From the NCBI RefSeq assembly GCF_028583425.1, contig NC_072797.1, positions 20,370,001 through 20,434,000 on the forward strand: DNA of 64,000 nucleotides, given 5' to 3'. The translations under genes and the position numbers were made by a program. The DNA comes from Eublepharis macularius. Its lineage: Eukaryota; Chordata; Lepidosauria; Squamata; Eublepharidae. The notes below the pieces were generated by a model. The model was not told the origin of the DNA and did no database searches. It saw only the letters and a list, made by a program, of their open reading frames with translations. This document shows, one piece after another, positions 1 through 64,000 of this stretch. Within the stretch, counting starts at the first letter, position 1, and each line of letters opens with the position of its first letter.

Positions 1-81
1 AGAAAACTAAGTATAACCAGGAATGTCTGTAGAGATGCTTGCAATGAGATTTGGAGTGTTACAAGTATGTCCCTAACTCTT

Positions 82-178
82 GACTCTCAAAAACTTACAC
101 CTGGAAAATCTTGTTGGTCTCTAAGGTGCCCCTGGACTCAAATCCTGCTGTTCTACTGCAGACCAACAGGGCTACCCT
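82..178 (+). repeat. Hammerhead-like repeat, subfamily B, one arm
   Basis: One arm of the abundant partly palindromic repeat. It reads through a CTCAAAAAC block, then TTGGTCTCTAAGGTGC and the fixed-end block TTCTACTGCAGACCAACAGG. The same blocks recur at about 9705, 30446, 37895, 40466, 60591 and 61475. No coding potential. Confidence 0.6.
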
Positions 179-179
179 C

Positions 180-1095
180 CTAAAAGTATGTCTAGTGTTA
201 TTAGGTAAGGGCCTAATAGGTAAGGTTTAACCAACTTGAGGGTGTAAGCTTTTCTAAAAACTTACTTGCATTGGGAAAAGCGCAGTTTCTCTCAGCTGCA
301 CTCATATCGGCAGAGAGCTAATGAGACTATTTGTGGAGTAAAGTGTTAATCTAAATCCTAAGGCAGGCAGATCTCTGTACCAGAGATATATGAGGAGACC
401 ATTTATACATGCACTTTCAACCTGTCAAGGGGTCCAAATGTTACCAGTTTTTAAGCGCCCGTGATATGTCTAGCGGGAACCCGGTTAGTCAGGCCTATGT
501 CGTTTAAAAAGGAATTACCTATAATTTTCTGACCTTTTCAGTCTCTTAATATTATTTCCTTCTGGGCATCCAGAGTACACAGATGAGGGACACTTTAAAA
601 TCTACTTTGCTCTGAAACCTTTCACAAATATTAGAACGCAACAGGAGTGGATTTTTCTCTATTTGAATTTCAGATTGCTATTTAAAGGTTATCTGTCTAC
701 ATTCCCATAAGGAAAACGATGAGAGGGGAAAGAGCAAAAATATATTGTAACAAATGTTCTGTACTTTCAGAGGCAGTCAGCCTAGATGCTTTTGTTTTCC
801 AGTATATACGTCAGCAGGTGATGATGGTAAATGTGAATGGAAGGGTATGATTTATCCATTTCTGGCTAATAAAACCAATATGGTATAGTAATTAGAGTGT
901 CGGAGTACAACATTCTACCATGGAAGCATCGGCGATCTGGGGCCAGTCATTCTCTTTTAGCCTAACCTCCTTCACAGTACTGTTGGGAAGATAAAATGGG
1001 GAAGGGGAGAACAATATTGTAAGTTGCTTTGGAACTCCACTGGGGACAAAAACAGAGTACAACTACCTAAATAAATAATAGTTTCGGGTGCATAG
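180..1095. other. Non-coding stretch, no recognised feature
   Basis: No exon, RNA gene or clear repeat boundary was recognised. A weak AATAAATAATA tail near 1069-1080 could be the 3' end of an old retroposon. Base composition is ordinary for intergenic reptile DNA. Confidence 0.4.
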
Positions 1096-1099
1096 GTGC

Positions 1100-2170
1100 A
1101 TCAGTCGGTAGTTACAGAATAAAATTCAAGTCCAGTAGCATCTAAAAGTCCAGCAGGGTGTAAGCTTTCATGAGTTAAAGCTCACTGTGTCAGATATGAA
1201 GATCCATCATCCATCAGACATTCTTGGAATTACAATACCCATATAGGGTTGCCAGGTGTCTGGTATTCACCCCAATAGTCTGGTATTTTGGGACACTGTC
1301 TGGGGAAATGTTCCCCCAATATCAGGCACATGACACCTGCCCCCTGGCAGCACGGTTATCCAGCCTGGGAGCCCAGCCTCCCTCTTGTGTGATGCCAGCA
1401 GGAGTGGGCTGCCCAGCTGCCCTCATGCAGCAGTGCAGTGCTGGTGGAAGTAGCTAGCTGGCCATGGTGCCCAGAAGTGGGTTGGTGCAGTGGCATCACT
1501 TCCTCCAGTGACATCATTACACTAGTCGGAAATGCAAGAAAGACCACCCCCTCTCCCTAGGGTCCAGTATTGTTCCGGACCCCATCTGGAAACCCTACTG
1601 ATGTAGTCAGGAATTATATTGATAAAGCTAGCAAAGTATCTAGGGCCTGCTATGAGATAGGCTCAAACAAAACAACACCACTGGTGTTCACATACCGTTC
1701 ACAGCTCAAACCAGTTGAACATTTATGACCCGCATTGGATAACGATATTCCTCTCTCACAGGCACTGAAAGCCAGGCTTTTCATTGCCCACACAGACAGC
1801 CCCCTAATGGTAAACAACTTCTCATTTACCATAATGCGCTTCCTAACATGGACATGAACTGTGGGAGCAGGATCTGTAATAAACCAAGATGCCAGCGTCA
1901 TTCCCATATTCATTCTCACAATAAAACCACACAGGACTCTTCTTTGCTTATCTCCTTGCTCTATGTTTCGCGTTGTACCTCTACATCCTGACTCCAATTG
2001 GCCCTTATCGGTAACACCCATCTCACCTTCTGACCAGGATATAATGGATGATGGATCTTCATCCTCATTTGCATCTGATGAAGTGAGATTTGACTCATGA
2101 TGAGAGCTTATACCTCGGAAATTTTTGTTAGTCTTTACTGGGCTCGAATTTTGTTCTAAATAAATAAATA
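1100..2170. repeat. Hammerhead-like repeat, two separated arms with nested MITE
   Basis: The left arm (about 1120-1205) carries AAGTCCAGTAGCATCTAA and GTGTAAGCTTTCATGAG. The inverted right arm (about 2070-2140) carries CATCTGATGAAGTGAG and GAGCTTATACCTCGG. They look like the two arms of one element, separated by unrelated DNA that includes the MITE at 1245-1596. The arms are diverged, so the copy is old. Confidence 0.45.
1245..1596. mobile_element. MITE with AGGGTTGCCAGG-type terminal inverted repeats
   Basis: Starts AGGGTTGCCAGGTGTCTGG and ends with an inverted counterpart (CATCTGGAAACCCT). Short, non-coding, with terminal inverted repeats. It resembles the AGGGTTGCC MITEs at 8489, 10792 and 59410 but has a different interior. 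I could not define a target duplication. Confidence 0.5.
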
Positions 2171-2175
2171 ATAGT

Positions 2176-3819
2176 CACTGTTGTGCCTCTCTCATCTTTG
2201 AAAAAGAATTGCAATCTACATATCAAGATGTGGTTGAATTCATACTTTTTGTTGTTGTTGTTGTTCTGAGAAAAGTTGGAAGAATTAAATTTTGGAAATC
2301 TAGAAACAGGAGAGGAGAAATTTCATGGAGAAATCTATCTTCCGGTATCGGTGGGGAGAGGATAGATTTCTATAGATTTTCCAGTCCTCCGGCAAATGGC
2401 ATGGGGAGCAAGTGACATGAAAACTTCTTTCTTCTTAGCATGAAAAAGGTATGTCTGTAGTCCAATGCGTGGTTCAAAACCAACCAGACAGCCAAAGTAT
2501 CAAGAACGACTCAGTTTTGTTCCTTTACCCATACTTCTGTTATCCACTTAGTGAAAGGAAAAATGCATATTTTTAGTAATGATCCCCTAGTCCTGTTAAA
2601 TTGAGCTTAGTAGCCACAAATTGATCCCCTTAATGTAATTTTGTAGAGGCTTTCTGCCAGTTTGCCCACATTATATCTCCCAGCCCGACTCTTTTGTATT
2701 TGCTGATTCCAATATTGTTAGAGTTATAAAGATGCACTTAACACATTAAGCGGATTTGTGCTTGAAACTCTGCCGAATCATTTGTAAACCAGACACAACT
2801 ATATTGGCACTCGAGGTCAACAAGAGAAGCGACTTCTGTATCAAGTTATTGCTGCTTCTCCCCAAGTGAAAAAGCACAGTAGTGCCACAGGAATACAATT
2901 CATCCATAATTGGAGGACGCATTATCTCGGAATATGCAACTTGCGCACTGCAGTTATATTCCATCGCTGTTTTTATAAAGGAACTTTATCCTTGTTTGCA
3001 TGCAAATATCTATAGCGTGAGCAATTTCCAGAGGACATCTGGCATTAGTGCAATCCATATCTTTGCATAATTTGCTTTCAAGAACTGGGAGTCTAACAGA
3101 GTCAATGGAAGCCACAAGGCAGATGCAGACTCCTGCTTGGCTAAAATGGGTAGCAGAAGCTGGTGCTGTGCTAAGCCCTGCCTAGTATGTTTCAAGTAGC
3201 AGTGGTACCATTATACTAACATAACAGCACCCCCAGAATCTGCTAGTAAGTTCTGAATCTGCCCCCCAAACCCCTTTGCCCCAATCAGACCCCCGAGTTC
3301 CGACTGGCATGGAATTGTCTTATTCTCACTGCTTGGTTCATCCCCATTTTTATAATTGCTCACCTTGTCCACCTCTGTATATTTTCCTGAACAAAAAGTC
3401 TGAGAAAAGAGAACCATGAGCTCTTGCTCAGTTCTCAGCCACATCTCTGGGGTTTGCAGAAGGAGGAGATCCCAAAAGGTTGTCTCCCCTATTCAGATCA
3501 AATCCGGGATATTATTTTTCTTCTTAGCGATTTCTCCAGTTGCACAGCTCTCAATCTTTTATTTGCCAAAACTCCTAAAACCTCCCAGTCCCTAAACAAA
3601 TGCCTCATTACTTTTCCACAGTAAATATCCAGCAACAAATGTTCAATGTAGATTGTTAGTTTGATTGTGTACAAAGATCCTTTGCAGCAAGACTAATTAT
3701 TATGGAATTAAAATGGATAAGCTTTGTTAGGAAGTGGGATATTTGTCAACTGCACATGCACTTGACTCAGGTGACTCTCTCTCTATATATATTTCATGCA
3801 CATACAGTGGTTTCGGTAT
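2176..3819. other. Mostly single-copy non-coding DNA; candidate conserved element
   Basis: No repeat family was recognised between about 2540 and 3700. It holds an octamer-type site ATGCAAAT (3000-3007) within the palindrome TTTGCATGCAAA (2995-3006) and a second octamer-like TTTGCATAAT near 3062. Homeodomain-like ATTA/TAAT cores also occur. A distal enhancer is possible but unproven from sequence alone. Confidence 0.3.
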
Positions 3820-3856
3820 GCATCCCTATTTGAGCTTGTGCATCTATGCTGGTAAG

Positions 3857-4329
3857 TAGAGATGGGCATGAACTGAAATACGAACCAAAATTCGACACGA
3901 ACCGGGCCAGTTTGTGGTTTGCGAACCAGAGATCATCAGAGCCCATTTCTGACGAACCGCCACAAACTTCAGGCTGGTTCATTTGGTTTGTTTTTGGTTC
4001 GTCACTACAGACAGCCTGGCGCCATCAGTTTCCTACGTAACAGTGAATGGACTTTCTGCAGACCTTCTGTTGACCCAGAGGTGACTTTCTGCTGACCTGG
4101 AAGTGATAATTTGCTGACCCAGATGTGATGTTTTCATGAACAAAATGAATTGTTTCGCAAACTGGGGGAGATTCGTGAAAGTTCGTGGTTTGTAAAACGT
4201 GATGAACCATGAACTGCATGGTTCATGCATCCCTGTTTGAGCTTGTGCATCTACGCTGGTAAGTAGAGATGGGCACGAACTGAAATATGAACCAAAATTT
4301 GGTTTTTTCCCGGTTCGTGCCCATCTCTA
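3857..4329. mobile_element. hAT-type MITE with internal duplication of its own flank
   Basis: Terminal inverted repeats TAGAGATGGGCATGAAC and GTTCGTGCCCATCTCTA. Perfect 8-bp target duplication CTGGTAAG at 3849-3856 and 4330-4337, the size expected for hAT transposase. The flanking sequence GCATCCCT..CTGGTAAG plus the left end recurs inside at about 4229-4300. The interior is therefore a tandem duplication, and 4262-4329 is itself a minimal 68-bp hairpin element flanked by CTGGTAAG. Same family as 37166-37555 and 40733-41439. Confidence 0.8.
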
Positions 4330-4337
4330 CTGGTAAG

Positions 4338-5417
4338 ATATGAAGTTACAACATGGTATATACAGCAAAATGGATACAAATGAAAGAATCAATTCCCAAT
4401 GAAGGCACTAGACATAATCAAATACAAGCGAAGTCTGGATGTTTTCCCTTGCAGACGGCATAAAAACTTTGCACAGACAATTTAGGAGCAAACTAGACAT
4501 GAACTGATCTGCAATTTTTTTAAGAGAGTGAAGTAGCTGTTCAGGTGGTGTGTGTGTTAAAGCCCAAATATAAACCCAGAAGCAGGCAAAAGATGTTTCT
4601 CTGGAGTACAGTAAAGTTAACATGAACAATTCAGACAGTGAGGGAAAAGCGATATGTTGAGTGTTTTAGTAGTAGGATTAAAAGAACTATCAAAAGACAG
4701 GTGAGAATTAAACAGAACACAGAAGTCTTATAAGAAATGGCAAAACCAATTTGTTTGCTGGAAATCAGGACAAAGGGTAACAAAATGTTTGATGTCTGTC
4801 TAACAGAAGAATTATCCAGGGGATTTTTTTTTTAAAAAAAGCAAAATGATTACTACACAATGTGTACTTAGCATTCTGGAAGCTGGGGAGGGAGATTGCA
4901 ATGAAGTATGGTCGAATCAGAACCAAGTGCAAAAACAAGATCAGTCTTCATGACAGCAAGCAAACCCAGTGGAAATGTACTCTATAAACATCAAATAAAA
5001 CACAGAGCACACTGAACTCCTAGGGCCACGCTACAAGTGACAGGGTCCCTGGAGTTAAGCCTGCTGACTCCATTTTAATTGATTTAAAGCCAAGACAGGC
5101 ACCTCCTGTCAGAGAAGGCTTGGACTCAGCTTTGGCGGTGCTTCTTAGCAAAGGGGCCAGGGAGAGGGAGGGCAGGACAGGCACACTGGACTTCTGCGGG
5201 CATCTAGTCCCAGCCCATCCCGTCTCCTTCTAGTTTGGAAAGTTCTCTGAATCCATTGCCATCAGCGTTTACAGGACCCTATGCAGGGTCTGTAAGAAGG
5301 GCAGAATCTGTGCCTTCGTTTGGGCGCTTTCACAATGCAATCTCTACCCCAAACTTCCAGGACAGTCACATGTTCATGAATCAGTCTGCGCTATTCCTGA
5401 ACAACACTTTGATCCTT
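4338..5417. other. Non-coding stretch, nothing recognised
   Basis: No exon-like conserved peptide, RNA gene or complete repeat was recognised. A fragment near 5030 (CCACGCTACAAGTGACAGGG) resembles the end of the MITE family seen complete at 18391-18757. Confidence 0.35.
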
Positions 5418-6065
5418 AGGGATGCCAGACCCCCGGCAGGGGCAGGGGATCCCCTGCCCTTGCCCCCACACCCCGTCCCACTTACCTGGCCAGTGAGGGG
5501 GGTTCGCCCCTTCCGTGCATGCTCCCCTGCGGTGCTGCGTGCTCCCGTGAACACCAGCCACCCATTTTGACCTGGATCGGGGCTGCTGTGGAGCTCAGGA
5601 GCACTCCTGCACTCCACAATGGGTCTGTTTTGGCCCAAATCGGGCTTGTTTCAGGACCGTTTTGGTGCAGATCACACCAGTTTTGAGGTGCTGTAGAGCG
5701 AAGGAGTGCTCCTGCGCTCTGCAGCGGCCCAAAACAGGCCGGATTTGGTGCAGATCAGGCCCGTTTTGGGCCACTGCGGAACACAGGAGAGCTCCCACGC
5801 TTCTCAGTGGCTCAAAACAGGCCCGTTCTGTGCCAAAATGGTCCTGAAACAAGCCCAATTTGGGCCAAAATGGGCCCATTTGGGGCTGCTGTGGAGTGTA
5901 GGAGCGCTCCCGTGCTCTGCAGTGGCCCCAATTTGAGCCCCTGCAGATCATGGCTCCCAGGGGCCACGTGATGAAATCACTTCCCACACATGCACCCCCC
6001 ACCACAAGAGGTAAGTACAAGGAGCCAGTTCCCCCGCTGGGAGGTTAAGAGGTCCTGACAACCCT
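5418..6065. mobile_element. GC-rich MITE with internal degenerate repeats
   Basis: Ends are inverted: AGGGATGCCAGACC at the left and GGTCCTGACAACCCT at the right. The interior (about 5590-5940) is built of degenerate copies of units such as TTTTGGCCCAAATCGGGC and GGAGCGCTCCTGCGCTCT on both strands. The open frames across it result from this GC-rich repeat structure and do not look like genes. Similar interior units fill 24401-25543. Confidence 0.6.
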
Positions 6066-7165
6066 ATTAATCCTGCTTTTCGAAAGAAGGAAATACAAGG
6101 TGGCTCATACGACTAAATCTATTCATCTTTGTACGCAGTGAGGATTGCTGAGTGACATCCCTTGGACACGACTGGTGGGTGCAGTTAACATCAGGGAGAC
6201 AGTGGCAAGTCTCACTGGCCAGGTCACCCATCTTGCTCCTGAGAAAGGAGCAGAGAGCAGGAGGAAATCAAGCCCACAACACTTGGCCTTCCACTCTGCG
6301 GGGAAGTCTGAGCCTTTCCCTCTCAGCATGTGGATTCAGAATGGGAGAAGGAAAATTCATACACTGCTTGTCTTGATGAGAAAGTCCAGTGATTTCCTTG
6401 GTAGTGATGCAAGAAGGCCCAGGAGCAGAACCAGCTACAAGCACAAAGGCCTTGACAAGCTGTTTTATGCACCTGGATTTAGGTGTGCCCATATAGGGGA
6501 AACTATTGGCTGAAACTGGTGCAGAATTAAGATCCTTGACGGCATCCTGCAGTTACAGAACTGGAGAACAATCTATATAAACAAAGAAAAAGAAAAACCT
6601 GTCTAAGGCATTACTCTGATGATGCCAAGAGGTGGATTAATCCAAGCCTCTGACTTCACGAGGTCAGAGGGTCATGGGATACAAGAAGACGAGACTCTCA
6701 GTGTGTGTGTGTGTGGGGGGGCTGGTATGAGGGTAGCACTCCAGTCCCCAATCTTTCTACCCACTATACCACTCTGGTTCAAAACAACAAGCAACATGTT
6801 TGAAGATACTTCCTTGAAGTCAATAGAACAAGCTAGGATGGTAGCTTTAGAACGGGGGCTGAATTAAGTTGTCACAATGGTAGTCTTTGCTTGTTGCTTT
6901 CAGGACTTTTTTTAATGTTGCTGCTATCAAGAGCATTAGACTGGACTGGAGAGGAAAGAGAATTGCACCAGATATACTTTCAATAACGCTGGATGGACTA
7001 ACTAGTAATTATGGCTGTTGATGTCTTTGCTGAGGTACCCAAAAGGTAATGTTGGTAATTTCTGTGTCTGTTAACCTACATTTTTTCAGATCTGATTGAA
7101 GCACCTAGCTTTTCAGCTCTAAATGGCTTTTGGAAAGCCAAACAGCCCCAATACAAACAGAGCTT
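6066..7165. other. Non-coding stretch, nothing recognised
   Basis: Contains a short GTGTGTGTGTG run near 6705 and no recognisable gene. Open frames across 6145-6513 have no similarity I recognise and no splice or start context. Confidence 0.35.
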
Positions 7166-7169
7166 ATTT

Positions 7170-7250
<81 letters not shown>
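7170..7250. repeat. (GATA)n microsatellite
   Basis: About 81 bp of uninterrupted GATA tetranucleotide repeat (about 20 units). GATA (Bkm-type) arrays are common in squamate genomes and enriched on some snake sex chromosomes. One array does not identify a sex chromosome. Confidence 0.97.
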
Positions 7251-7867
7251 CAATATCATTTAGAAGCCAAAGCCAGAGTGCAGCCAGAACTGCAGGCTCG
7301 TATATTTAAGCTTTTCTACTGCCCTAAACTGGCTCTAACCTCATGGGACTCCAGTGGCCCCAAGAAGGGGGAATTGGCATGAGCATGAGAACCCTTGTTG
7401 CATGAGTAACGCTACCAGTTTCAGTAGCTGTGGAAGCTTTCTTCAAGAAGCAGTTGTATCAAAACCAAATACTGTGAGGCAGTGGTCCAGAGAAAATCTC
7501 TAAAGCTGCAAAAGCTACTTATTCTGTCACTTCTTTAAGACAGGTTTTGCTTCCAAAGTGAGAGATCTGAACAGCAGCCATGAAGAGGAAAGGCGATGCT
7601 GCAGCTGATCTGATGGAACAATTTCTGGGAGTTCAGATGGCATCTGAAGACCAGAAGGAATGGTTGCTGGCATAGGAAGAGAGATTTTGATGGTCTGAGG
7701 TTCAGTCCAGAAACAAAGGCCTTTAATACCTTTTACTAGGACCAACCCAAAACTATGTGGAAGACTTTGAGTTTCCTATTGCAATCCAGAACAATTTTAC
7801 ACCATTCTGTGTTATTTTTGTTCAATGAGATTACATGGATTTGGCTTTTAGTTTGAACCAATGCAGC

Positions 7868-8412
7868 TAGGGCTGGTGCCAGGTTTTCTGGCACCTGAGG
7901 CCAGATACCTGCACCCGGGGGCAGCTTCAGGGGCGTTGCTGCCCCTGTGCGTGTGCGCACACCTGGACTGCATGATGATGTCACTGTGTGTGATGTCATC
8001 ATGCAGGGCGTGCCACTATGAGCTGGCTGACCCATTGGCGAGGCAGGCAGCTGGGACGGCGCGCAGGTGGCCTCCCACACTCCTGCTAAGTTGCCCTGCA
8101 CCACCCTGGCTGCCTGCTGTGCCTGGCTGGCCCGCAGCTGTGTGCTGGCGACGGCAGCACGGGGCAACTCAGTGGGAGGGCTGGGAGGCTGCCTGCTCAG
8201 TTGCCCCACGCTGCCTCCGCCAGCATGCACTTCTGGCTGGGCACCTGCAGGCCAGGTGTGGCCGGCAGCCGGGGAGGCACACAGGAGTGGCTTCCCAGCA
8301 CCTCCTATTCAGCTGCCAGCGCTGCCACTGCCAGCCCCCCAGCGTGCGCCCCTACCTCCAGTCAGTGCTTGAGGGGGCTGCTGGCACCACCTCATTGGAC
8401 ACGCCGGCCCTG
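7868..8412. mobile_element. GC-rich hAT-type MITE
   Basis: Terminal inverted repeats TAGGGCTGGTGCCAG and (reverse strand) CAGGGCCGGCGTGTCC. 8-bp target duplication AATGCAGC at 7860-7867 and 8413-8420. The interior is CpG- and GC-rich with a direct/inverted TGATGTCA motif cluster near 7977-8004. The long open frames within (for example on the plus strand to 8433) are compositional and do not resemble a transposase. Confidence 0.75.
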
Positions 8413-8488
8413 AATGCAGCTTCCTGCATCTGAAACTAGAATCCTTCAAATTGGTTGAAGTAAGGTAGAGCAGGGAGGGACTGCAGCT

Positions 8489-8616
8489 AGGGTTGCATTG
8501 TCATAGAGTTCACCCTCCAAAGCAGCCATTTTTCTCCCAGGGAACTGACCTCTATGGTCTGGATAGCAGCTGTAATTCCAGGAGACCTCTAACCGCCACC
8601 TGGAGGCTGGCAACCT
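8489..8616. mobile_element. Short AGGGTTGC MITE
   Basis: Starts AGGGTTGCATTGTC and ends CTGGAGGCTGGCAACCT, an inverted pair. The interior includes CTCCCAGGGAACTGACCTC and GTAATTCCAGGAGACCTC, hallmarks shared with copies at 10792-10981 and 59410-59544. Confidence 0.65.
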
Positions 8617-8867
8617 GAATATATCTTGAAGACTAAAATCTCTCATTTTAGATTAGGGACTGTAATTTTTTGCATGTAAATAAGTTTGTGTGTAGTAACA
8701 TGAGGATTTTGAATATTGGTTACAGTGTGTTAAAATGCAGGCCTCTGAGGAAAGAAGGAGGGGGACTGGATGGGTGAATGGATGGTGGCTGAACTCTAGG
8801 CATAGTAAACCGCACTTTTAGTCAGTGTGCTGCCCCTCTCTCCCCTCCTGTATTTGACCAGTTCGGA

Positions 8868-8992
8868 TCATGCATCTGACGAAGAGAACTTGATTCTCGA
8901 AAGCTTATGCTAATTGGTTAGTCTTAAAGGTGCTACTGGACTCTTTTTGATTTTGCTACTACAGACTAACACGGCTAACTCCTCTGGATCTA
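8868..8992 (+). repeat. Hammerhead-like repeat, subfamily A, fixed end intact
   Basis: Reads GACCAGTTCGGATCATGCAT, then a hammerhead-like core at 8876-8912 (CTGACGA, GAGAA/TTCTC stem, GAAA, GC-TTAT-GC, TA). It continues through GGTTAGTCTTAAAGGTGC and the fixed end CAGACTAACACGGCTAACTC. Core elements match the hammerhead consensus except for one extra A between core and stem II. No inverted 5' piece is seen in this copy. Confidence 0.75.
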
Positions 8993-9477
8993 TGTCTAGG
9001 TCAGGCAAACTATGTGGAAAAACCTGAGTAAATGTATGTCTGTGTGGAAGAGGTGAGAATTTATGCCATTAGTGAAAATCTGTGTGGAAAATTAGTCTTT
9101 GTGACTTATGAACCTATTCTGAAACCAATACACTTATCAAGACTCTGTCTGCAACACTTACGAACTTATAAATTCTACCTATTAAGCAAAAAAAGGAATC
9201 CTTTTTTTTACTTCACAGCCACCCCTGTACACTGACTGTTCTGTCATACCAATATCTATAAATAAACCTTCCTATAAAACATGTTAAACTGAAGAGATTT
9301 AAAGCCTTTGGTGGTAGCAAATTTGCATTTATATACCCAATTACACTGTTTATTAAAATGTCTTTTAAATTGACGGTACTGACTCACACTGTGTCATCTG
9401 CCTTGAGTTGCAGGGAGAAAGGATGACTATAAATAAGGAAAATAAAAAAATAAGGGCTCAGGGATCTCCACTCCCCG

Positions 9478-9562
9478 TTGTATATGAAGAAGAGAGCTCT
9501 GATTTTGGAAAGTTTATACCCTGAAAATCTTGATCTCTCAGGTGCCTCTGGACAACACTCCA
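9478..9562 (+). repeat. Hammerhead-like repeat, subfamily B, fragment
   Basis: Fragment with GAAGAAGAGAGCTCTGATTT, AAGTTTATACCCTGAAAATC and CTCAGGTGCCTCTGG, matching one arm of the element at 9705-9990. Confidence 0.55.
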
Positions 9563-9704
9563 GCGTTAATTGATTAAACTAGGATTGATTAAGAGTGTTC
9601 TTGCTACAACTTCTCTGGCTTGTGATTTCCCATTCATCATAGGTATCTGCACTTCTTTCCTGTTACAGAGGCTAACTAGTTTGAAATACCTGGTTAATGG
9701 GCTG

Positions 9705-9990
9705 CATCTTTTAGGTGGGTAGTCATGTTGGTCTGCACTGGAACACCTTAAGAGACCAACAGTGTTTTCAGAGTATAAACTTTCGTGAGTCAGAGCTTCC
9801 TTCTTCAGATACAGGTAGAAATGGAGATCCCTGAACCTTTATAACCCTTTATGTGCTCCTGACTGGGATATAAAGCCTCAGAGATCTCCATTCCTCTCTG
9901 TATCTGAAGAAGGGAGCTCTGACTCTGGAAAGTTTATACCCTGAAAATTCTGTTGGTCCCACAAGTGCCACTGGACTCAACTGCTAACCA
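9705..9990. repeat. Hammerhead-like repeat, subfamily B, both arms
   Basis: The left arm (about 9713-9820) starts AGGTGGGTAGTCATGTTGG and runs through AACTTTCGTGAGTCAGAGC to CTTCTTCAGATACAG. The right arm (about 9899-9990) is its inverse: TGTATCTGAAGAAGGGAGC, then GAAAGTTTATACCCTG. The arms are separated by about 75 bp. The structure is partly palindromic, with the fixed end on the left. Confidence 0.65.
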
Positions 9991-10405
9991 CTGCCAGTCT
10001 CAAAAGGTCAAGACTGTTATAATTTTGAGACTCCGTTTTTTTGCCCCGCCCATTTCTTCTTTGCCACGCCTCCCATCTCTGTACCAACCCTCTTTGCCTC
10101 ACCCTCACCACGCCCCCTTGCCTCTGCTAAGTCCCGCCCTATCTCTTCTCTCTCGCCAATGAACCACGTCCACGGCTTAGCAAAACCTCTCAAACGGATG
10201 GCTGCTTAACTCATTGCCTCCTTCTCTCTCGCAGTTTGTTTCATTGCCTAATTGCCTCGACATCACGTTCTTGTATTCTGTTCGTGTCGCGATTTTTTTA
10301 AAAAAAATCCCTGCTCCTTTCCCTCTCTGAAAAACCTCCGTTTTTTTAGGCAATAGGGCGGACACCGTGCTTGGAAGTTGCAAAGACCTCTCTCGCCGCC
10401 CAGTT

Positions 10406-10424
10406 GCATATTGGGGGATGTAGT
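10406..10424 (-). promoter_or_regulatory. ZNF143/THAP11-type site
   Basis: The minus strand reads ACTACATCCCCCAATATGC, close to the ACTACAATTCCCAGCATGC consensus bound by ZNF143 (Staf) and THAP11 near transcription starts of housekeeping genes. Paired with an opposite-strand copy 53 bp away. Confidence 0.6.
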
Positions 10425-10476
10425 CTCTGGAGTCTCCCTCTTGTATCTAGTCTACTGGGAAAGTAGAGGAGTGGAA

Positions 10477-10494
10477 ACTACAATTCCCGGATGC
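10477..10494 (+). promoter_or_regulatory. ZNF143/THAP11-type site
   Basis: Plus-strand ACTACAATTCCCGGATGC, one base short of the 19-bp consensus but with the ACTACAATTCCC half perfect. Such sites usually lie within about 100 bp of the transcription start, which supports a start near 10450-10600. Confidence 0.7.
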
Positions 10495-10791
10495 CTGTGC
10501 TAACACGAGGGCTCCTGTGCCTGTCCCCTGGCCAGGGCTGCCCTGGGGAGTGTGAATGGTCTTCAGTGGCAGGCACCTGCAGAGGGGGGAGGAGGGGGCG
10601 CCGCCGTGGGCTGGGGGGCTTTAGCTAGCCCACCTTTGCTTTTGGTGGCCGAGGGGTGTGTGTGACTCCAGCCTTGTTGCCACAGCTGTACCTCACCCTA
10701 GAAGAAGGAGGCAGGAAAATTGGTGGGTAAATGGGTTTAGCTTTCCTTGCATTTTTGGCGTGGAGGGAGTAGAGTCAAGCGGCTTTGTAGC

Positions 10792-10981
10792 GTTGCCAAC
10801 TTCAGGTCAGTAAATTCCTGGAGTTTTGGGGGTGCAGCCTAGGGAGGGACCCCAGCAGGGTCTAATGCCATTGATTCCAGTCTCCCAAGTTACCATTTCC
10901 TCCAGGGGAACTTATCTCTGTAGTCTGGAGATCAGTTATGATTCTGGGAGATCTCCAGGCCTTATCTGTAGGATGGTAACC
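10792..10981. mobile_element. AGGGTTGCC-type MITE, diverged
   Basis: Left end GTTGCCAACTTCAGGTCAG. Interior CAGGGGAACTTATCTCTGTA and GATTCTGGGAGATCTCCAGG. Right end GTAGGATGGTAACC. Lies just downstream of the SEC11C promoter, so probably in its first intron. Confidence 0.6.
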
Positions 10982-11516
10982 ATACTTTGGGGACTCCTTG
11001 GAGGTTGGGTGGGGCACTTGGAATGGTGTGTTATGTTCTCGGGGAATTACTGTTGGTGTGCTACAAACCTTGTGTGGCATCATAAAAACGTAAGCATTTA
11101 ATCCTAGCATAAGATTTTGTAGGTTACAGCCCGCTTTAGTTGCAATGAGAGAGGATTCAATCTCTGCTTCTGAAGGGGTGGGCTCTGGGCTGGAGAAACT
11201 TATGCTGGAATAAAACTCAGCCTTTGTGGTGCCACAAGACTTCTGTTAATTTCTATTATATTTGTGTTCTTCCTGTTGTTACCTACTCCAGCACATAGCT
11301 CTTGCTACATACTCCAGTCTAGTTTGAACTGGTATTTTATTTAGAATGTTTGCACCCCATCTTTCTTGCACTGTTTGCACCCAAGGCAGCTTACAAAGCT
11401 ATAAGGATAGCTCACAGCTGTTGTCTTGCTTGTCCTTATAGGAATGCTGAAAGAGGTAGAGTGTGATATTCCTATTTTACAAAGAGGAGGCCTGAAGCTG
11501 AGACTGTATGTATGGT

Positions 11517-11640
11517 GTATTGTCGAAGGCTTTCACGGCCGGAGAACGATGGTTGTTGTGGGTTTTCCGGGCTGTATTGCCGTGGTCTTGGCATGCCAAG
11601 ACCACGGCAATACAGCCCGGAAAACCCACAACAACCACTG
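11517..11640. repeat. Perfect palindrome from a Penelope-like terminal sequence
   Basis: Contains GTCGAAGGCTTTCACGGCC followed by a perfect 44-bp inverted repeat (11550-11593 against 11594-11637, centre GGCATGCC). I recognise this sequence as the terminal segment of a widespread squamate repeat that I associate with Penelope-like (Neptune-type) retroelements. The family name is from memory, not a search. Only the end is present, in head-to-head arrangement. Confidence 0.65.
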
Positions 11641-11825
11641 TATGTATGGTTTGCTAGATTCAGCCGGACAGTGGATAGTTGAAGGTTCAGTGTTCTGGTT
11701 CCTACAGTTCATCATAGGTCTTGCTTGTACCTCTTTTATGAAGAATAAGTTTGGAGGCATTTGCTTTTCTTCTTACCTTACTCTTGTTTTTGCCATTGTT
11801 ATTAGCTTCTTGGACAGCTTTAACC

Positions 11826-11867
11826 ATGGATATCTTTGGGGATCTCCGACGAATGAACAAACGCCAG
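11826..11867 (+). CDS. SEC11C: SEC11C coding exon 1
   Basis: Encodes [14 protein letters not shown] and ends CGCCAG/gtaaag. A pyrimidine-rich tract ending in ATTAG (to 11805) suggests the exon begins at 11806 with 20 bp of 5' UTR, joined to an upstream non-coding exon. In mammals the equivalent exon is the true first exon and encodes about 15 more residues. The upstream frame has no stop between 11806 and the ATG, so a longer N-terminus spliced from further upstream cannot be excluded. Confidence 0.85.
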
Positions 11868-14800
11868 GTAAAGCAGAAAGATGCCTAGTTTTGTGTGTAG
11901 TAGGTTGCATCTGCAGAATTCCGCAGTGGTTAGTTGGGGCTGGTTCCTGGAGGTCATACATCCTGGATTATGCTCAGTGACTTCAAAACTCAAATAGTGC
12001 CAAAATTGTGGGGTGGGGTGGAGGTGGGGGGGGGGGGGAGGAAGAGTTCATTGCACAAAAAAATAATTACAAGGCCAACAGTGCAATCCTAAGCAAAGGT
12101 AGTCCTTCTAAGCCCAGTGAACTTACAAAGGTGTAAATCTATTTAGGACTGCACTGTTAACTTTGTAACCAGTAGAAGTTGTGAGAATTTGCTGATAGAT
12201 TTGCTTGCTGTGCATAATATTTCCCTTGCTAGTTGTAGAATAGTGGAAAGATTTATGTATGTAATTCTACCTCTCGACCATTGGAAATGCTGCTCAGCTC
12301 TTTGGCTTCTGCACCAAGCATTGCTGAAGTCTGTCTTATTGTAGAATATTTATCACATTTGAGCACTTGCACTTTTGTATGAATTAAAAATATAAAAATT
12401 TAAAAAATATATTAAATATATAAATATGACCTTCAAGGTTTGCAATTTGTTTGAGAGGAGTCTGTCTTTTGTCTGAAGGTCCATAAGCTTGTTTTAAAAA
12501 TAAATGAAATGTGGGCTTCTCTGGGTGCTGAATTTTGTGTGTATTTTCTGTACTCAAAGGAGTTAGCCGTGTTAGTCTGTAGTAGCAAAAATAGAAAAGA
12601 GTCCAGTAGCACCTTTAAGACTAACCAACTTTACTGTAGCATAAGCTTTCGAGAATCACAGTTCTCTTCTTCAGATGTTGAAGAAGAGAACTGTGATTCT
12701 TGAAAGCTTATGCTACAGTAAAGTTGGTTAGTCTTAAAGGTGCTACTGGACTCTTTTCTATTTCTGTACTCAAGTGGCACGTTTCTCAAATGCACTCTTT
12801 TGGCTTTGCTGCCTCAAAAACGGATGTATGAGTTGCTCTGCCTGTAGAGCAAGATCTAATCTGTCATGGAAGGAAATGGGTTGCTCTGAGCCAAAATTTA
12901 CTGGAGGCCACATTATGCTTGAGTGCACCATACAATTTGCATATTGACTTTTTTTAGAACGTGGCAGAGGCGGCACTCTAGAAGTTTTGATATATTGTTC
13001 ACTGTTCAATTTTCTTAATCCCCAAAGTGAGAGGGTGAAAAGGCTGCCTTTTGAAAATCCTGGCCTTTGAGCAAAAGTTGACCTCTGAGAAGAATTCATT
13101 TGCTTCCAAAGTTCCATTTGTTTGTTGGTTGGTCTCCAGTTGCAATATGAAACATGGTACAGCTGGGTGCTGGAATCTTTTAAAGAAATAGTTTCTTAGA
13201 GATGCTCCAAGGTGCCTCTGGGAGGAAACAAACGTGACCAATGCATTTAAGGTGCTGAGACAGAATACGAAACTCTGGAACTGCTCAAGAGAGACTCTTT
13301 TGGCAAGAGAAGGAAGAGAATAAGTAATGAAAGTTATAGGACGCCCCAGTTACCTCCATGGTTAATTCTGTTGAAATAGACAGATGCAGCGTATCGTTGT
13401 AGTTCTATGAGTGGGCTTAAATCAGAGCATCAGCCGTTCTTTCTTCATACATTTAAACAATATAAAGGAAGCACATGCTATATTTTAGCTTTTTAATTTT
13501 AATATCTACAAGTAAAATTCCAGTAAAAGTAATTTCCACCCTTGTTTGGATGTTACATTTAAACCATACTTGATTTGTCTTTTTCCTAATCAAATATTTC
13601 AGTTCCAGTATTTGTTGCTATTGGAATTGAAAAGTAACATGAGGTACTTTTAAAATGCGTTCTCTCCGTAATTGAAAAGAAATATGCTAAATAAAATCAT
13701 GTTCTATTTTGGGTATTGGGAAGCATTCTGAGGGGTTAAGGAGCAGGTGATTCACAAAACTCGGTCCTTGTCTTAAGAACTTGAGTCAAGTGAACTTATG
13801 CGGAAGTTTGCTTGGGGTGAAAAGGTCAGGGGATTGCAAAGTAGGCCACATGTGATGAAGCTGCTCAAACTTACATTTACCTTTCCATCTCCCATCTTGC
13901 TTTTGCCTGTTCTGTGATGGCATAGCAGATGTAGGATGATTTGCAAATTGGCTGGAACGATTCCATAACCACTGTGTTGGATACTGAGACCTCTGTGGAT
14001 CCATTGCAAAACCCACAGTCTGGCTGCTGGACAGTGCAATCCTATGCAGAATGCCTCCTGTTACTCTGCATAGCATTGCACTGTCATTGAGCTCAAAGGT
14101 AGTTCACATCTGGATAACTGCCATTTGTGCAGGCAGATAGCTGCACGATCCATCACAGGTCATACACCAGATGTTAGAGCCTCCGTTCTGTCTGATTCAT
14201 TAGACCCAGCATGTGCATTCAGCTACATGTTATCAAACAAAGTATGAAAAACCCATGTCAAGCCTCACAGTAATATAACAGTTCACACAGAATTTGAATT
14301 TGGGTTTGAATTTATTAAACTTGTGATTACATACTAAGCCTTGTATTACTGTGTGAATTGTTATATTACTGTGAGGCTTGACATATTGATTGTAATATAC
14401 ATTATTGGTGTTAGTAGTCTGACGTGGGTTTTTGCTGTTTTTCTTGTGCCATATACCACGTTTCTCTCTTTTTTGATCAAGCAAAGTATGTGCATGCGTG
14501 AACTGACCTAAGCACGTGAAACGGTCTTATACTGAATTGGTCTGTCAAGGTCAGTATAGTCGACTCTTATTGGAGGTAGCTCTCCAGGGTCTCAGGCAGT
14601 AGAAGGGCATTCCCCTTACCTGCTACCTGACCTTTTTAACTGGAGGTGCTGGAGATTGAACCTGGGACGTTCTGCATGCCAAGCAGTTACATACCACTGA
14701 GTATGGCCCCACAAAGAATTGCAATCGCATGACAAAAGCGGATACTGAGAGACCTTTGAACATACGGCCTTTGTTGGCCTGTTGCTGGTTCATGGTTTCA

Positions 14801-17800
14801 GTCTTGTACCTAGTCAGAGCAGCCTGACTGGCCTAAGTACATCGGAGTTTGTAAGCTAAGCAGGGTCAGCCACCTTTACCGTCAAGGAAGATTGGGGCAG
14901 CTGTGCAGAGGAAGGCAATTGTAAACCACCTCTGCTCATCTCTGGTCTTGAAAACCTGATGAGGGCTCGCCATAAGTCAGTTGTGAGTTCGCAGTGCTTA
15001 ATTATCACCCTGACCTGCATGACCCAGGCTAGCCTGAGCTCTTAGGTGTCTCGGAAGCTAAGCAAGGTCAGCCTTGGATCCTTGGGAGACCACCAAGGAA
15101 GTCCACGGTTGTTGCACAGAGGCAGGCAAATGGCAATGGCAAACCCCCTCTCGTCTTTTGATTTGAACACCCTATTGATTTATTTATTTTATTACATTTG
15201 TAGCTCGCTCTCCCCGCAAGCGGGGTCAAAGTGGATAACATCTAAGATAAGAACAACCAGAACATAAGATAAATTTGTAACGATTTTACAAATATGAAAA
15301 CAGTTTCAGAATGCAGTGCTTGATGTCACACAGCCCCTAACATCCAAAAACTCGTGATCAGGAGGGAAGTTCAGTGCCCCCCCCCTCCCGACAGGACACC
15401 AGCTGAACAATTTGTCCACATCAGCCACCATGACCACTATGCGGTTGCCTTAAGTTGGCTGTGACTTGATGGTACTTTACACACACACACCCTATAAAAA
15501 AACTGTATCAGGTTTGTTATGAAACCAAAGGGAATCTGTTTACCTTTTCATCTTGAAAGACGGTATCTGACCTAAAAGAACCCTGAAAAATAGGGCAGCC
15601 TTAAGTCTGGGGCACTGCGCCGTCACCTTCTGCAGGCAGAGTCACTGAATGTCCTACTTTTCCTGCCTGATGAACTACTTTGTTTCTCTCCGAAGATGGC
15701 TTGGCCAGTCCGCTCCGCTTCTTGATGCTCCGTCGTTGATTGCCTTGCTTTGTCAATCTCCGTCGCAGCTCTTTCCTCATTATAAAGATACGGCACCCCA
15801 GGAAGATTCATAGTGTTGGAAAAAAGCTTTCCAATATGAAGTTTCTCTAATATTTACATCTTCCAAGTTCAGGAGGCCATTCAGATGTCTCTTCTGCCTG
15901 AAACTAATAAATTTGAGTTTGCATCACTTGGTTCTTCCTGGACCAGACAATAACATCCATTTTTTAAAAAAATCTCCGTATGCATTCTCCCCAACTCATT
16001 TGAAGTTACTTTAAATGTTGAAGTAGGTTAGTAGCTTAGGAGGGTTGCACATGAAAAGTAGAAACTGTACCACTGAGTCACAGCCCTTCCCCAAACTGAG
16101 CTCAGCATTTGCAAGGGTTCTCTCATCCGGTTGTCCTCTTCACATGCAGGTCCTCTTTTTCCAAAATGCTTCATTTCCTAGTGCTTGGACTGCAGCAGTC
16201 CCATGTAGTTTATGTCAACGTGATGCTCTGAAGATAGGTGGAGATAAATATTTTTGGATTATTCTGGGTGTACAGGTATAACTTCAGAAAATGGGGTATT
16301 TGGGTCTTCTGGATGGGAAAACCCACATTTTTGTTTTTAATCAGCTGATTGCACTCCCTGGACTGTTTTCCCTTTCTTGCAGCTCTACTACCAAGTCTTA
16401 AATTTTGCCATGATTGTGTCCTCGGCTCTCATGATCTGGAAAGGACTCATCGTGATCACGGGAAGCGAGAGCCCCATTGTTGTCGTGCTCAGGTATGTCT
16501 GTGAAGAAATCCTGCATGTCTGGTGTGAGGGGAGGCCCCCGATGTCCCAATTGGAGGGAGACCCCTATCCAAGACACTGGATCTCAGTTAAACTAAGGCA
16601 GCAAATATTGGCAAAAGCAAAGAAAGCTTATTTGAGAAAGATAATGCTACGTTCATTCGTAGCTCAATTAAAGTTACAACCTCTTGAGGATCCTTATTAT
16701 AAGCACTTTAAAACCAAATTAGTTTGCTAAGATTTATGTTACTGCAAAGAATGCCAAATGAATTAATAATGACTGGCCACTTACGTTAAGTGTTGCTAAG
16801 TGAGCAAAGACTTGCCCCACCATAGCTGCCTGGCCCATAGATTATTGGTGGCCAAGATTTCGTATTCCCTGATTTCAACATTTTTTTTTAAAAAGGAGAA
16901 ACTTCAGTGCCCCCGAACTTCAGACATAAACTATTTTCATTGAGTGATTTCTGTATATCTTGACAGGAGCAAATTATTTTTAATTTTTTAAAATACAAAT
17001 GTACAAAACCTACACAAGAACACATAAAATAAATGAAATATACCAAAAGAATAGACAACACTGTTAGTTCAAGATGGGTAGCCGTGTTAGTTTGTCTGTA
17101 GCAGTAGAAAAAAGCAAGAGTCCAGTAGCACCCATAAGACTAACAAAATTAGTGGTAGGGTATGAGCTTTTTATCTGAAGAAGCCCCTGACAACATGCCC
17201 CGCCACTGCGGTCAGCTGCAGGTCACAGGAGTGTGCTAGGGCCCTTGCTCCCACTGTTTAGTTCATTGTATGCAAGCTTGGGTTTTTTTTCCAATGACCG
17301 ATGGTGAATGTCCATACGGTTACAGAGTACAATACTGTTTGAATGTTGAAGTTATTCTTAGTGGAAGAACTATTGCTTTTAGTGGTAGGGGGGGTGTTGG
17401 GGAACGGGGTTGGGCACTGGAGAGAATGGGAGTGGGGAGGGTAATAGGGGTTATGTTGACAGGTTTTGTAAGGACAATATTAACGGTTACAAAGGTTTTT
17501 TTTATTTTTCACTTTACTATTCTTGGCTAAAGCAATTTATAAAGGTTTTTCTCTGTAATATACTTGGATATTCACTAACATGTTAAAAGCATATTTAAAC
17601 ATTTTTTTCACTAATATTATAACTATTACCATAGGAAAAAAAGATAAAAGAAGAAGAATTATAAGCATTAATGAGCATATAGTAGGAATAATGTCAAGAT
17701 ATATGTTAATACCTGTCTCAGTGACGCCAAATTATTGTACTTTACTTAATCAATGAAGATACATTTGTATATTAAAATATTTTTGAGTTAGCAATATCTA

Positions 17801-20800
17801 AGTTACTCTAAATGTATGTAGTGGAAAACTTATTTTGTACCACTGGCTATTTTTCTTGACTTTGTAACTGTTTATAAAGCATATTTAAATTTTTAAAAAA
17901 TTGGGGGTGGGGGGAATGAAATTCAGATCCTGACAATTTTTGGATCATGTATCTTCAGTATCCTATAACTTATTTATTTTCCTTCTGTATTAATAGCAGG
18001 CAAAGTACTTTATTTGTAAGCATTTTAAGTACACATGGAGGAGGAGAATCCCTGTCCACAATTCAGGCTGTATAATCCAGTTCATGCCCTCTTGTTTTGT
18101 TACAGTGGCAGTATGGAACCAGCCTTTCACAGAGGAGACCTCTTGTTCTTGACAAACTTCCGAGACGACCCCATCAGAGCTGGAGAAATCGTCGTTTTTA
18201 AAGTGGAAGGCAGAGACATCCCAATTGTGCACAGAGTAATCAAGGTTCACGAAAAGTAATGGCGCACACTCCCAAATTAAGCACTTTGCACAGTGGAAAT
18301 ATTGTTTGGCCCTTAGCTGTAGAATTTTAGAAGGAACGAATATCATACATTTAAAGAATAACTGGAAGCATAATTTGGCAACAAAACTGAGAGCCAAGCT
18401 ACAAGAGACGAATTACACAAGGAGGAACATGTGAAGGGAGTCGCAATGTTAGCCGGGAAACAGATTTAAAAGAGATCGGAAGACTTTGTCAATTTCCCCT
18501 CTCTACAGAGCCAGAGAGATCTCTGCTCAAGTTTGTTTATTTCCTCTTTGCCTCTTAGAAGGGGAGGTGAAACTGACAGAGCCTTTGGCAAGCAAAGAGG
18601 AAATTAACAAACCCTCTGAGCAGAGATCTCCCTGGCTCTGTAGAGAGGGGAAATTGACATAGCCTTCCGATTTCTTTTAAAACTCAATTTCCCTGCTAAC
18701 ATTGCAACTCCCTTCACATGCTCCTCCTCGTGTAATTCATCTCTTGTAGCTTGGCTCTGAGATTAGTAGTACATAGTGACAAAAATTAAAATCATCATTC
18801 AACCCTCCCGCCTTTAATAGTGATTGGTACAAAAAAGTACGGTTTGTACCACTAAGGTGACGTATTATAGAAGAGACATAAGATGGTTTCAGTCAAATAG
18901 AACTGGTTTTTGTATATGGAACATTAGAATCTGAAGTAAGGTACCTGGAAGGAGTGGGCTGTGGAATGGAGAACTGAATCCCTTTTTATCCTATAGGGTT
19001 GATGCTGTCAGCTGGTACGGAGCTTTAAAGAGTAATTCAGCGTCACCTGTGTTACCTTTAGCGCAGTGGAAGCCATTGCCATGTGCCTTCTTCTGACCAA
19101 TGCTAAGTAAAGATGGCATTCTGAGATCACACGGGTGGAGTCTGTCCCATGCCAGCTTTCTTATGCAATTGCGTGCGGCTCTCTTTGGGGAACTGGATCA
19201 GTACTAGCGTAGGAAGAAAACCCACAAGACTCCTTTGACTTCCCAGTTACCCAGAGGAGTGGGGATTAGCCACACTGTGACAGCCCTTGACTCTCTAACA
19301 GCACTATCGGAAGGCGCCCTTATATTGTAACTGACAGTGTGGTATGCGTATACGTAGGCTTCTACTGTATATATACCACTTCCAAGTTTAAAAACAGGAG
19401 CCGCCATTGCTTGCTTGGGCAAACTTTTTGTTCAGCTGGGCTTGCCAACGGTTCCATAGTCTGTCCCAACTCAAAGAATTAGTGTCTGATTTTAAATTTT
19501 GAGCCAATTTTATCAGCTTCTGCTGCGTCCAGACTTTCCTAAATTGCTGTGAGATACTGTTATTACATTGCTTCTTCTTTTTAATTGTGTGCCAAGGCCT
19601 CTTTGCCTGGTCTTGATGAAGAATAATTCTTCTTAATAGGCCACGAATCTTCTGTTTTGACTGCAGTATATTAACAACAGGATATGGAAGAAGTGTTTTT
19701 TAAAAAATAATCTGTCAGTAAGAGTCACACAGTGAATGCTTCGATATTTATTAAAACTCAGGAAGGGCAGCTTGTTCATGTTGGTATCTAATCTTTGTGT
19801 TTTGCAAACATTTGATGCGTGACTTTCAATGAAGGTGCTAATGAATCTGCCCATGCTGTTGGCTTGCAGAGAAAACGGCAACATCAAATTTCTGACCAAG
19901 GGCGATAATAATGAAGTTGATGATAGAGGCTTGTACAAAGAAGGTCAGAACTGGCTCGAAAAGAAGGACGTCGTAGGAAGAGCGCGAGGGTAAGAGAGGG
20001 CCTGGCCTGCGCTTTGCTTCTTTGGTAATGAAGGACAAGAAGTGCGATTTTTAAATAGGGATATGAGGCACCCTCATGAGATTTTCAGCCTTGCTGCTTC
20101 TTTCCTCCTGCCAGAATTGTGGGTATCCACGGAAAGTCCAATCTGCAAGAAGCTGGGCTGGAATTATTTGTGTCGCTATACGAATTCTTGCTTCAGTGGT
20201 AGATCCCAGATGTTTTGGACATCTGTACTTCATTCTGAGTTGGATTGCATCACGAGTTATGTAGTCACTGCATGAATTATATTATTCTTGAGTGGTTTTC
20301 ATCATATTTGTAATCCGTCTCTAGTCCCAGTGAGAAAGGTAGACTATAAATGAAGCTGCTGCTAGTTCTCGTAGAAATGTATTTTGCTCATTTTTGCAAC
20401 AGGGAGCATGAAGGATTTTTTTTCTTGTCCTGCCTAGTGTAGTTGCTTAACCTAACATTGACTTTGCTTATTTTAGCAATTTTTAACCCTCAGATTCTCA
20501 AACTCTGTAGTCATGAGAAACTTGGATTTTTGAAAAAGTAATTGATACTTCCTATTTTAGCAAAAAGATGGGAGCCGCGCAAAAATGTCTTGGAAATTTC
20601 CCGCTGGTGATACGTTGCTGATTTGGCTTTCTGGTATAAATGCTGCTTTAAAGTGGTTAATGGTGTTTTTCTTCTGTCAATCAGGTTTTTGCCTTACGTT
20701 GGAATGGTGACCATAATCATGAATGACTATCCAAAATTCAAGGTAAGGAAAGATTTCATTTCATTTGTTTACATGCACACCCAACATCCCGTTCTTCCAA

Positions 20801-23777
20801 ACAACTCAAGGCAGCATACGTTAGGGGTTCCCAAATGGTTCCCTTCCAGCTGCTGACTGCACTCAGACTTGCTTGTGGGTGTTATGTGCCATCAAGTCAC
20901 TTCCACATTACGGTGACCCTATGAATGAATGACCTCCAAAAGTCCTATCAGTGGCAGTCTTGCTCAGGTCATGAAAAGCTGCAGTGTGTGTGTTATGTGC
21001 TGTCAGGTCACCTATGGTGACCCTGAGAATGAAAGACCTCCAAAACATCCTATCATTAACAAACTTGCTCAGAGCTTGCAAACTGGAGGACGTGGCTTCT
21101 TTTATCAAGTCCAGCCATCTCGTTTTGGGTCTTCCTCTTTTCCTGCTGCCTTCCACTTTTCCTAGCGTTATTGACTTTCCCAGAGAGGTTTGTCTTCTCA
21201 TGATGTGACCAAAGTACAATAGCCTCAGTTTCATCATTTCAGCTTCTAGAGAGAATTCAGGTTTGATTTGATCTAGAACCCACTTATTTGTCTTTTGGGC
21301 CATCCATGGTATCTGCAAAACTCTCCTCCAGCACCACATTTCAAAGAAATCAACTTACTTCCTGTCAGCTTTCTTCATTGTCCAGCTTTCACATCCATAC
21401 ATAGCAATGGGGACAGTTCATTCTTCAACAAAAATGTTTTTGCTGTAAATGAGCTCTAGAGATGATGGAGATTGTACTTGGTAGATTCATCACATTGGTT
21501 GAGTTTTGCAACTTGGTAAGTTCTCAAAGGAGGCAGCTCTGAGACTAGATCATTTTGATCTCTACAAAGTGGGTGCAGTCCATTAGCCGCTTGTCTTGCA
21601 TGCATTTCACAGAAATGAATGGGAAGTGCGAGGTCACAGATAAGCAGCTCATAATAATGTCAATATTGTACAAGTTCCTGGTAGATTGCATTCGGTGTGC
21701 AAAATCCTAACACTTCTCTGAGCAACATGTTTGTTTTTTGCAAATGTTGCATCCAGTTTGTATTTCTGAACTGGGCAGGAAGAACCTTGTTCAACAATAA
21801 TCATCTTATTGGCAATTTATATTCTCAGACAGGGCAACTCGTTTAGAAAGTAACCGTTGTCTTAAAAGAAATTGAAAGCTTAATTGTTGGGCAGTTCTAA
21901 CAGCCACTAGCAGGCCGTGAAATAGACCTGCCCACCCAACTCTGTTTTAATGGATCTGCATTTCTTCCTTGTTTCATTAATAGCATTGAAGAGCCCCGTG
22001 GCACAGAGTGGTAAGCTGCAGTACTGCAGCCCCAAGCTCTGCACACGAACTGAGTTTGATTCTGGCGGAAGCCGGGTTCAGGTAGCCGGCTCAAGGTTGA
22101 CTCAGCCTTCCATCCCTCTGAGGTTGGTAAAATGAGTACCCCGTTTCCTGGGGGTAAAGTGTAGATGACTGAGGAAGGCAATGGCAAACCACCCTATAAC
22201 AAAAAGTCTGCCAAGAAAACATCGTGATGCTACGTTCCCCCATGGGTCAGTAATGACTCGGTGCTTGCACAGGGGACTACCTTTACCTTTACCACATTAA
22301 TAGTATTTCAGTGAGAGTTAAGTTAGTCACATTAACGAGCTGCATTGTATCTTGTAACTATGAGCCTGTGCCTTTCTGGCTGTATTCCTTTTAATAATAG
22401 TAATAACAACAACAACTCCTCTTATATACCGCTCCTCTAGATAGATTAATGCCCCACCCAGAGTGGTGAACAAGTCAGTATTATTATTATCCTGTCAATA
22501 CAGCTAGGGAGCTGGAGCTGAGAGGAGTGGCTTGCCCAAGGCTGCCTGCTGAGCTCATGGCAGTAGGGGGATTCGAACCAGCAGAGTGCTGATTTGCAAC
22601 TGAACCACTTAACCGCTGGGCTACAGCAGCTTTTGAATCCTGGGTCCCTGGAAACGCATTAGAAATTCCTCAATGAGAAGATCAGCAATGGAACACGATT
22701 GGTTCTAAAAATGGCTTGTCATTGATCAACCCATGAGAAGTGTCATTACAGGAGAAATTTTGGGCTTATTTGAGAATTTGAGCTTGATTCATTAGGCGCT
22801 CTGCTCATCAGGCTAGGCTGCTGCATCACAGAATGCCCCAGAGTCATCTCCTGCAGCTTGTAGCCGGTCCACCGTCAATGATCTTTACTGTTCTTTAGCA
22901 GGTGTAAAAAATTCTCTACAGGTAGGCAGTGCTGAAAAATAAGATGTTTCTCTGTCCTGATTTCAGCAGTGCTAGTTGAGCTCCAATATTTAACAAAAAT
23001 CCAGTAGTTAGCCAAGTTTTGTGCAATAGAATGCCAAAGAGAAAACTATCCTCGAATCACGTTTTCAGGCAGGTTTTTCTTCTTTGTTTTTGCTCAGCAG
23101 AGTTCTTAATACATATCAAGGTTGCCATAGGCAGTGTAAAAATACTCCTGGTTCTTCAGAAGAGCATCTGCAGGTATAATTTTCCCGCACAGCAATGCTG
23201 TGATGCTCTTAAGAATTCAGTTTCATTAGCTGTCGGGGCAAAACCAGAACCAGATGTTAGATCTCTAAGCAAGAGATTGCATTTACATGTATAAACCACA
23301 TGCAGTCCAATCCAGAGCCCAGAATGCTATCCGTTGTATGCAGGTCCCTGCAGATATGGGCTGCCCGGTACACTTCAGATGAGAGTGGAACCCAACGTGT
23401 GCAAAAAAAACTGCTCACAGTGAGCATCCTTTCCGATTATATCATTCACTGATTTTGGGTAATGCTCTGCTTTAATTAGCTGTGACATTCCAATTTATGA
23501 AAGGATTTATTTTGAAACTACGGGGCCAATCCAAGCACTTCACTGAACAAACTTTATTAATTTTGTAATGTATTAATTAAAATATTTATACCGCACCTTT
23601 ATCTGAAGCCTTCCTCCAGCTTAATTTGGAGGATGGGTGGATCCACTCCAGTGTATCGTTTCGAAGATGCACTTTGAAATCAGATACATCTATGCAGTAA
23701 TCCTCTGTACATTTTTTTCACAGTATGCTCTCCTGGCGGTAATGGGTGCATATGTACTACTGAAAAGAGAATCATAA
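11826..23777 (+). CDS. SEC11C: SEC11C: signal peptidase complex catalytic subunit (six coding exons)
   Basis: Six exons join to a 177-residue open frame (11826-11867, 16383-16492, 18106-18255, 19870-19989, 20685-20742, 23724-23777), all with GT-AG borders and matching phases. The product belongs to peptidase family S26B and removes signal peptides at the ER membrane with SPCS1, SPCS2 and SPCS3. It reads [14 protein letters not shown], then a membrane anchor at about residues 18-38. Catalytic Ser53 lies in SGSMEP, His93 in IPIVHRV and Asp119 in EVDDRG; a short hydrophobic C-terminal tail (161-173) follows. Residues such as [27 protein letters not shown] and [18 protein letters not shown] fit SEC11C rather than its paralogue SEC11A. 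Human SEC11C has 192 residues, so this start gives a shorter N-terminus. A strong Kozak context (ACCATGG) supports the start. GRP follows downstream on the same strand, as in other amniotes. Confidence 0.95.
12545..12773 (-). repeat. Hammerhead-like repeat, subfamily A, complete palindromic copy with 13-bp target duplication
   Basis: Element about 12558-12760 in SEC11C intron 1. It starts at the fixed end AGGAGTTAGCCGTGTTAG, runs to the CTTCTTCAGATG centre, then back through an inverted copy to GGTGCTACTGGACTC. Flanks carry the direct repeat TTTCTGTACTCAA (12545-12557 and 12761-12773), far longer than a hAT or Harbinger duplication. On the minus strand the left arm holds the hammerhead-like core CTGAAGA, stem, GAAAGCTTATGCTA (about 12636-12672). 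Confidence 0.8.
12780..14505. other. SEC11C intron 1, no recognised feature
   Basis: No repeat boundary or RNA gene is recognised apart from a weak inverted duplication around 14265-14385, where TCAAGCCTCACAGTAATATA and its complement recur. The rest appears single-copy. Confidence 0.35.
14511..14710 (-). repeat. tRNA-derived SINE (type with CTCAGTGG box A)
   Basis: On the minus strand the element starts near GGGGCCATACTCAGTGGTA. It has a box-B-like GGTTCAATCTCCAGCACC and ends with CAGTATAAGACCGTTTCAC. The same family occurs at 26852, 33757, 36550 and 61972. It is a SINE, not a tRNA gene. Confidence 0.75.
14818..14996 (+). repeat. 5S-rRNA-derived SINE
   Basis: Contains GTAAGCTAAGCAGGGTCAG, the 5S rRNA internal promoter region. 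The SINE body follows (GCAGAGGAAGGCAATTGTAAA, CTTGAAAACCTGATGAGGG) and a Bov-B-like tail GCCATAAGTCAGTTGTGA. Mobilisation by Bov-B is inferred from the tail. Confidence 0.8.
15014..15480 (+). repeat. Second 5S-rRNA-derived SINE, interrupted by a LINE 3' end
   Basis: Head at 15040-15175 (GGAAGCTAAGCAAGGTCAG, GGGAGACCACCAAGGAAG, GGCAATGGCAAACCCCCTC). Tail at about 15430-15480 (TTAAGTTGGCTGTGACTTG). The 15176-15430 interruption begins TTGATTTATTTATTTTATT and TAGCTCGCTCTCCCCGCAAG, an inverted LINE/SINE 3' tail. Arranged head-to-tail with the previous copy. Confidence 0.7.
15490..16382. other. SEC11C intron 1, distal part, nothing recognised
   Basis: No RNA gene or clear repeat apart from a short (AC)n run at about 15480-15490. 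It leads into the exon 2 acceptor. Confidence 0.35.
16383..16492 (+). CDS. SEC11C: SEC11C coding exon 2
   Basis: Acceptor TTTCTTGCAG, donor AG/gtatgt. Encodes [14 protein letters not shown], the membrane anchor, and [10 protein letters not shown] up to the first two bases of the serine codon of SGSMEP. Phase 2 junction with exon 3, as in human SEC11 genes. Confidence 0.95.
17072..17190 (-). repeat. Hammerhead-like repeat, fixed-end arm
   Basis: GGGTAGCCGTGTTAGTTTG, AGAGTCCAGTAGCACCCAT and GAGCTTTTTATCTGAAGAAG show one arm of subfamily A/B in minus orientation. In SEC11C intron 2. Confidence 0.6.
17225..17910 (+). repeat. Possible L1 3' UTR remnant
   Basis: Long A/T-rich stretch with G-rich tracts (about 17385-17450) and a tail ending TATTTAAATTTTTAAAAAAT. 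The style is that of squamate L1 3' UTRs. No diagnostic coding segment is present, so the assignment is weak. Confidence 0.35.
18106..18255 (+). CDS. SEC11C: SEC11C coding exon 3 (catalytic Ser and His)
   Basis: Acceptor TTGTTACAG, donor GAAAA/gtaatg. Encodes [15 protein letters not shown] with the nucleophile serine, and [13 protein letters not shown] with the catalytic histidine. These are the two most conserved boxes of the family, and both are intact. Confidence 0.96.
18391..18757. mobile_element. Full-length palindromic MITE with 3-bp duplication
   Basis: Starts GAGCCAAGCTACAAGAGACG and ends with the inverse, CTCTTGTAGCTTGGCTC. Nearly the whole element folds back: the arms carry ACATGTGAAGGGAGT/ACTCCCTTCACATG and GAGATCTCTGCTC/GAGCAGAGATCTC. 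Flanked by TGA on both sides (18388-18390 and 18758-18760). A 3-bp duplication fits a PIF/Harbinger-like transposase, though TGA is not the usual TWA target. Lies in SEC11C intron 3. Confidence 0.75.
18780..19869. other. SEC11C intron 3, remainder, nothing recognised
   Basis: No repeat or RNA gene recognised. Open frames here have no support. Confidence 0.35.
19870..19989 (+). CDS. SEC11C: SEC11C coding exon 4 (catalytic Asp)
   Basis: Acceptor GGCTTGCAG, donor CGAGG/gtaaga. Encodes [20 protein letters not shown], containing the GDNN box and the catalytic aspartate of VDDRG, then [20 protein letters not shown]. Confidence 0.96.
20685..20742 (+). CDS. SEC11C: SEC11C coding exon 5
   Basis: Acceptor CTGTCAATCAG, donor TTCAAG/gtaagg. 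Encodes [20 protein letters not shown] Bov-B LINE fragment begins only about 140 bp beyond the donor. Confidence 0.95.
20884..21430 (-). mobile_element. Bov-B (RTE-clade) LINE fragment, ORF C-terminus and 3' region
   Basis: The minus-strand translation includes [27 protein letters not shown] and a typical C-terminal [12 protein letters not shown] segment. These match the end of Bov-B ORF2 (GHIMRR and GRxRxRWLD motifs). The upstream reverse transcriptase is absent, so this is a 5'-truncated copy. Bov-B is abundant in squamates and known for horizontal spread. It lies in SEC11C intron 5. Confidence 0.88.
21988..22293 (+). repeat. tRNA-derived squamate SINE with Bov-B-like tail
   Basis: 5' tRNA-like head with box A (GTGGCACAGAGTGGTAAGC) and box B (GAGTTTGATTCTGGCGG). 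Body AGGAAGGCAATGGCAAACCA; 3' tail GACTACCTTTACCTTTACC. Target duplication CATTAATAGYATT at 21975-21987 and 22295-22307, one mismatch. Matches what I know of Sauria/Squam-type SINEs mobilised by Bov-B. In SEC11C intron 5. Confidence 0.85.
22393..22632 (-). repeat. tRNA-derived SINE, minus strand
   Basis: On the minus strand it starts GCTGCTGTAGCCCAGCGG with box B GGTTCGAATCCCCCTACTG. The tail corresponds to TCTTATATACCGCTCCTC and an (AAC/AAT)n run. Related to the copy at 50515-50708. Confidence 0.75.
22640..23720. other. SEC11C intron 5, distal part, nothing recognised
   Basis: No clear repeat or RNA gene. A TTAATTAAAATATTTATACCG motif at 23570-23590 resembles the inverted tail of a LINE 3' end. 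Confidence 0.35.
23724..23777 (+). CDS. SEC11C: SEC11C coding exon 6 and stop
   Basis: Acceptor ATTTTTTTCACAG. Encodes [17 protein letters not shown] then TAA at 23775-23777. The C-terminal hydrophobic stretch matches the short membrane-associated tail of mammalian SEC11C. Confidence 0.95.
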   Translation, partial: YALLAVMGAYVLLKRES

Positions 23778-24400
23778 AAGAAGATGGAATTGCCTTGCAC
23801 GACTCTGAACATAAACCTACAAAGATATACTAATATATTTGAGATGTCTCAGTGTCTTTATATAACTCTTTGTGGTGTGCAAAATGATATTGTCTTGTCC
23901 AAATGAATTGTCCTGTTCATGCCACAATCCTAAAAAAAACAAAAACAACCTTCTGTGGGTTAGTCGAATTGATTTCATTGAGATGTGGCTGCAACTTTTA
24001 TAGATTACAGTGACATTATGTTTCTTTAACCATGTTGTTTCAGTTTCTTAATGTTTTGCTGTTAATCCAGAGCAATGCAAAATTTGGCGCGGGGAGCGGG
24101 GAGATGTGTGAAATATGATCATTTTGGTCTTTGTTGGAAGGGTTGGTTTAAAATTGCTGCGTTTGGAATATGAAGCAGATCTTCAATGTATGGGCATGAT
24201 TAACATAGAGATCTAAAACACATAGAGATCTAAAACACAAGATGATCAAAGGGACCCGTTCGCTCAGCTGTTCTTTCTCTTCCACCCACCCCCGTGCCCC
24301 TCTCCAATCAAGGTGACCCATGCTTTCGTGAGCCGCACTCTTTTGAATGAGTCCATTCATGTCCCATTATGATTCTGGGCTTTTTGTAAATAGGTTTGCT
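23778..24400 (+). other. SEC11C: SEC11C 3' UTR and downstream DNA
   Basis: Transcribed 3' UTR must begin at 23778. I saw no canonical AATAAA close to the stop; non-canonical candidates are CATAAA near 23810 and AATATA near 23831. The first AATAAA I noticed is at 26656-26661, which would make a very long UTR across a hAT element. The true poly(A) site is unresolved. Confidence 0.45.
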
Positions 24401-25543
24401 CAGGGCTTTTTTTCTGGGGAAAACAGCTGTGGGAACTCTCACCCAGGGCAACTCCTGGGAGGAGGTGGTGTGCCTCTTAATACATGTATGCGCGCACAGC
24501 ATGCATGCACTCCTGGGACTGCATGATGTCACTTCCAGGAAGTGACGTCATCATGCAGGCATGGCCGCCCCGGGAGTGCTCCTGTGCTCCATGGGGGATC
24601 CGATTCGGCCCAGAACAAGCTGCTGCATCACGGGGGGAGCACTCCCCCGCCTGGAAGTGGCCGCATCTGGGCCATTTCGGGCCCAAATTGGGCTAAAACG
24701 GGCCAGAAATGGCCCGGATTGGCCTGGAACGGGCTGCTGCCACATGGAGACCATTCCCTGCCGGGCAGTGGCCAAATCCTGGCCATTTTGGGGCCTGATC
24801 CTGGCCATATTGGGCCTGAAATAGGCCAAAAATGGCCAGGATTGGGCAGCTACTGGGGGAGGTAGTGTTCCCCCACCCGACACAGGCCCAATCCCGGCCG
24901 TTTGGAGCCCGATCTTAGCCATTTTGGTCCCAAATGGGGCCAAAATTGGCCAAAGGGGCTCTAAGTAGCCAAAACTGGGCCACTGCCCTCAGCAGAGACC
25001 TGATCTTGGCTGGTTCGGGCCTGGTCCTGGCTATTTCAGGCCAAATCTTGGCCATTTTGGGCCCAAAATTGGGCCCAAAATGGCCAAAAGGGGCCCAAAA
25101 TGACCAGGATCGGGCTGTTGCTGGGTGGGTGAGTGTTCCCCCGCTAGGCAGGGACCCAATGCTGGCCCTTTCGGGCCTGATCCTGGCCATTTGGGGCCTG
25201 AATTGGGCCAGGATCGGGCCCGAATCAGGCCACTGCCGAGTGGCGGTGGGTTCCCCCACCCAGCAGCGACCCGATCCTGGCCATTTTGGGCCCTAAATGG
25301 GCCCCAAATGGCCAGAACAGCCCTGAAATGGCCTGGATTGGGGGCCAAACCAGCCTGGAACGGGCCACTGCCGAGTGGGGAAACCCTCCCCCTCCTGACA
25401 CCAGCCCGATCCTGGCTGTTTTGGCCCTGATCCAGGCCTTTTGGGACCCGAAATGGGCCCAAAATGGCCGAAATGGCCTGGAACGGGCCACAGCCAGGCA
25501 AGGGAACACTGTTTCGGGTCGTTCCGGCTCAAAAAAACCCATG
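24401..25543. mobile_element. GC-rich hAT-type element filled with GGGCCAAAATGGCC repeats
   Basis: Left end CAGGGCTTTTTTTCTGGGG (same TIR as the element at 35147). Right end CTCAAAAAAACCCATG. Flanking near-duplication GGTTTGCT (24393-24400) and GGTTTTCT (25544-25551). From about 24650 the interior is a degenerate array of self-complementary units around GGGCCAAAATGGCC and GGATCGGGCC. These leave long open frames on every strand, none protein-like. A perfect CRE palindrome TGACGTCA occurs at 24543-24550. Confidence 0.65.
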
Positions 25544-25551
25544 GGTTTTCT

Positions 25552-26850
25552 ATGTGTAAGTTGCAAAGTGAACTGTTTTACAAGAGTAGCGTTATCAGCG
25601 CAGGCTTTCTTAAGCAAGACCGTGTGAAGATCTTGGCCCACTTTCCAAGATGTGATCCTTGTGTTAAGTTCCTTGAGTGAAATTGAACAATTCCTTCATT
25701 AGAGGTGGTAACCCATTCTCTCAACTGAGCCCATGGCCCAGCGTGGTGGAGTGCTCTTATCACTGGCTAGCTTATTTGTATGTATCGTCTTGTCAAACAG
25801 TCAAGAATGGCTCTTGATAAAAACGGTCATCCTATGTATCCATCCAGAATCACTTCCCTATTTCTGTACACACCTTATGTGAATGAGTTAATGAGTGCCT
25901 CTAATACTGTACTGTCTGTGAGCTCTGGAAACGGTTCACCTACATCGACTGAGAAGTTGGAGCTGCTTCCATGGTTACGATTTATGTTGGCTGAGGTTAT
26001 TCTCAGGAGTAAAATACTGTTCTTTAACGGCCCGTTCACAAACCCAGAAATAGTCGTTCGAAGTTATTGGTGGATTCTGTGGCGAGATGCTTGCTTCACA
26101 AGCAGGCACACGTATATAAGTCTCCCCAGATGTTGTATTTCATTTTGAGGAGTGCCCTTGGGGAGCAATCCTGTTCAGTAAAAATCCTAGTATACAAAGG
26201 GACCCCAGGGGATGTGCAGAATGGGATTGCTGCAAGCTGTTGGCAAAAATGGAAGTGCAAGGAGCTGTCCTGGAAAGAGGAGCAGCTCCAGACCCCTGCC
26301 CCCTTTGCGCATGTTTATGCTGCAAGCATAAACCAATTTTAACTGCTGCAGCTTGTTCCAAGCGTCCCTAAGGAATATAATTTTGTAACCGTGCTGGGCA
26401 TTTTCTGCTAAAATCATTTCTCACATTTAGAGTCTGCCTTCAAGGCCCACCCTTGGCTTTTAGCAACCCTTTCGTGGCCTTAGAGATGTCACTTTTAACA
26501 ATGTGGATTTTTTTTTCTCTTCAGGAATATGGTTGCCTTTTTGCAAAGCCATGGTTGTAAACGTGTCATTTCCATGAATCCATCTGCCTTTACAGACCAA
26601 GAGATTGCTGTATCAACATTCACTAGGTTTCTTAGAGGACCTGTAAGACATGTTCAATAAAAAAACAAAATTCTGTTGGATCTTACAGTTATTTTGATTA
26701 ATAAATACAGTATCCCAGGAATATCTCCTTCCTTGTCTTATCATTCTATGCAACAATATCATCATTAAAAGACTGTCTTGTTTTATGACTCGCTCTTTCT
26801 TTCTCCCCCACCCCCATGCAGTTAATTGTACTTGTTAATTGCAATCATTG
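25552..26850. other. Intergenic, nothing firmly recognised
   Basis: Contains a splice-acceptor-like tract (TTTTTTTTCTCTTCAG near 26525) followed by a short frame that closes quickly, and an AATAAA at 26656. No known protein is recognised. Confidence 0.35.
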
Positions 26851-26851
26851 A

Positions 26852-26998
26852 AGGTACGAAACTACCTTATACCTAACCAGACCTTTGGTCCGTCAAGGTC
26901 TATATTATCTCCAATACAGCTCTGCAGGGTCTCAATTGGAGGTCTTTTGCATCACCTGATCCGTTTTATGGGAGATGCCGGGGATTGTACCTACCGAT
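26852..26998 (-). repeat. tRNA-derived SINE, truncated
   Basis: Begins with the family tail (ACGAAACTACCTTATACC, inverted). Runs through CTGCAGGGTCTCAATTGG to GATGCCGGGGATTGTACC, where box B would follow. Same family as 14511, 36550 and 61972. Confidence 0.65.
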
Positions 26999-27497
26999 TC
27001 CATCCAGTTAGGTTGGATCTAAAGTAGATACTTCCTCAGGTATAAGAGTCACCATCCACGGAGCGCAGTTTTCTTGCTTCCCCAACATTCTGTTCCTTGG
27101 GATCCCCAGCAACAGGATTCTGGAGGGGCATTGTGGGCTACTGCAGGAAAGGAAAGGGCAGGAAAATTATGCTCTTAGTGGATCCAAATCGTGCGGTACG
27201 TGCACCCCCCCCCCCCAATCCTCTGCACAGAGGAGGGTTGCAGACGGGGATTTGCTGTTTGTGATGGGGGGACTGGATTCTCCTGGGCTTTTTGAGCTGT
27301 GCTACTGTCTGGGGCAGGGCAAGGTTGTACTTTGACCCTCTTGCATTTGTGGGGGTTATTTCCATCCATCAAGGAACTGAGGAAATCTATCTCTACCTAA
27401 CCTTATTATCTGTAGTATTGAACATGGAAGGAAAAAAGGCTGTTTTCATGATGTAAAATGGGGGAAATACTCTTTAAGTGCCCATTGCAGGTCTCAT

Positions 27498-27965
27498 GTT
27501 CATAGAATCATAGGGTTGGAAGGGACCTCCAGGGTCATCTAGTCCCACCCCCTGCACAATGCAGGAAATTCATAATTACCTCCCCTCCCCGCACACCCCC
27601 AGTGAACCCTGCTCCATGCCCAGAAGATGGCAAAACACCGTCAGGATCCCTAGCCAAACCGGCCTGGGGAAAATGCTACCTGACCCCTAGGTGGCGATTG
27701 GCCTCACCCTGGGCATGTAAGAAGGGGCCACAAGAACTAAGCACTGATGTAACCCCTCCTGCCCTCCCTCTCATGATCTGCCCAGGTTCACAGAATCAGC
27801 TTTGCTGTCAGATGGCCATCTAGCCTCTGCTTAAAAACCTCCAAAGGAGAGCCCACCTCCTGAGAAAGCCTGTTCCACTGAGGGACTGCTGTGTCAGGAA
27901 GTTCTTTTTACTGTTTAGCTGAAAACTTGATTTAATTTCAACCCGTTGGTTCGACCAGAACCAAG
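27498..27965 (-). mobile_element. CR1 LINE 3' end, minus strand
   Basis: Starts TCATAGAATCATAGGGTTGG, the inverse of the CR1 tail (ATTCTATGATTC). Then GACCTCCAGGGTCATCTAG, CCTGCACAATGCAGGAAATT, CCATCTAGCCTCTGCTTAAA and GTCAGGAAGTTCTTTTTACT, all typical of sauropsid CR1 3' sequences. 5'-truncated. Confidence 0.85.
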
Positions 27966-27999
27966 GGGTTGTTATGTGTGATGTCGATGTAGAACGTAA

Positions 28000-29255
28000 G
28001 CCTACGCATACATAAACACAAAGATAATGGCCTGAGTGCATGTGCCATTCTTTTAGAAGTCCAGGCTCTTATTTCTTAGATTTGTAAACCCCTCTCCCCA
28101 AGAAGCTCAAGATGGCATATGTGATCTCCCTTCCCCTTTTAAATCATCATTACCATGTGTAGGTAGCTAGGCTGTGCAAGAATCACTGACCCAAAGTCAA
28201 CCAGCAAACCTGACTGCACAATCAGAGGCTCAGTTTGTGGCAAAATATTTCCCCATCCCTTTCTTCCTTTCCCCCCAAGCTGTTGTCTGGAAACCTTGGG
28301 GACTTAACAGGCATCGACAATCACTGGGAGTAGATAACCATATTTCTGTTTCTTCTGCCCAAATGTTGAAACATAAATCAAGATCTATATTCGTCCTTAT
28401 CCTTTTCTTGCTATTTTAGAAAAAAAAAAGCTATTGCAATTCTGTATGTATCGATTGGCAGGGACTCCAGGATATTTTTAATTGAACAAACCGAAAGTGC
28501 TTTGTTTTCCCAAAGGCTTTTCCGAAATAGTTCGGGGAAAGGGCCCTTCAGTAAATCAACAGCCTTGTCAATCCCAGCAGAATGGCAACAACATTTGGTT
28601 TGGGTTCAGGCTTCAGGGCAGATGCATCGGGTTCTTTGACACCGTGACCCAGCTAGCAAGGTAATAACCAACACTGACTGCTGCAGGCAGTTGGGTGAGT
28701 TGTGAAATAAAAAGCTTCCTTCTCTGATGCTTTCTCCCAACCCTTCCATTTTTTTCTGTGCAGTTGGAAAGGGCTAATAGGGCTAATTTCAAATTGACAG
28801 CACAAGTACCTGCTCCAGGCTTCAGGGGTTCTTCAGCAAGGGACCAGAAGCACTGCCCCAACCTGAAAAAGATAAGAGCGTGCAAGCCAAGAATTCTTTC
28901 ATTGCCTCTAATCTTTGGGACCCACTGAAAGTGACAGTAGTGATGCTTTGGAGGGAGGGGGGCATGGCTTTGTTGTTTCCTCTTCAAATGTTTCCCTAGC
29001 CCCCCCCCTCTTGAATTGATCCAGGATGGGTCAGTCTGAAAAACAGAACAGTCCAGAGTTCAGGACCACCTTAGACACAAAACACAAATAGCTCTTATTG
29101 GGCTTCCTTTTAATGTTTAATTACAGCTAAACATGGAACCCATTCAAATCAGGGTTGGAAATGGAGTTGAGTAACCCTTTTGCCCCTGCATCCTTTGGCT
29201 GCTTGAAAATGGGCATCTTGAGTTGTCACAGGCCTTTTAAAGGAAAATAGATGGC
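28000..29255. other. Intergenic, nothing recognised
   Basis: No gene or complete repeat recognised. Homopolymer runs only (CCCCCCCC near 29001). Confidence 0.35.
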
Positions 29256-29258
29256 TAC

Positions 29259-30293
29259 TAGAGGTGAGCACAGACCGAAAAACGGACCAAAATGTGACAT
29301 GGACTGGCCTAGTTTGGCATTCACGAACCGGCGGGTCGTGGGACACATGTTTTTCACAGATGCGACAACTTTTGGGCTGGTCCGTTGGTCCATGTAACCA
29401 AACATCCCAGGGCCAAGCAATCAATTCCATAGGCAACGTAGGGGAGTCACCTGCAGAGCTTCTGCTGCCTTTGGAACACACCAATCTTAGCCCTGAAAAC
29501 CTTGATAGGCAGGTCTGGCTACTCACCAGAATGCTCCCATTATTCTCTGTGAGAGCAAGCGGTATATAAAACATCCAGCACTGAGACGTAGTTTCACTTT
29601 CCAGTGGTTACTGAGGGAGGAACTGCTTATTGCAGGAAGGGTTTTTTTGGATTGAGCAAGAGGGAGACTTGGGGCTTGTGCTGCAGCAAGGCTCTGGGTG
29701 GGAGCAAGCTTATTGGGTTCCCTCAGCTGAGGGCTCACTCTTCTGTTTAAAATTTTTTAATTTCAATTCTTATTTGTTTGTGGGGTGGTGGGCTAGCCTA
29801 GGGCTCTGCCCCAATTCAGTCTCAGAGCTGCCGTCAGGCTTGGCTCTGAGTGCAAGCTTATTGGTCTCCTTGAGGGCTCACTCTTCTGTTTCATTTTTTC
29901 CCTTTAAATTCTTATTTGATTGTGGGGTGTTGGGCTAGCCTAGGGCTCTGCCAATTGCTGCAAGCCACTGCAAGACAATTGGCGCTTGTGACTCCTATCT
30001 ACTGGAAGTTTCATGGGGGCAGCTTCTTTGGGGGTCTGTAACTTGGACCTCCAAAATGCAGTCTTGGCCAAACTTGGAGGGTGGCTGGAGGAGAGCCTGC
30101 TGAAGACTTGCTGTGAGTTTGGCATCTCTGAGTGAGAAGGGGCGGTCCTAGGGTCCCCAGAAGTGACAGACCGTGGGCCAACAAACTGGTCTGTGAACTG
30201 GGGTGGGTCTGTGAAAAGTTTGTGGTCCATGGTCCATGAAACGGACCACAGTCCGACAGTCTGTGTTTTTTCCCCAGTCCATGCTTGCCTCTA
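29259..30293. mobile_element. hAT-like MITE, long diverged member of the GGGCACGAAC group
   Basis: Left end TAGAGGTGAGCACAGACCG; right end reads on the reverse strand TAGAGGCAAGCATGGACTGG. Sub-terminal GACCAAAATGTGACATGG and GGTCCATGAAACGGACC parallel the members at 37166 and 40733. The interior holds a tandem duplication of about 155 bp (GAGGGCTCACTCTTCTGTTT recurs near 29725 and 29873). No matching 8-bp duplication remains. Confidence 0.6.
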
Positions 30294-30445
30294 AGGTCAG
30301 TAACTGGTGCAAAGTAGCAGTTTTGATTAACTGAACCATAAAGGGATAGAAAAGCTAAACACTCTAACTTCTTCAGGCAGACCTGATCAGAATTGGGACC
30401 CTGAAAAGCTGTAGTTTTTCTTTAAAAGACAGCAGGATAACTTTA

Positions 30446-30562
30446 GGCGGGTAGTGGTCTTGGTCTGCAGTAGAACAGCAAGATTTGAGTCCTGCAGCAC
30501 CTTAGAAACCAACAAGATTTTAAGAGTATAAACTTTCAAGAGGCAGAGTTCCCTTCTTCAGA
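30446..30562 (-). repeat. Hammerhead-like repeat, subfamily B, one arm
   Basis: GGCGGGTAGTGGTCTTGG, CAGCACCTTAGAAACCAACA, AGTATAAACTTTCAAGAGG and CCCTTCTTCAGACAC mark the fixed-end arm in minus orientation. Confidence 0.6.
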
Positions 30563-30734
30563 CACAAATCTGTGATTTGAGTTGTATCCAGTTTGATCTT
30601 TAAAATCCCAAATTTGGAGGCAATACTGTGAAATTATTAATGGAGATAATCCGCAGGATAGTAAATATTGCAGTACTTCAAGATGGGAGTGCAGAAAAAC
30701 TCATGCTGTAGCAAAAGGTGCAAATTCAACTTCC

Positions 30735-31320
30735 TGAGAATATTTTTTTTAAAAAAATTATTAGTGCAAAACAAAAAAAATTAAACAGCAAACAGGAAAA
30801 AAAAGAAAATTGTTGGCTACAAAAACACTATTAGCAAGTCTATATGTAGGTTTCCAAATATCTAAAAATAAGTCCATCCGCAATTGCCTTCTATATGCGA
30901 TACGTTCAAATGTTGATAAATTTATAAGATTTTTAATCCAGTGAGTTACAGGAAGTGGCCTTTTGCCTTTCTAGTTTTGAAGGATAAGTCTTTTAGCAAC
31001 TGTTGACCATCAGTAAGATTCCAAGAGACAGGCAAGTAGCTTAACAGTACATTAACCTCCTCAAAAATAAATGAGCTTTCAAACACAGAAGTAATATGAC
31101 TAATAACTTCCTCCCAAAAGGGCTAAATGACTAAACATGTCCAAAACACATGCTTAAGAGATATATTTTGTGAATTACTCAAACAGTTAGACACTGTGCT
31201 TAAACCTTTAGTAAAAAGTCTCTGTGGTGTCCAATATACCCTAAACATAATTTTTAGCTTCCTGAGAATATTTGCTTTTTTTTTTTTTAAGAAAAGCAAG
31301 TTTCTAGTCCCTGATGGTTG
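30735..31320 (-). mobile_element. L1 LINE fragment, ORF2 C-terminal region and 3' end
   Basis: Minus-strand translation gives a segment with FRVYWTPQRLF, SLKHVFWTCLVI and, in an adjacent frame, PFWEEV, as in the C-terminal part of squamate L1 ORF2 (W-TP-RL and FW-C positions). It is followed by an A/T-rich tail. Interrupted by stops and truncated. Confidence 0.6.
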
Positions 31321-31324
31321 CAAA

Positions 31325-32240
31325 GAAATGCTTGGTTATGGCTGCTGAAATCTCAAAAATCAGGAGCTGCCCTGCTAAATAATGGGTCTGCCTTGAGGGG
31401 TTGGGCACCCTGCTTACCACCCCTCTACCCACCAAAATGCTTCTGCTCCTCAATTAGTTATGAAAGAAGAAATTATAATGAGTCTTATATACTTTTATAC
31501 AGCAGGTTAAACCTCTGTCAATGAAAAATTCCGAAGAACATAAACGAACCCTAACAATTAAAACAGTAAGATTACAAGCTGAAGGACTGCGAAGAATGGA
31601 GTACAGTGGTACAATATTTACTATGTCAGACTGTGGCTTGCTAAAAGTTGCAACTCAGCCCGCCTCTTGCAATAAGACAAAAGTCCTTTGATTTCAAAAG
31701 GCTTTACTGGAGATAGTCAACCATTAGAGTGCACATTCCAAGATTACACGGACCTTAGCTGAACTAGGAAATTGTTACGAATGCCAAGCAAAGGATGAGG
31801 TACAGAATAAGCAGTTCCCCGCAGGCCCCATCCTCCCCCTCAGTTCTCAAAACAAACGGCCCGAGGGTGAGAAAATGAAAGTTTCTCAAGGGTGTCAGGA
31901 AGGCAGATGTATGTAGACACAACAATCCTCCTCTCTCTGTAAGGCTTCCAGCCGTAGTCTTCCCACCTGCAAAAAGCACACTTACTACACTGACAAAGTT
32001 AAAATGGAGTCTCTTTGGCTTAAACACAATCAGAACCTGACAGGTAGGGGGCAGGGAAGAGAGAAAAGAATTTGGATATTCCAACCATACAGGCATGTAA
32101 ACCTTCCCTTACAGGGTTCTAACTCAAACCTTGAGCAGGTCAGTTTCTAAATCTACCTCTGATCCTCCCAACCATCAATGCCTCTTTAAGCATTCTCAGT
32201 CTTCATCAGGCCTCACTAGGTTTTGTTTTCTTTTGGCCAA
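31325..32240. other. Intergenic, nothing recognised
   Basis: No recognised gene or repeat. The open frame on the minus strand at 31764-32096 has no features of a conserved protein. Confidence 0.35.
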
Positions 32241-32246
32241 GTCTTT

Positions 32247-32284
<38 letters not shown>

Positions 32285-32286
32285 GC
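32247..32286. repeat. (GTT)n microsatellite
   Basis: About 13 uninterrupted TTG/GTT units just upstream of a SINE. Confidence 0.95.
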
Positions 32287-32374
32287 ATACTTGAGGAATT
32301 TCCCAAGAAATCACTCTAGAAATCCCTGTGATATCTGTAGTTTGCCCCATTTTGCTGCCGTCAGAATAGGCATA

Positions 32375-32632
32375 AGCCAGTTTGGTGTAGTGGTTAAGAG
32401 CACGGGACTCTAATCTGGAGAGCCAGGTTTGATTCCCCACTCCTCCACTTGAAGCCAGCTGGGTGACCTTGGGCTAGTCACAGCTCTCTGGAGCGCTCTC
32501 AGCCCCACCCACCTCACAGGGCGTTTTGTTGTGGGGATAATAATGGCATACTTTGTAAACCGCTCTGAGTGGGCATTAAGTTGTCCTGAAGGGTGGTATA
32601 TAAATCGAATGTTATTATTATTATTATTATTA
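32375..32632 (+). repeat. tRNA-derived SINE, full length
   Basis: Head AGCCAGTTTGGTGTAGTGG with box A, and box B GGTTTGATTCCCCACTCC. Body CTGGGTGACCTTGGGCTAG and CCCACCTCACAGGGCG; tail GGTGGTATATAAATCGAATG plus (ATT)n. A very common squamate SINE pattern. Other copies are at 34833, 48752 (minus) and 63434. Confidence 0.85.
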
Positions 32633-33004
32633 AATGTAGTGATAAGAATGGAAGCATTTACATTGTTTTGCGATTTGCTGTTCCAGTGCATTACTGCGCA
32701 AGATCAGTTTCCCGTGATTCTCTTTTCTAACAGCCTTTCTTCTTGTATTCATGCACAAATTGATCTTGCTAGCAAACTCTGGCATACTATAAATCAGTGT
32801 GTCAAGGGACTATTGGGTTTCTTCCAATAATGACAATTGTCATTTTAGAACCCATTAAAAAGCTACTTGTTTCTAAAACCACAATTCTTGGTAGTCAAAA
32901 CAACGTAAACAGAGGTTCATAAGGGATGGCTTTCAAGCATTGTTCCTTTAGGGACCCTTTGATTTGGCTTTCTGAGTATATTCAGTGTGTCTTTTCCTTA
33001 TCTT

Positions 33005-33660
33005 TTAAAAAGAAATTATTTTATTAAAACAGAAGATAGCATTAGACTGTAGAAAAATATCAAGAAAAAACTATATAACAGAAAGTAACATTAGATAGTA
33101 AACATATTGTAAACAAAATATGTAACAGAGTATTAAAACTACATAATAATATAACAAAAAGTAACATTAAAGAATAGACATAATATCAAAACCAGAATGT
33201 TTAGCAAATTATTAAAACTACATAATATTTCTCCTCTCCAGCACCACACTTATTTATATTAAAAGAAATTATACTCACCATTTTTTATTCCGAATACTAA
33301 GAAAAAACTTATATTTCAGCAGCATAGTCAAAAAGACTTTCCATTTTTCCTGAAATTCTCAAATTGGCATATTATGCATATAAGAAGTTAGTTCACCCAT
33401 TGTCACATAAACATAGAATTTATTCATCCATTCAGCCACATCTGTACAAAGTTCCGCCTTCCAATTTGTTGCATATACTACTCTTGCCGCCGTCACCATA
33501 TATTTAAAGAGTTCACTGTGTTCTTTTGCAATATTACTTGGTAAAATATTTAATAACATATTTTTTGGGTCTAGCACAAAGCAGAGCTTTAATATCTTTT
33601 GCATCTTTTTCTTTATCCACTGCACCAGTCCACCCTGTTCTCAACTGCTGACCTAAGTCC
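33005..33660 (-). mobile_element. L1 LINE fragment, ORF2 C-terminus and 3' UTR
   Basis: The minus strand encodes a segment with KYMVTAARVVYATNWK and TDVAEWMNKFY, the helix-rich extreme C-terminus of L1 ORF2 (the TAAR..A..WK motif). An A/T-rich 3' UTR follows at 33005-33300. Reverse transcriptase and endonuclease are absent. Confidence 0.75.
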
Positions 33661-33756
33661 TGGCACACTTCTACCACAGGTTGTAGAAATCTGGTGTTAG
33701 CTTCACCTCTCTTTACAGTATTCAGAGAATATAATCCAACAAAAAAGCTGAATTTA

Positions 33757-33885
33757 TAAAATTGCTTTATACCTAGCTAAACCATTGTTCTATATAGCTC
33801 TAGACTGGCTACTTTGACTCTCCAGGGTTTCTCCAGGGTCTCAGAAAGAGAAAGAATGTTCCTACCATCTTTGACCTGAAATCCC
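33757..33885 (-). repeat. tRNA-derived SINE, diverged fragment
   Basis: GCTTTATACCTAGCTAAACC, CTCTAGACTGGCTACTTTG and CCAGGGTCTCAGAAAGAG match the 3' half of the SINE family at 14511 and 61972. Confidence 0.5.
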
Positions 33886-33917
33886 TTGCTTGGGGAACAA
33901 ACTCAGAATCTTTGCAA

Positions 33918-34056
33918 ATTCCGCACACGGATAATGCACTTTCAATGCACTTTAGCAATCGTTTGGAAGTGGATGTTTTTGTTTCACACATGAAAAATTC
34001 AGCTCCAAATGATCTCTAAAGAGGATTGGAAGTGCATTATCCAACGTGTGCAGAAT
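33918..34056. mobile_element. MITE with ATTCCGCACACG-type inverted ends
   Basis: Left end ATTCCGCACACGGATAATGC; right end GCATTATCCAACGTGTGCAG + AAT, an inverted pair. About 139 bp, non-coding. Confidence 0.6.
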
Positions 34057-34067
34057 CAGCCTGTCTA

Positions 34068-34160
34068 CTGAGTCCCCTTCCAAGATGAAGGGAACTTTCG
34101 AAAGCTCATACCTTGGAAATCTAGTTGGTCTTTAAGGTGCAATTGGATCTGAATCTTACC
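34068..34160 (+). repeat. Hammerhead-like repeat, subfamily B, one arm
   Basis: ACTTTCGAAAGCTCATACC, CTTGGAAATCTAGTTGGTC and TTTAAGGTGCAATTGGATC, matching the arm at 37985-38050. Confidence 0.55.
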
Positions 34161-34169
34161 CTTGATTTG

Positions 34170-34830
34170 CAGGGTTGTCGCCCCCTTTTTTTGTTGCCAT
34201 TGCGCGAATCTTCTTCTTCAACTGCAAACCTACACTATTACCCACCAGAAACTATCTTCTAGGATATGGTGGTGGTCCTTGAATCAGGACTCTACTTGGG
34301 CACTTGTGCAAAAGTTTATGAATGACCACCATACATGTGGTTGCCAAACTGGAAAAAAGAAATGTCACAGATTGGTTCCATCTTCCTGACTCTTCTTAAG
34401 TGATAAAACAGGTGTCAAGGAAGGACAGACAATAACATAACATCAAAGCAGAAGAAAGTGTCTTCTGAAACTATCTAGACAATCTTTTCCATATTACAAA
34501 GTCTTTTTAAAAACGGGCATAAGCTTTCTCTTGTGTTAAAAGCAACTGAGAGGCGTGTGTCTGTTTTACATTTGTCATTTCAGTAAAAGAAACCAAGGCC
34601 ACATAGAACAGATAAGATAATGTATACATCTGACTCACCCCCTTACACTGTTTTGTAGGTTAATATTGTCAGTCACATTTACTAGATTTTGTGCTGAAAG
34701 AGTTTGTCATCATCTCTCCATATGTGTGTTAACTTCCAGTGTTCCGTGACGTCCTACAGTTTTCTAATACTAACCAAACGGTACTTTATTTCCTTTTTGC
34801 ATTTCCAGTAGTGAAAGGTGATACCCTGGC
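34170..34830. other. Intergenic, nothing recognised
   Basis: No gene, RNA or complete repeat recognised. Confidence 0.35.
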
Positions 34831-34832
34831 TT

Positions 34833-34965
34833 TGAGAGCCAGTGTGGTTAGAATGTCAGATTAGGGTCTGGGCATCCCAGGTTCAAACCCCTACTCTTGA
34901 GAACTCGCAGGGTGGTCTTGGATCTGTCACTGTCTCTACTGTATACAGTTGTTTTTGTTTTGAGG
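34833..34965 (+). repeat. tRNA-derived SINE, 5' part
   Basis: GAGAGCCAGTGTGGTTAGAA head and box B GGTTCAAACCCCTACTC, followed by a diverged body. Directly precedes a 5S-derived SINE. Confidence 0.6.
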
Positions 34966-35083
34966 ATAAATATGGAGGAAAGGGTGCTCACCTGGATAGA
35001 CCAAGCAAGTCCAATCTCAGAAGCTAAGCAGGGGTGGCATTGGTTAGTAATTTGATTGAAGACCTCCAACAAAGAGGGATACT

Positions 35084-35815
35084 ATATGAGACACGCGGGC
35101 ACATGTCGGGTCCTGCAAGGTTCCCTAGGTAGTGTAGTCTTACAAGCAGGGCTTTTTTTCCAGCAGGAACACGGTGGAAAGGAGTTCCGGAACCTCTTGA
35201 AAATGGTCATATGGCTGGTGGCCCCACCCCCTGATCTCCAGACAGAGGGGAGTTTAGATTGTCCTCCGCGCTGCTGAGCGGCGTGGAGGGCAATCTAAAC
35301 TCCCCTCTGTCTGGAGATCAGGGGGCGGGGCCACCAGCCATGTGACCATTTTCTCCGAGGGCAACCCACTGAGTTCCATCACCTCTTTTCCCAGAAAAAA
35401 AACCCTGCTTACAAGAATAGCTGCTCAATTCAATTCTCCACTGGGGGAAGAACGATTAGAGGGGTTTCTCTCTTTTAAAATTGCCTTGGTTTGAGTTTTC
35501 CTCCAGGAGCTTGGGGGTGAGGGTGGGAGTGGGGGAATGGGACATAACAGGAGGCAGGAAATCCAGGGTGGCTTTTTGTAAGAGAGAGAGAATCCGAGAT
35601 GTGATTCTCCACTGAGGAGAAGAGTAGTGGGAGGGGATTCTCTCTCTCTTCCAGAGGAAAACCCAAGCCAAGGCTTTTTGAAAGAGTGTGAGAGAGAATC
35701 CCTCCAATTGCTCTTGCATTAAGCAGCTGTTCTTTGTAAGACTACACTACCCAGGGAACCATGCAGAAACCGACATGTGAAGAAAACGTGTCTGGCGTCT
35801 CATGTAGTTTGGCTC
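35084..35815. mobile_element. MITE of the GAGCCAAGCTAC family, nested in a 5S SINE
   Basis: The right end, read on the reverse strand, is GAGCCAAACTACATGAGACG. The left end is the diverged GAGGGATACTATATGAGAC. Sub-terminal ACATGTCGG and GGTTCCCTAGGTAGTGTAG are repeated inverted at the other end. 3-bp direct repeat AAA on both sides. Same family as 18391-18757. It carries a hAT element inside. Confidence 0.75.
35147..35407. mobile_element. Snap-back hAT MITE, innermost insertion
   Basis: CAGGGCTTTTTTTCCAGC at the left; AGAAAAAAAACCCTG at the right. Perfect 8-bp duplication CTTACAAG at 35139-35146 and 35408-35415. The central arms (TAAACTCCCCTCTGTCTGG and its inverse) form a long near-perfect hairpin around CGCGCTGCTGAGCGGCG. 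Confidence 0.88.
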
Positions 35816-35999
35816 AAAGATTAGGGTTCCAGAACCAGGCAATGGCAAACAACCTCTGTTATTCTCTTGCCTTGAAAACCCCAGCAGGGGTCACCATAAG
35901 TCAGCTATGACTTGACAGCACCATTGGGAAGGAGGAAAGTGGAGCGTAAATATCTAAATACATTTTCCTGAGTGTTCATCATCTGCTTGTTACAGACTA

Positions 36000-36545
36000 C
36001 ATCACCTGCAGCTTCTTTCTGATCTGCTCACAAGATAATTATGTGGGGGCATTCCAGTTCACCTGGGGTGCTGCTCCAGGTTAGAAGTGGGGTATATGTT
36101 TTTCTTATGTCATGTTACTTCCAATGCACTGGCATGTTGTTTTCAAAGTAAACCAAAATGTGGCACCCCAATCTGCTGTCTGAAGTGATATCTTCAGAAT
36201 ACTTCATTAATCTGGTCTTACATCTCCACCCTGTGCCCTTGGCTATAAAGCTATACTTTTTCCTCTAACCTATGAGCATCCTATCCATAAGTCATAGCTG
36301 AACACATGAAGCTGCTTTTTACTAGTCTTGTTCACAGCTTATAATAAACACGCACAATCTGTGAATGGTGTACACTTGGTTTTTCTTTATACGTGCATCG
36401 ATATCTCGTGTTATGTTCAACACAGGTACTGCTGAAAGTTTGATTTAAACCCTGCAGGTACTGGTCCCCAGTTTCATTTGTAAAGTGAACACATGTTGGG
36501 TCTTTCTTGCACAGATGTACACACATGCATGCAGGATGTTCACTG
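36000..36545. other. Intergenic, nothing recognised
   Basis: No gene or complete repeat recognised. Confidence 0.35.
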
Positions 36546-36549
36546 TAAC

Positions 36550-36738
36550 TACTGAATCAGGCCATTGATATATCAAGATCAGTATTGCCTACTCTGATGG
36601 GCAGCAGCAAACCTGGGTGTTGAGCAAAGATCTTTCCTATCACCTTCTACCAGCTCCTTTGAATGGAGATGCCGGGGACTGAATGTGAAACCTTCTGCCT
36701 GTAATGCAGATGCTCTGCCCACTGAGCCACAGTTCCTC
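36550..36738 (-). repeat. tRNA-derived SINE, minus strand
   Basis: Minus-strand head GTGGCTCAGTGGGCAGAGC. The box B region is weakened (CACATTCAGTCCCCGGCA). The tail reads CTGATTCAGTAGTTACAG. Same family as 14511 and 61972. Confidence 0.75.
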
Positions 36739-37165
36739 TGCACCAGTGGACAAGCTCCAATTTCATGTCTGTATAATCCTTTAATGACCTGACGATTTGT
36801 GAACTTGGGGGATAAGTGATTATCAGCTACTGTACAAATGTAAAAGTGGCATGCATGGTAGGTATAAATAAAAGTGAAGCATCATTGCTACTCTGCAGCC
36901 ACCAATCTGTTTGAAAACTGCTCGGGATGGTGGTGAGTAGATCCAAGATTTGTCTCATGCAGGACTGCAGCTGTTGAAAACAGTATTTTCACCTGCCAAA
37001 CCTGTTTGCCCCAAAGTTTGTGGCATCTCCAGTTATTTCTGTATTTTCTAGTATAGGATCCAAGAAGCAAGTCTCATTTTATTCAATGAGGGTTACTCTT
37101 AGAGAGCATTCTCAGGATTGCAACCATAAATTCAGATCTTCTTTTGGAAAGTTGGTGTTCAAGAC

Positions 37166-37555
37166 TAGAGGTAGGCACGAAGCGCGAAAACAGCAGGGCT
37201 GTTTAAATGGCCACTTGGATTGGCGGGGAAATGGCCATTTAAACTGCGGGTGGAGCTTGGCTAGCCAGCCAGGAACTCCTGGCCGGACAACCAAGCCCCA
37301 CTGTTTAAATTATAAACTGCTTGTCAGGGATCTCCCCAACAAGCAGCTGACCCGCGGGTTTAATTGCCCCTTTCCCTGCCGCTTTGTAGCGGCACGGAAA
37401 TGGACACTGCTGTTGAAAACGAATCAAACGAACCAGTAGACCAGTTTGTGGCAGTTTGTGGAAACAAGCTTCCATGAACCACTGGTTCGTGAACCACGAA
37501 CCGGGCCAGTTCGTGGGGGTTTTTTGGTTCGTATTGCGGTTCGTGCCCATCTCTA
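37166..37555. mobile_element. hAT-type MITE with perfect 8-bp duplication
   Basis: TAGAGGTAGGCACGAAGCG at the left; GGTTCGTGCCCATCTCTA at the right. Target duplication TTCAAGAC at 37158-37165 and 37556-37563. The subterminal region is rich in GTTCGTG/CACGAAC motifs typical of transposase sites. Confidence 0.88.
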
Positions 37556-37884
37556 TTCAAGACACATTTCAGCTGAGTAAAGATTTACAAGGGTTTTTTT
37601 TAAAAAATGGAAGTATGGTCAGAAATTCTGTTCTAGCTCATTTTTTTTTTAAAAAAATACAGTTTAAAATGTACATTTTTAAAAAAAACATTACAACACA
37701 CTATGCAGAAGCACAGTGCTGGGACAGTATTAGAAGGTTTTAAAAATGCACACTAGGAACCATTAAGTTTGTCAGAATGGACAGCTTTGGGCTTTAAGTG
37801 TTTTCATTAAAAGGGGTGGGCTAATAGAGTTTTTCGGTTTGGGGCTTCAAATGAAATGCCCAGCAACAAGTCAACAGTTCCGTC

Positions 37885-38065
37885 AACACAGAAGGAGAGC
37901 AAGACTCGAGTCCAGGAGCACCTTAAAGGGCAATGAGATTTTCCAGATTCTAAGCTTTCAAGAATCAAGCTCTCTTCGTTTTGACTCTTGGAAGCTCATA
38001 CCTTGGAAATCTAGTTGGTCTCTAAGGTGCTTTGGACCCACATCTTGCTCTTCAGCATCCTACCT
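37885..38065. repeat. Hammerhead-like repeat, subfamily B, both arms
   Basis: The left arm GAGTCCAGGAGCACCTTAAA to GCTTTCAAGAATCAAGC is followed without spacer by the inverted arm GACTCTTGGAAGCTCATACC to CTCTAAGGTGCTTTGGACC. It ends CAGCATCCTACCTGAAAC. Confidence 0.65.
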
Positions 38066-38069
38066 GAAA

Positions 38070-39940
38070 CTATAACAGTGTTTGATTTACAGCTGTGTTC
38101 GGTCATTCAAATTTCTTGTGAAGCATCCAAAGTGAATATAGGACCCCTCTCTTGTAGGATTACCATTTGCACTTTGTGCCTTTGACTTGGAATGAAGTCC
38201 ATGCATCTTAAAAGTGTGTCCTTACCCAGCTGTATGAAAAACTCAGTTGATTTTTGTATGCACCATTACATGCAAAGTCTATTGTGTGCTTGGACAGCCA
38301 CCCAAGTTTGATTGAGCAGGATCTCCTGGAGGCAATAAAAACTGAGAAACTCAAGCACGGCTGGATTTATAAAGCACTGAACAGTCACCCTCTAGCTAGT
38401 TTTTCGATCATATGTCTTGCTACTAAGTGGCCTTTTTGTTTTTGTTTTTTTTATGACGACTCCTTGTCAGTAATCAGACCTGCAATATTCATAGCTGTTT
38501 TGCTCACGGCTTCCTTTAGGTAGGGGAAACCAAAGAGAGGGAAGACAAAACAACTTCAGCTCCTATTGAGTGGGAGACACAATAGTTCACAGGGAGACAA
38601 GCTACAAAGGGGAAAGGGTCTCTGTATCTTTATTTAGTATGCACAGGTGCATGCAGATATCTCTGCAAACAGGAGTCAGTACAGGTTTTGCTGTGGCTTT
38701 AATCCTTTGTTCTTGTACCTCTGCTCTTTAGTCGGATCAGGAAAAGAGAGAATCGGAACACTAGTCCGCTGCTCTAAGACATTGTAGCTGCTGAACGTCT
38801 CCCGTCATGCAGGTTACCTGAGCTGGCCCAAAGGCACCTGTGACTGGGAGGAAGATCTGATCCTCAGTATTCTTACAGCCTGATCCCACCACGTGTTACA
38901 CTTGCCTCAAACCCCACCGAAACTCAATGGGCTTTGGGGAGTCCAGCCCCATACAGGTTTAGAAACCAGGTCTTGCTCTGCATGATCAGACCTTGTCGTC
39001 ACTAAAGATAGAAAGGGCTTCCGTTTGGCAGACAAAAAGAACAAGATACTTAATACCTCCTTGATGGAAAACCACTCTTCACAATAAGTGCTAATTTGTA
39101 ATCTTGCTCCTGGCATCACACCTTAATTGTCCTGAAGGACTTTGCAAATTGATAGTGAAATCCTAAGCAGCGTTACACCAGTCTAAGCCTGTTAGAATCA
39201 ATGGACTTAGACTGGAGTAACTCTGTTTAGGATTTCGCTGACAGTCCTTCATCTCCCCTTTCCTGTGCTCGCACACTTCATTGCTTTCAAATTTCCATCT
39301 CCGTCCCCACCCCCCCAGCCCCTGTGGTTCCTTCTGCTTTTTACCCAATGTAGTTCTCGACTCATTTGTGTATTCAGAATTGCAAATGCTGCACCTGTGA
39401 ATTCCTAGTGTGTTTCTCTGGCCCGTCCATCAAGGCCTTTCCATTCAGAGTCACCCACTAAGAAAGGAGAGGCAATTGGCAATCCAGGGTCCAAATGACT
39501 TGAATGGAGGTACGCTAGATAAGATTGCATCAGCGTCATCCTCCGGGTATCATGAATGAATAATAGATGACATGGGTAAGCTCTGTTAATGTACTGCATA
39601 TTTATTGGACATTTTTTTCATTGTATTGTCTAATGAGTAAGTGATATGTAAACGTTATAGTGGACCATAAACACGCCCCTGAGGAAGTCCGTGGGACAAA
39701 ATCTGCATTCTAGATAGCCAGCCCCAGTTTGGGTGTCATTTTCGGATCTCCATCTGTCCGTTGAGTCAACTGTGGATTACTAAAGAAAACTACAAAAAGA
39801 GATATTATGAAAGATTATTTCCAAGGACCTTTTTGGCACTTACCTTTTGGTCCCGGAGTCATTACCCTAGTTCAGTCTGAATGTACTAAGGGGGATTATT
39901 GGAATCATTGATTATGTCAATTGTATGAACTGTATGTATC
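38070..39940. other. Intergenic, nothing recognised
   Basis: No gene, RNA or complete repeat recognised. A short inverted pair near 39157-39240 (GTGAAATCCTAAGCAG and its inverse) resembles a small hairpin repeat. Confidence 0.35.
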
Positions 39941-39946
39941 TATGAG

Positions 39947-39947
<1 letters not shown>

Positions 39948-39984
<37 letters not shown>

Positions 39985-40014
39985 GACTGACTGACTGACT
40001 GACTGACTGACTGA
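39948..40014. repeat. Compound microsatellite (TGTC)n(TGAC)n
   Basis: About 9 TGTC/CTGT units pass directly into about 8 CTGA units. It is followed by ATACCCCGCCCTCCCCAC, the inverse of a LINE/SINE 3' tail, so the array probably grew from that tail. Confidence 0.95.
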
Positions 40015-40169
40015 TTGATACCCCGCCCTCCCCACAAATGGGCTCAGGGCAGCTAACAACATTCACAAAACACAGCAAATCAATGCTGTGCCAAAGTGCC
40101 AAAGAGTAAATTCTGTCAATACCAATGATACTGTTCCAACTTGTTTAAATTGCTCATTCCGTTGGAGGG

Positions 40170-40362
40170 AAGGCAACATGGTATAGCCCAATCTCATCAG
40201 ATCTTGGAAGCTGAGCGGGGTCATTACTTGGAAGGACGACCGTCAATGAAGACTTTGCAGAGGAAGGCAATGGCAAACCACCTCTGATTCTCACTTGTGA
40301 AGAAAGCCTCTTGTGGGGTCACCATAAGTTAGTTGTGCCTTGATTGCACATAAGTATGTATA
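40170..40362 (+). repeat. 5S-rRNA-derived SINE
   Basis: GGAAGCTGAGCGGGGTCAT, GCAGAGGAAGGCAATGGCAA and TGGGGTCACCATAAGTTAG match the 5S-SINE at 14818 and 59098. Confidence 0.8.
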
Positions 40363-40465
40363 TCCCATTAAAAAACACAGAACACAATAGAACTTAAAAC
40401 AAACAAAACTAAGCAATTTATAAGTCATTATGAAATCATAGCAAGCCGAAACATCGTATGAAAGA

Positions 40466-40672
40466 AAGTTTCAAGTGGGTAGGTGTGTTGGTTGATAGTA
40501 GAAGAGGGTGGGTCCAATAGCACCTTAAAGACCAACTAGATTTCCCGGGTAGATTTCAAAAGTCAAAGTTGTCTTGGTCTGAAGATCTGTCAATGAGAGC
40601 TTTGACTCTCAAAAGCTGATACCCTTGAAATCAAGTTGCTCTTGAAGGTGCTAATGGACCCAAATCACATGG
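40466..40672. repeat. Hammerhead-like repeat, subfamily B, both arms
   Basis: Left arm AGTGGGTAGGTGTGTTGG, CCAATAGCACCTTAAAGACC. Right inverted arm GACTCTCAAAAGCTGATACC, TTGAAGGTGCTAATGGACC. A short spacer contains GTCTGAAGATCTGTC. Confidence 0.65.
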
Positions 40673-40732
40673 AAGATTATTCTTAATAAAAATTTCAAAA
40701 GCTGATTTTTTCTGCCCAACTCCCATTATGAC

Positions 40733-41439
40733 TAGACATGGGCATGAACAGAAAAAAAACCCGAACATGGTGTTCGTTGTTCGTTGCCATCCACAACCAA
40801 CCAACAACGAACACTGACGAACATGATCCTGTCATGAACATGTTCATTGTTCGTTCATGGGGGCCAGCAGGCTCTCCTCCAGCCATCAAGATCTCTACTG
40901 CACCACTCCCAGAAACCCTACCTGAGCAGGCAGCAGGAAATGTACCAATAATAAATAATAGCTTGGCCCCAGAGCCTGGCAGCAGCCCTGGAACCTGAAG
41001 GGGTAGATCCCTATCCCGCCACACACAAAGAAAATTTAAGCTCCAATGCACTCACCCTTTCTCTCGAACAGCAGCTGTCTCTCCCTCAAAGCCAGAGCTG
41101 GGAGCCCCCCTCCCCCCTGGTCTTTTCCTCTTGTAACAAATTTGGAGCTCCAGTCCACACTTGGAAGGAAGACCTGCCTATCAAGCTAAATTGGGCTTAG
41201 ATTGGGGTTTCCAGGGCAACAGCAGGAGTTCAGACAGAGTTCAGACAATTCCTGCCTGAGTTGCGACAGGAATTGATTGCAGGTGCCAGATTGTCTGGCT
41301 TGATGAACAGCAACAAACGAGGCTTGTAACGACCACCTGTTTGTTTAGAATGGGGCCTCACGAACAGCTTGTTTGCGAACAGCTGATTGGGCAGTTCGTG
41401 GCTTTTTTTAGTTCGTATTGCTGTTCGTGCCCATCTCTA
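40733..41439. mobile_element. hAT-type MITE
   Basis: TAGACATGGGCATGAACAG at the left; GCTGTTCGTGCCCATCTCTA at the right. Target duplication ATTATGAC (40725-40732) and ATCATGAC (41440-41447), one mismatch. The ends match 3857 and 37166; the interior is unrelated. Confidence 0.85.
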
Positions 41440-41814
41440 ATCATGACAACTTTCAGTTAGAGGTCTTCTGGCAATAACAGCAGTGATAGGAAATGGGGGG
41501 GGGGGAGTCCTTCCTCTGCTAGTGACAGTTGGTGGTCTTCAATGTCTTATTGAGATTAATCCCACCATTTGAATCAAGTGACAGTTTAACTGTTCCTACC
41601 TGTTCAAGACACCACTTTATCCCCTTCCTGAGGATATCCAAAGGCAAGCAAAACATCTGGCAGGTCCTAACAGTGGTGGAGAATGTGGTCAAAGGTGTCA
41701 CCATTCACAGTGCTTCAAAGAGTATGCACATAAATACCTAGTATTCATTGCCCATGAAGTCTGATCTTTTTTAAAAAAAATCTTTTCTCAGATCAAATAC
41801 ATGTGCAAAATTAG

Positions 41815-42532
41815 TGTCGCGCACAGGGCTGGGCTCAGCAGGCAGGAGGCCCACTGGTACTGCAGGGCAGAACACAACAGGCAGGAAGTCAGTAGTCCAG
41901 GAGTCAGGTCAGGTGTCAGAGCCAATATGTCAGTCAGAGAGAGGAGCAGGCAGAAGAGTAGTCAGAAAGCGGGCCGGGGTCAAAATCCAATCCAACAGCA
42001 GGGCAGGGCACAAGGCAGGGCAAGAGCGTCCAGGCGTAGAGCTCTGGTAGCAGGGAGTGGCGAGCTGAGTTGCTTCCACGCTTGGTTTCCTCGGCGTCTT
42101 CCTTTTATGCTGTCCTAATGAGGAACAGCTGTTGCCTCTCTCTCTAACAATCCAGTTCGGTGTTGCGCCTGTAAACGGGCGCTCCTTCGCCTATCCAACA
42201 GAGCTGACTTATCTCTATGCTTCCTCCTTTCAGCTGGCCCCAGGTGCTCAGGTTTCGCTTTTGCCCTGTGGGAGTCTTTGTCTCTTACAGCCTCTGTGGA
42301 GGTTTCTGGCTGTTCCTCATCCCTGACAGTCTCTGCAGAAGCTCCAGGCTGTTCTTGCTGAATTCCTCCTGGAGCAGCAGCAGTGGTTTCTGACTGCTCT
42401 TCCTCTCCAATAGCTTCTGCAGGGGCTTCTGGCTCTAGAGAAGACCCTTCTGGCCCTTCCTGCTCATCTTCTGAGGAGGACTCTGAAGCAATAGGTAAGG
42501 TGGCCAGCCGGGGCTGGGGCTGACTCATGACA
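41815..42532 (-). repeat. 3' LTR
   Basis: 718 bp, plus strand begins TGTCGCGCAC and ends CTCATGACA. It matches the other LTR over its length as far as read. On the minus strand a TATA-like CATAAAAGG lies at about 42101-42109. The 3' end of the pol frame runs into this LTR. Confidence 0.95.
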
Positions 42533-45372
42533 CCATCCCCCCTCCCAAGGCCCCCTCCACCCGAAGGTCCGGGTTTGCTAGGGTAGGTCCGATGGAATTG
42601 GCGGATGAAGTGGGGTGCATGGAGGTTCTCGGCCGGTTCCCATGATCTATCCTCGGGTCCATAGCCCTTCCATTCCACCAGGTACTGCAGACGGCCCCGG
42701 TGCCAGCGAGAGTCTACGAGCCGTTCTACCTCGTACTCTTCCTGTCCGTCCACCAGGACCGGGGGAGGCGGTGGTACAGGTTCACGGAGGGGGTGTGGAG
42801 GTGCTACCGGGGTGAGCAGGGAGCGATGGAACACGGGGTGGATCCGGAGTGTTGGCGGGAGCTCCAATCGGTAGGCAACAGGATTGATCTGGGCGGTAAT
42901 TCGGTAGGGCCCGATGAACCGGTGGTCCAATTTCTGGGAGGGCCGCTGTGACCGAATGTGCCGAGTGGAAAGCCACACCGAGTCCCCCACCTTCAAAGGG
43001 TCCCCTTCCCGCCGTCGCCGGTCCGCGGTTGCTTTGTAGGCCCGTTTGGCGCGGTCTAACTGTTCCCGCAGAACCAGGTGTAGGGCCTGCAGCTCCCGGA
43101 CAAAGTCATCTGCTGACGGTACTGATGAGTTTGGCGTTGTTCTGGGAAAGTAACGTGGGTGGCGTCCGTAGGTGGCCAGGAATGGGGTCTGGCGTGTGGA
43201 GGCGTGCACTGAATTGTTATACGCAAATTCGGCCACGGCTAGGAGGTCTGCCCAATCATCCTGCTGGTAATTTATATAGCAGCGCAGGTATTGCTCCAAC
43301 GTGGCATTGGTCCGCTCCGTCTGCCCATCGGACTGTGGATGATGGGCCGAGGACAGGTGAACCTGGGTTCCGAGCAGTGTCTGGAGGGCCTTCCAGAAAC
43401 GCGACGTAAATTGCACCCCCCGATCTGAGACCAGGTGCCGGGGAATCCCATGGTGCCGGAACACGTTTTGGACATACTGGTATGCCAAATCTTTGGCCGT
43501 AGGCAGCGATGGGCAAGGTACGAAGTGGGCCAGCTTGGTGAATAGGTCAACAAACACCGCAATGCATGTGTGCCCTTTAGAGGGTGGCAGGTCCGTGACA
43601 AAATCCATGGAAACGGTTTCCCAGGGCCCCTCGGGTGTGGGCAGTGGTTGTAACAGTCCTGTTGGCTTCCCTGGAAGGTCTTTGGCCCGTCGGCATGTAT
43701 CGCAGGACTGCACGTAGCGAAACACGTCCACCTGCATACGGGGCCACCAGAAATCCCTGGACAATAGATGCAAGGTCTTGTATCTCCCAAAGTGACCAGC
43801 TGCTAGGGTGTCATGAGCAAGCTGCAGTGCCTCCCCTCGTAGAGCACCCGGGGGAACATAGACTCGGCCTTCATATGTAAGGAGGCCCTGCTGCAGGAGA
43901 TAGCCTGGGGGGTCTGGCTGCGCGGGGTCCTGTAGTCCCTGGGTGATGCGTTGTGTCCAGGGGTCTGTGCTTTGAGCTTGCCGGATCCGATCCTGCAGGG
44001 CATCTGGGGCATTGGTGGCTGCAAAGCACTCAGGAGCCAGAATGGTTGTGGCTGGCGGCTTCTCTCCTGCCTGCCGGCTGAATTCAGGTTTCCGGGACAG
44101 GGCATCCGCCAACTTGTTCTGTGAGCCAGGGATGTATCGGATAGTAAATTGAAAGCGGGAGAAGAACAACGCCCATCGGATTTGGCGTTGCGTCAGGTTT
44201 TGGGTGGTTTGCAGATGTTCTAGGTTACGGTGGTCTGTATATACCACCACCGGGTGCCGAGCTCCCTCCAAATGGTGCCGCCAGGTCTCAAAGGCAGCCT
44301 TGATGGCCAACAGCTCCCTCTCCCAGATAGTGTAATTCCGCTCAGCTGGAGTGAGCTGCCGGGAGTAGAAGGCACATGGTTGGGGCACCTCATGGGAGGA
44401 GCGTCTTTGTGCTAAGACTGCTCCCAAAGCGGTGTCAGAGGCGTCAGCCTGCACTATGAACGGGAGGCTCGGATCTGGGTACACAAGGACCGGTCCAGTC
44501 GTAAACCGGGTCTTCAGGGTTTGAAAGGCCTGTTGGGCTTCCTGGGTCCATTGGAATGGCAGGCGGGGCCGTGTCAATCGGGTCAAGGGGACGGCTAGTG
44601 CAGCAAAGTCAGGGATGAACTGCCGGTAGTAGTTTGCAAACCCTAAGAAGCGCTGAACCTCTTTACGGTTTCGGGGAGCCTGCCAGGAAAGTACCGCCTC
44701 GACCTTAGTGGGATCCATCTGTACTCCTTGGTTGGACACTCGGTGTCCCAGGAACTCAACTTCTTCCCGGTCAAATTCACATTTCTCGAGCTTGGCATAC
44801 AACCCATGCTGTCTAAGTCTCTCCAACACAGAACGCACATGCTCCCCATGCCTGGCAGGGTTGCGGGAGTAAATCAGAATGTCATCCAGGTACACGATGA
44901 CATAGTGGTCGAGGAGGTCCCGGAACACGTCGTTGATGAACCGCTGGAAGACCGCTGGCGCGTTGCATAGGCCAAAGGGCATTACCAGGTACTCGAACTG
45001 GCCGTAACGAGTCCCGAAAGCTGTCTTCCATTCATCCCCTGACCGTATCCGGATGAGGTTATATGCTCCCCGCAGGTCTAGTTTAGTGAACCGAGTTGCT
45101 CCTTGGAGCCGCTCTAAGAGGTCAGGGATCAGAGGTAGTGGGTAGCGGTCTCTGACTGTAATCTGGTTAAGGGCCCGGTAATCGTTGCATAACCGCAAGT
45201 CCCCTCCCTTCTTTTTGACAAACAGGACTGGTGCAGATGTCGGAGAGGCTGAGGGTCGGATAAACCCCCGCGCTAGGTTTTTTGCCAAAAAGTCCTTGAG
45301 GGCCACTCGTTCTGGCTCCGACAACGAGTACAGGCGTCCGCTGGGGAGGGGTTTATCAGGAATCAGGTTGAT
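42115..45372 (-). CDS. Reverse transcriptase-RNase H-integrase-chromodomain region of pol (fossil element gene)
   Basis: Domains in order: reverse transcriptase ([30 protein letters not shown] and the YLDD catalytic box); RNase H ([26 protein letters not shown]); integrase zinc-binding region (H-H-C-C around [16 protein letters not shown]); integrase core ([43 protein letters not shown]); C-terminal chromodomain ([19 protein letters not shown] with VEWKGYG and SWEPAENL). The frame continues into the 3' LTR with an acidic Glu/Ser-rich tail. All hallmark catalytic motifs are recognisable. Confidence 0.93.
42533..42555 (-). other. Polypurine tract of the LTR element
   Basis: The minus strand reads GGGAGGGGGGATGG immediately before the 3' LTR, the expected plus-strand primer for reverse transcription. 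Confidence 0.75.
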
Positions 45373-45449
45373 TCCTGTAATGTAAAAATAATAATATTCT
45401 AACCCAATAAAAATTTTTCTAAAAAAAAAAAAAAAGGAATCAGGTTGAT
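45359..45449 (+). mobile_element. Tiny poly(A) retro-insert inside the Gypsy element
   Basis: About 63 bp (45373-45435) ending in AATAAA (45406-45411), a short spacer and a 15-A tail. It is flanked by the 14-bp duplication GGAATCAGGTTGAT (45359-45372 and 45436-45449). This is the signature of LINE-machinery retroposition of a severely 5'-truncated transcript. Plus orientation, opposite to the host element. Source transcript not recognised. Confidence 0.85.
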
Positions 45450-45932
45450 GGCACAATCGTACGGTCTGTGCGGAGGTAGTTGATCAGCCCCCTTCTCCTC
45501 GAACACGTCCGCGAACTCTGCATAGTGGGGTGGCAGCAGGGATCCCTGGACCTTGGCGTCTGTGCTGGCGAGCAGCTTCGGGAGGGGATCCGGCTTCCTG
45601 GTCGGGAACTGGACGACTTGGCGCTTCCAGTCGATGAGCGGGTTGCTGCCCACGAGCCAGGTCAGCCCCAGCACCACCGAGAAGTGCGGCATGCAGACTA
45701 CATCGAACTGGATGCGGTCCCGGTGGCCTTCCACAGCTACCTCCACCAGCTCAGTCTCGTGGGTTACTGGACCGGATTTCAGTAGCCGCCCGTCGATGGC
45801 CTCCACTAGGGCAGCAACAGGTTTTTCGTGCAACGGGATGTGGTGCTGATGGGCAAACTGCCGGTCCATGAAACTCCGGGAAGCGCCGGAGTCGACCATG
45901 GCACGGGTTTCCACGCGCCGCCCGTCTGGCAA
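45436..45932 (-). CDS. Protease region of pol (fossil element gene)
   Basis: Encodes an aspartic protease with the active-site motif VDSGASRSF near the start, then [20 protein letters not shown] and [17 protein letters not shown], typical of Ty3/Gypsy proteases. Lies directly downstream of gag in element order. The small poly(A) retro-insert abuts its far end. Confidence 0.85.
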
Positions 45933-45940
45933 CTGGATTT

Positions 45941-46936
45941 CTAGGTGGAGGAGGAGGTGTCCCCCTCCGACGTCAAGGGCCCCATTGGTGTAAACCTCTC
46001 GCCCCGGTCCGCGTGGGTCGCCGCGAGCCGGGGCCGGTCTTTTGCGGCACCTTCTGGGTGGCGCTTTTCCGGGCAGGCGTTGGCATAGTGGCCGGCCCCG
46101 CCACAGTACAAGCAGAGCCCCTGGGTGCGTCGCCTTGCTTTCTCTGCGGCCGTAAGACGGGGTCGGGCGCCGCCCAGCTGCATGGGCTCCTCCCCCTCCG
46201 CCCCCTTTGGAGCAGTGGGGGCAGAGGAGGGGCCTGCAGGCACCAGCCGGGGCATCCTTCCCCGCCAGGCCCCTTCGCTGCGCGCCTGTCTCCGGGCTTC
46301 CAGGCGCTGGTCAATGCGCTGGCACAGCACTACAAGGTTTTGAAGGGAACTGGGGCGTTCCGTTCGGGCCAGCTCATCTGCAACCGCATCAGACAAGCCC
46401 TCTATGAACTGGTCCTGCAGCGCTGCCTCGTTCCACGCAAGGTCCTGAGCCAGTAACTGGAATTCTGTTGCGTAGGTGGCCACGGACCCCCGTCCCTGGC
46501 GGAGCCGTCGGATGCGCCGGTTGGCGCTCTCAGCCTTAACGGGGTTGGCGAAAGTTTGCTGGAGCCGCTCCACAAACCCAGTATAGTCTTGCAGCAGCGG
46601 CGATGATTCCAGGAGCAGAGGGGTAGACCATTTGGCCGCCTGACCTTTCAAGAGACTCAGGATGAAGCCCACCTTGGTCTTATCATCAGGAAAGTCTCGG
46701 GGGCGCAGGCTGATGTACAACTGGCACTGGGCTAGGAAGACAGGAAACTCCTCCACATTGCCCGTGAACTTTTCTGGTGGACTCACTGGGCACTTGGGCG
46801 TGGCCGGCGGCGGCACTGCCGCAGCTTGCTGCTGAAGCTGTTGCTGAAGCTGAGCCACAGCATTGCTCAGTTGGGTCACCGTCTGCTGCAGCGTCTGGTT
46901 CTGAGCTGCAAGTGCAGCAGCTGTGGCTGCATCCAT
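45941..46936 (-). CDS. Gag of the Ty3/Gypsy element (fossil element gene)
   Basis: 331 residues. The N-terminal part is a glutamine-rich coiled-coil-like segment (LQQTVTQLSNAVAQLQQQ). Next comes the capsid-like domain (PPEKFTGNVEEFPVFLAQC through the DLAWNEAALQDQFIEGL region). A basic stretch and one zinc knuckle follow near residue 275 (CLYCGGAGHYANAC). The pattern matches sushi-ichi Gag and its domesticated relatives PEG10/RTL. Pol lies in a different frame, as is usual for sushi-type elements that use programmed frameshifting. Confidence 0.9.
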   Translation of the reverse strand: MDAATAAALAAQNQTLQQTVTQLSNAVAQLQQQLQQQAAAVPPPATPKCPVSPPEKFTGNVEEFPVFLAQCQLYISLRPRDFPDDKTKVGFILSLLKGQAAKWSTPLLLESSPLLQDYTGFVERLQQTFANPVKAESANRRIRRLRQGRGSVATYATEFQLLAQDLAWNEAALQDQFIEGLSDAVADELARTERPSSLQNLVVLCQRIDQRLEARRQARSEGAWRGRMPRLVPAGPSSAPTAPKGAEGEEPMQLGGARPRLTAAEKARRRTQGLCLYCGGAGHYANACPEKRHPEGAAKDRPRLAATHADRGERFTPMGPLTSEGDTSSST

Positions 46937-46973
46937 GCTGCCAGTAGCTGCTGAGTTGTGGGTGGAAGCAACG

Positions 46974-47691
46974 TGTCGCGCACAGGGCTGGGCTCAGCAG
47001 GCAGGAGGCCCACTGGTACTGCAGGGCAGAACACAACAGGCAGGAAGTCAGTAGTCCAGGAGTCAGGTCAGGTGTCAGAGCCAATATGTCAGTCAGAGAG
47101 AGGAGCAGGCAGAAGAGTAGTCAGAAAGCGGGCCGGGGTCAAAATCCAATCCAACAGCAGGGCAGGGCACAAGGCAGGGCAAGAGCGTCCAGGCGTAGAG
47201 CTCTGGTAGCAGGGAGTGGCGAGCTGAGTTGCTTCCACGCTTGGTTTCCTCGGCGTCTTCCTTTTATGCTGTCCTAATGAGGAACAGCTGTTGCCTCTCT
47301 CTCTAACAATCCAGTTCGGTGTTGCGCCTGTAAACGGGCGCTCCTTCGCCTATCCAACAGAGCTGACTTATCTCTATGCTTCCTCCTTTCAGCTGGCCCC
47401 AGGTGCTCAGGTTTCGCTTTTGCCCTGTGGGAGTCTTTGTCTCTTACAGCCTCTGTGGAGGTTTCTGGCTGTTCCTCATCCCTGACAGTCTCTGCAGAAG
47501 CTCCAGGCTGTTCTTGCTGAATTCCTCCTGGAGCAGCAGCAGTGGTTTCTGACTGCTCTTCCTCTCCAATAGCTTCTGCAGGGGCTTCTGGCTCTAGAGA
47601 AGACCCTTCTGGCCCTTCCTGCTCATCTTCTGAGGAGGACTCTGAAGCAATAGGTAAGGTGGCCAGCCGGGGCTGGGGCTGACTCATGACA
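46974..47691 (-). repeat. 5' LTR
   Basis: 718 bp, identical in length and apparently in sequence to the 3' LTR. The gag frame starts 37 bp inside it. I did not recognise a tRNA primer site between LTR and gag; self-priming is known in the sushi/Tf1 group, but this was not tested here. Confidence 0.95.
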
Positions 47692-47696
47692 ATTAG

Positions 47697-48750
47697 AGAA
47701 GTCTGGACTTTCACCACAGCAGGAGGATGCGGCCACCAAAAGGCAGGTTGCACAAATCAAGATCAGTTAAATCCTCTCGTTATCAAAGACAGAGGTTGGA
47801 AACGTCACCAAAACCTGATGAGCATTAGAGCTTCTGATATTCTTCCACCTCCATTAATGTTCAGTATGGGTCTGACAAACTATGACATTCATAGGCATTG
47901 TATTTCCGCATAAAAACTTACTCTTAGGCTGAATTTTCTATTACAAGCATACTTGCTCTTTGCTTTTCCTAGAAGACATTCTTTTTCATCCTCCAAACAT
48001 ATATTTTTTTAAAACCAGACTGTATGAATGTTCAGTCGCATAATCCTACTGTCACAAGAAGCATCGACAATTTCTGTCCACAATATCCTTTCGGCTTGTT
48101 ACAGAGAAAGCATCTGCAGAAAGCACAATCTGTACAGGTAGCAACCCTATAACTACGAAGCATAACAAAACGCTTCATCTCATCTTTCAAGATGGGGCTA
48201 CCGTGCCCTCCTACCGACGGAATTCTGACATGTAACTCCCCAAAGGGAGGAGGAGATATATTACGGACATTTCCTTTTCCTAAGAAGGTGTATTCAGGCA
48301 AAGAAATAGTTTTTTCATGCTTGTCTTATGTGATCTACATCAACAGGAACAATTAAACCTCCCTGCATGAATAACGGAGGTGGGGGGGGGAGTGAGTGAC
48401 TAGATAAATGTCTGCTTTGATTTTGGTAGAGAACTAGGTAAGGGGAATAGTTGCAGATGCCACCTGCCTTATTGATTTGGTTGGCAAACATTCTGGGCCA
48501 CCTACAACTCAGGAACCAAGAGGAATATTGGCCTGGCTCTTCATCCTTAGCAGAAATCATCAGGTCCACAATTAATATTTCATTCGTTCCCCAAGGTTTC
48601 AATTAGGCGCAGAAATCTATTGTTTGCCGGCTTCTCTGCATATATCTCGGTAGGTGGGAGCCAAACGGAAATCTCCTTCCATAACTTTGGCATTCTTCAA
48701 ATTGTGTACTTTTGCGGTTGATGGTGGAGTTTATCCCATTATGGCAGAAT
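47697..48750. other. Pre-insertion intergenic DNA, nothing recognised
   Basis: Appears single-copy; no gene or repeat recognised. Confidence 0.35.
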
Positions 48751-48751
48751 T

Positions 48752-48960
48752 TTTACTTACTTGTTTATATTCCGCCTTTCTCCCCAAATAAGCTTACATC
48801 ATTCTCCTCGCCTTCATTTTATCATCACCACAACCCTGTGAGGAAAGTTTGGCTGAGAGCAGGTGACTGGCCCAAGGTTACCCAGCAAGGTTCCATGGCA
48901 GAGTGGGGATTTGAACCTGGATCTGATACTCTTAACCACTACTCCACGCTGGCTGGCTCT
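48752..48960 (-). repeat. tRNA-derived SINE, minus strand
   Basis: Minus-strand head AGAGCCAGCCAGCGTGGAG, box B GGTTCAAATCCCCACTCTG, body CTTGGGCCAGTCACCTGC and CCTCACAGGGTTGTGGTGA, and a tail matching TATATTCCGCCTTTCTCC inverted. Confidence 0.8.
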
Positions 48961-49034
48961 CTTTAAAATATTTCCATCCTGATTTATCTCCTTGGACTTC
49001 AGGTGATGAACAATGCACACCCTTAAATAGATTC

Positions 49035-49259
49035 TATAGTATTTTTAGAGGAGTTAGCCGTGTTAGTCTGTAGTAGCAAAATCAAAAAGAGTCCAGTAGC
49101 ACCTTTAAGACTAACCAATTTTATTGCAGCATAAGCTTTCGAGAATCAAGTTCTCTTCGTCAGATGCATGATACAAACTGGTCAAATACAGAAGAGGAGG
49201 AGGGAGAGGGGAGATCTAACGAAGAGAACTTGATTCTCGAAAGCTTATAGTATTTTTAG
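49035..49259 (-). repeat. Hammerhead-like repeat, subfamily A, complete copy with 14-bp target duplication
   Basis: Element about 49049-49245. Fixed end AGGAGTTAGCCGTGTTAG at the left, then the arm through TAAGCTTTCGAGAATCAAG to TTCGTCAGATGCATGATAC. The other end is an inverted partial copy stopping at TTCTCGAAAGCT. Flanks are TATAGTATTTTTAG on both sides (49035-49048 and 49246-49259). In element orientation the 3' end is fixed and the 5' end is an inverted, truncated piece, as after twin priming or Penelope-type insertion. Confidence 0.85.
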
Positions 49260-49261
49260 TA

Positions 49262-49660
49262 TAGCTTTTTCTGCCCTGGCTCCGGCCTGGTGGAACACCC
49301 TCCCACTGGAGATCCAGGTCCTGCAGGACCTGTTAACAGTTTTGCACGGCCTGTAAAATGGAGATGTTCCGCTGGGCCTTCGGCTGAGTGCCAGTGGGTG
49401 TACTCCTTCTTCCATCCAAGACCACCACTTCTTCTGGGGCTGCCCTCGGGCATCTACTATGCCCATATAAAGACTCCCAATATTTGTCTAAATAGCCTGC
49501 TCCTGGACTATTTTAATGATTTTTTTAAAAATATTGTTGATTTTATGTTTTTGTGATTTTAATGTATTTTTTTAATGTTGTTAGCCGCCCTGAGCTCATC
49601 TGTGGGGAGGGTGGGGTATAAATCGAATAAAATAATAAATAAATAAATAAATAATAGTAT
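49262..49660 (+). mobile_element. LINE 3' end (CR1/L2-type), 5' truncated
   Basis: Begins with the end of a reverse-transcriptase ORF in conceptual translation (the ..WNTLPLEIQVLQDL.. region with TGGTGGAACACCCTCCC). Then an A/T-rich 3' UTR, GTTAGCCGCCCTGAGCTC, GGGTGGGGTATAAATCGAAT and a (AATA)n tail. The same tail is reused by squamate SINEs in this window. Confidence 0.7.
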
Positions 49661-49662
49661 AT

Positions 49663-50340
49663 TGGTATGTGCCAATGGTACTCTAGCCATTCCCCCAACC
49701 TCTCCACAGTCCCGAGCACCCTGATAAACCAACGGGTTAATGCCCTTCTTGTGGGAGGTGCGTGTATTTGTGTGCACCAAGGATCAATTGTGTTAAGAGC
49801 ACCCTGCAAACCTGCATTCCAGGCTGATACAAGGGCCTCTACAGAGTCTCTGCCCAGGCTGTGAAAAATGCCCAGAGTCCGTTGGAAACCCATTAAATCC
49901 ATCAGCCTTTGGGATTGGACCATCCTAACATGTCTTCCACCTTTGCCAAGGTTGCTGAGTATCGTAACCTTCACCCTTAGCAAGTGGTGATCTGACCGTG
50001 GCCCAGGCTGCAATATCAACCCTCCTACCGGATCATCCCCAGTGCAGAAAAGAAGACCCAGTGTCTGACCTTTCTCATGTGTCAGCTTGGGTCAGTGGTT
50101 CCCATGTTGGTCCTGGATCCCATCACCACAGCCAGAGTATGGACAGCACCGCAGGGTCCTCTGGGCTCAGCTTGGTCCAGGGTTGTTCTAACATCGTACT
50201 TCAACGGGTGGGCTGCTCTGGGGTTTTATTGGTTGAACATTCGCCTGCACGTTCTAGGAAAGGAGATCCAAAAGGAAAGAATGGAACCTCTAAAGAAAAG
50301 CTACAATGCAGCTGGGACACCCATGCACGTTGCCCACTGA
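49663..50340 (-). mobile_element. LINE endonuclease-region fragment (probably CR1/L2 clade)
   Basis: Minus-strand frames give TLGLLFCTGDDPVGG followed by LILQPGPRSDHHLLRVKV. The GP-SDHHL motif is the C-terminal signature of the apurinic endonuclease of CR1/L2-type LINEs. Frames are broken and the flanks degenerate. Confidence 0.55.
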
Positions 50341-50514
50341 AGAATCTAATGGAAGGAGATAAGCCACAGTCCAACGGTCAGGTTTCATCTCTTCTCCTTC
50401 CTCCTCTCTTCTTGTCTTCTTTCTAATCTCTCTCAAGCTATTTTTTCTTCCCTTTACTCATTTACTCTCCATTCTATTATGTCAGGGGAGCAGGAATCAA
50501 TAAGCTTGCTACCC

Positions 50515-50708
50515 TAGATTGCCTGTTGTTGGTTCAACTCCCACTACCGCCATGAGCTCAGCAGGTGGCCTTGGGTAAGGCATTCCTCTCAGCCCCAGCT
50601 CCCCAGCTGTATTGTGAGGATAATAATAACACTGACTTTGTTCACAGTGCTGAGTGGGGCACTAATCTGTCTAGAAGAACTATATATAAGCACATTATTA
50701 TTATTACT
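50515..50708 (+). repeat. tRNA-derived SINE, diverged
   Basis: GGTTCAACTCCCACTACCGC (box B), CAGCAGGTGGCCTTGGGTAA, CCCCAGCTCCCCAGCTGTAT and an (ATT)n tail. Inverse orientation of the copy at 22393. Confidence 0.6.
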
Positions 50709-50719
50709 ACTTTGTCTTT

Positions 50720-52085
50720 GCAGCCCCCTGTCCGTGGTTGTTCAGGGTGCTTTACCTGCTGCATAGGTGATCGAGGAAGCTGCCCTTCCCTCACCAACCA
50801 CCCAAGAGCCAGAGGAAATAGCCTTCCTCATCTTTTTGGTGCTTTAAAAATAGCACGCCAAGCCATGCACGCCCTATAGGGCTTCCTGAACTCTCCCAAG
50901 ATTACTTCCTGTTGGGAGATCTCAGCCAGGAATGTGGTTGCCCTGGTAACAGGCAACCAGAAATGGTTCCTAAACTCTCACATGAAGAAGAACAACAACT
51001 TATGAGAGTTCAGGAACTGGTGTGTGTAGCTTGCCAATCTGCTTTTAAAATGGCCTCTAGGACAAGGAAGGCATGATGTGGGAGGCAGTTAGATAGGAGA
51101 GCATTTAGCCGGTTGGTGAGGTGGGAGATTGCCAGACCCCCAAAATCTACTGCTTAAGGTACTTCATTAGAGTGGCAACCCCATCTATAGTTGCAAAGTG
51201 AAAATGGGAAATCCTGCTTAGAATTGGTGCCTGGACCCTGAGGCAGCAATGTCCTGGGAAGATAAGATGCAAACCAGCAAGATACCCAGATGCGAAGATG
51301 CTCAGATGCACTTCGCAAGATCCATCGTTGTCAGGGCAATATTTAGTTAATCTTATTATTGTGCTCTGCTTTGGGAACCGTTTTGGTTGAAAAGCTGTAT
51401 GCAAATATTGTAAATAATTAACCAACAGAGAAATGGTTTATTCACCAGCCATTCATTCTAATGTCGTTGTCATTGTTCTGCCTGGGTGTTCACCGTCACC
51501 AGCGTATCCCTTGTTCTCTTGACATTGAGGAGTGGGGGGAAGAAAGAAATACACCCTGCATGCCTCAGTTTATGACAGCTAGGTTCCTTTGCCATGGCTC
51601 ATATATTGCAGATGTACTCTGTCAATGGGTGCAAAGTTACAGCCAAGCTACAGATGTGACACTGGAGTTCTGCGACTGCGATTCCAGACATGTAATCTGA
51701 CCCTTAAAAGCAGCTGGGAGTAGGAGAGTATGGATTAGAGCCACAGTACAAGGAAAGTACAAGGTTATCACATTATCACAGGTAACAGATTTCCTTTACA
51801 GAGGCGTGGTCTGGGGGAGCCCAGAGACGCCTGGTGTGGGCTTTGTTTGTCAATTATCTCAGCCTGAGTGCCTGTGGGCTTTCGGGGACCACAGTTCTCT
51901 TTGTCAGATGCAGCTGGCAGGGAGAGCTGTGGTTATCGAGGGCTTATACTACATAGGAATTGTATACCTTCACTGCGGCAAACTGACTCCACACCAAAAG
52001 GAGATGTTTACATTTACAAGCAAAGGAATGTTTTGATTGCCTTCACACTAATTGCATTCTGTCTTCTTGTGATATATGTCCTGTT
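50720..52085. other. Intergenic, nothing firmly recognised
   Basis: Includes a diverged hammerhead-like-repeat fragment near 51885-51950 (GGGCTTTCGGGGACC, TTTGTCAGATGCAG). Otherwise no feature. Confidence 0.35.
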
Positions 52086-52228
52086 CTTTCCCCTCCCCTC
52101 CTCTTCTGTATTTGACCAGTTCGGATCAGGCATCTGATGAAGAGAACTTGATTCTCGAAAGCTTATGCTACAATAAAATAAAATTGGTTAGTCTTAAAGG
52201 TGCTACTGGACTCTTTTTGATTTTAGTA
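52086..52228 (+). repeat. Hammerhead-like repeat, subfamily A, best-preserved core
   Basis: GACCAGTTCGGATCAGGCAT, then the core at 52134-52170: CTGATGA, one extra A, GAGAA-CTTGA-TTCTC stem-loop, GAAA, GC-TTAT-GC stem III, TA. It then reads GGTTAGTCTTAAAGGTGCTA but lacks the CACGGCTAACTCCT end. Confidence 0.75.
52134..52170 (+). ncRNA. Candidate hammerhead ribozyme core
   Basis: Seen: the invariant CUGAUGA box, a 5-bp stem II with a 5-nt loop, GAAA, then A-U, G-C and C-G pairs closing a UUAU loop (stem III), and an A at the cleavage position. Differences from the consensus: one unpaired A before stem II, and no obvious stem I partner between GGCAU before the core and CAAUA after it. It may be a decayed or context-dependent ribozyme; activity is unproven. 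Confidence 0.45.
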
Positions 52229-52560
52229 CAAGGAAAGAGTAGAGTTAACTCTTCTTTACATGTCATTTCTCTAACAATAAAGACACTTCTTCCCTGTTTT
52301 GTGATAAGCTCTAGTATGGGGGGAAAGACAGGCACAATATGGCTTCCTGTCTTCTTCCTTACTGGCAACCTGTCTTTTTCCCTACCAGGGCTTAAAGCAA
52401 CCTACAAGGTGATTTTTAATCAGGGAAAATAACCCATAGAAGAGTTAAACCTCCACCCCCCAGTGAAAGAGTCCTGATCCACATCAGCACTCCTCCCGTG
52501 GCTGCTTTTCAGGAACAAATTACACATTTGACATTCTACTTCTGGAGTTCTAGACACTCA

Positions 52561-52640
52561 AGATGGTGTCAGAGTTTTGGACTAGGACTGCAGAGACCCA
52601 GGTTCAAATCCCCGCTTGCCTTGAGGCTATCCCATCATTG
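52561..52640 (+). repeat. tRNA-derived SINE, 5' fragment
   Basis: AGATGGTGTCAGAGTTTTGG and box B GGTTCAAATCCCCGCTTGC resemble the head of the SINE at 32375. The body is lost. Confidence 0.45.
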
Positions 52641-53959
52641 TGGCAGTTTGGGGTAGCTGTTTCTATTGACTTCTTTGGGAGTTTAATTTAAATCATTTTT
52701 CAGCAATAAAGTTACAGTGACTGGGGGAAAAAATAAGCCTTGGATAAGCTTGCTAATATCTTGCTAATATCTATTCCTTCCCCACCATACCTTAACTCAG
52801 CCCAATTTACCCCCATTTCTGTATTGCCCTAAGAGGTAAAGCAACAGTTGTCTCTAACAAATGCCTGGGTATTGTTACTCAGGTGTCAATTTTTCACCAG
52901 TGTAGTTTTGTGCACTGAACTTGAGAGTGATCCAGTCCTGCTGACTTAGCATAACTCAAGGGCAGAATTGCTATGTTTTGTATACAACAGATGTCTACAG
53001 CCATCTTAAGTGCTAGAAACTTTTTTAAAAAAATGAATGCTAATATTTCCAGGATTTATCTGAGCTACGTTTTCGCCTTTCATGATGTGGCTTTTAACGA
53101 GCAGCCTTCTTAACCCATTCCCCATCCCTGGTTGTCCAAATATGCTTCGGCAGATCAAATGTTCTCAATTTACAAGATTCTTACCGTATGAGTGAAATGT
53201 GATAGAACATATTGGATCTCTCTTATTGTTTCCCTGAAACTTTCTGAATGCTGGCTGCAAGATATTGTGAAAGACAGGCATAATTTTCATCTTTAAAACA
53301 AAATAACAGTTTTTATTTTAGGCTACCAAAGTGATTAAACCAGCAGAAAAGATATCATTTTAATCTTGCATTTGTCTTACTTGTCTATAAAATCTCCTTT
53401 AACAGAGAGAAAAAATCCCATTTGGCTAATATACAAAGGAAGGAAATAAAAGAACAATAACGACAATGTGATTATACAAATTAAAGCCCACTGATGTCTT
53501 CCTGATACTCTAATCCTTTGTTGTGGTTGTGTCACGCTTTGCCCAAGGCTAGTCAGAAAAAAAAATGAAAAGGAGCTATCCCTTGTACCCTGATGTGATT
53601 GCCATTTACCTGTAAGAAGGACAAGATGGTCTCCAAAAAAAGCAGCTGAGTCACTTAAAGTGAATTAGCATTTGAGTTGCACCTGGATTCTTTCTTCCTT
53701 TCTACACACTAGGCAATGTAGAATGGATGATAACCAAGACTAATACAAAATTACGATTGTGCACGCCCACAAACTTATTTTGCAATGTAATTACAGCAAA
53801 CGAAAGAAGTTGGTTTCCTGTATCTGGTTTCCTATATCTAATGGAAACATTTTCACATTTCAAAACACTTCTGCCTCAGTCCAGGAAGCAGGGGTCTGCA
53901 GATATATCGCCAGCTGGAAGAACCAGGCATGCAGACAAGTGGTGTATATCTCCACTGTA
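52640..53959. other. Mostly single-copy intergenic DNA
   Basis: No repeat recognised between about 52840 and 53720. A/T-rich and free of SINE/MITE hallmarks, so it could include conserved non-coding sequence. No gene seen. Confidence 0.3.
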
Positions 53960-53967
53960 GTCTAGAT

Positions 53968-54367
53968 CAGTGTTTCTCAACCTTTTTCCGGCCGTGGCCC
54001 CCTTCCGACTTTGTTTCCTTCCTGTGGCCCCCCTGTCCTACCAGTATAAAGGTAGCTATTTTATATGCCAATAAAGGTGTTGTACTTGAAGGTCGCTACT
54101 TCAATGTCTTGTTTGTAAATTGCGCTTTTTCTTCCTTATATGGAATACCCCTGCTCTTTAGCTCCCCCTAGTGGACTCAGGGTTACACTTGCATGAAGAA
54201 ACAGCACCCCACACACTGTCTTTTCTGTTTTCTTCACTTCTCACTTCCCTCTGTGGCCCCCTAGTCTCATGCCGTGGCCCCCCATTTATGCAATTTTTAC
54301 TTGTGGCCCCCTTGGAATATCCTGGGGCCCCCTGGGGGGCCATATGGCCCCAGGTTGAGAACCACTG
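53968..54367. mobile_element. hAT (Charlie-like) MITE with perfect 8-bp duplication
   Basis: CAGTGTTTCTCAACCTTTTT at the left and GGTTGAGAACCACTG at the right. Target duplication GTCTAGAT at 53960-53967 and 54368-54375. The CAGTGGTTCTCAACC terminus is the one found in amniote hAT-Charlie relatives. The interior repeats GTGGCCCCC. Confidence 0.9.
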
Positions 54368-54459
54368 GTCTAGATTTTGGGGTTGGACATTCATAGACCT
54401 GTTATAAAATTGGTGACCAGCTTTTGGAACAATCATAAGTATGGGTGGCTGGAACTGGT

Positions 54460-54690
54460 GCTTCCTACTTCCTACTGTATTTGGATGTTTGAACGTATTA
54501 TCTGAGGAACTACAAATGCTGGATCTTTGCTGATTTAAATTATGTTGACTGTAACCCTTTGTATTTTATTCATCTGTGTTGTACACTTTTAAGCTTTTAT
54601 CTGTTCATTGCATTATAGATTTGTGTTGTGACCTGCCCTGAGCCCACTTGCGGGGCGGCGGGCTATAAGTCCAATACACCAAGTTAAACT
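54460..54690 (+). mobile_element. LINE 3' end, short
   Basis: A/T-rich 3' UTR followed by CCTGCCCTGAGCCCACTTG and CGGCGGGCTATAAGTCCAA, the same LINE tail as at 49575-49620. Confidence 0.6.
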
Positions 54691-54694
54691 AAAC

Positions 54695-55710
54695 TAATTC
54701 TGGAACTGACAGCTTCTACGTGCAGTAGAGCAACAGTGTTTTCAATGAATTCAGAAGAGAAAAACTGCTTTAATGGGTCTAGAGAGTATAATTCTGCTTA
54801 GGACGGTACACAAAGAATCAGGCATTCCAGTGCTGCGAGTCCCTCTTGTTCACACACACACACAGTTTGTTTTGCCACTTCAACATACTTCTGTGTTTTA
54901 CACATGCAGCCCTTTAGTACGGTGCCATTTTTTAGCAACTACAGTGTTTGCTGTGGCTGCGAAGAAATTCAAGGCTTCTTCCTGAACGATCCACTTCAAA
55001 AATAATGGCTGGATGAGACAGGGGGCTCTCTTCTAATCACTGCAATACTTGTCTACCTTCTCTGTCTGATATCCAGCTACTTTTTTATTAGATGAGCAAC
55101 AGGACAGCTTCCATCAGATGGAAAAGCCTGACACGTGGCCCCACCAAGGGATTCCGGTATGCATAGTCCTACTGCAATGATATAGGAGAGCACTCTTATG
55201 GGAGAGGCTTCCATTCCTTTGGAGGTGCATGTGAACGGGGCCATGAATGGATCAACGGGTAGCATTAGGACTGGCCTCGTTTTTGTCTCCTGTACCCACC
55301 TTCCTCCTTGACACCAGGTGGCACTAGGACAGCTCTAGAAAACCTGTGTGCACACCACATACCCAAAGCTATCTTGGAGATGCTTCTTCCCATTCTTACC
55401 AGAAGCTAAAATGCTCCAAAACGTGCCATCCCTAAATTGCATTCCATCTTTTCAGTCCCTCTCAGGAACAGAACTTTAATCTTGACTCTTGAGGGGCAGA
55501 TTTCAAATCATTGTTCAGTGTGTAAGCTATTGCTGGAAGCAACAAGGTCACGTGTACAAAGATAAAGAGAAGAAGACCCACCAGGTGGCAGCAAGGATCA
55601 GTCAGTCAGGAGTGTGAGGACAGCGCCTCTCTTTCTTTTAGCATCCGTTCCTTGTCTTGTCTCCTGATTAGTATTCTCAGGGCAATATCTTGCTTCTTCT
55701 TCTCTCTCTC
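54695..55710. other. Intergenic, nothing recognised
   Basis: No gene or complete repeat recognised; short (AC)n near 54853. Confidence 0.35.
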
Positions 55711-55714
55711 TCTC

Positions 55715-56020
55715 AGGCTGTTTCCAAATGTCCTTAAAGGGATGACCCACTCACTGAAGGAGAAAGCTGGCGGCTTTTCTCCTTCACTCTACATGTCTCT
55801 GATTTCAAAATGGTAACAGGCTGTTTGACTTGCATTATTTGCGGCGCCTTTTCTGAGAACACCCTTTCCCGCACTTTCACGTATCCCCAAAAAGGCACCA
55901 AAAAACCAGAAGCCCAACAGCCAGCTACCGTTTTGAAACTGGAGACGTATGGAGTTAAGGAGAAAAGCTGCTAGTGTTCGGTGAATGGGCCATCCCTTTA
56001 AGGACATGTGGAAACAGCCT
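55715..56020. mobile_element. MITE with AGGCTGTTTCCA inverted ends
   Basis: AGGCTGTTTCCAAATGTCC and its inverse GGACATGTGGAAACAGCCT, with sub-terminal TTAAAGGGATGACCCA repeated inverted as GGCCATCCCTTTAA. About 306 bp, non-coding. Confidence 0.7.
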
Positions 56021-56029
56021 TAGTCAGCT

Positions 56030-56620
56030 AGATAGCTAGTCACACTCTCTCTCTCTCCCCCCTCTTCACTATCTAAGCATGTAAGTTCTTAAATAAACTT
56101 TTCTTTACACTTAAGCAGTAACGTGTGGCTTTCGCTGTGTAAGGCACTCTACCAACAGCTATAACACAGACTTTGGTCCTTTCACCCTTGCCCAAGACAG
56201 CATTACCAAACCCATTCACCTCCCTCCTTGCTAAGACACAGCAAAAGCCCTCTTCAGATCTGTATCCTGGCTCTCAGTCCCTTCTGCACCCTTCAGATTC
56301 CTTGTCCTCATCAACAAGTTTTTCCCACCCTCTCTTTCTGCCCTTATTTCCCATTATACATCTACCTTGGCTCTCGTGCCCAAAGCTATTCTGAAGTTTT
56401 CTACCTCCTTATAACACTCTGACTGAACTTTCTGTGCTGTCCCTTACACCTTAAATTCTCTTCCAGAATACCTGCAGTAAGAGTGAAATGTCTATTTCTT
56501 CAGCTTTGATCAGAGATGGCTGACTTTTCCAACTGAGAAGGCTGGATATGGCTAAAATTTCAGAATCTGGTCCACCCCAGCCATATCATCACCTCTCTCC
56601 TCATACTATCGCCTATGATT
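56030..56620. other. Intergenic, nothing recognised
   Basis: Pyrimidine-rich stretch (CTCTCTCTCTC near 56045) and no identifiable gene. Confidence 0.35.
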
Positions 56621-56624
56621 TAGA

Positions 56625-57032
56625 GTCTCTCTACAAGAGATGCCTCTCTGCATGTGTGTCTGTCAAGTGTCAGGAGACACAATGTTAGCCAGGAAGCGTA
56701 GTTTAAAAAGACAGAGCCAGCAGAGATCACTCAGAGAGGACAGATTCTCTCACAGCCCTCCACCACCTCTAGAGTGCTGAACTGTCTCCACTTCTGGATC
56801 TTTACCCTGCTGCCATCACTGCTTAAAACTTTGTATTAACCAAGGCTTGGCAGGGCAAAGGCTCCAGAAGGGGAGACATCAGAGGCAGCAGAGGGCTGTG
56901 AGAGAATTCATCCCCTCTGGAGCAATCTCCACCTGTTCTGTCATTTAAAACTATACTTCCCAGCTAACATTATGTCTCCCAACATGTGAAGAACACATGT
57001 CAAAAGTATTGTGCACAGAGACTCTTAGACTT
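56625..57032. mobile_element. Palindromic MITE related to the GAGCCAAGCTAC family
   Basis: The left CTACAAGAGATGCCTC and ACAATGTTAGCCAGGAAGC have inverted counterparts CTTCCCAGCTAACATTATG and ACACATGTCAAAAGTATTG near the right end. The internal CACTCAGAGAGGACAGATTC has an inverse near 56905. Ends are diverged and boundaries approximate. Confidence 0.55.
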
Positions 57033-57039
57033 GTGATCC

Positions 57040-58770
57040 TTAGGGCAGAAAGCTTTTTTTAAAACTGAAGGTATTCTATACCACATACATCAAGGACATC
57101 GTTTCATCCTCCCATGTCATTATCAACCATTATTGACCTGTTCTGTTACCTATCATTTGGCTACTATAGAAGTTGAGAAGTGGTGGATACTGTGGGAACT
57201 AACACGAGAAAAGTCTGAGTGGTAGTATTTAGGGATAAGCCTAAACTATTTAGTGATTTTTTTGCTAACTTTAACTGAAATTCCAAAAAGCCATCTCACT
57301 TTTTCAGCAACCAGTTAACATTTCTTACCAAACCTTCCATTCATTTAATTAAAATGCCCCCTCCCTCACTTTTAGATGTCCTCACTTGCCCGCAAATACA
57401 ACCATCCCTGATTGGATAGGGTCATTCACAACTAAATCAGCCAAGAAAAAGAAGCATCAACCAGAAGAAAAATAGTGCTGAGCATATTTAAAAAGTAAAC
57501 ATATTTAAAAGTAAACATATTTAAAAGTAAACATTGTCACAATCTATTTTATTTAGGAGGGGTTTTTAATGTCCTAAAATTGCTAATTTGGCCACACACA
57601 CAAAACTCCACTGAAACTGGCAAACATAAATCACAGACCTATCAGTACATACCAGTGCCCAAAACCTTGGACAAAACCTTGGACACACAGAGACCAGACC
57701 CAAAAAAAACTTTTATAACCACAATGAACCAAGTTGCAGTCATAATATATTAATTCTCAAATGGGTCTGATTTTTACAACTTTGGGCTACAGCCAGAGTG
57801 GAGAAGCTGTTGCAATGTGCCAGAAGCAAGGTGCATTCAGAGATAGTCAGAATCCCCTATGATACAGCGGAGTGTAGAAGGGGCGATTGGGGGTGGGGGA
57901 GACCCAAAATGAAAGATGTGTTTAGAAAAATGGATAACGCCAGACGTGAACAGACCAAAGGATATGGTGGGTGTTAGCGGAGGTGTCCCCCGATCTCTTT
58001 CAAATGCAGCCGGCTTAACATAGGGAGGGGTCCATCAATCAGACACAAGAGTGTCCACGTATGGCCACCCTCTCGAAATTATCAGCGACAAGAACTCTAC
58101 AAATAAAGAGCCCCTTCCCCTTGCTTTGATAAGGGACCTTAAGGGGGTGGGAATGCAAGGCCTTATCGAGTCTCACCAACCACAAGGGGAAACAATGATT
58201 CTTGTTTTCGCCAGAGGGTTTATGGAGGGGAGGGTCCTGAAGCGGGAAGGGGGAGACAGAGCTTGCTTTAGACAACGTAAGCCACGTTTCAATGAAAGAT
58301 GAAGGAAGGGGCAGGAGGAGTGAGGTTTGCCTATCAATCAGAAAATATCAGGGGCTTGCAACTAGGATCCTTTGAAGGGAAAGGAGAAAGCTGTCAATTG
58401 TTCTTGGATCGGGCGCCCCATCTGTCCCAGATGACCAGAGCATCAATCTCCAAGGCAAAGAAATTAAGCAGAGAATGAGCCCCGAGAAGAACTGCAAGAA
58501 TGAGTCTAGATTAGACGCAGCCATTGCCAACCCCAGAGGGTACAGCACGTGCTTGATGGGAAAACCCAGCGGCCTTCTAAAAAGGGGCAGACTTTGAAAA
58601 AAGATGAGATAACTAGGATTCCCACAGGCGGGCATACTGGAAGGGGTTCCCTGGAGTGTGGGAATATGCTGAAAAGAGGAAGTTGTTTCAAAGCAGGGGC
58701 AGGGGCTGCAGGAGCGAGGGGAGTGGAACAGGACTGGTTCTTTTCCTCCCCTTTATAGGAAACTGGTTCT
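57040..58770. other. Intergenic, short tandem repeat only
   Basis: Three near-identical 16-bp units (AAAAGTAAACATATTT) at about 57490-57532. No gene recognised. Open frames at 58051-58302 and 58348-58635 lack any conserved feature. Confidence 0.35.
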
Positions 58771-59097
58771 TGTGTAATGTTGGATCTTGCAGGCATATTT
58801 GGACATGCTGTTTATAACTGGGAACCCCCCCCCCCAAACACACACACACAATTGTGGAGCATTTTGAACCCCCCCCCGAAGTTCTACAATGCCTGGGGGG
58901 CTAGTAACAGAGGCAAGGTATTAAGGAAGCGAGACGGGAAGGAATCTGGATTTGGACCTGGGAGACATGGATATGGGGGGGCGGGTCCAAGGGCAAAATG
59001 TTGTGATCCCCACATTCCCATCCCAAGGGCATTTCTCCCCTTTCTTGGGCCTTCCAGAACTGCAGGCTGGCGTTTGGAGCAAGGGCTGGAACTTCTT

Positions 59098-59290
59098 AGG
59101 CAAGCCCAGGCCAGCCCAGAGATCGTGGAAGCTAAGCAGGGTTGGCCTTGGTTAGTAATTGGATGGGAGACTTCCAACGAAGACCAGGGTTGCTATGCAG
59201 AGGCAGGCAATGGCCACCCACCTCTGATAGTCTCTTGCCTTGAAAACCCCACCAGAGGACTCAAGCTATGACTTGAGAGCACTTTCTACC
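59098..59290 (+). repeat. 5S-rRNA-derived SINE, well preserved
   Basis: GGAAGCTAAGCAGGGTTGG, TTAGTAATTGGATGGGAGAC (clear 5S rRNA internal sequence), GCAGAGGCAGGCAATGGCC and CTCTTGCCTTGAAAACCCC, with tail CAAGCTATGACTTGAGAGC. About 0.6 kb upstream of the GRP promoter. Confidence 0.85.
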
Positions 59291-59409
59291 ACCACCCTCT
59301 CCCTCGTTCACCCTCCCAATAGGCTTCCTGCCTCCCGGACAGGCCTTTCCTTCGCTCCCTTCGTTAGGGCTGAACTTCGGGGCTGAACACAGACGGCAGG
59401 GCCGTTGCT

Positions 59410-59544
59410 AGGGTTGCCAACTCCGGGGACGGCAGAGTCCACCTTCTACAGAAGCCCTTCTCCCTAAGGAAACTGATTTCTGTAGTCTGGAGATGAGTTG
59501 GAATTCCGGGAGATCCCCGGGCCCCACCTGGAGTTGGCAACCCT
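59410..59544. mobile_element. AGGGTTGCC MITE in the GRP upstream region
   Basis: AGGGTTGCCAACTCCGGGG and CCACCTGGAGTTGGCAACCCT form clear inverted ends. The interior has GAAACTGATTTCTGTAGTCTG and AATTCCGGGAGATCC. Its right end lies about 330 bp from the GRP TATA box. Confidence 0.8.
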
Positions 59545-59876
59545 ATTCGCTGCTCTTTGCCACCTCCTCCACCCCGTTCTCCGAGTGCCAGGCAGGATTC
59601 GCACCGGGGCGTCTTCCTGCAGCTCGCACGAACATGAGCGTCCCCTGTTGAACGCCCGTCTGCAGAAGTGTGGAAGAGGCTTATCCGAAGGGGCTCGGAC
59701 CGACTTCCGAGTAAACACGCCCAGCGGAGCGAGCGAGCGGCTGACGGGGGCGGGCGGGCGGCAGGCGAGGGCCGCCCCGCCCGCCCGCCAGCCAGCCAGC
59801 CAGCCGCCGCCTCGCCGGAGCCCCCTGGAGGGGAGGCGTCGGGGCTGACCTTTGCTGCTCCCTCGCCCAGGCGGCG

Positions 59877-59882
59877 TATAAA
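59877..59882 (+). promoter_or_regulatory. GRP: TATA box of GRP
   Basis: TATAAA in a GC-rich setting (GGCGTATAAAGCGGGCC). A start about 30 bp downstream would give a 5' UTR of roughly 90 bp before the ATG at 60000. Confidence 0.8.
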
Positions 59883-59999
59883 GCGGGCCGGCAGAGGCTG
59901 CGGAGGAGGCATTGCCGGGCTCCAGCGCCAGCACCGCCGCCGCCCGCCCCGCCGCCCCGCCGCACTCAGCGCCGTCCCGTCCCGTCGAGGCACCGCGGC

Positions 60000-60177
60000 A
60001 TGGCGCGCCCGGAGCTCCCCTCGCTGCCCAAGCCCCGCGGGCTCTTCTGGCTCCTAGCCGCCTTCGCCTGGGCCCTGCTGCTGGAGGCGCGCCCCGGCAG
60101 CGCCGCTCCCTTGCAGGGCAACGAGGGAGCGCCCGCCATGGCCAAGATCTACCCCCGGGGCAGCCACTGGGCAGTCG
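60000..60177 (+). CDS. GRP: GRP (gastrin-releasing peptide precursor), coding exon 1
   Basis: Encodes 59 residues plus one base of the next codon. Start MARPELPSLPKPRG is followed by a hydrophobic signal peptide (LFWLLAAFAWALLLEA, about residues 15-30) with a probable cleavage near GSAA/PLQ. The N-terminal part of the mature peptide follows: APAMAKIYPRGSHWAVG. KIYPRGSHWAVG is the bird/reptile form of human KMYPRGNHWAVG. The donor GTCG/gtgagt splits the glycine codon exactly where the mammalian gene does. The remaining residues (HLM-amide, the bioactive bombesin-like end, and the C-flanking peptide) are encoded by exons not in this window. GRP is secreted and acts on the GRP receptor in gut and nervous system. 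ATG context GGCATGG is good. Confidence 0.95.
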
Positions 60178-60317
60178 GTGAGTGGCGACGCGCGGCTGGG
60201 GAGGCAGCTCCGGGCCGGGGGGTTCCCGGAGGGTTGGGGGGCGGGTGGGCTTGGGGCTGGGATGCCCCCCAGCGGGGTAGAATGCCGCCGAGGCCAGCCT
60301 CCCGCCCGGCCGTCTTC

Positions 60318-60385
60318 TCCAGGGGGGCTCATCCCTGTAGCCTGGGAATGCAACTCCCGGAGATCTCCAGTCTCCGCCCGGTGCG
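60318..60385. repeat. AGGGTTGCC-type MITE fragment in GRP intron 1
   Basis: CAGGGGGGCTCATCCCTGTA and AACTCCCGGAGATCTCCAG match the interior of the MITE at 59410-59544; the ends are missing. Confidence 0.5.
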
Positions 60386-60590
60386 GCGGAAGGGGAGGCA
60401 AGGCAGCGGGCAGGGGAAGAGAGGGCTCTGCCCGAGGGCGCCTACAGTCCCAAACCGAAGACGCAAGGGGGGCGGGGCGGATGCGAGCGAGCATCGTGGA
60501 ACGGAGGAGCCATCGACGGCGAGGTACTGCGCCCCGTCCCGTCTGATCGCACCCCGGGGGTGGTGATTTTCTGTTAAGGAAATTGCTCTG

Positions 60591-60775
60591 GGTAGAACAG
60601 CAGGATCTGTGTCCAGTGGCGAGAGTTTCAGCCTTTGGAGAGCTCCCTTGAGTTATGACGGTTCGGTGTATGAAAAAGTGAGCTCTTGAGAGCTCCTAGC
60701 CTGGAAATCTCAGGGGCCACTGGACTCCAGTCCTGCTGTTCTACTGCAGACCAACATCGGCTGTCTACCTGAAAC
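60591..60775. repeat. Hammerhead-like repeat, subfamily B, both arms
   Basis: Left arm GTAGAACAGCAGGATCTGTG, GTTTCAGCCTTTGGAGAGC. Right inverted arm GAGAGCTCCTAGCCTGGAAA, GGACTCCAGTCCTGCTGTTC, ending at the fixed block TACTGCAGACCAACATCGG. In GRP intron 1. Confidence 0.6.
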
Positions 60776-60779
60776 TATG

Positions 60780-61470
60780 CTCTGAAAAGGAGTACTGTGG
60801 TCCCGACCCATCTCTGTTCTCCTGCACTGCCCTTTGCTGCTAAATTGCAAGTCTGGAGGAGGGGAGGGGGGGGGGTCTGATCCGAGTTCCCCAGCGTCAC
60901 CTGCGGTCACTTTGGACTTTCATTGAGTTCTTGACGACCCAATCTACTTCTCCGGTGCAGGGCTGCTGAGATCCACCGTGCTCCCTCCACAAAAAACCTC
61001 TATCCCTACCCAACCAACCCAATCTCTCAACTTAATATGGGAACAAATCACTTGCTTTTAGTCCAAATATGCTGCCCCTGTCCAAGGCTCTTCCAGGTAG
61101 TGTACCTTCAGATACCCTTCATGTTATCTTCACAACAACCCTGTGAGGTAGGTGAGACTGAAAGCTCATTAGTGGACCAAAGTCACAGTTCCCCCATCCA
61201 TTCCCTTCAGTAAAGGGGATGCAGAATTTATACGCCAGCAGTTCTGTACCCGACTCCCTAGGCCGCCCACGATGGCCGAGGGGCTTGGAATTCTGCTGTC
61301 CTGGCACCCCTGCTGCTGTAACCATTAGTTCCACATTGTCCATCCATTGCTTTCCCCCTTTTCCATCCTGTCCCCTCCCTTTCTATCAAACTGCTCCATC
61401 CAGATGTGCATGGGGTAGATTCCTTCATCTGTTACTTTCATCCTTGGAAGAAGAATCACGTGCTTTGGGA
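60780..61470. other. GRP intron 1, partly SINE-like
   Basis: Around 61110-61200 an inverted SINE fragment (TATCTTCACAACAACCCTGTG, AGGTGAGACTGAAAGC) is visible. Otherwise nothing recognised. Confidence 0.4.
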
Positions 61471-61474
61471 TTCG

Positions 61475-61665
61475 CTACGATCCAAGTCCAGTAGCACCTT
61501 AAAGACCAACAGATTTTCCAGGGCATAAACTCTGGAGAGTCAGATCTGACAACGGGAACTTGACTCTTGAAAACAGTCCCTGGAAATCTTGTTGGACTTT
61601 AAGGTGCTATGGGACTCGAATCTTGCTCTTTGACTGCAAATCATCACAGCTACCCACCTGAGATT
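61475..61665. repeat. Hammerhead-like repeat, subfamily B, both arms
   Basis: Left arm CCAAGTCCAGTAGCACCTTA, CATAAACTCTGGAGAGTCAG. Right inverted arm TTGACTCTTGAAAACAGTCC, ACTTTAAGGTGCTATGGGAC, ending GCTACCCACCTGAGA. In GRP intron 1. Confidence 0.65.
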
Positions 61666-61971
61666 ACCCCAAAGCAGACCGAGATTGTTGAAGTCCATAG
61701 AACAATTCCAAAACAGAAGTAGGGTGACATAAATTAGGATCAATCAAAATAATACCAAACAGAGTGAGCAAGCTTTTGAGTTCCCCAGAACTCTTCATCG
61801 GTCTGGATGTTCAGGACAAAAGCAAAGGAAGAAAGGGGAGACGTTTCAGGCCATGATGTTGTGTCGTCTAATGGCCAGTAGCCTAGATGGCTTTCAGATT
61901 CATTTCATCAATGATTACTTCCCTAGTAACTAAAAAACCTTTTTCTTCACGCCCTGCTTGTGGCCTCCTGG

Positions 61972-62157
61972 ATACACGAAACTGCCTTATACTGAGACAG
62001 ATCTGGTTAGTATTGCCCACTTTGACAGGCAAGGGCCCTCCAGAGTTTCTAGCAGAGGATTTTCACCTCACCTATAATCTGATCTGGAGATGCTGGGGAC
62101 CGAACCTGGGACCTTCTGCATACAAAGCAGATGCTCTGCCACTGAGCCAGAGCCCCA
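61972..62157 (-). repeat. tRNA-derived SINE, minus strand, best copy of its family
   Basis: The minus strand starts GGGCTCTGGCTCAGTGGC with box A (GGCAGAGCATCTGC) and box B GGTCCCAGGTTCGGTCCCC. The tail CTCAGTATAAGGCAGTTTCG is at the other end. The anticodon arm does not fold as a functional tRNA, and the body continues past tRNA length. Confidence 0.85.
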
Positions 62158-62309
62158 TCCTAAGATGCTGGACCATTGATCTACCTGAGCTCTTAAATGG
62201 TTAGAGTAACCATCGGTTAGAGACACTTTAGGTATCTGGATGCAAGGAGCAGAGGTTGCCAATCTTGGAGGCTGCATCTTCTCCTCTCATCTTTTTAACT
62301 GTAATACAA

Positions 62310-62485
62310 ACAGGAAACTCATGGCCTCTGAAAGACCAACAGTTTTTAAAAATTCTAGCACAAGCTTTCACAGGTGCTTGTCCATGGAAGTTTACGATAC
62401 AATAAAAATAGGTTAGTCTTTAAGGTGTCACAAGGCTCCTTTTCATTTTGCTGTACCGAACTAACAAGGCTGTACCATGGAATTA
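62310..62485. repeat. Hammerhead-like repeat, diverged
   Basis: AGCACAAGCTTTCACAGGTG, ATAGGTTAGTCTTTAAGGTG and GTACCGAACTAACAAGGC match diverged subfamily A arms. Confidence 0.5.
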
Positions 62486-62689
62486 TTTGCTGTTGTATCT
62501 TCTAGGATGTGCCTTCTTTTCACTGACACCCTTGAAATGGTTCATATTATACATTTGTCAGCCATGCAAGCAATCTCAGCTTTCCCTGGCTGACTGCTTG
62601 TGGGAATAATGTGTGAACCAGAAAATTACTGGGCTAGCGCACATGTGAGCTTGCTTTCTCATTTACTACACTTCAGTTGCATTTTTTTT

Positions 62690-62830
62690 AAAGTAGACTT
62701 TTATCTGGCCCTTCTTCCAAGGAGCTCAGGGCAAGCACCCATCTGTCTGCCTTCCTCCATGTTACATTCACAGCAACCCTGCAAAGTAGGTTAGACTGAG
62801 GACAGAATAACCTTTGTGTGCATGGGGCTG
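62690..62830 (-). repeat. SINE 3' half, minus strand
   Basis: CTTCCAAGGAGCTCAGGGCA, CCATGTTACATTCACAGCAA and CCTGCAAAGTAGGTTAGACT match the inverted 3' half of tRNA SINEs such as 48752. Confidence 0.5.
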
Positions 62831-63219
62831 TCCATGCAGCTAGGCTGCAGGCATTGCTATGATTGTGAGGTGGCACTTTTTGCAGCCTCGTTCAGTGAGT
62901 TTACCCACATAATCCCATACGCAGAGAGGCATAAGTGGTGAGCAATCTCTGGTTTGCATGTGGGAAACAAAACAGCCAGTAGACATTGGAATCAACTATC
63001 CCCGTGAGCTGAGTAGCACTTTTTCCCAGCTGCTGCAATAGGAGGAGGTCATGCTGATTGGCTGGAGACAGGTGATTGTTCATTTCAGAAAGCTGCTGAT
63101 GGTGTGATAGAAGCATTGCCTTTGCCACTATTCGTTGTTTTCATAAATCCAAAGTTGGAAAATCTTTCCATTTGGAATCGTACTTGATCCACAGGAGCCT
63201 ATTATCTGTGCTTGATCCT

Positions 63220-63402
63220 GGTCATTGTCACACGTCTTTACCCTCGCACAAAACTCACAGAACAAAGGCATCTTCATGGCGCATCATTGCATCACAAAAC
63301 GGAATCATGACGGGGTGACGTCAGAAATCGCGCCATGAAGACGCCCTCGTTCTGTGAGTTTTGTGCGATTCTACGCGAGGGTAAAGATGTATGAAAACGC
63401 CC
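63220..63402. mobile_element. Palindromic MITE carrying a CRE motif, GRP intron 1
   Basis: Arms ACGTCTTTACCCTCGC plus ACAAAACTCACAGAAC are inverted at the right end (GTTCTGTGAGTTTTGTGCG, CGCGAGGGTAAAGATGT). The central loop contains TGACGTCA at 63316-63323. Boundaries approximate. Confidence 0.65.
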
Positions 63403-63433
63403 CATCTCTGCTGCTTTCACGTTAATTTAGAAC

Positions 63434-63600
63434 GAGCCAGTGTGGTGTAGGGGTCAGATTGTGAAACTGGGATCTGGAAGACTCCAGTTCAAATCTCCAC
63501 TGTGACATGAAATCTTGCTGGGCCAGTTCACACCCTCTCAGCATAATCAAGATCTCATCATCATTGAGAGGTAAAAATGAAGGAGAAGAGGATGCGGCGA
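63434..63600 (+). repeat. tRNA-derived SINE
   Basis: GAGCCAGTGTGGTGTAGGGG head, box B AGTTCAAATCTCCACTGTG, body CTTGCTGGGCCAGTTCACAC. Same family as 32375; the tail is lost. Confidence 0.7.
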
Positions 63601-64000
63601 CCCGTTTTGAGCCCAGCATAAATTACTCGAAGCCAGTGGTCTTAGACTATAGTAAGTCTGCATAGGATTGCACTGTATGTGTATTCATTGTTCGTGGCTC
63701 AATCTATCAGTCAGCTGTGAAAAGATATTAAAAATGATCCTTTTTACTGGGGGGATAATACCAAAAAAAACAAAAAAAAGTTTGTGGATCCCTCTAAAGG
63801 CTCGCACATTGATTATCTCACACACTTCACGAATCAGAGTCCATTTTCAAAGATGCTTGAGGTGGGTTCTGGCTTGAAGAGGCTGATGCCTGGATCAGTT
63901 TGTTTGCTTTCAGGGCACCACAAGGCTCTTGGGTGGTATTTTGGTGGCAACACACCGACACAGCTGCCCTTCCAGATTTTTGTCCTTTTTACTTGTGCAT

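Follow-up and report, generated by a model that had tools for sequence, protein, structure and literature searches.

Minimal hammerhead motifs of Penelope-like elements (PLEs) were reportedly described by Cervera & De la Pena in 2014 and by Lunse, Weinberg & Breaker in 2017. In the available parts of PMC6155905, PMC7761336 and PMC6466107, these motifs are presented as type I cores without stem III that reside in the pseudo-LTRs (pLTRs) of the elements, are supposed to form dimers, and are found in thousands of dispersed copies, some of them in tandem. The excerpt from PMC7761336 adds that helix III is missing from many PLE motifs, which are found in tandem and possibly work as dimers, and calls their role a mystery. 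Double hammerheads are known from a newt satellite and from ASBVd according to sections of PMC6155905 and PMC6466107.

The PLE Poseidon PAc of Anolis carolinensis, as portrayed in the extracts of PMC11167929, resembles the element discussed here in encoding an RT and a GIY-YIG endonuclease. It belongs to the Penelope/Poseidon clade, whereas the element discussed here is Neptune-like and has a Cys-rich linker. The RT of Poseidon PAc starts in an AC-rich region and its hammerhead cuts only with the element protein; protein-assisted cleavage has been demonstrated for Poseidon PAc, whereas cleavage of the motif described here is predicted. The Penelope families of Adineta vaga share with our element the pLTR-ORF-pLTR layout, head-to-head inverted pLTRs and junction palindromes in the portion of PMC3846280 that deals with them; the word hammerhead is absent from the text.

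In this work, the commonest repeat family of a 64-kb stretch of DNA (the window, C8:20370001-20434000 of a 2.24-Gb host genome) is examined. Its motif is a real minimal PLE hammerhead, and the combination with a PLE is already known from other animals; the very short arrays that it forms are the surprising part. Like the minimal PLE hammerheads in the sources available in part, it has a type I core without stem III, a pLTR location and thousands of copies. Unlike those motifs as described there, it sits in a Neptune-like element, has two alternative stem I sequences, has one additional A ahead of stem II in 21 of 22 distinct local copies, and forms very short arrays.

The motif and its fold

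A first-pass annotation of the window proposed a hammerhead-like core in its commonest repeat. Commonest is a fair description when older relatives are counted, as an iterated profile returned 26 window matches at E <= 1e-3, some of which are opposite strands of one palindrome. Letters read in place at 52134 (+), 8876 (+) and 49163 (-) give CTGATGA or CTGACGA, then A, GAGAA-CTTGA-TTCTC, GAAA and GCTTATGC. The copy at 12674 (-) has the core CTGAAGA and the loop CTGTGA in an otherwise identical layout. The shared core, paired stem and GAAA claimed for these four copies are therefore present, as is the extra base before stem II, and the loop of the 12.6-kb copy does differ while its stem stays paired. 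When the copies at 12678 (+) and 49214 (+) are included, stem II is paired in six of six window copies.

Direct reading, a profile search and folding place the motif of the 52-kb copy at 52130..52168 (+). It is composed of the stem I 5' strand GCAT (52130-52133), CTGATGA (52134-52140), the extra A (52141), stem II GAGAA/TTCTC, GAA, AGCTT, and the stem I 3' strand ATGC (52165-52168), with cleavage predicted at 52164^52165 (+). Minimal hammerheads also lie at 8872..8910 (+; predicted cleavage 8906^8907) and 49129..49167 (-; predicted cleavage 49133^49132). The copy with the CTGTGA loop (12639..12678, -; predicted cleavage 12643^12642) has a reduced stem I (ACAT/ATGC) because of its position at a head-to-head junction. 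Its inverted partner (12674..12713, starting at 12678, +) has a TTGAAGA core and has lost the 5' strand of stem I. The element tails around these two copies form a head-to-head inverted pair at 12555..12793, with arms of 88 nt that are 98% complementary and 5 nt between them, and this pair represents PLE-type inverted pLTRs. An inverted fragment close to the 49-kb copy (49214..49252, +) has the core CTAACGA and an intact stem II and is without a tail. Partly decayed copies of an older subfamily are found at 9900..9939 (+) and 9773..9812 (-), both with the stem I GTAT...ATAC, and at 30526..30565 (-), with GTGT...ATAC.

Throughout the host genome, the core pattern TCTGANGAAGN{10,18}GAAAGCTYATRY has 20,655 + 20,321 = 40,976 matches, and the reversed-pattern control has 0. 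A CUGANGA and GAAA core is present with U-H before the predicted cut. The seventh core position (N7) is free, being C in 45, T in 35 and A in 20 of the first 100 matches listed, where the search pattern allowed variation, and C, T and A in 13, 5 and 4 of the 22 local copies, in which the remaining CTGANGA bases each agree in at least 20 copies. All five pairs of stem II are formed in 96 of the first 100 of the 40,976 matches, a set in which the pattern fixes the first G and which includes several copies of duplicated segments that are not independent. Among the first 100 matches listed, the main arms are GAGAA/TTCTC (53), GTGAG with CTCAT or CTCAC (11) and GGAAG/CTTTT (7), followed by GAGAG with CTCTC, TTCTC, TTCTT and similar partners and by GAAAG/CTTTC (2). 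Changes are two-sided at three of the five pairs, as seen in the arms GAGAA/TTCTC, GAGAG/CTCTC, GTGAG/CTCAC and GAAAG/CTTTC. Pairing reaches 97.3% in 30 distinct motif strings vs 89.2% in row shuffles (a value matched by 0 of 10,000), 94.7% vs 87.3% in 15 distinct arm pairs (23 of 10,000) and 91.8% vs 86.2% in 22 distinct local copies (1 of 5,000). Against these shuffles of distinct strings and local copies, the stem II substitutions are compensatory and not random with respect to pairing, an outcome in favour of the first-pass reading.

Stem I was thought to be missing in the first-pass annotation. It is in fact formed by GCAT...ATGC, which pairs around the core and flanks CTGANGA and AGCTT. 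With all other core positions kept constant, and with 0 matches for the reversed-pattern control in each case, the genome holds 29,470 copies with GCAT/ATGC, 2,623 with GTAT/ATAC, 661 with GTAT/ATGC (a U-G wobble) and 496 with GCAT/ATAC (a C-A mismatch). In this whole-genome two-by-two table the paired classes exceed the mixed ones with an odds ratio of ~236. The table records one or a few switches in source elements followed by decay in the copies; the numbers are strong and the independent events few, because the subfamilies share ancestry. Among the 22 distinct local copies, stem I pairing by itself does not clearly exceed that of shuffles, 431 of 5,000 of which pair as well as the real copies. 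This local test is weak for stem I because nearly all of these copies belong to one class, most of the older GTAT/ATAC copies having been dropped when gaps in a flanking column were filtered.

The same bases bear on a monomeric hammerhead with AGC(UUAU)GCU as stem III, no stem I, and a cut at the base after GCU, as the first-pass annotation had drawn it. The AGC/GCT pairing is possible in the GCAT/ATGC subfamily, and an energy model draws this hairpin in two settings: a 52-nt context, where it favours the alternative fold, and the 12.6-kb copy, where the hairpin takes the place of stem I. However, every ATAC copy (2,623 + 496) breaks its C-G pair, and its pairing rate of 90.9% across the 22 distinct local copies does not exceed that of column shuffles (91.0%; 5,000 of 5,000 as high). 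This stem III overlaps the ATGC bases of the co-varying stem I, is not conserved between subfamilies, and leaves the 5' strand of stem I without a partner. We regard the monomer with this stem III as very unlikely, and the predicted cut moves to GCUU^AUGC. With AGCUU between GAA and AUGC, the monomer is without a stem III, and the motif is by its letters a minimal hammerhead that is predicted to self-cleave.

The reading that we consider likely is a PLE pLTR hammerhead that probably acts as a dimer and would cut at GCUU^AUGC, with a putative role in the life cycle of the element. Each copy would fold with stem I GCAU:AUGC, the core CUGANGA, the extra A, stem II GAGAA:UUCUC, GAA and AGCUU. Two copies would pair through the self-complementary AGCU as stem III and would most likely exchange their stem I strands to give a double hammerhead, which would then cut at GCUU^AUGC. 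The element protein may be needed, by analogy with the report on the Anolis Poseidon element. Modelled folding energies do not argue for self-cleavage here. Four complete GCAT/ATGC copies have z values of -0.56 to -1.41, which are not unusual, and the monomer model draws stem I in them; two older copies, folded in stretches that end short of the stem I 3' strand, show no advantage over shuffles. Co-folding of two motifs yields long duplexes instead of the double hammerhead. In one natural and three composed tandem pairs, the double hammerhead has -10 to -12 kcal/mol, compared with minima of -19 to -30.

A Neptune-like host element

The repeat is the pLTR and tail of a Neptune-like PLE that encodes an RT, a Cys-rich linker and a GIY-YIG endonuclease. 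RVT_1 (3.1e-12) and GIY-YIG (1.8e-4) are matched in one open frame of 963 codons. The GIY-YIG match scores 22.2 bits in the full ORF, just below the Pfam cut-off of 22.6, and 23.9 bits in a 369-aa piece from another copy. Three loci (L041, L042 and L043) have the complete order pLTR-ORF-pLTR with a 963-codon open frame and one intact motif per pLTR, located at the pLTR-ORF border of each pLTR; the open frame continues across the motif, which leaves the position of the true start codon uncertain. The two motifs of each locus are 3,179, 2,924 and 3,179 nt apart, respectively, and with tandem motifs ~3 kb apart in pLTR-ORF-pLTR, cleavage of the transcript would release unit-length RNA. Between the RT and the endonuclease, a Cys-rich stretch, CNRPRCQLC...C...CQQC, can be seen by eye before ALYIGQT, and a Cys-rich domain at this place marks Neptune-like PLEs in the passages available from PMC3846280. 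The placement as Neptune-like draws on this stretch and that source. Pseudo-LTRs and tandem and inverted copies, all features of PLEs, are found as well. The PLE link suggested earlier is thus borne out by the RT and GIY-YIG frame and by the pLTR-ORF-pLTR loci. Taken as a whole, the first-pass annotation is partly supported: an abundant retroelement does carry a ribozyme motif, and the core, stem II and the PLE link were right, while the stem III and cut assignment and the missing stem I were wrong.

In the window, pLTR ends with tails are present at 52091..52256 (+), where the tail begins GGTTAGTCTTAAAGG and is degraded at its 3' end, at 8833..8986 (+), which ends ACAGACTAACACGGCTAACTCCTCTG with a few bases absent after GCTA, and at 49046..49199 (-), where the tail is full. 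One 73-nt tail occurs unchanged 4,071 times in the genome. A protein search of the genome gave 33,582 first-look candidates; 111 of them were scored, and none of the 111 has stops. From the unchanged tails and the stop-free scored candidates we infer that the element was recently active. The tail may be the counterpart of the AC-rich region in which the RT of the Anolis element starts. Its arms GTTAGTCT and AGACTAAC can pair, for example at window 8914-8986, and older copies carry GTTGGTCT/AGACCAAC. The subfamilies differ from A-U to G-C at one pair of this helix; covariation of the arms is unsupported (84.8% paired vs a shuffled 82.9%, with 612 of 5,000 shuffles reaching the real value).

A decayed second unit in the same orientation lies ~200-235 nt upstream of the motif in 12 of 20 copies that were fetched with their surroundings. 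In several of the 20, the end of the coding region precedes the decayed unit, and this region encodes GIY-YIG preceded by RT. In the window, this upstream unit (unit 1) is found in the same 3' region at 51875..51966 as a palindromic pair of decayed hammerhead-like units, one reading CTGGCAG..GAGGGCTTATAC in the sense and the other CTGACAA..GAAAGCCCACAG in the antisense direction, with the core and stem I broken. The unit 1 palindrome, with one decayed unit per strand, is centred on GATGCATC or GATGCAGC at window 51875-51966 and in L010, L012, L013, L041 and L043.

Abundance, insertion ends and function

The possibility that an abundant repeat resembles a hammerhead by chance would agree with the outcome of the Rfam search, in which the hammerhead models gave no match, either at gathering or at E <= 10, on the window, on a 66-nt stretch or on a tandem array. 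This check lends no support to the first-pass reading; the miss would be expected of a motif without stem III. Chance is made exceedingly improbable by the background. The core pattern that has 40,976 matches in the host genome has 21 in prokaryotic contigs (257 Gb by the description of the collection), with stem I in 2, stem II in 1 and both stems in 0 of the 21; these matches look like chance and served as the background. Both stems are complete in 52 of 64 motif copies from loci of the host genome, a set that includes 20 copies fetched for exact match, the array L044 and at least one overlap between loci (L029 within L022). Chance is also disfavoured by the genome-wide stem I table and by the fact that each of the two PLE pLTRs carries the motif, a location for which such motifs have already been published (PMC6155905, PMC7761336 and PMC11167929, each in the part available). 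A scan of IMG/VR for relatives gave 0 matches and a PDB sequence search nothing relevant. A 138-nt query has at least 40 exact matches in the genome, 40 of 678 candidates having been scored. A DNA search with the 87-nt tail, by a method that passes over very common words, gave no matches.

The Rfam search also returned matches to miRNA models below gathering, which look like long hairpins and were set aside. Matches to a tRNA model above gathering at window 36674-36736 and 62085-62156 (-) fall in a three-copy repeat family (D15) and are perhaps tRNA-derived SINEs. Elsewhere in the window, a 300-nt direct repeat has copies at 41814-42113 and 46973-47272 that are 100% identical and ~5.2 kb apart, and GGCC-rich diverged tandem repeats occur at 24645-25510 and 5579-5932.

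If cleaved RNA were the usual template for insertion, copies should start at AUGC. By alignment, 0 of 35 local copies (40-128 bits, leaving aside the 20 copies fetched for exact match and matches below 40 bits) start exactly at the corrected cut, and one of them (L028 4904) seems to start a few bases upstream of it. Copies ending at the cut, which the first-pass annotation looked to as a sign of cleavage, thus gain no support from this check. There are 286 close head-to-head junctions genome-wide with 0-30 nt between the arms (e.g., G000:C1:16902702-16902727). Among the first 50 of these, 10 are centred exactly on the AAGCTT palindrome of the motif, 2 coincide exactly with the cut, and by exact match 6 of their 100 arms stop at the cut. 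The peak at AAGCTT suggests second-strand priming or repair aided by the palindrome. Insertion probably does not rely mainly on cleavage products as templates, or the 5' ends are reworked during insertion.

These ends are consistent with a motif kept for recognition by the protein or RT, or as a promoter or translation-start structure, with the likeness to a hammerhead being a by-product or a dead relic. According to the extracts of PMC11167929, mutation of the Anolis PLE hammerhead left in vitro insertion unchanged, and no RNA-seq reads began or ended at its cut site. The open frame that runs through the motif and energy models that do not favour the active fold point in the same direction. 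Against this stands the constancy of the catalytic positions, and not of the helices alone, while N7 varies. Stem I changes in a paired fashion, and unit 1, which has decayed in the same elements, demonstrates that the sequence can be lost. A function of this other kind appears unlikely, although less so than the monomer with its own stem III, and the dimeric pLTR hammerhead is preferred.

Short tandem arrays and their significance

Copies of the motif also occur in many short tandem arrays. The end of one motif is followed by the start of the next within 30 nt at 1,141 + 798 = 1,939 junctions genome-wide (control 0). The first 100 of these fall into 52 arrays of at least two units when joined within 2 kb, with several types of spacer, although duplicated segments may inflate such counts. 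Common start-to-start spacings at these 100 junctions are 47, 50/51 and 52 bp, along with multiples and some longer spacings, e.g., 90. In L044 531-1052 (G000:C1:10495530-10496051), ten successive 52-bp units are found, several with an imperfect stem II. Among the matches listed on C1, the last 5 Mb of the contig contain 13 of 21 arrays and the first 5 Mb contain 0. Of 86 single cores from both mixed stem I classes, only 7 fall within the last 5 Mb (Fisher p 5e-7 for the comparison with the arrays); the end of this contig is assumed to be the chromosome end. The 31 arrays among the matches listed on C2 are in its first 7.2 Mb and carry no information on clustering.

Among the open-licence titles listed for hammerhead ribozyme with minisatellite or subtelomeric, none reports such arrays. 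A tandem arrangement by itself has a precedent in the axolotl PLEs mentioned in PMC7229834, which carry repeated copies of the minimal hammerhead. Metazoan retrozymes and newt satellite 2 contain tandem type I hammerheads that are dimeric when stem III is weak, and their units of ~170-400 bp (PMC7229834 and PMC6155905, in the portions available) differ from the 47-52-bp units of the host genome. A retrozyme is a small non-autonomous tandem element that has canonical hammerheads and gives circular RNA, and the arrays resemble one in layout only. A speculative reading, which we consider improbable, is that the PLE hammerhead has escaped from its element into minisatellites with a 47-52-bp unit that is almost pure ribozyme, which if transcribed would yield self-cut RNAs of ~50 nt and could have a role at chromosome ends. 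Transcribed arrays would place hammerheads side by side, which is the arrangement needed for dimeric cleavage, and ~50-nt array RNAs would be smaller than the retrozymes in those parts of the published accounts. If active, the arrays would to our knowledge contain the smallest self-cleaving satellite units.

The in vivo activity and role of PLE hammerheads are called a mystery in the section of the review PMC7761336 that treats them. The PLE that forms the commonest repeat family of the window carries a hammerhead, and its intact cores number in the tens of thousands, alongside many open frames. Its natural stem I variants (paired, wobble and mismatched), together with the decayed unit 1, offer ready-made controls, and the family is well suited, as a natural system, to the question of the purpose of PLE hammerheads.
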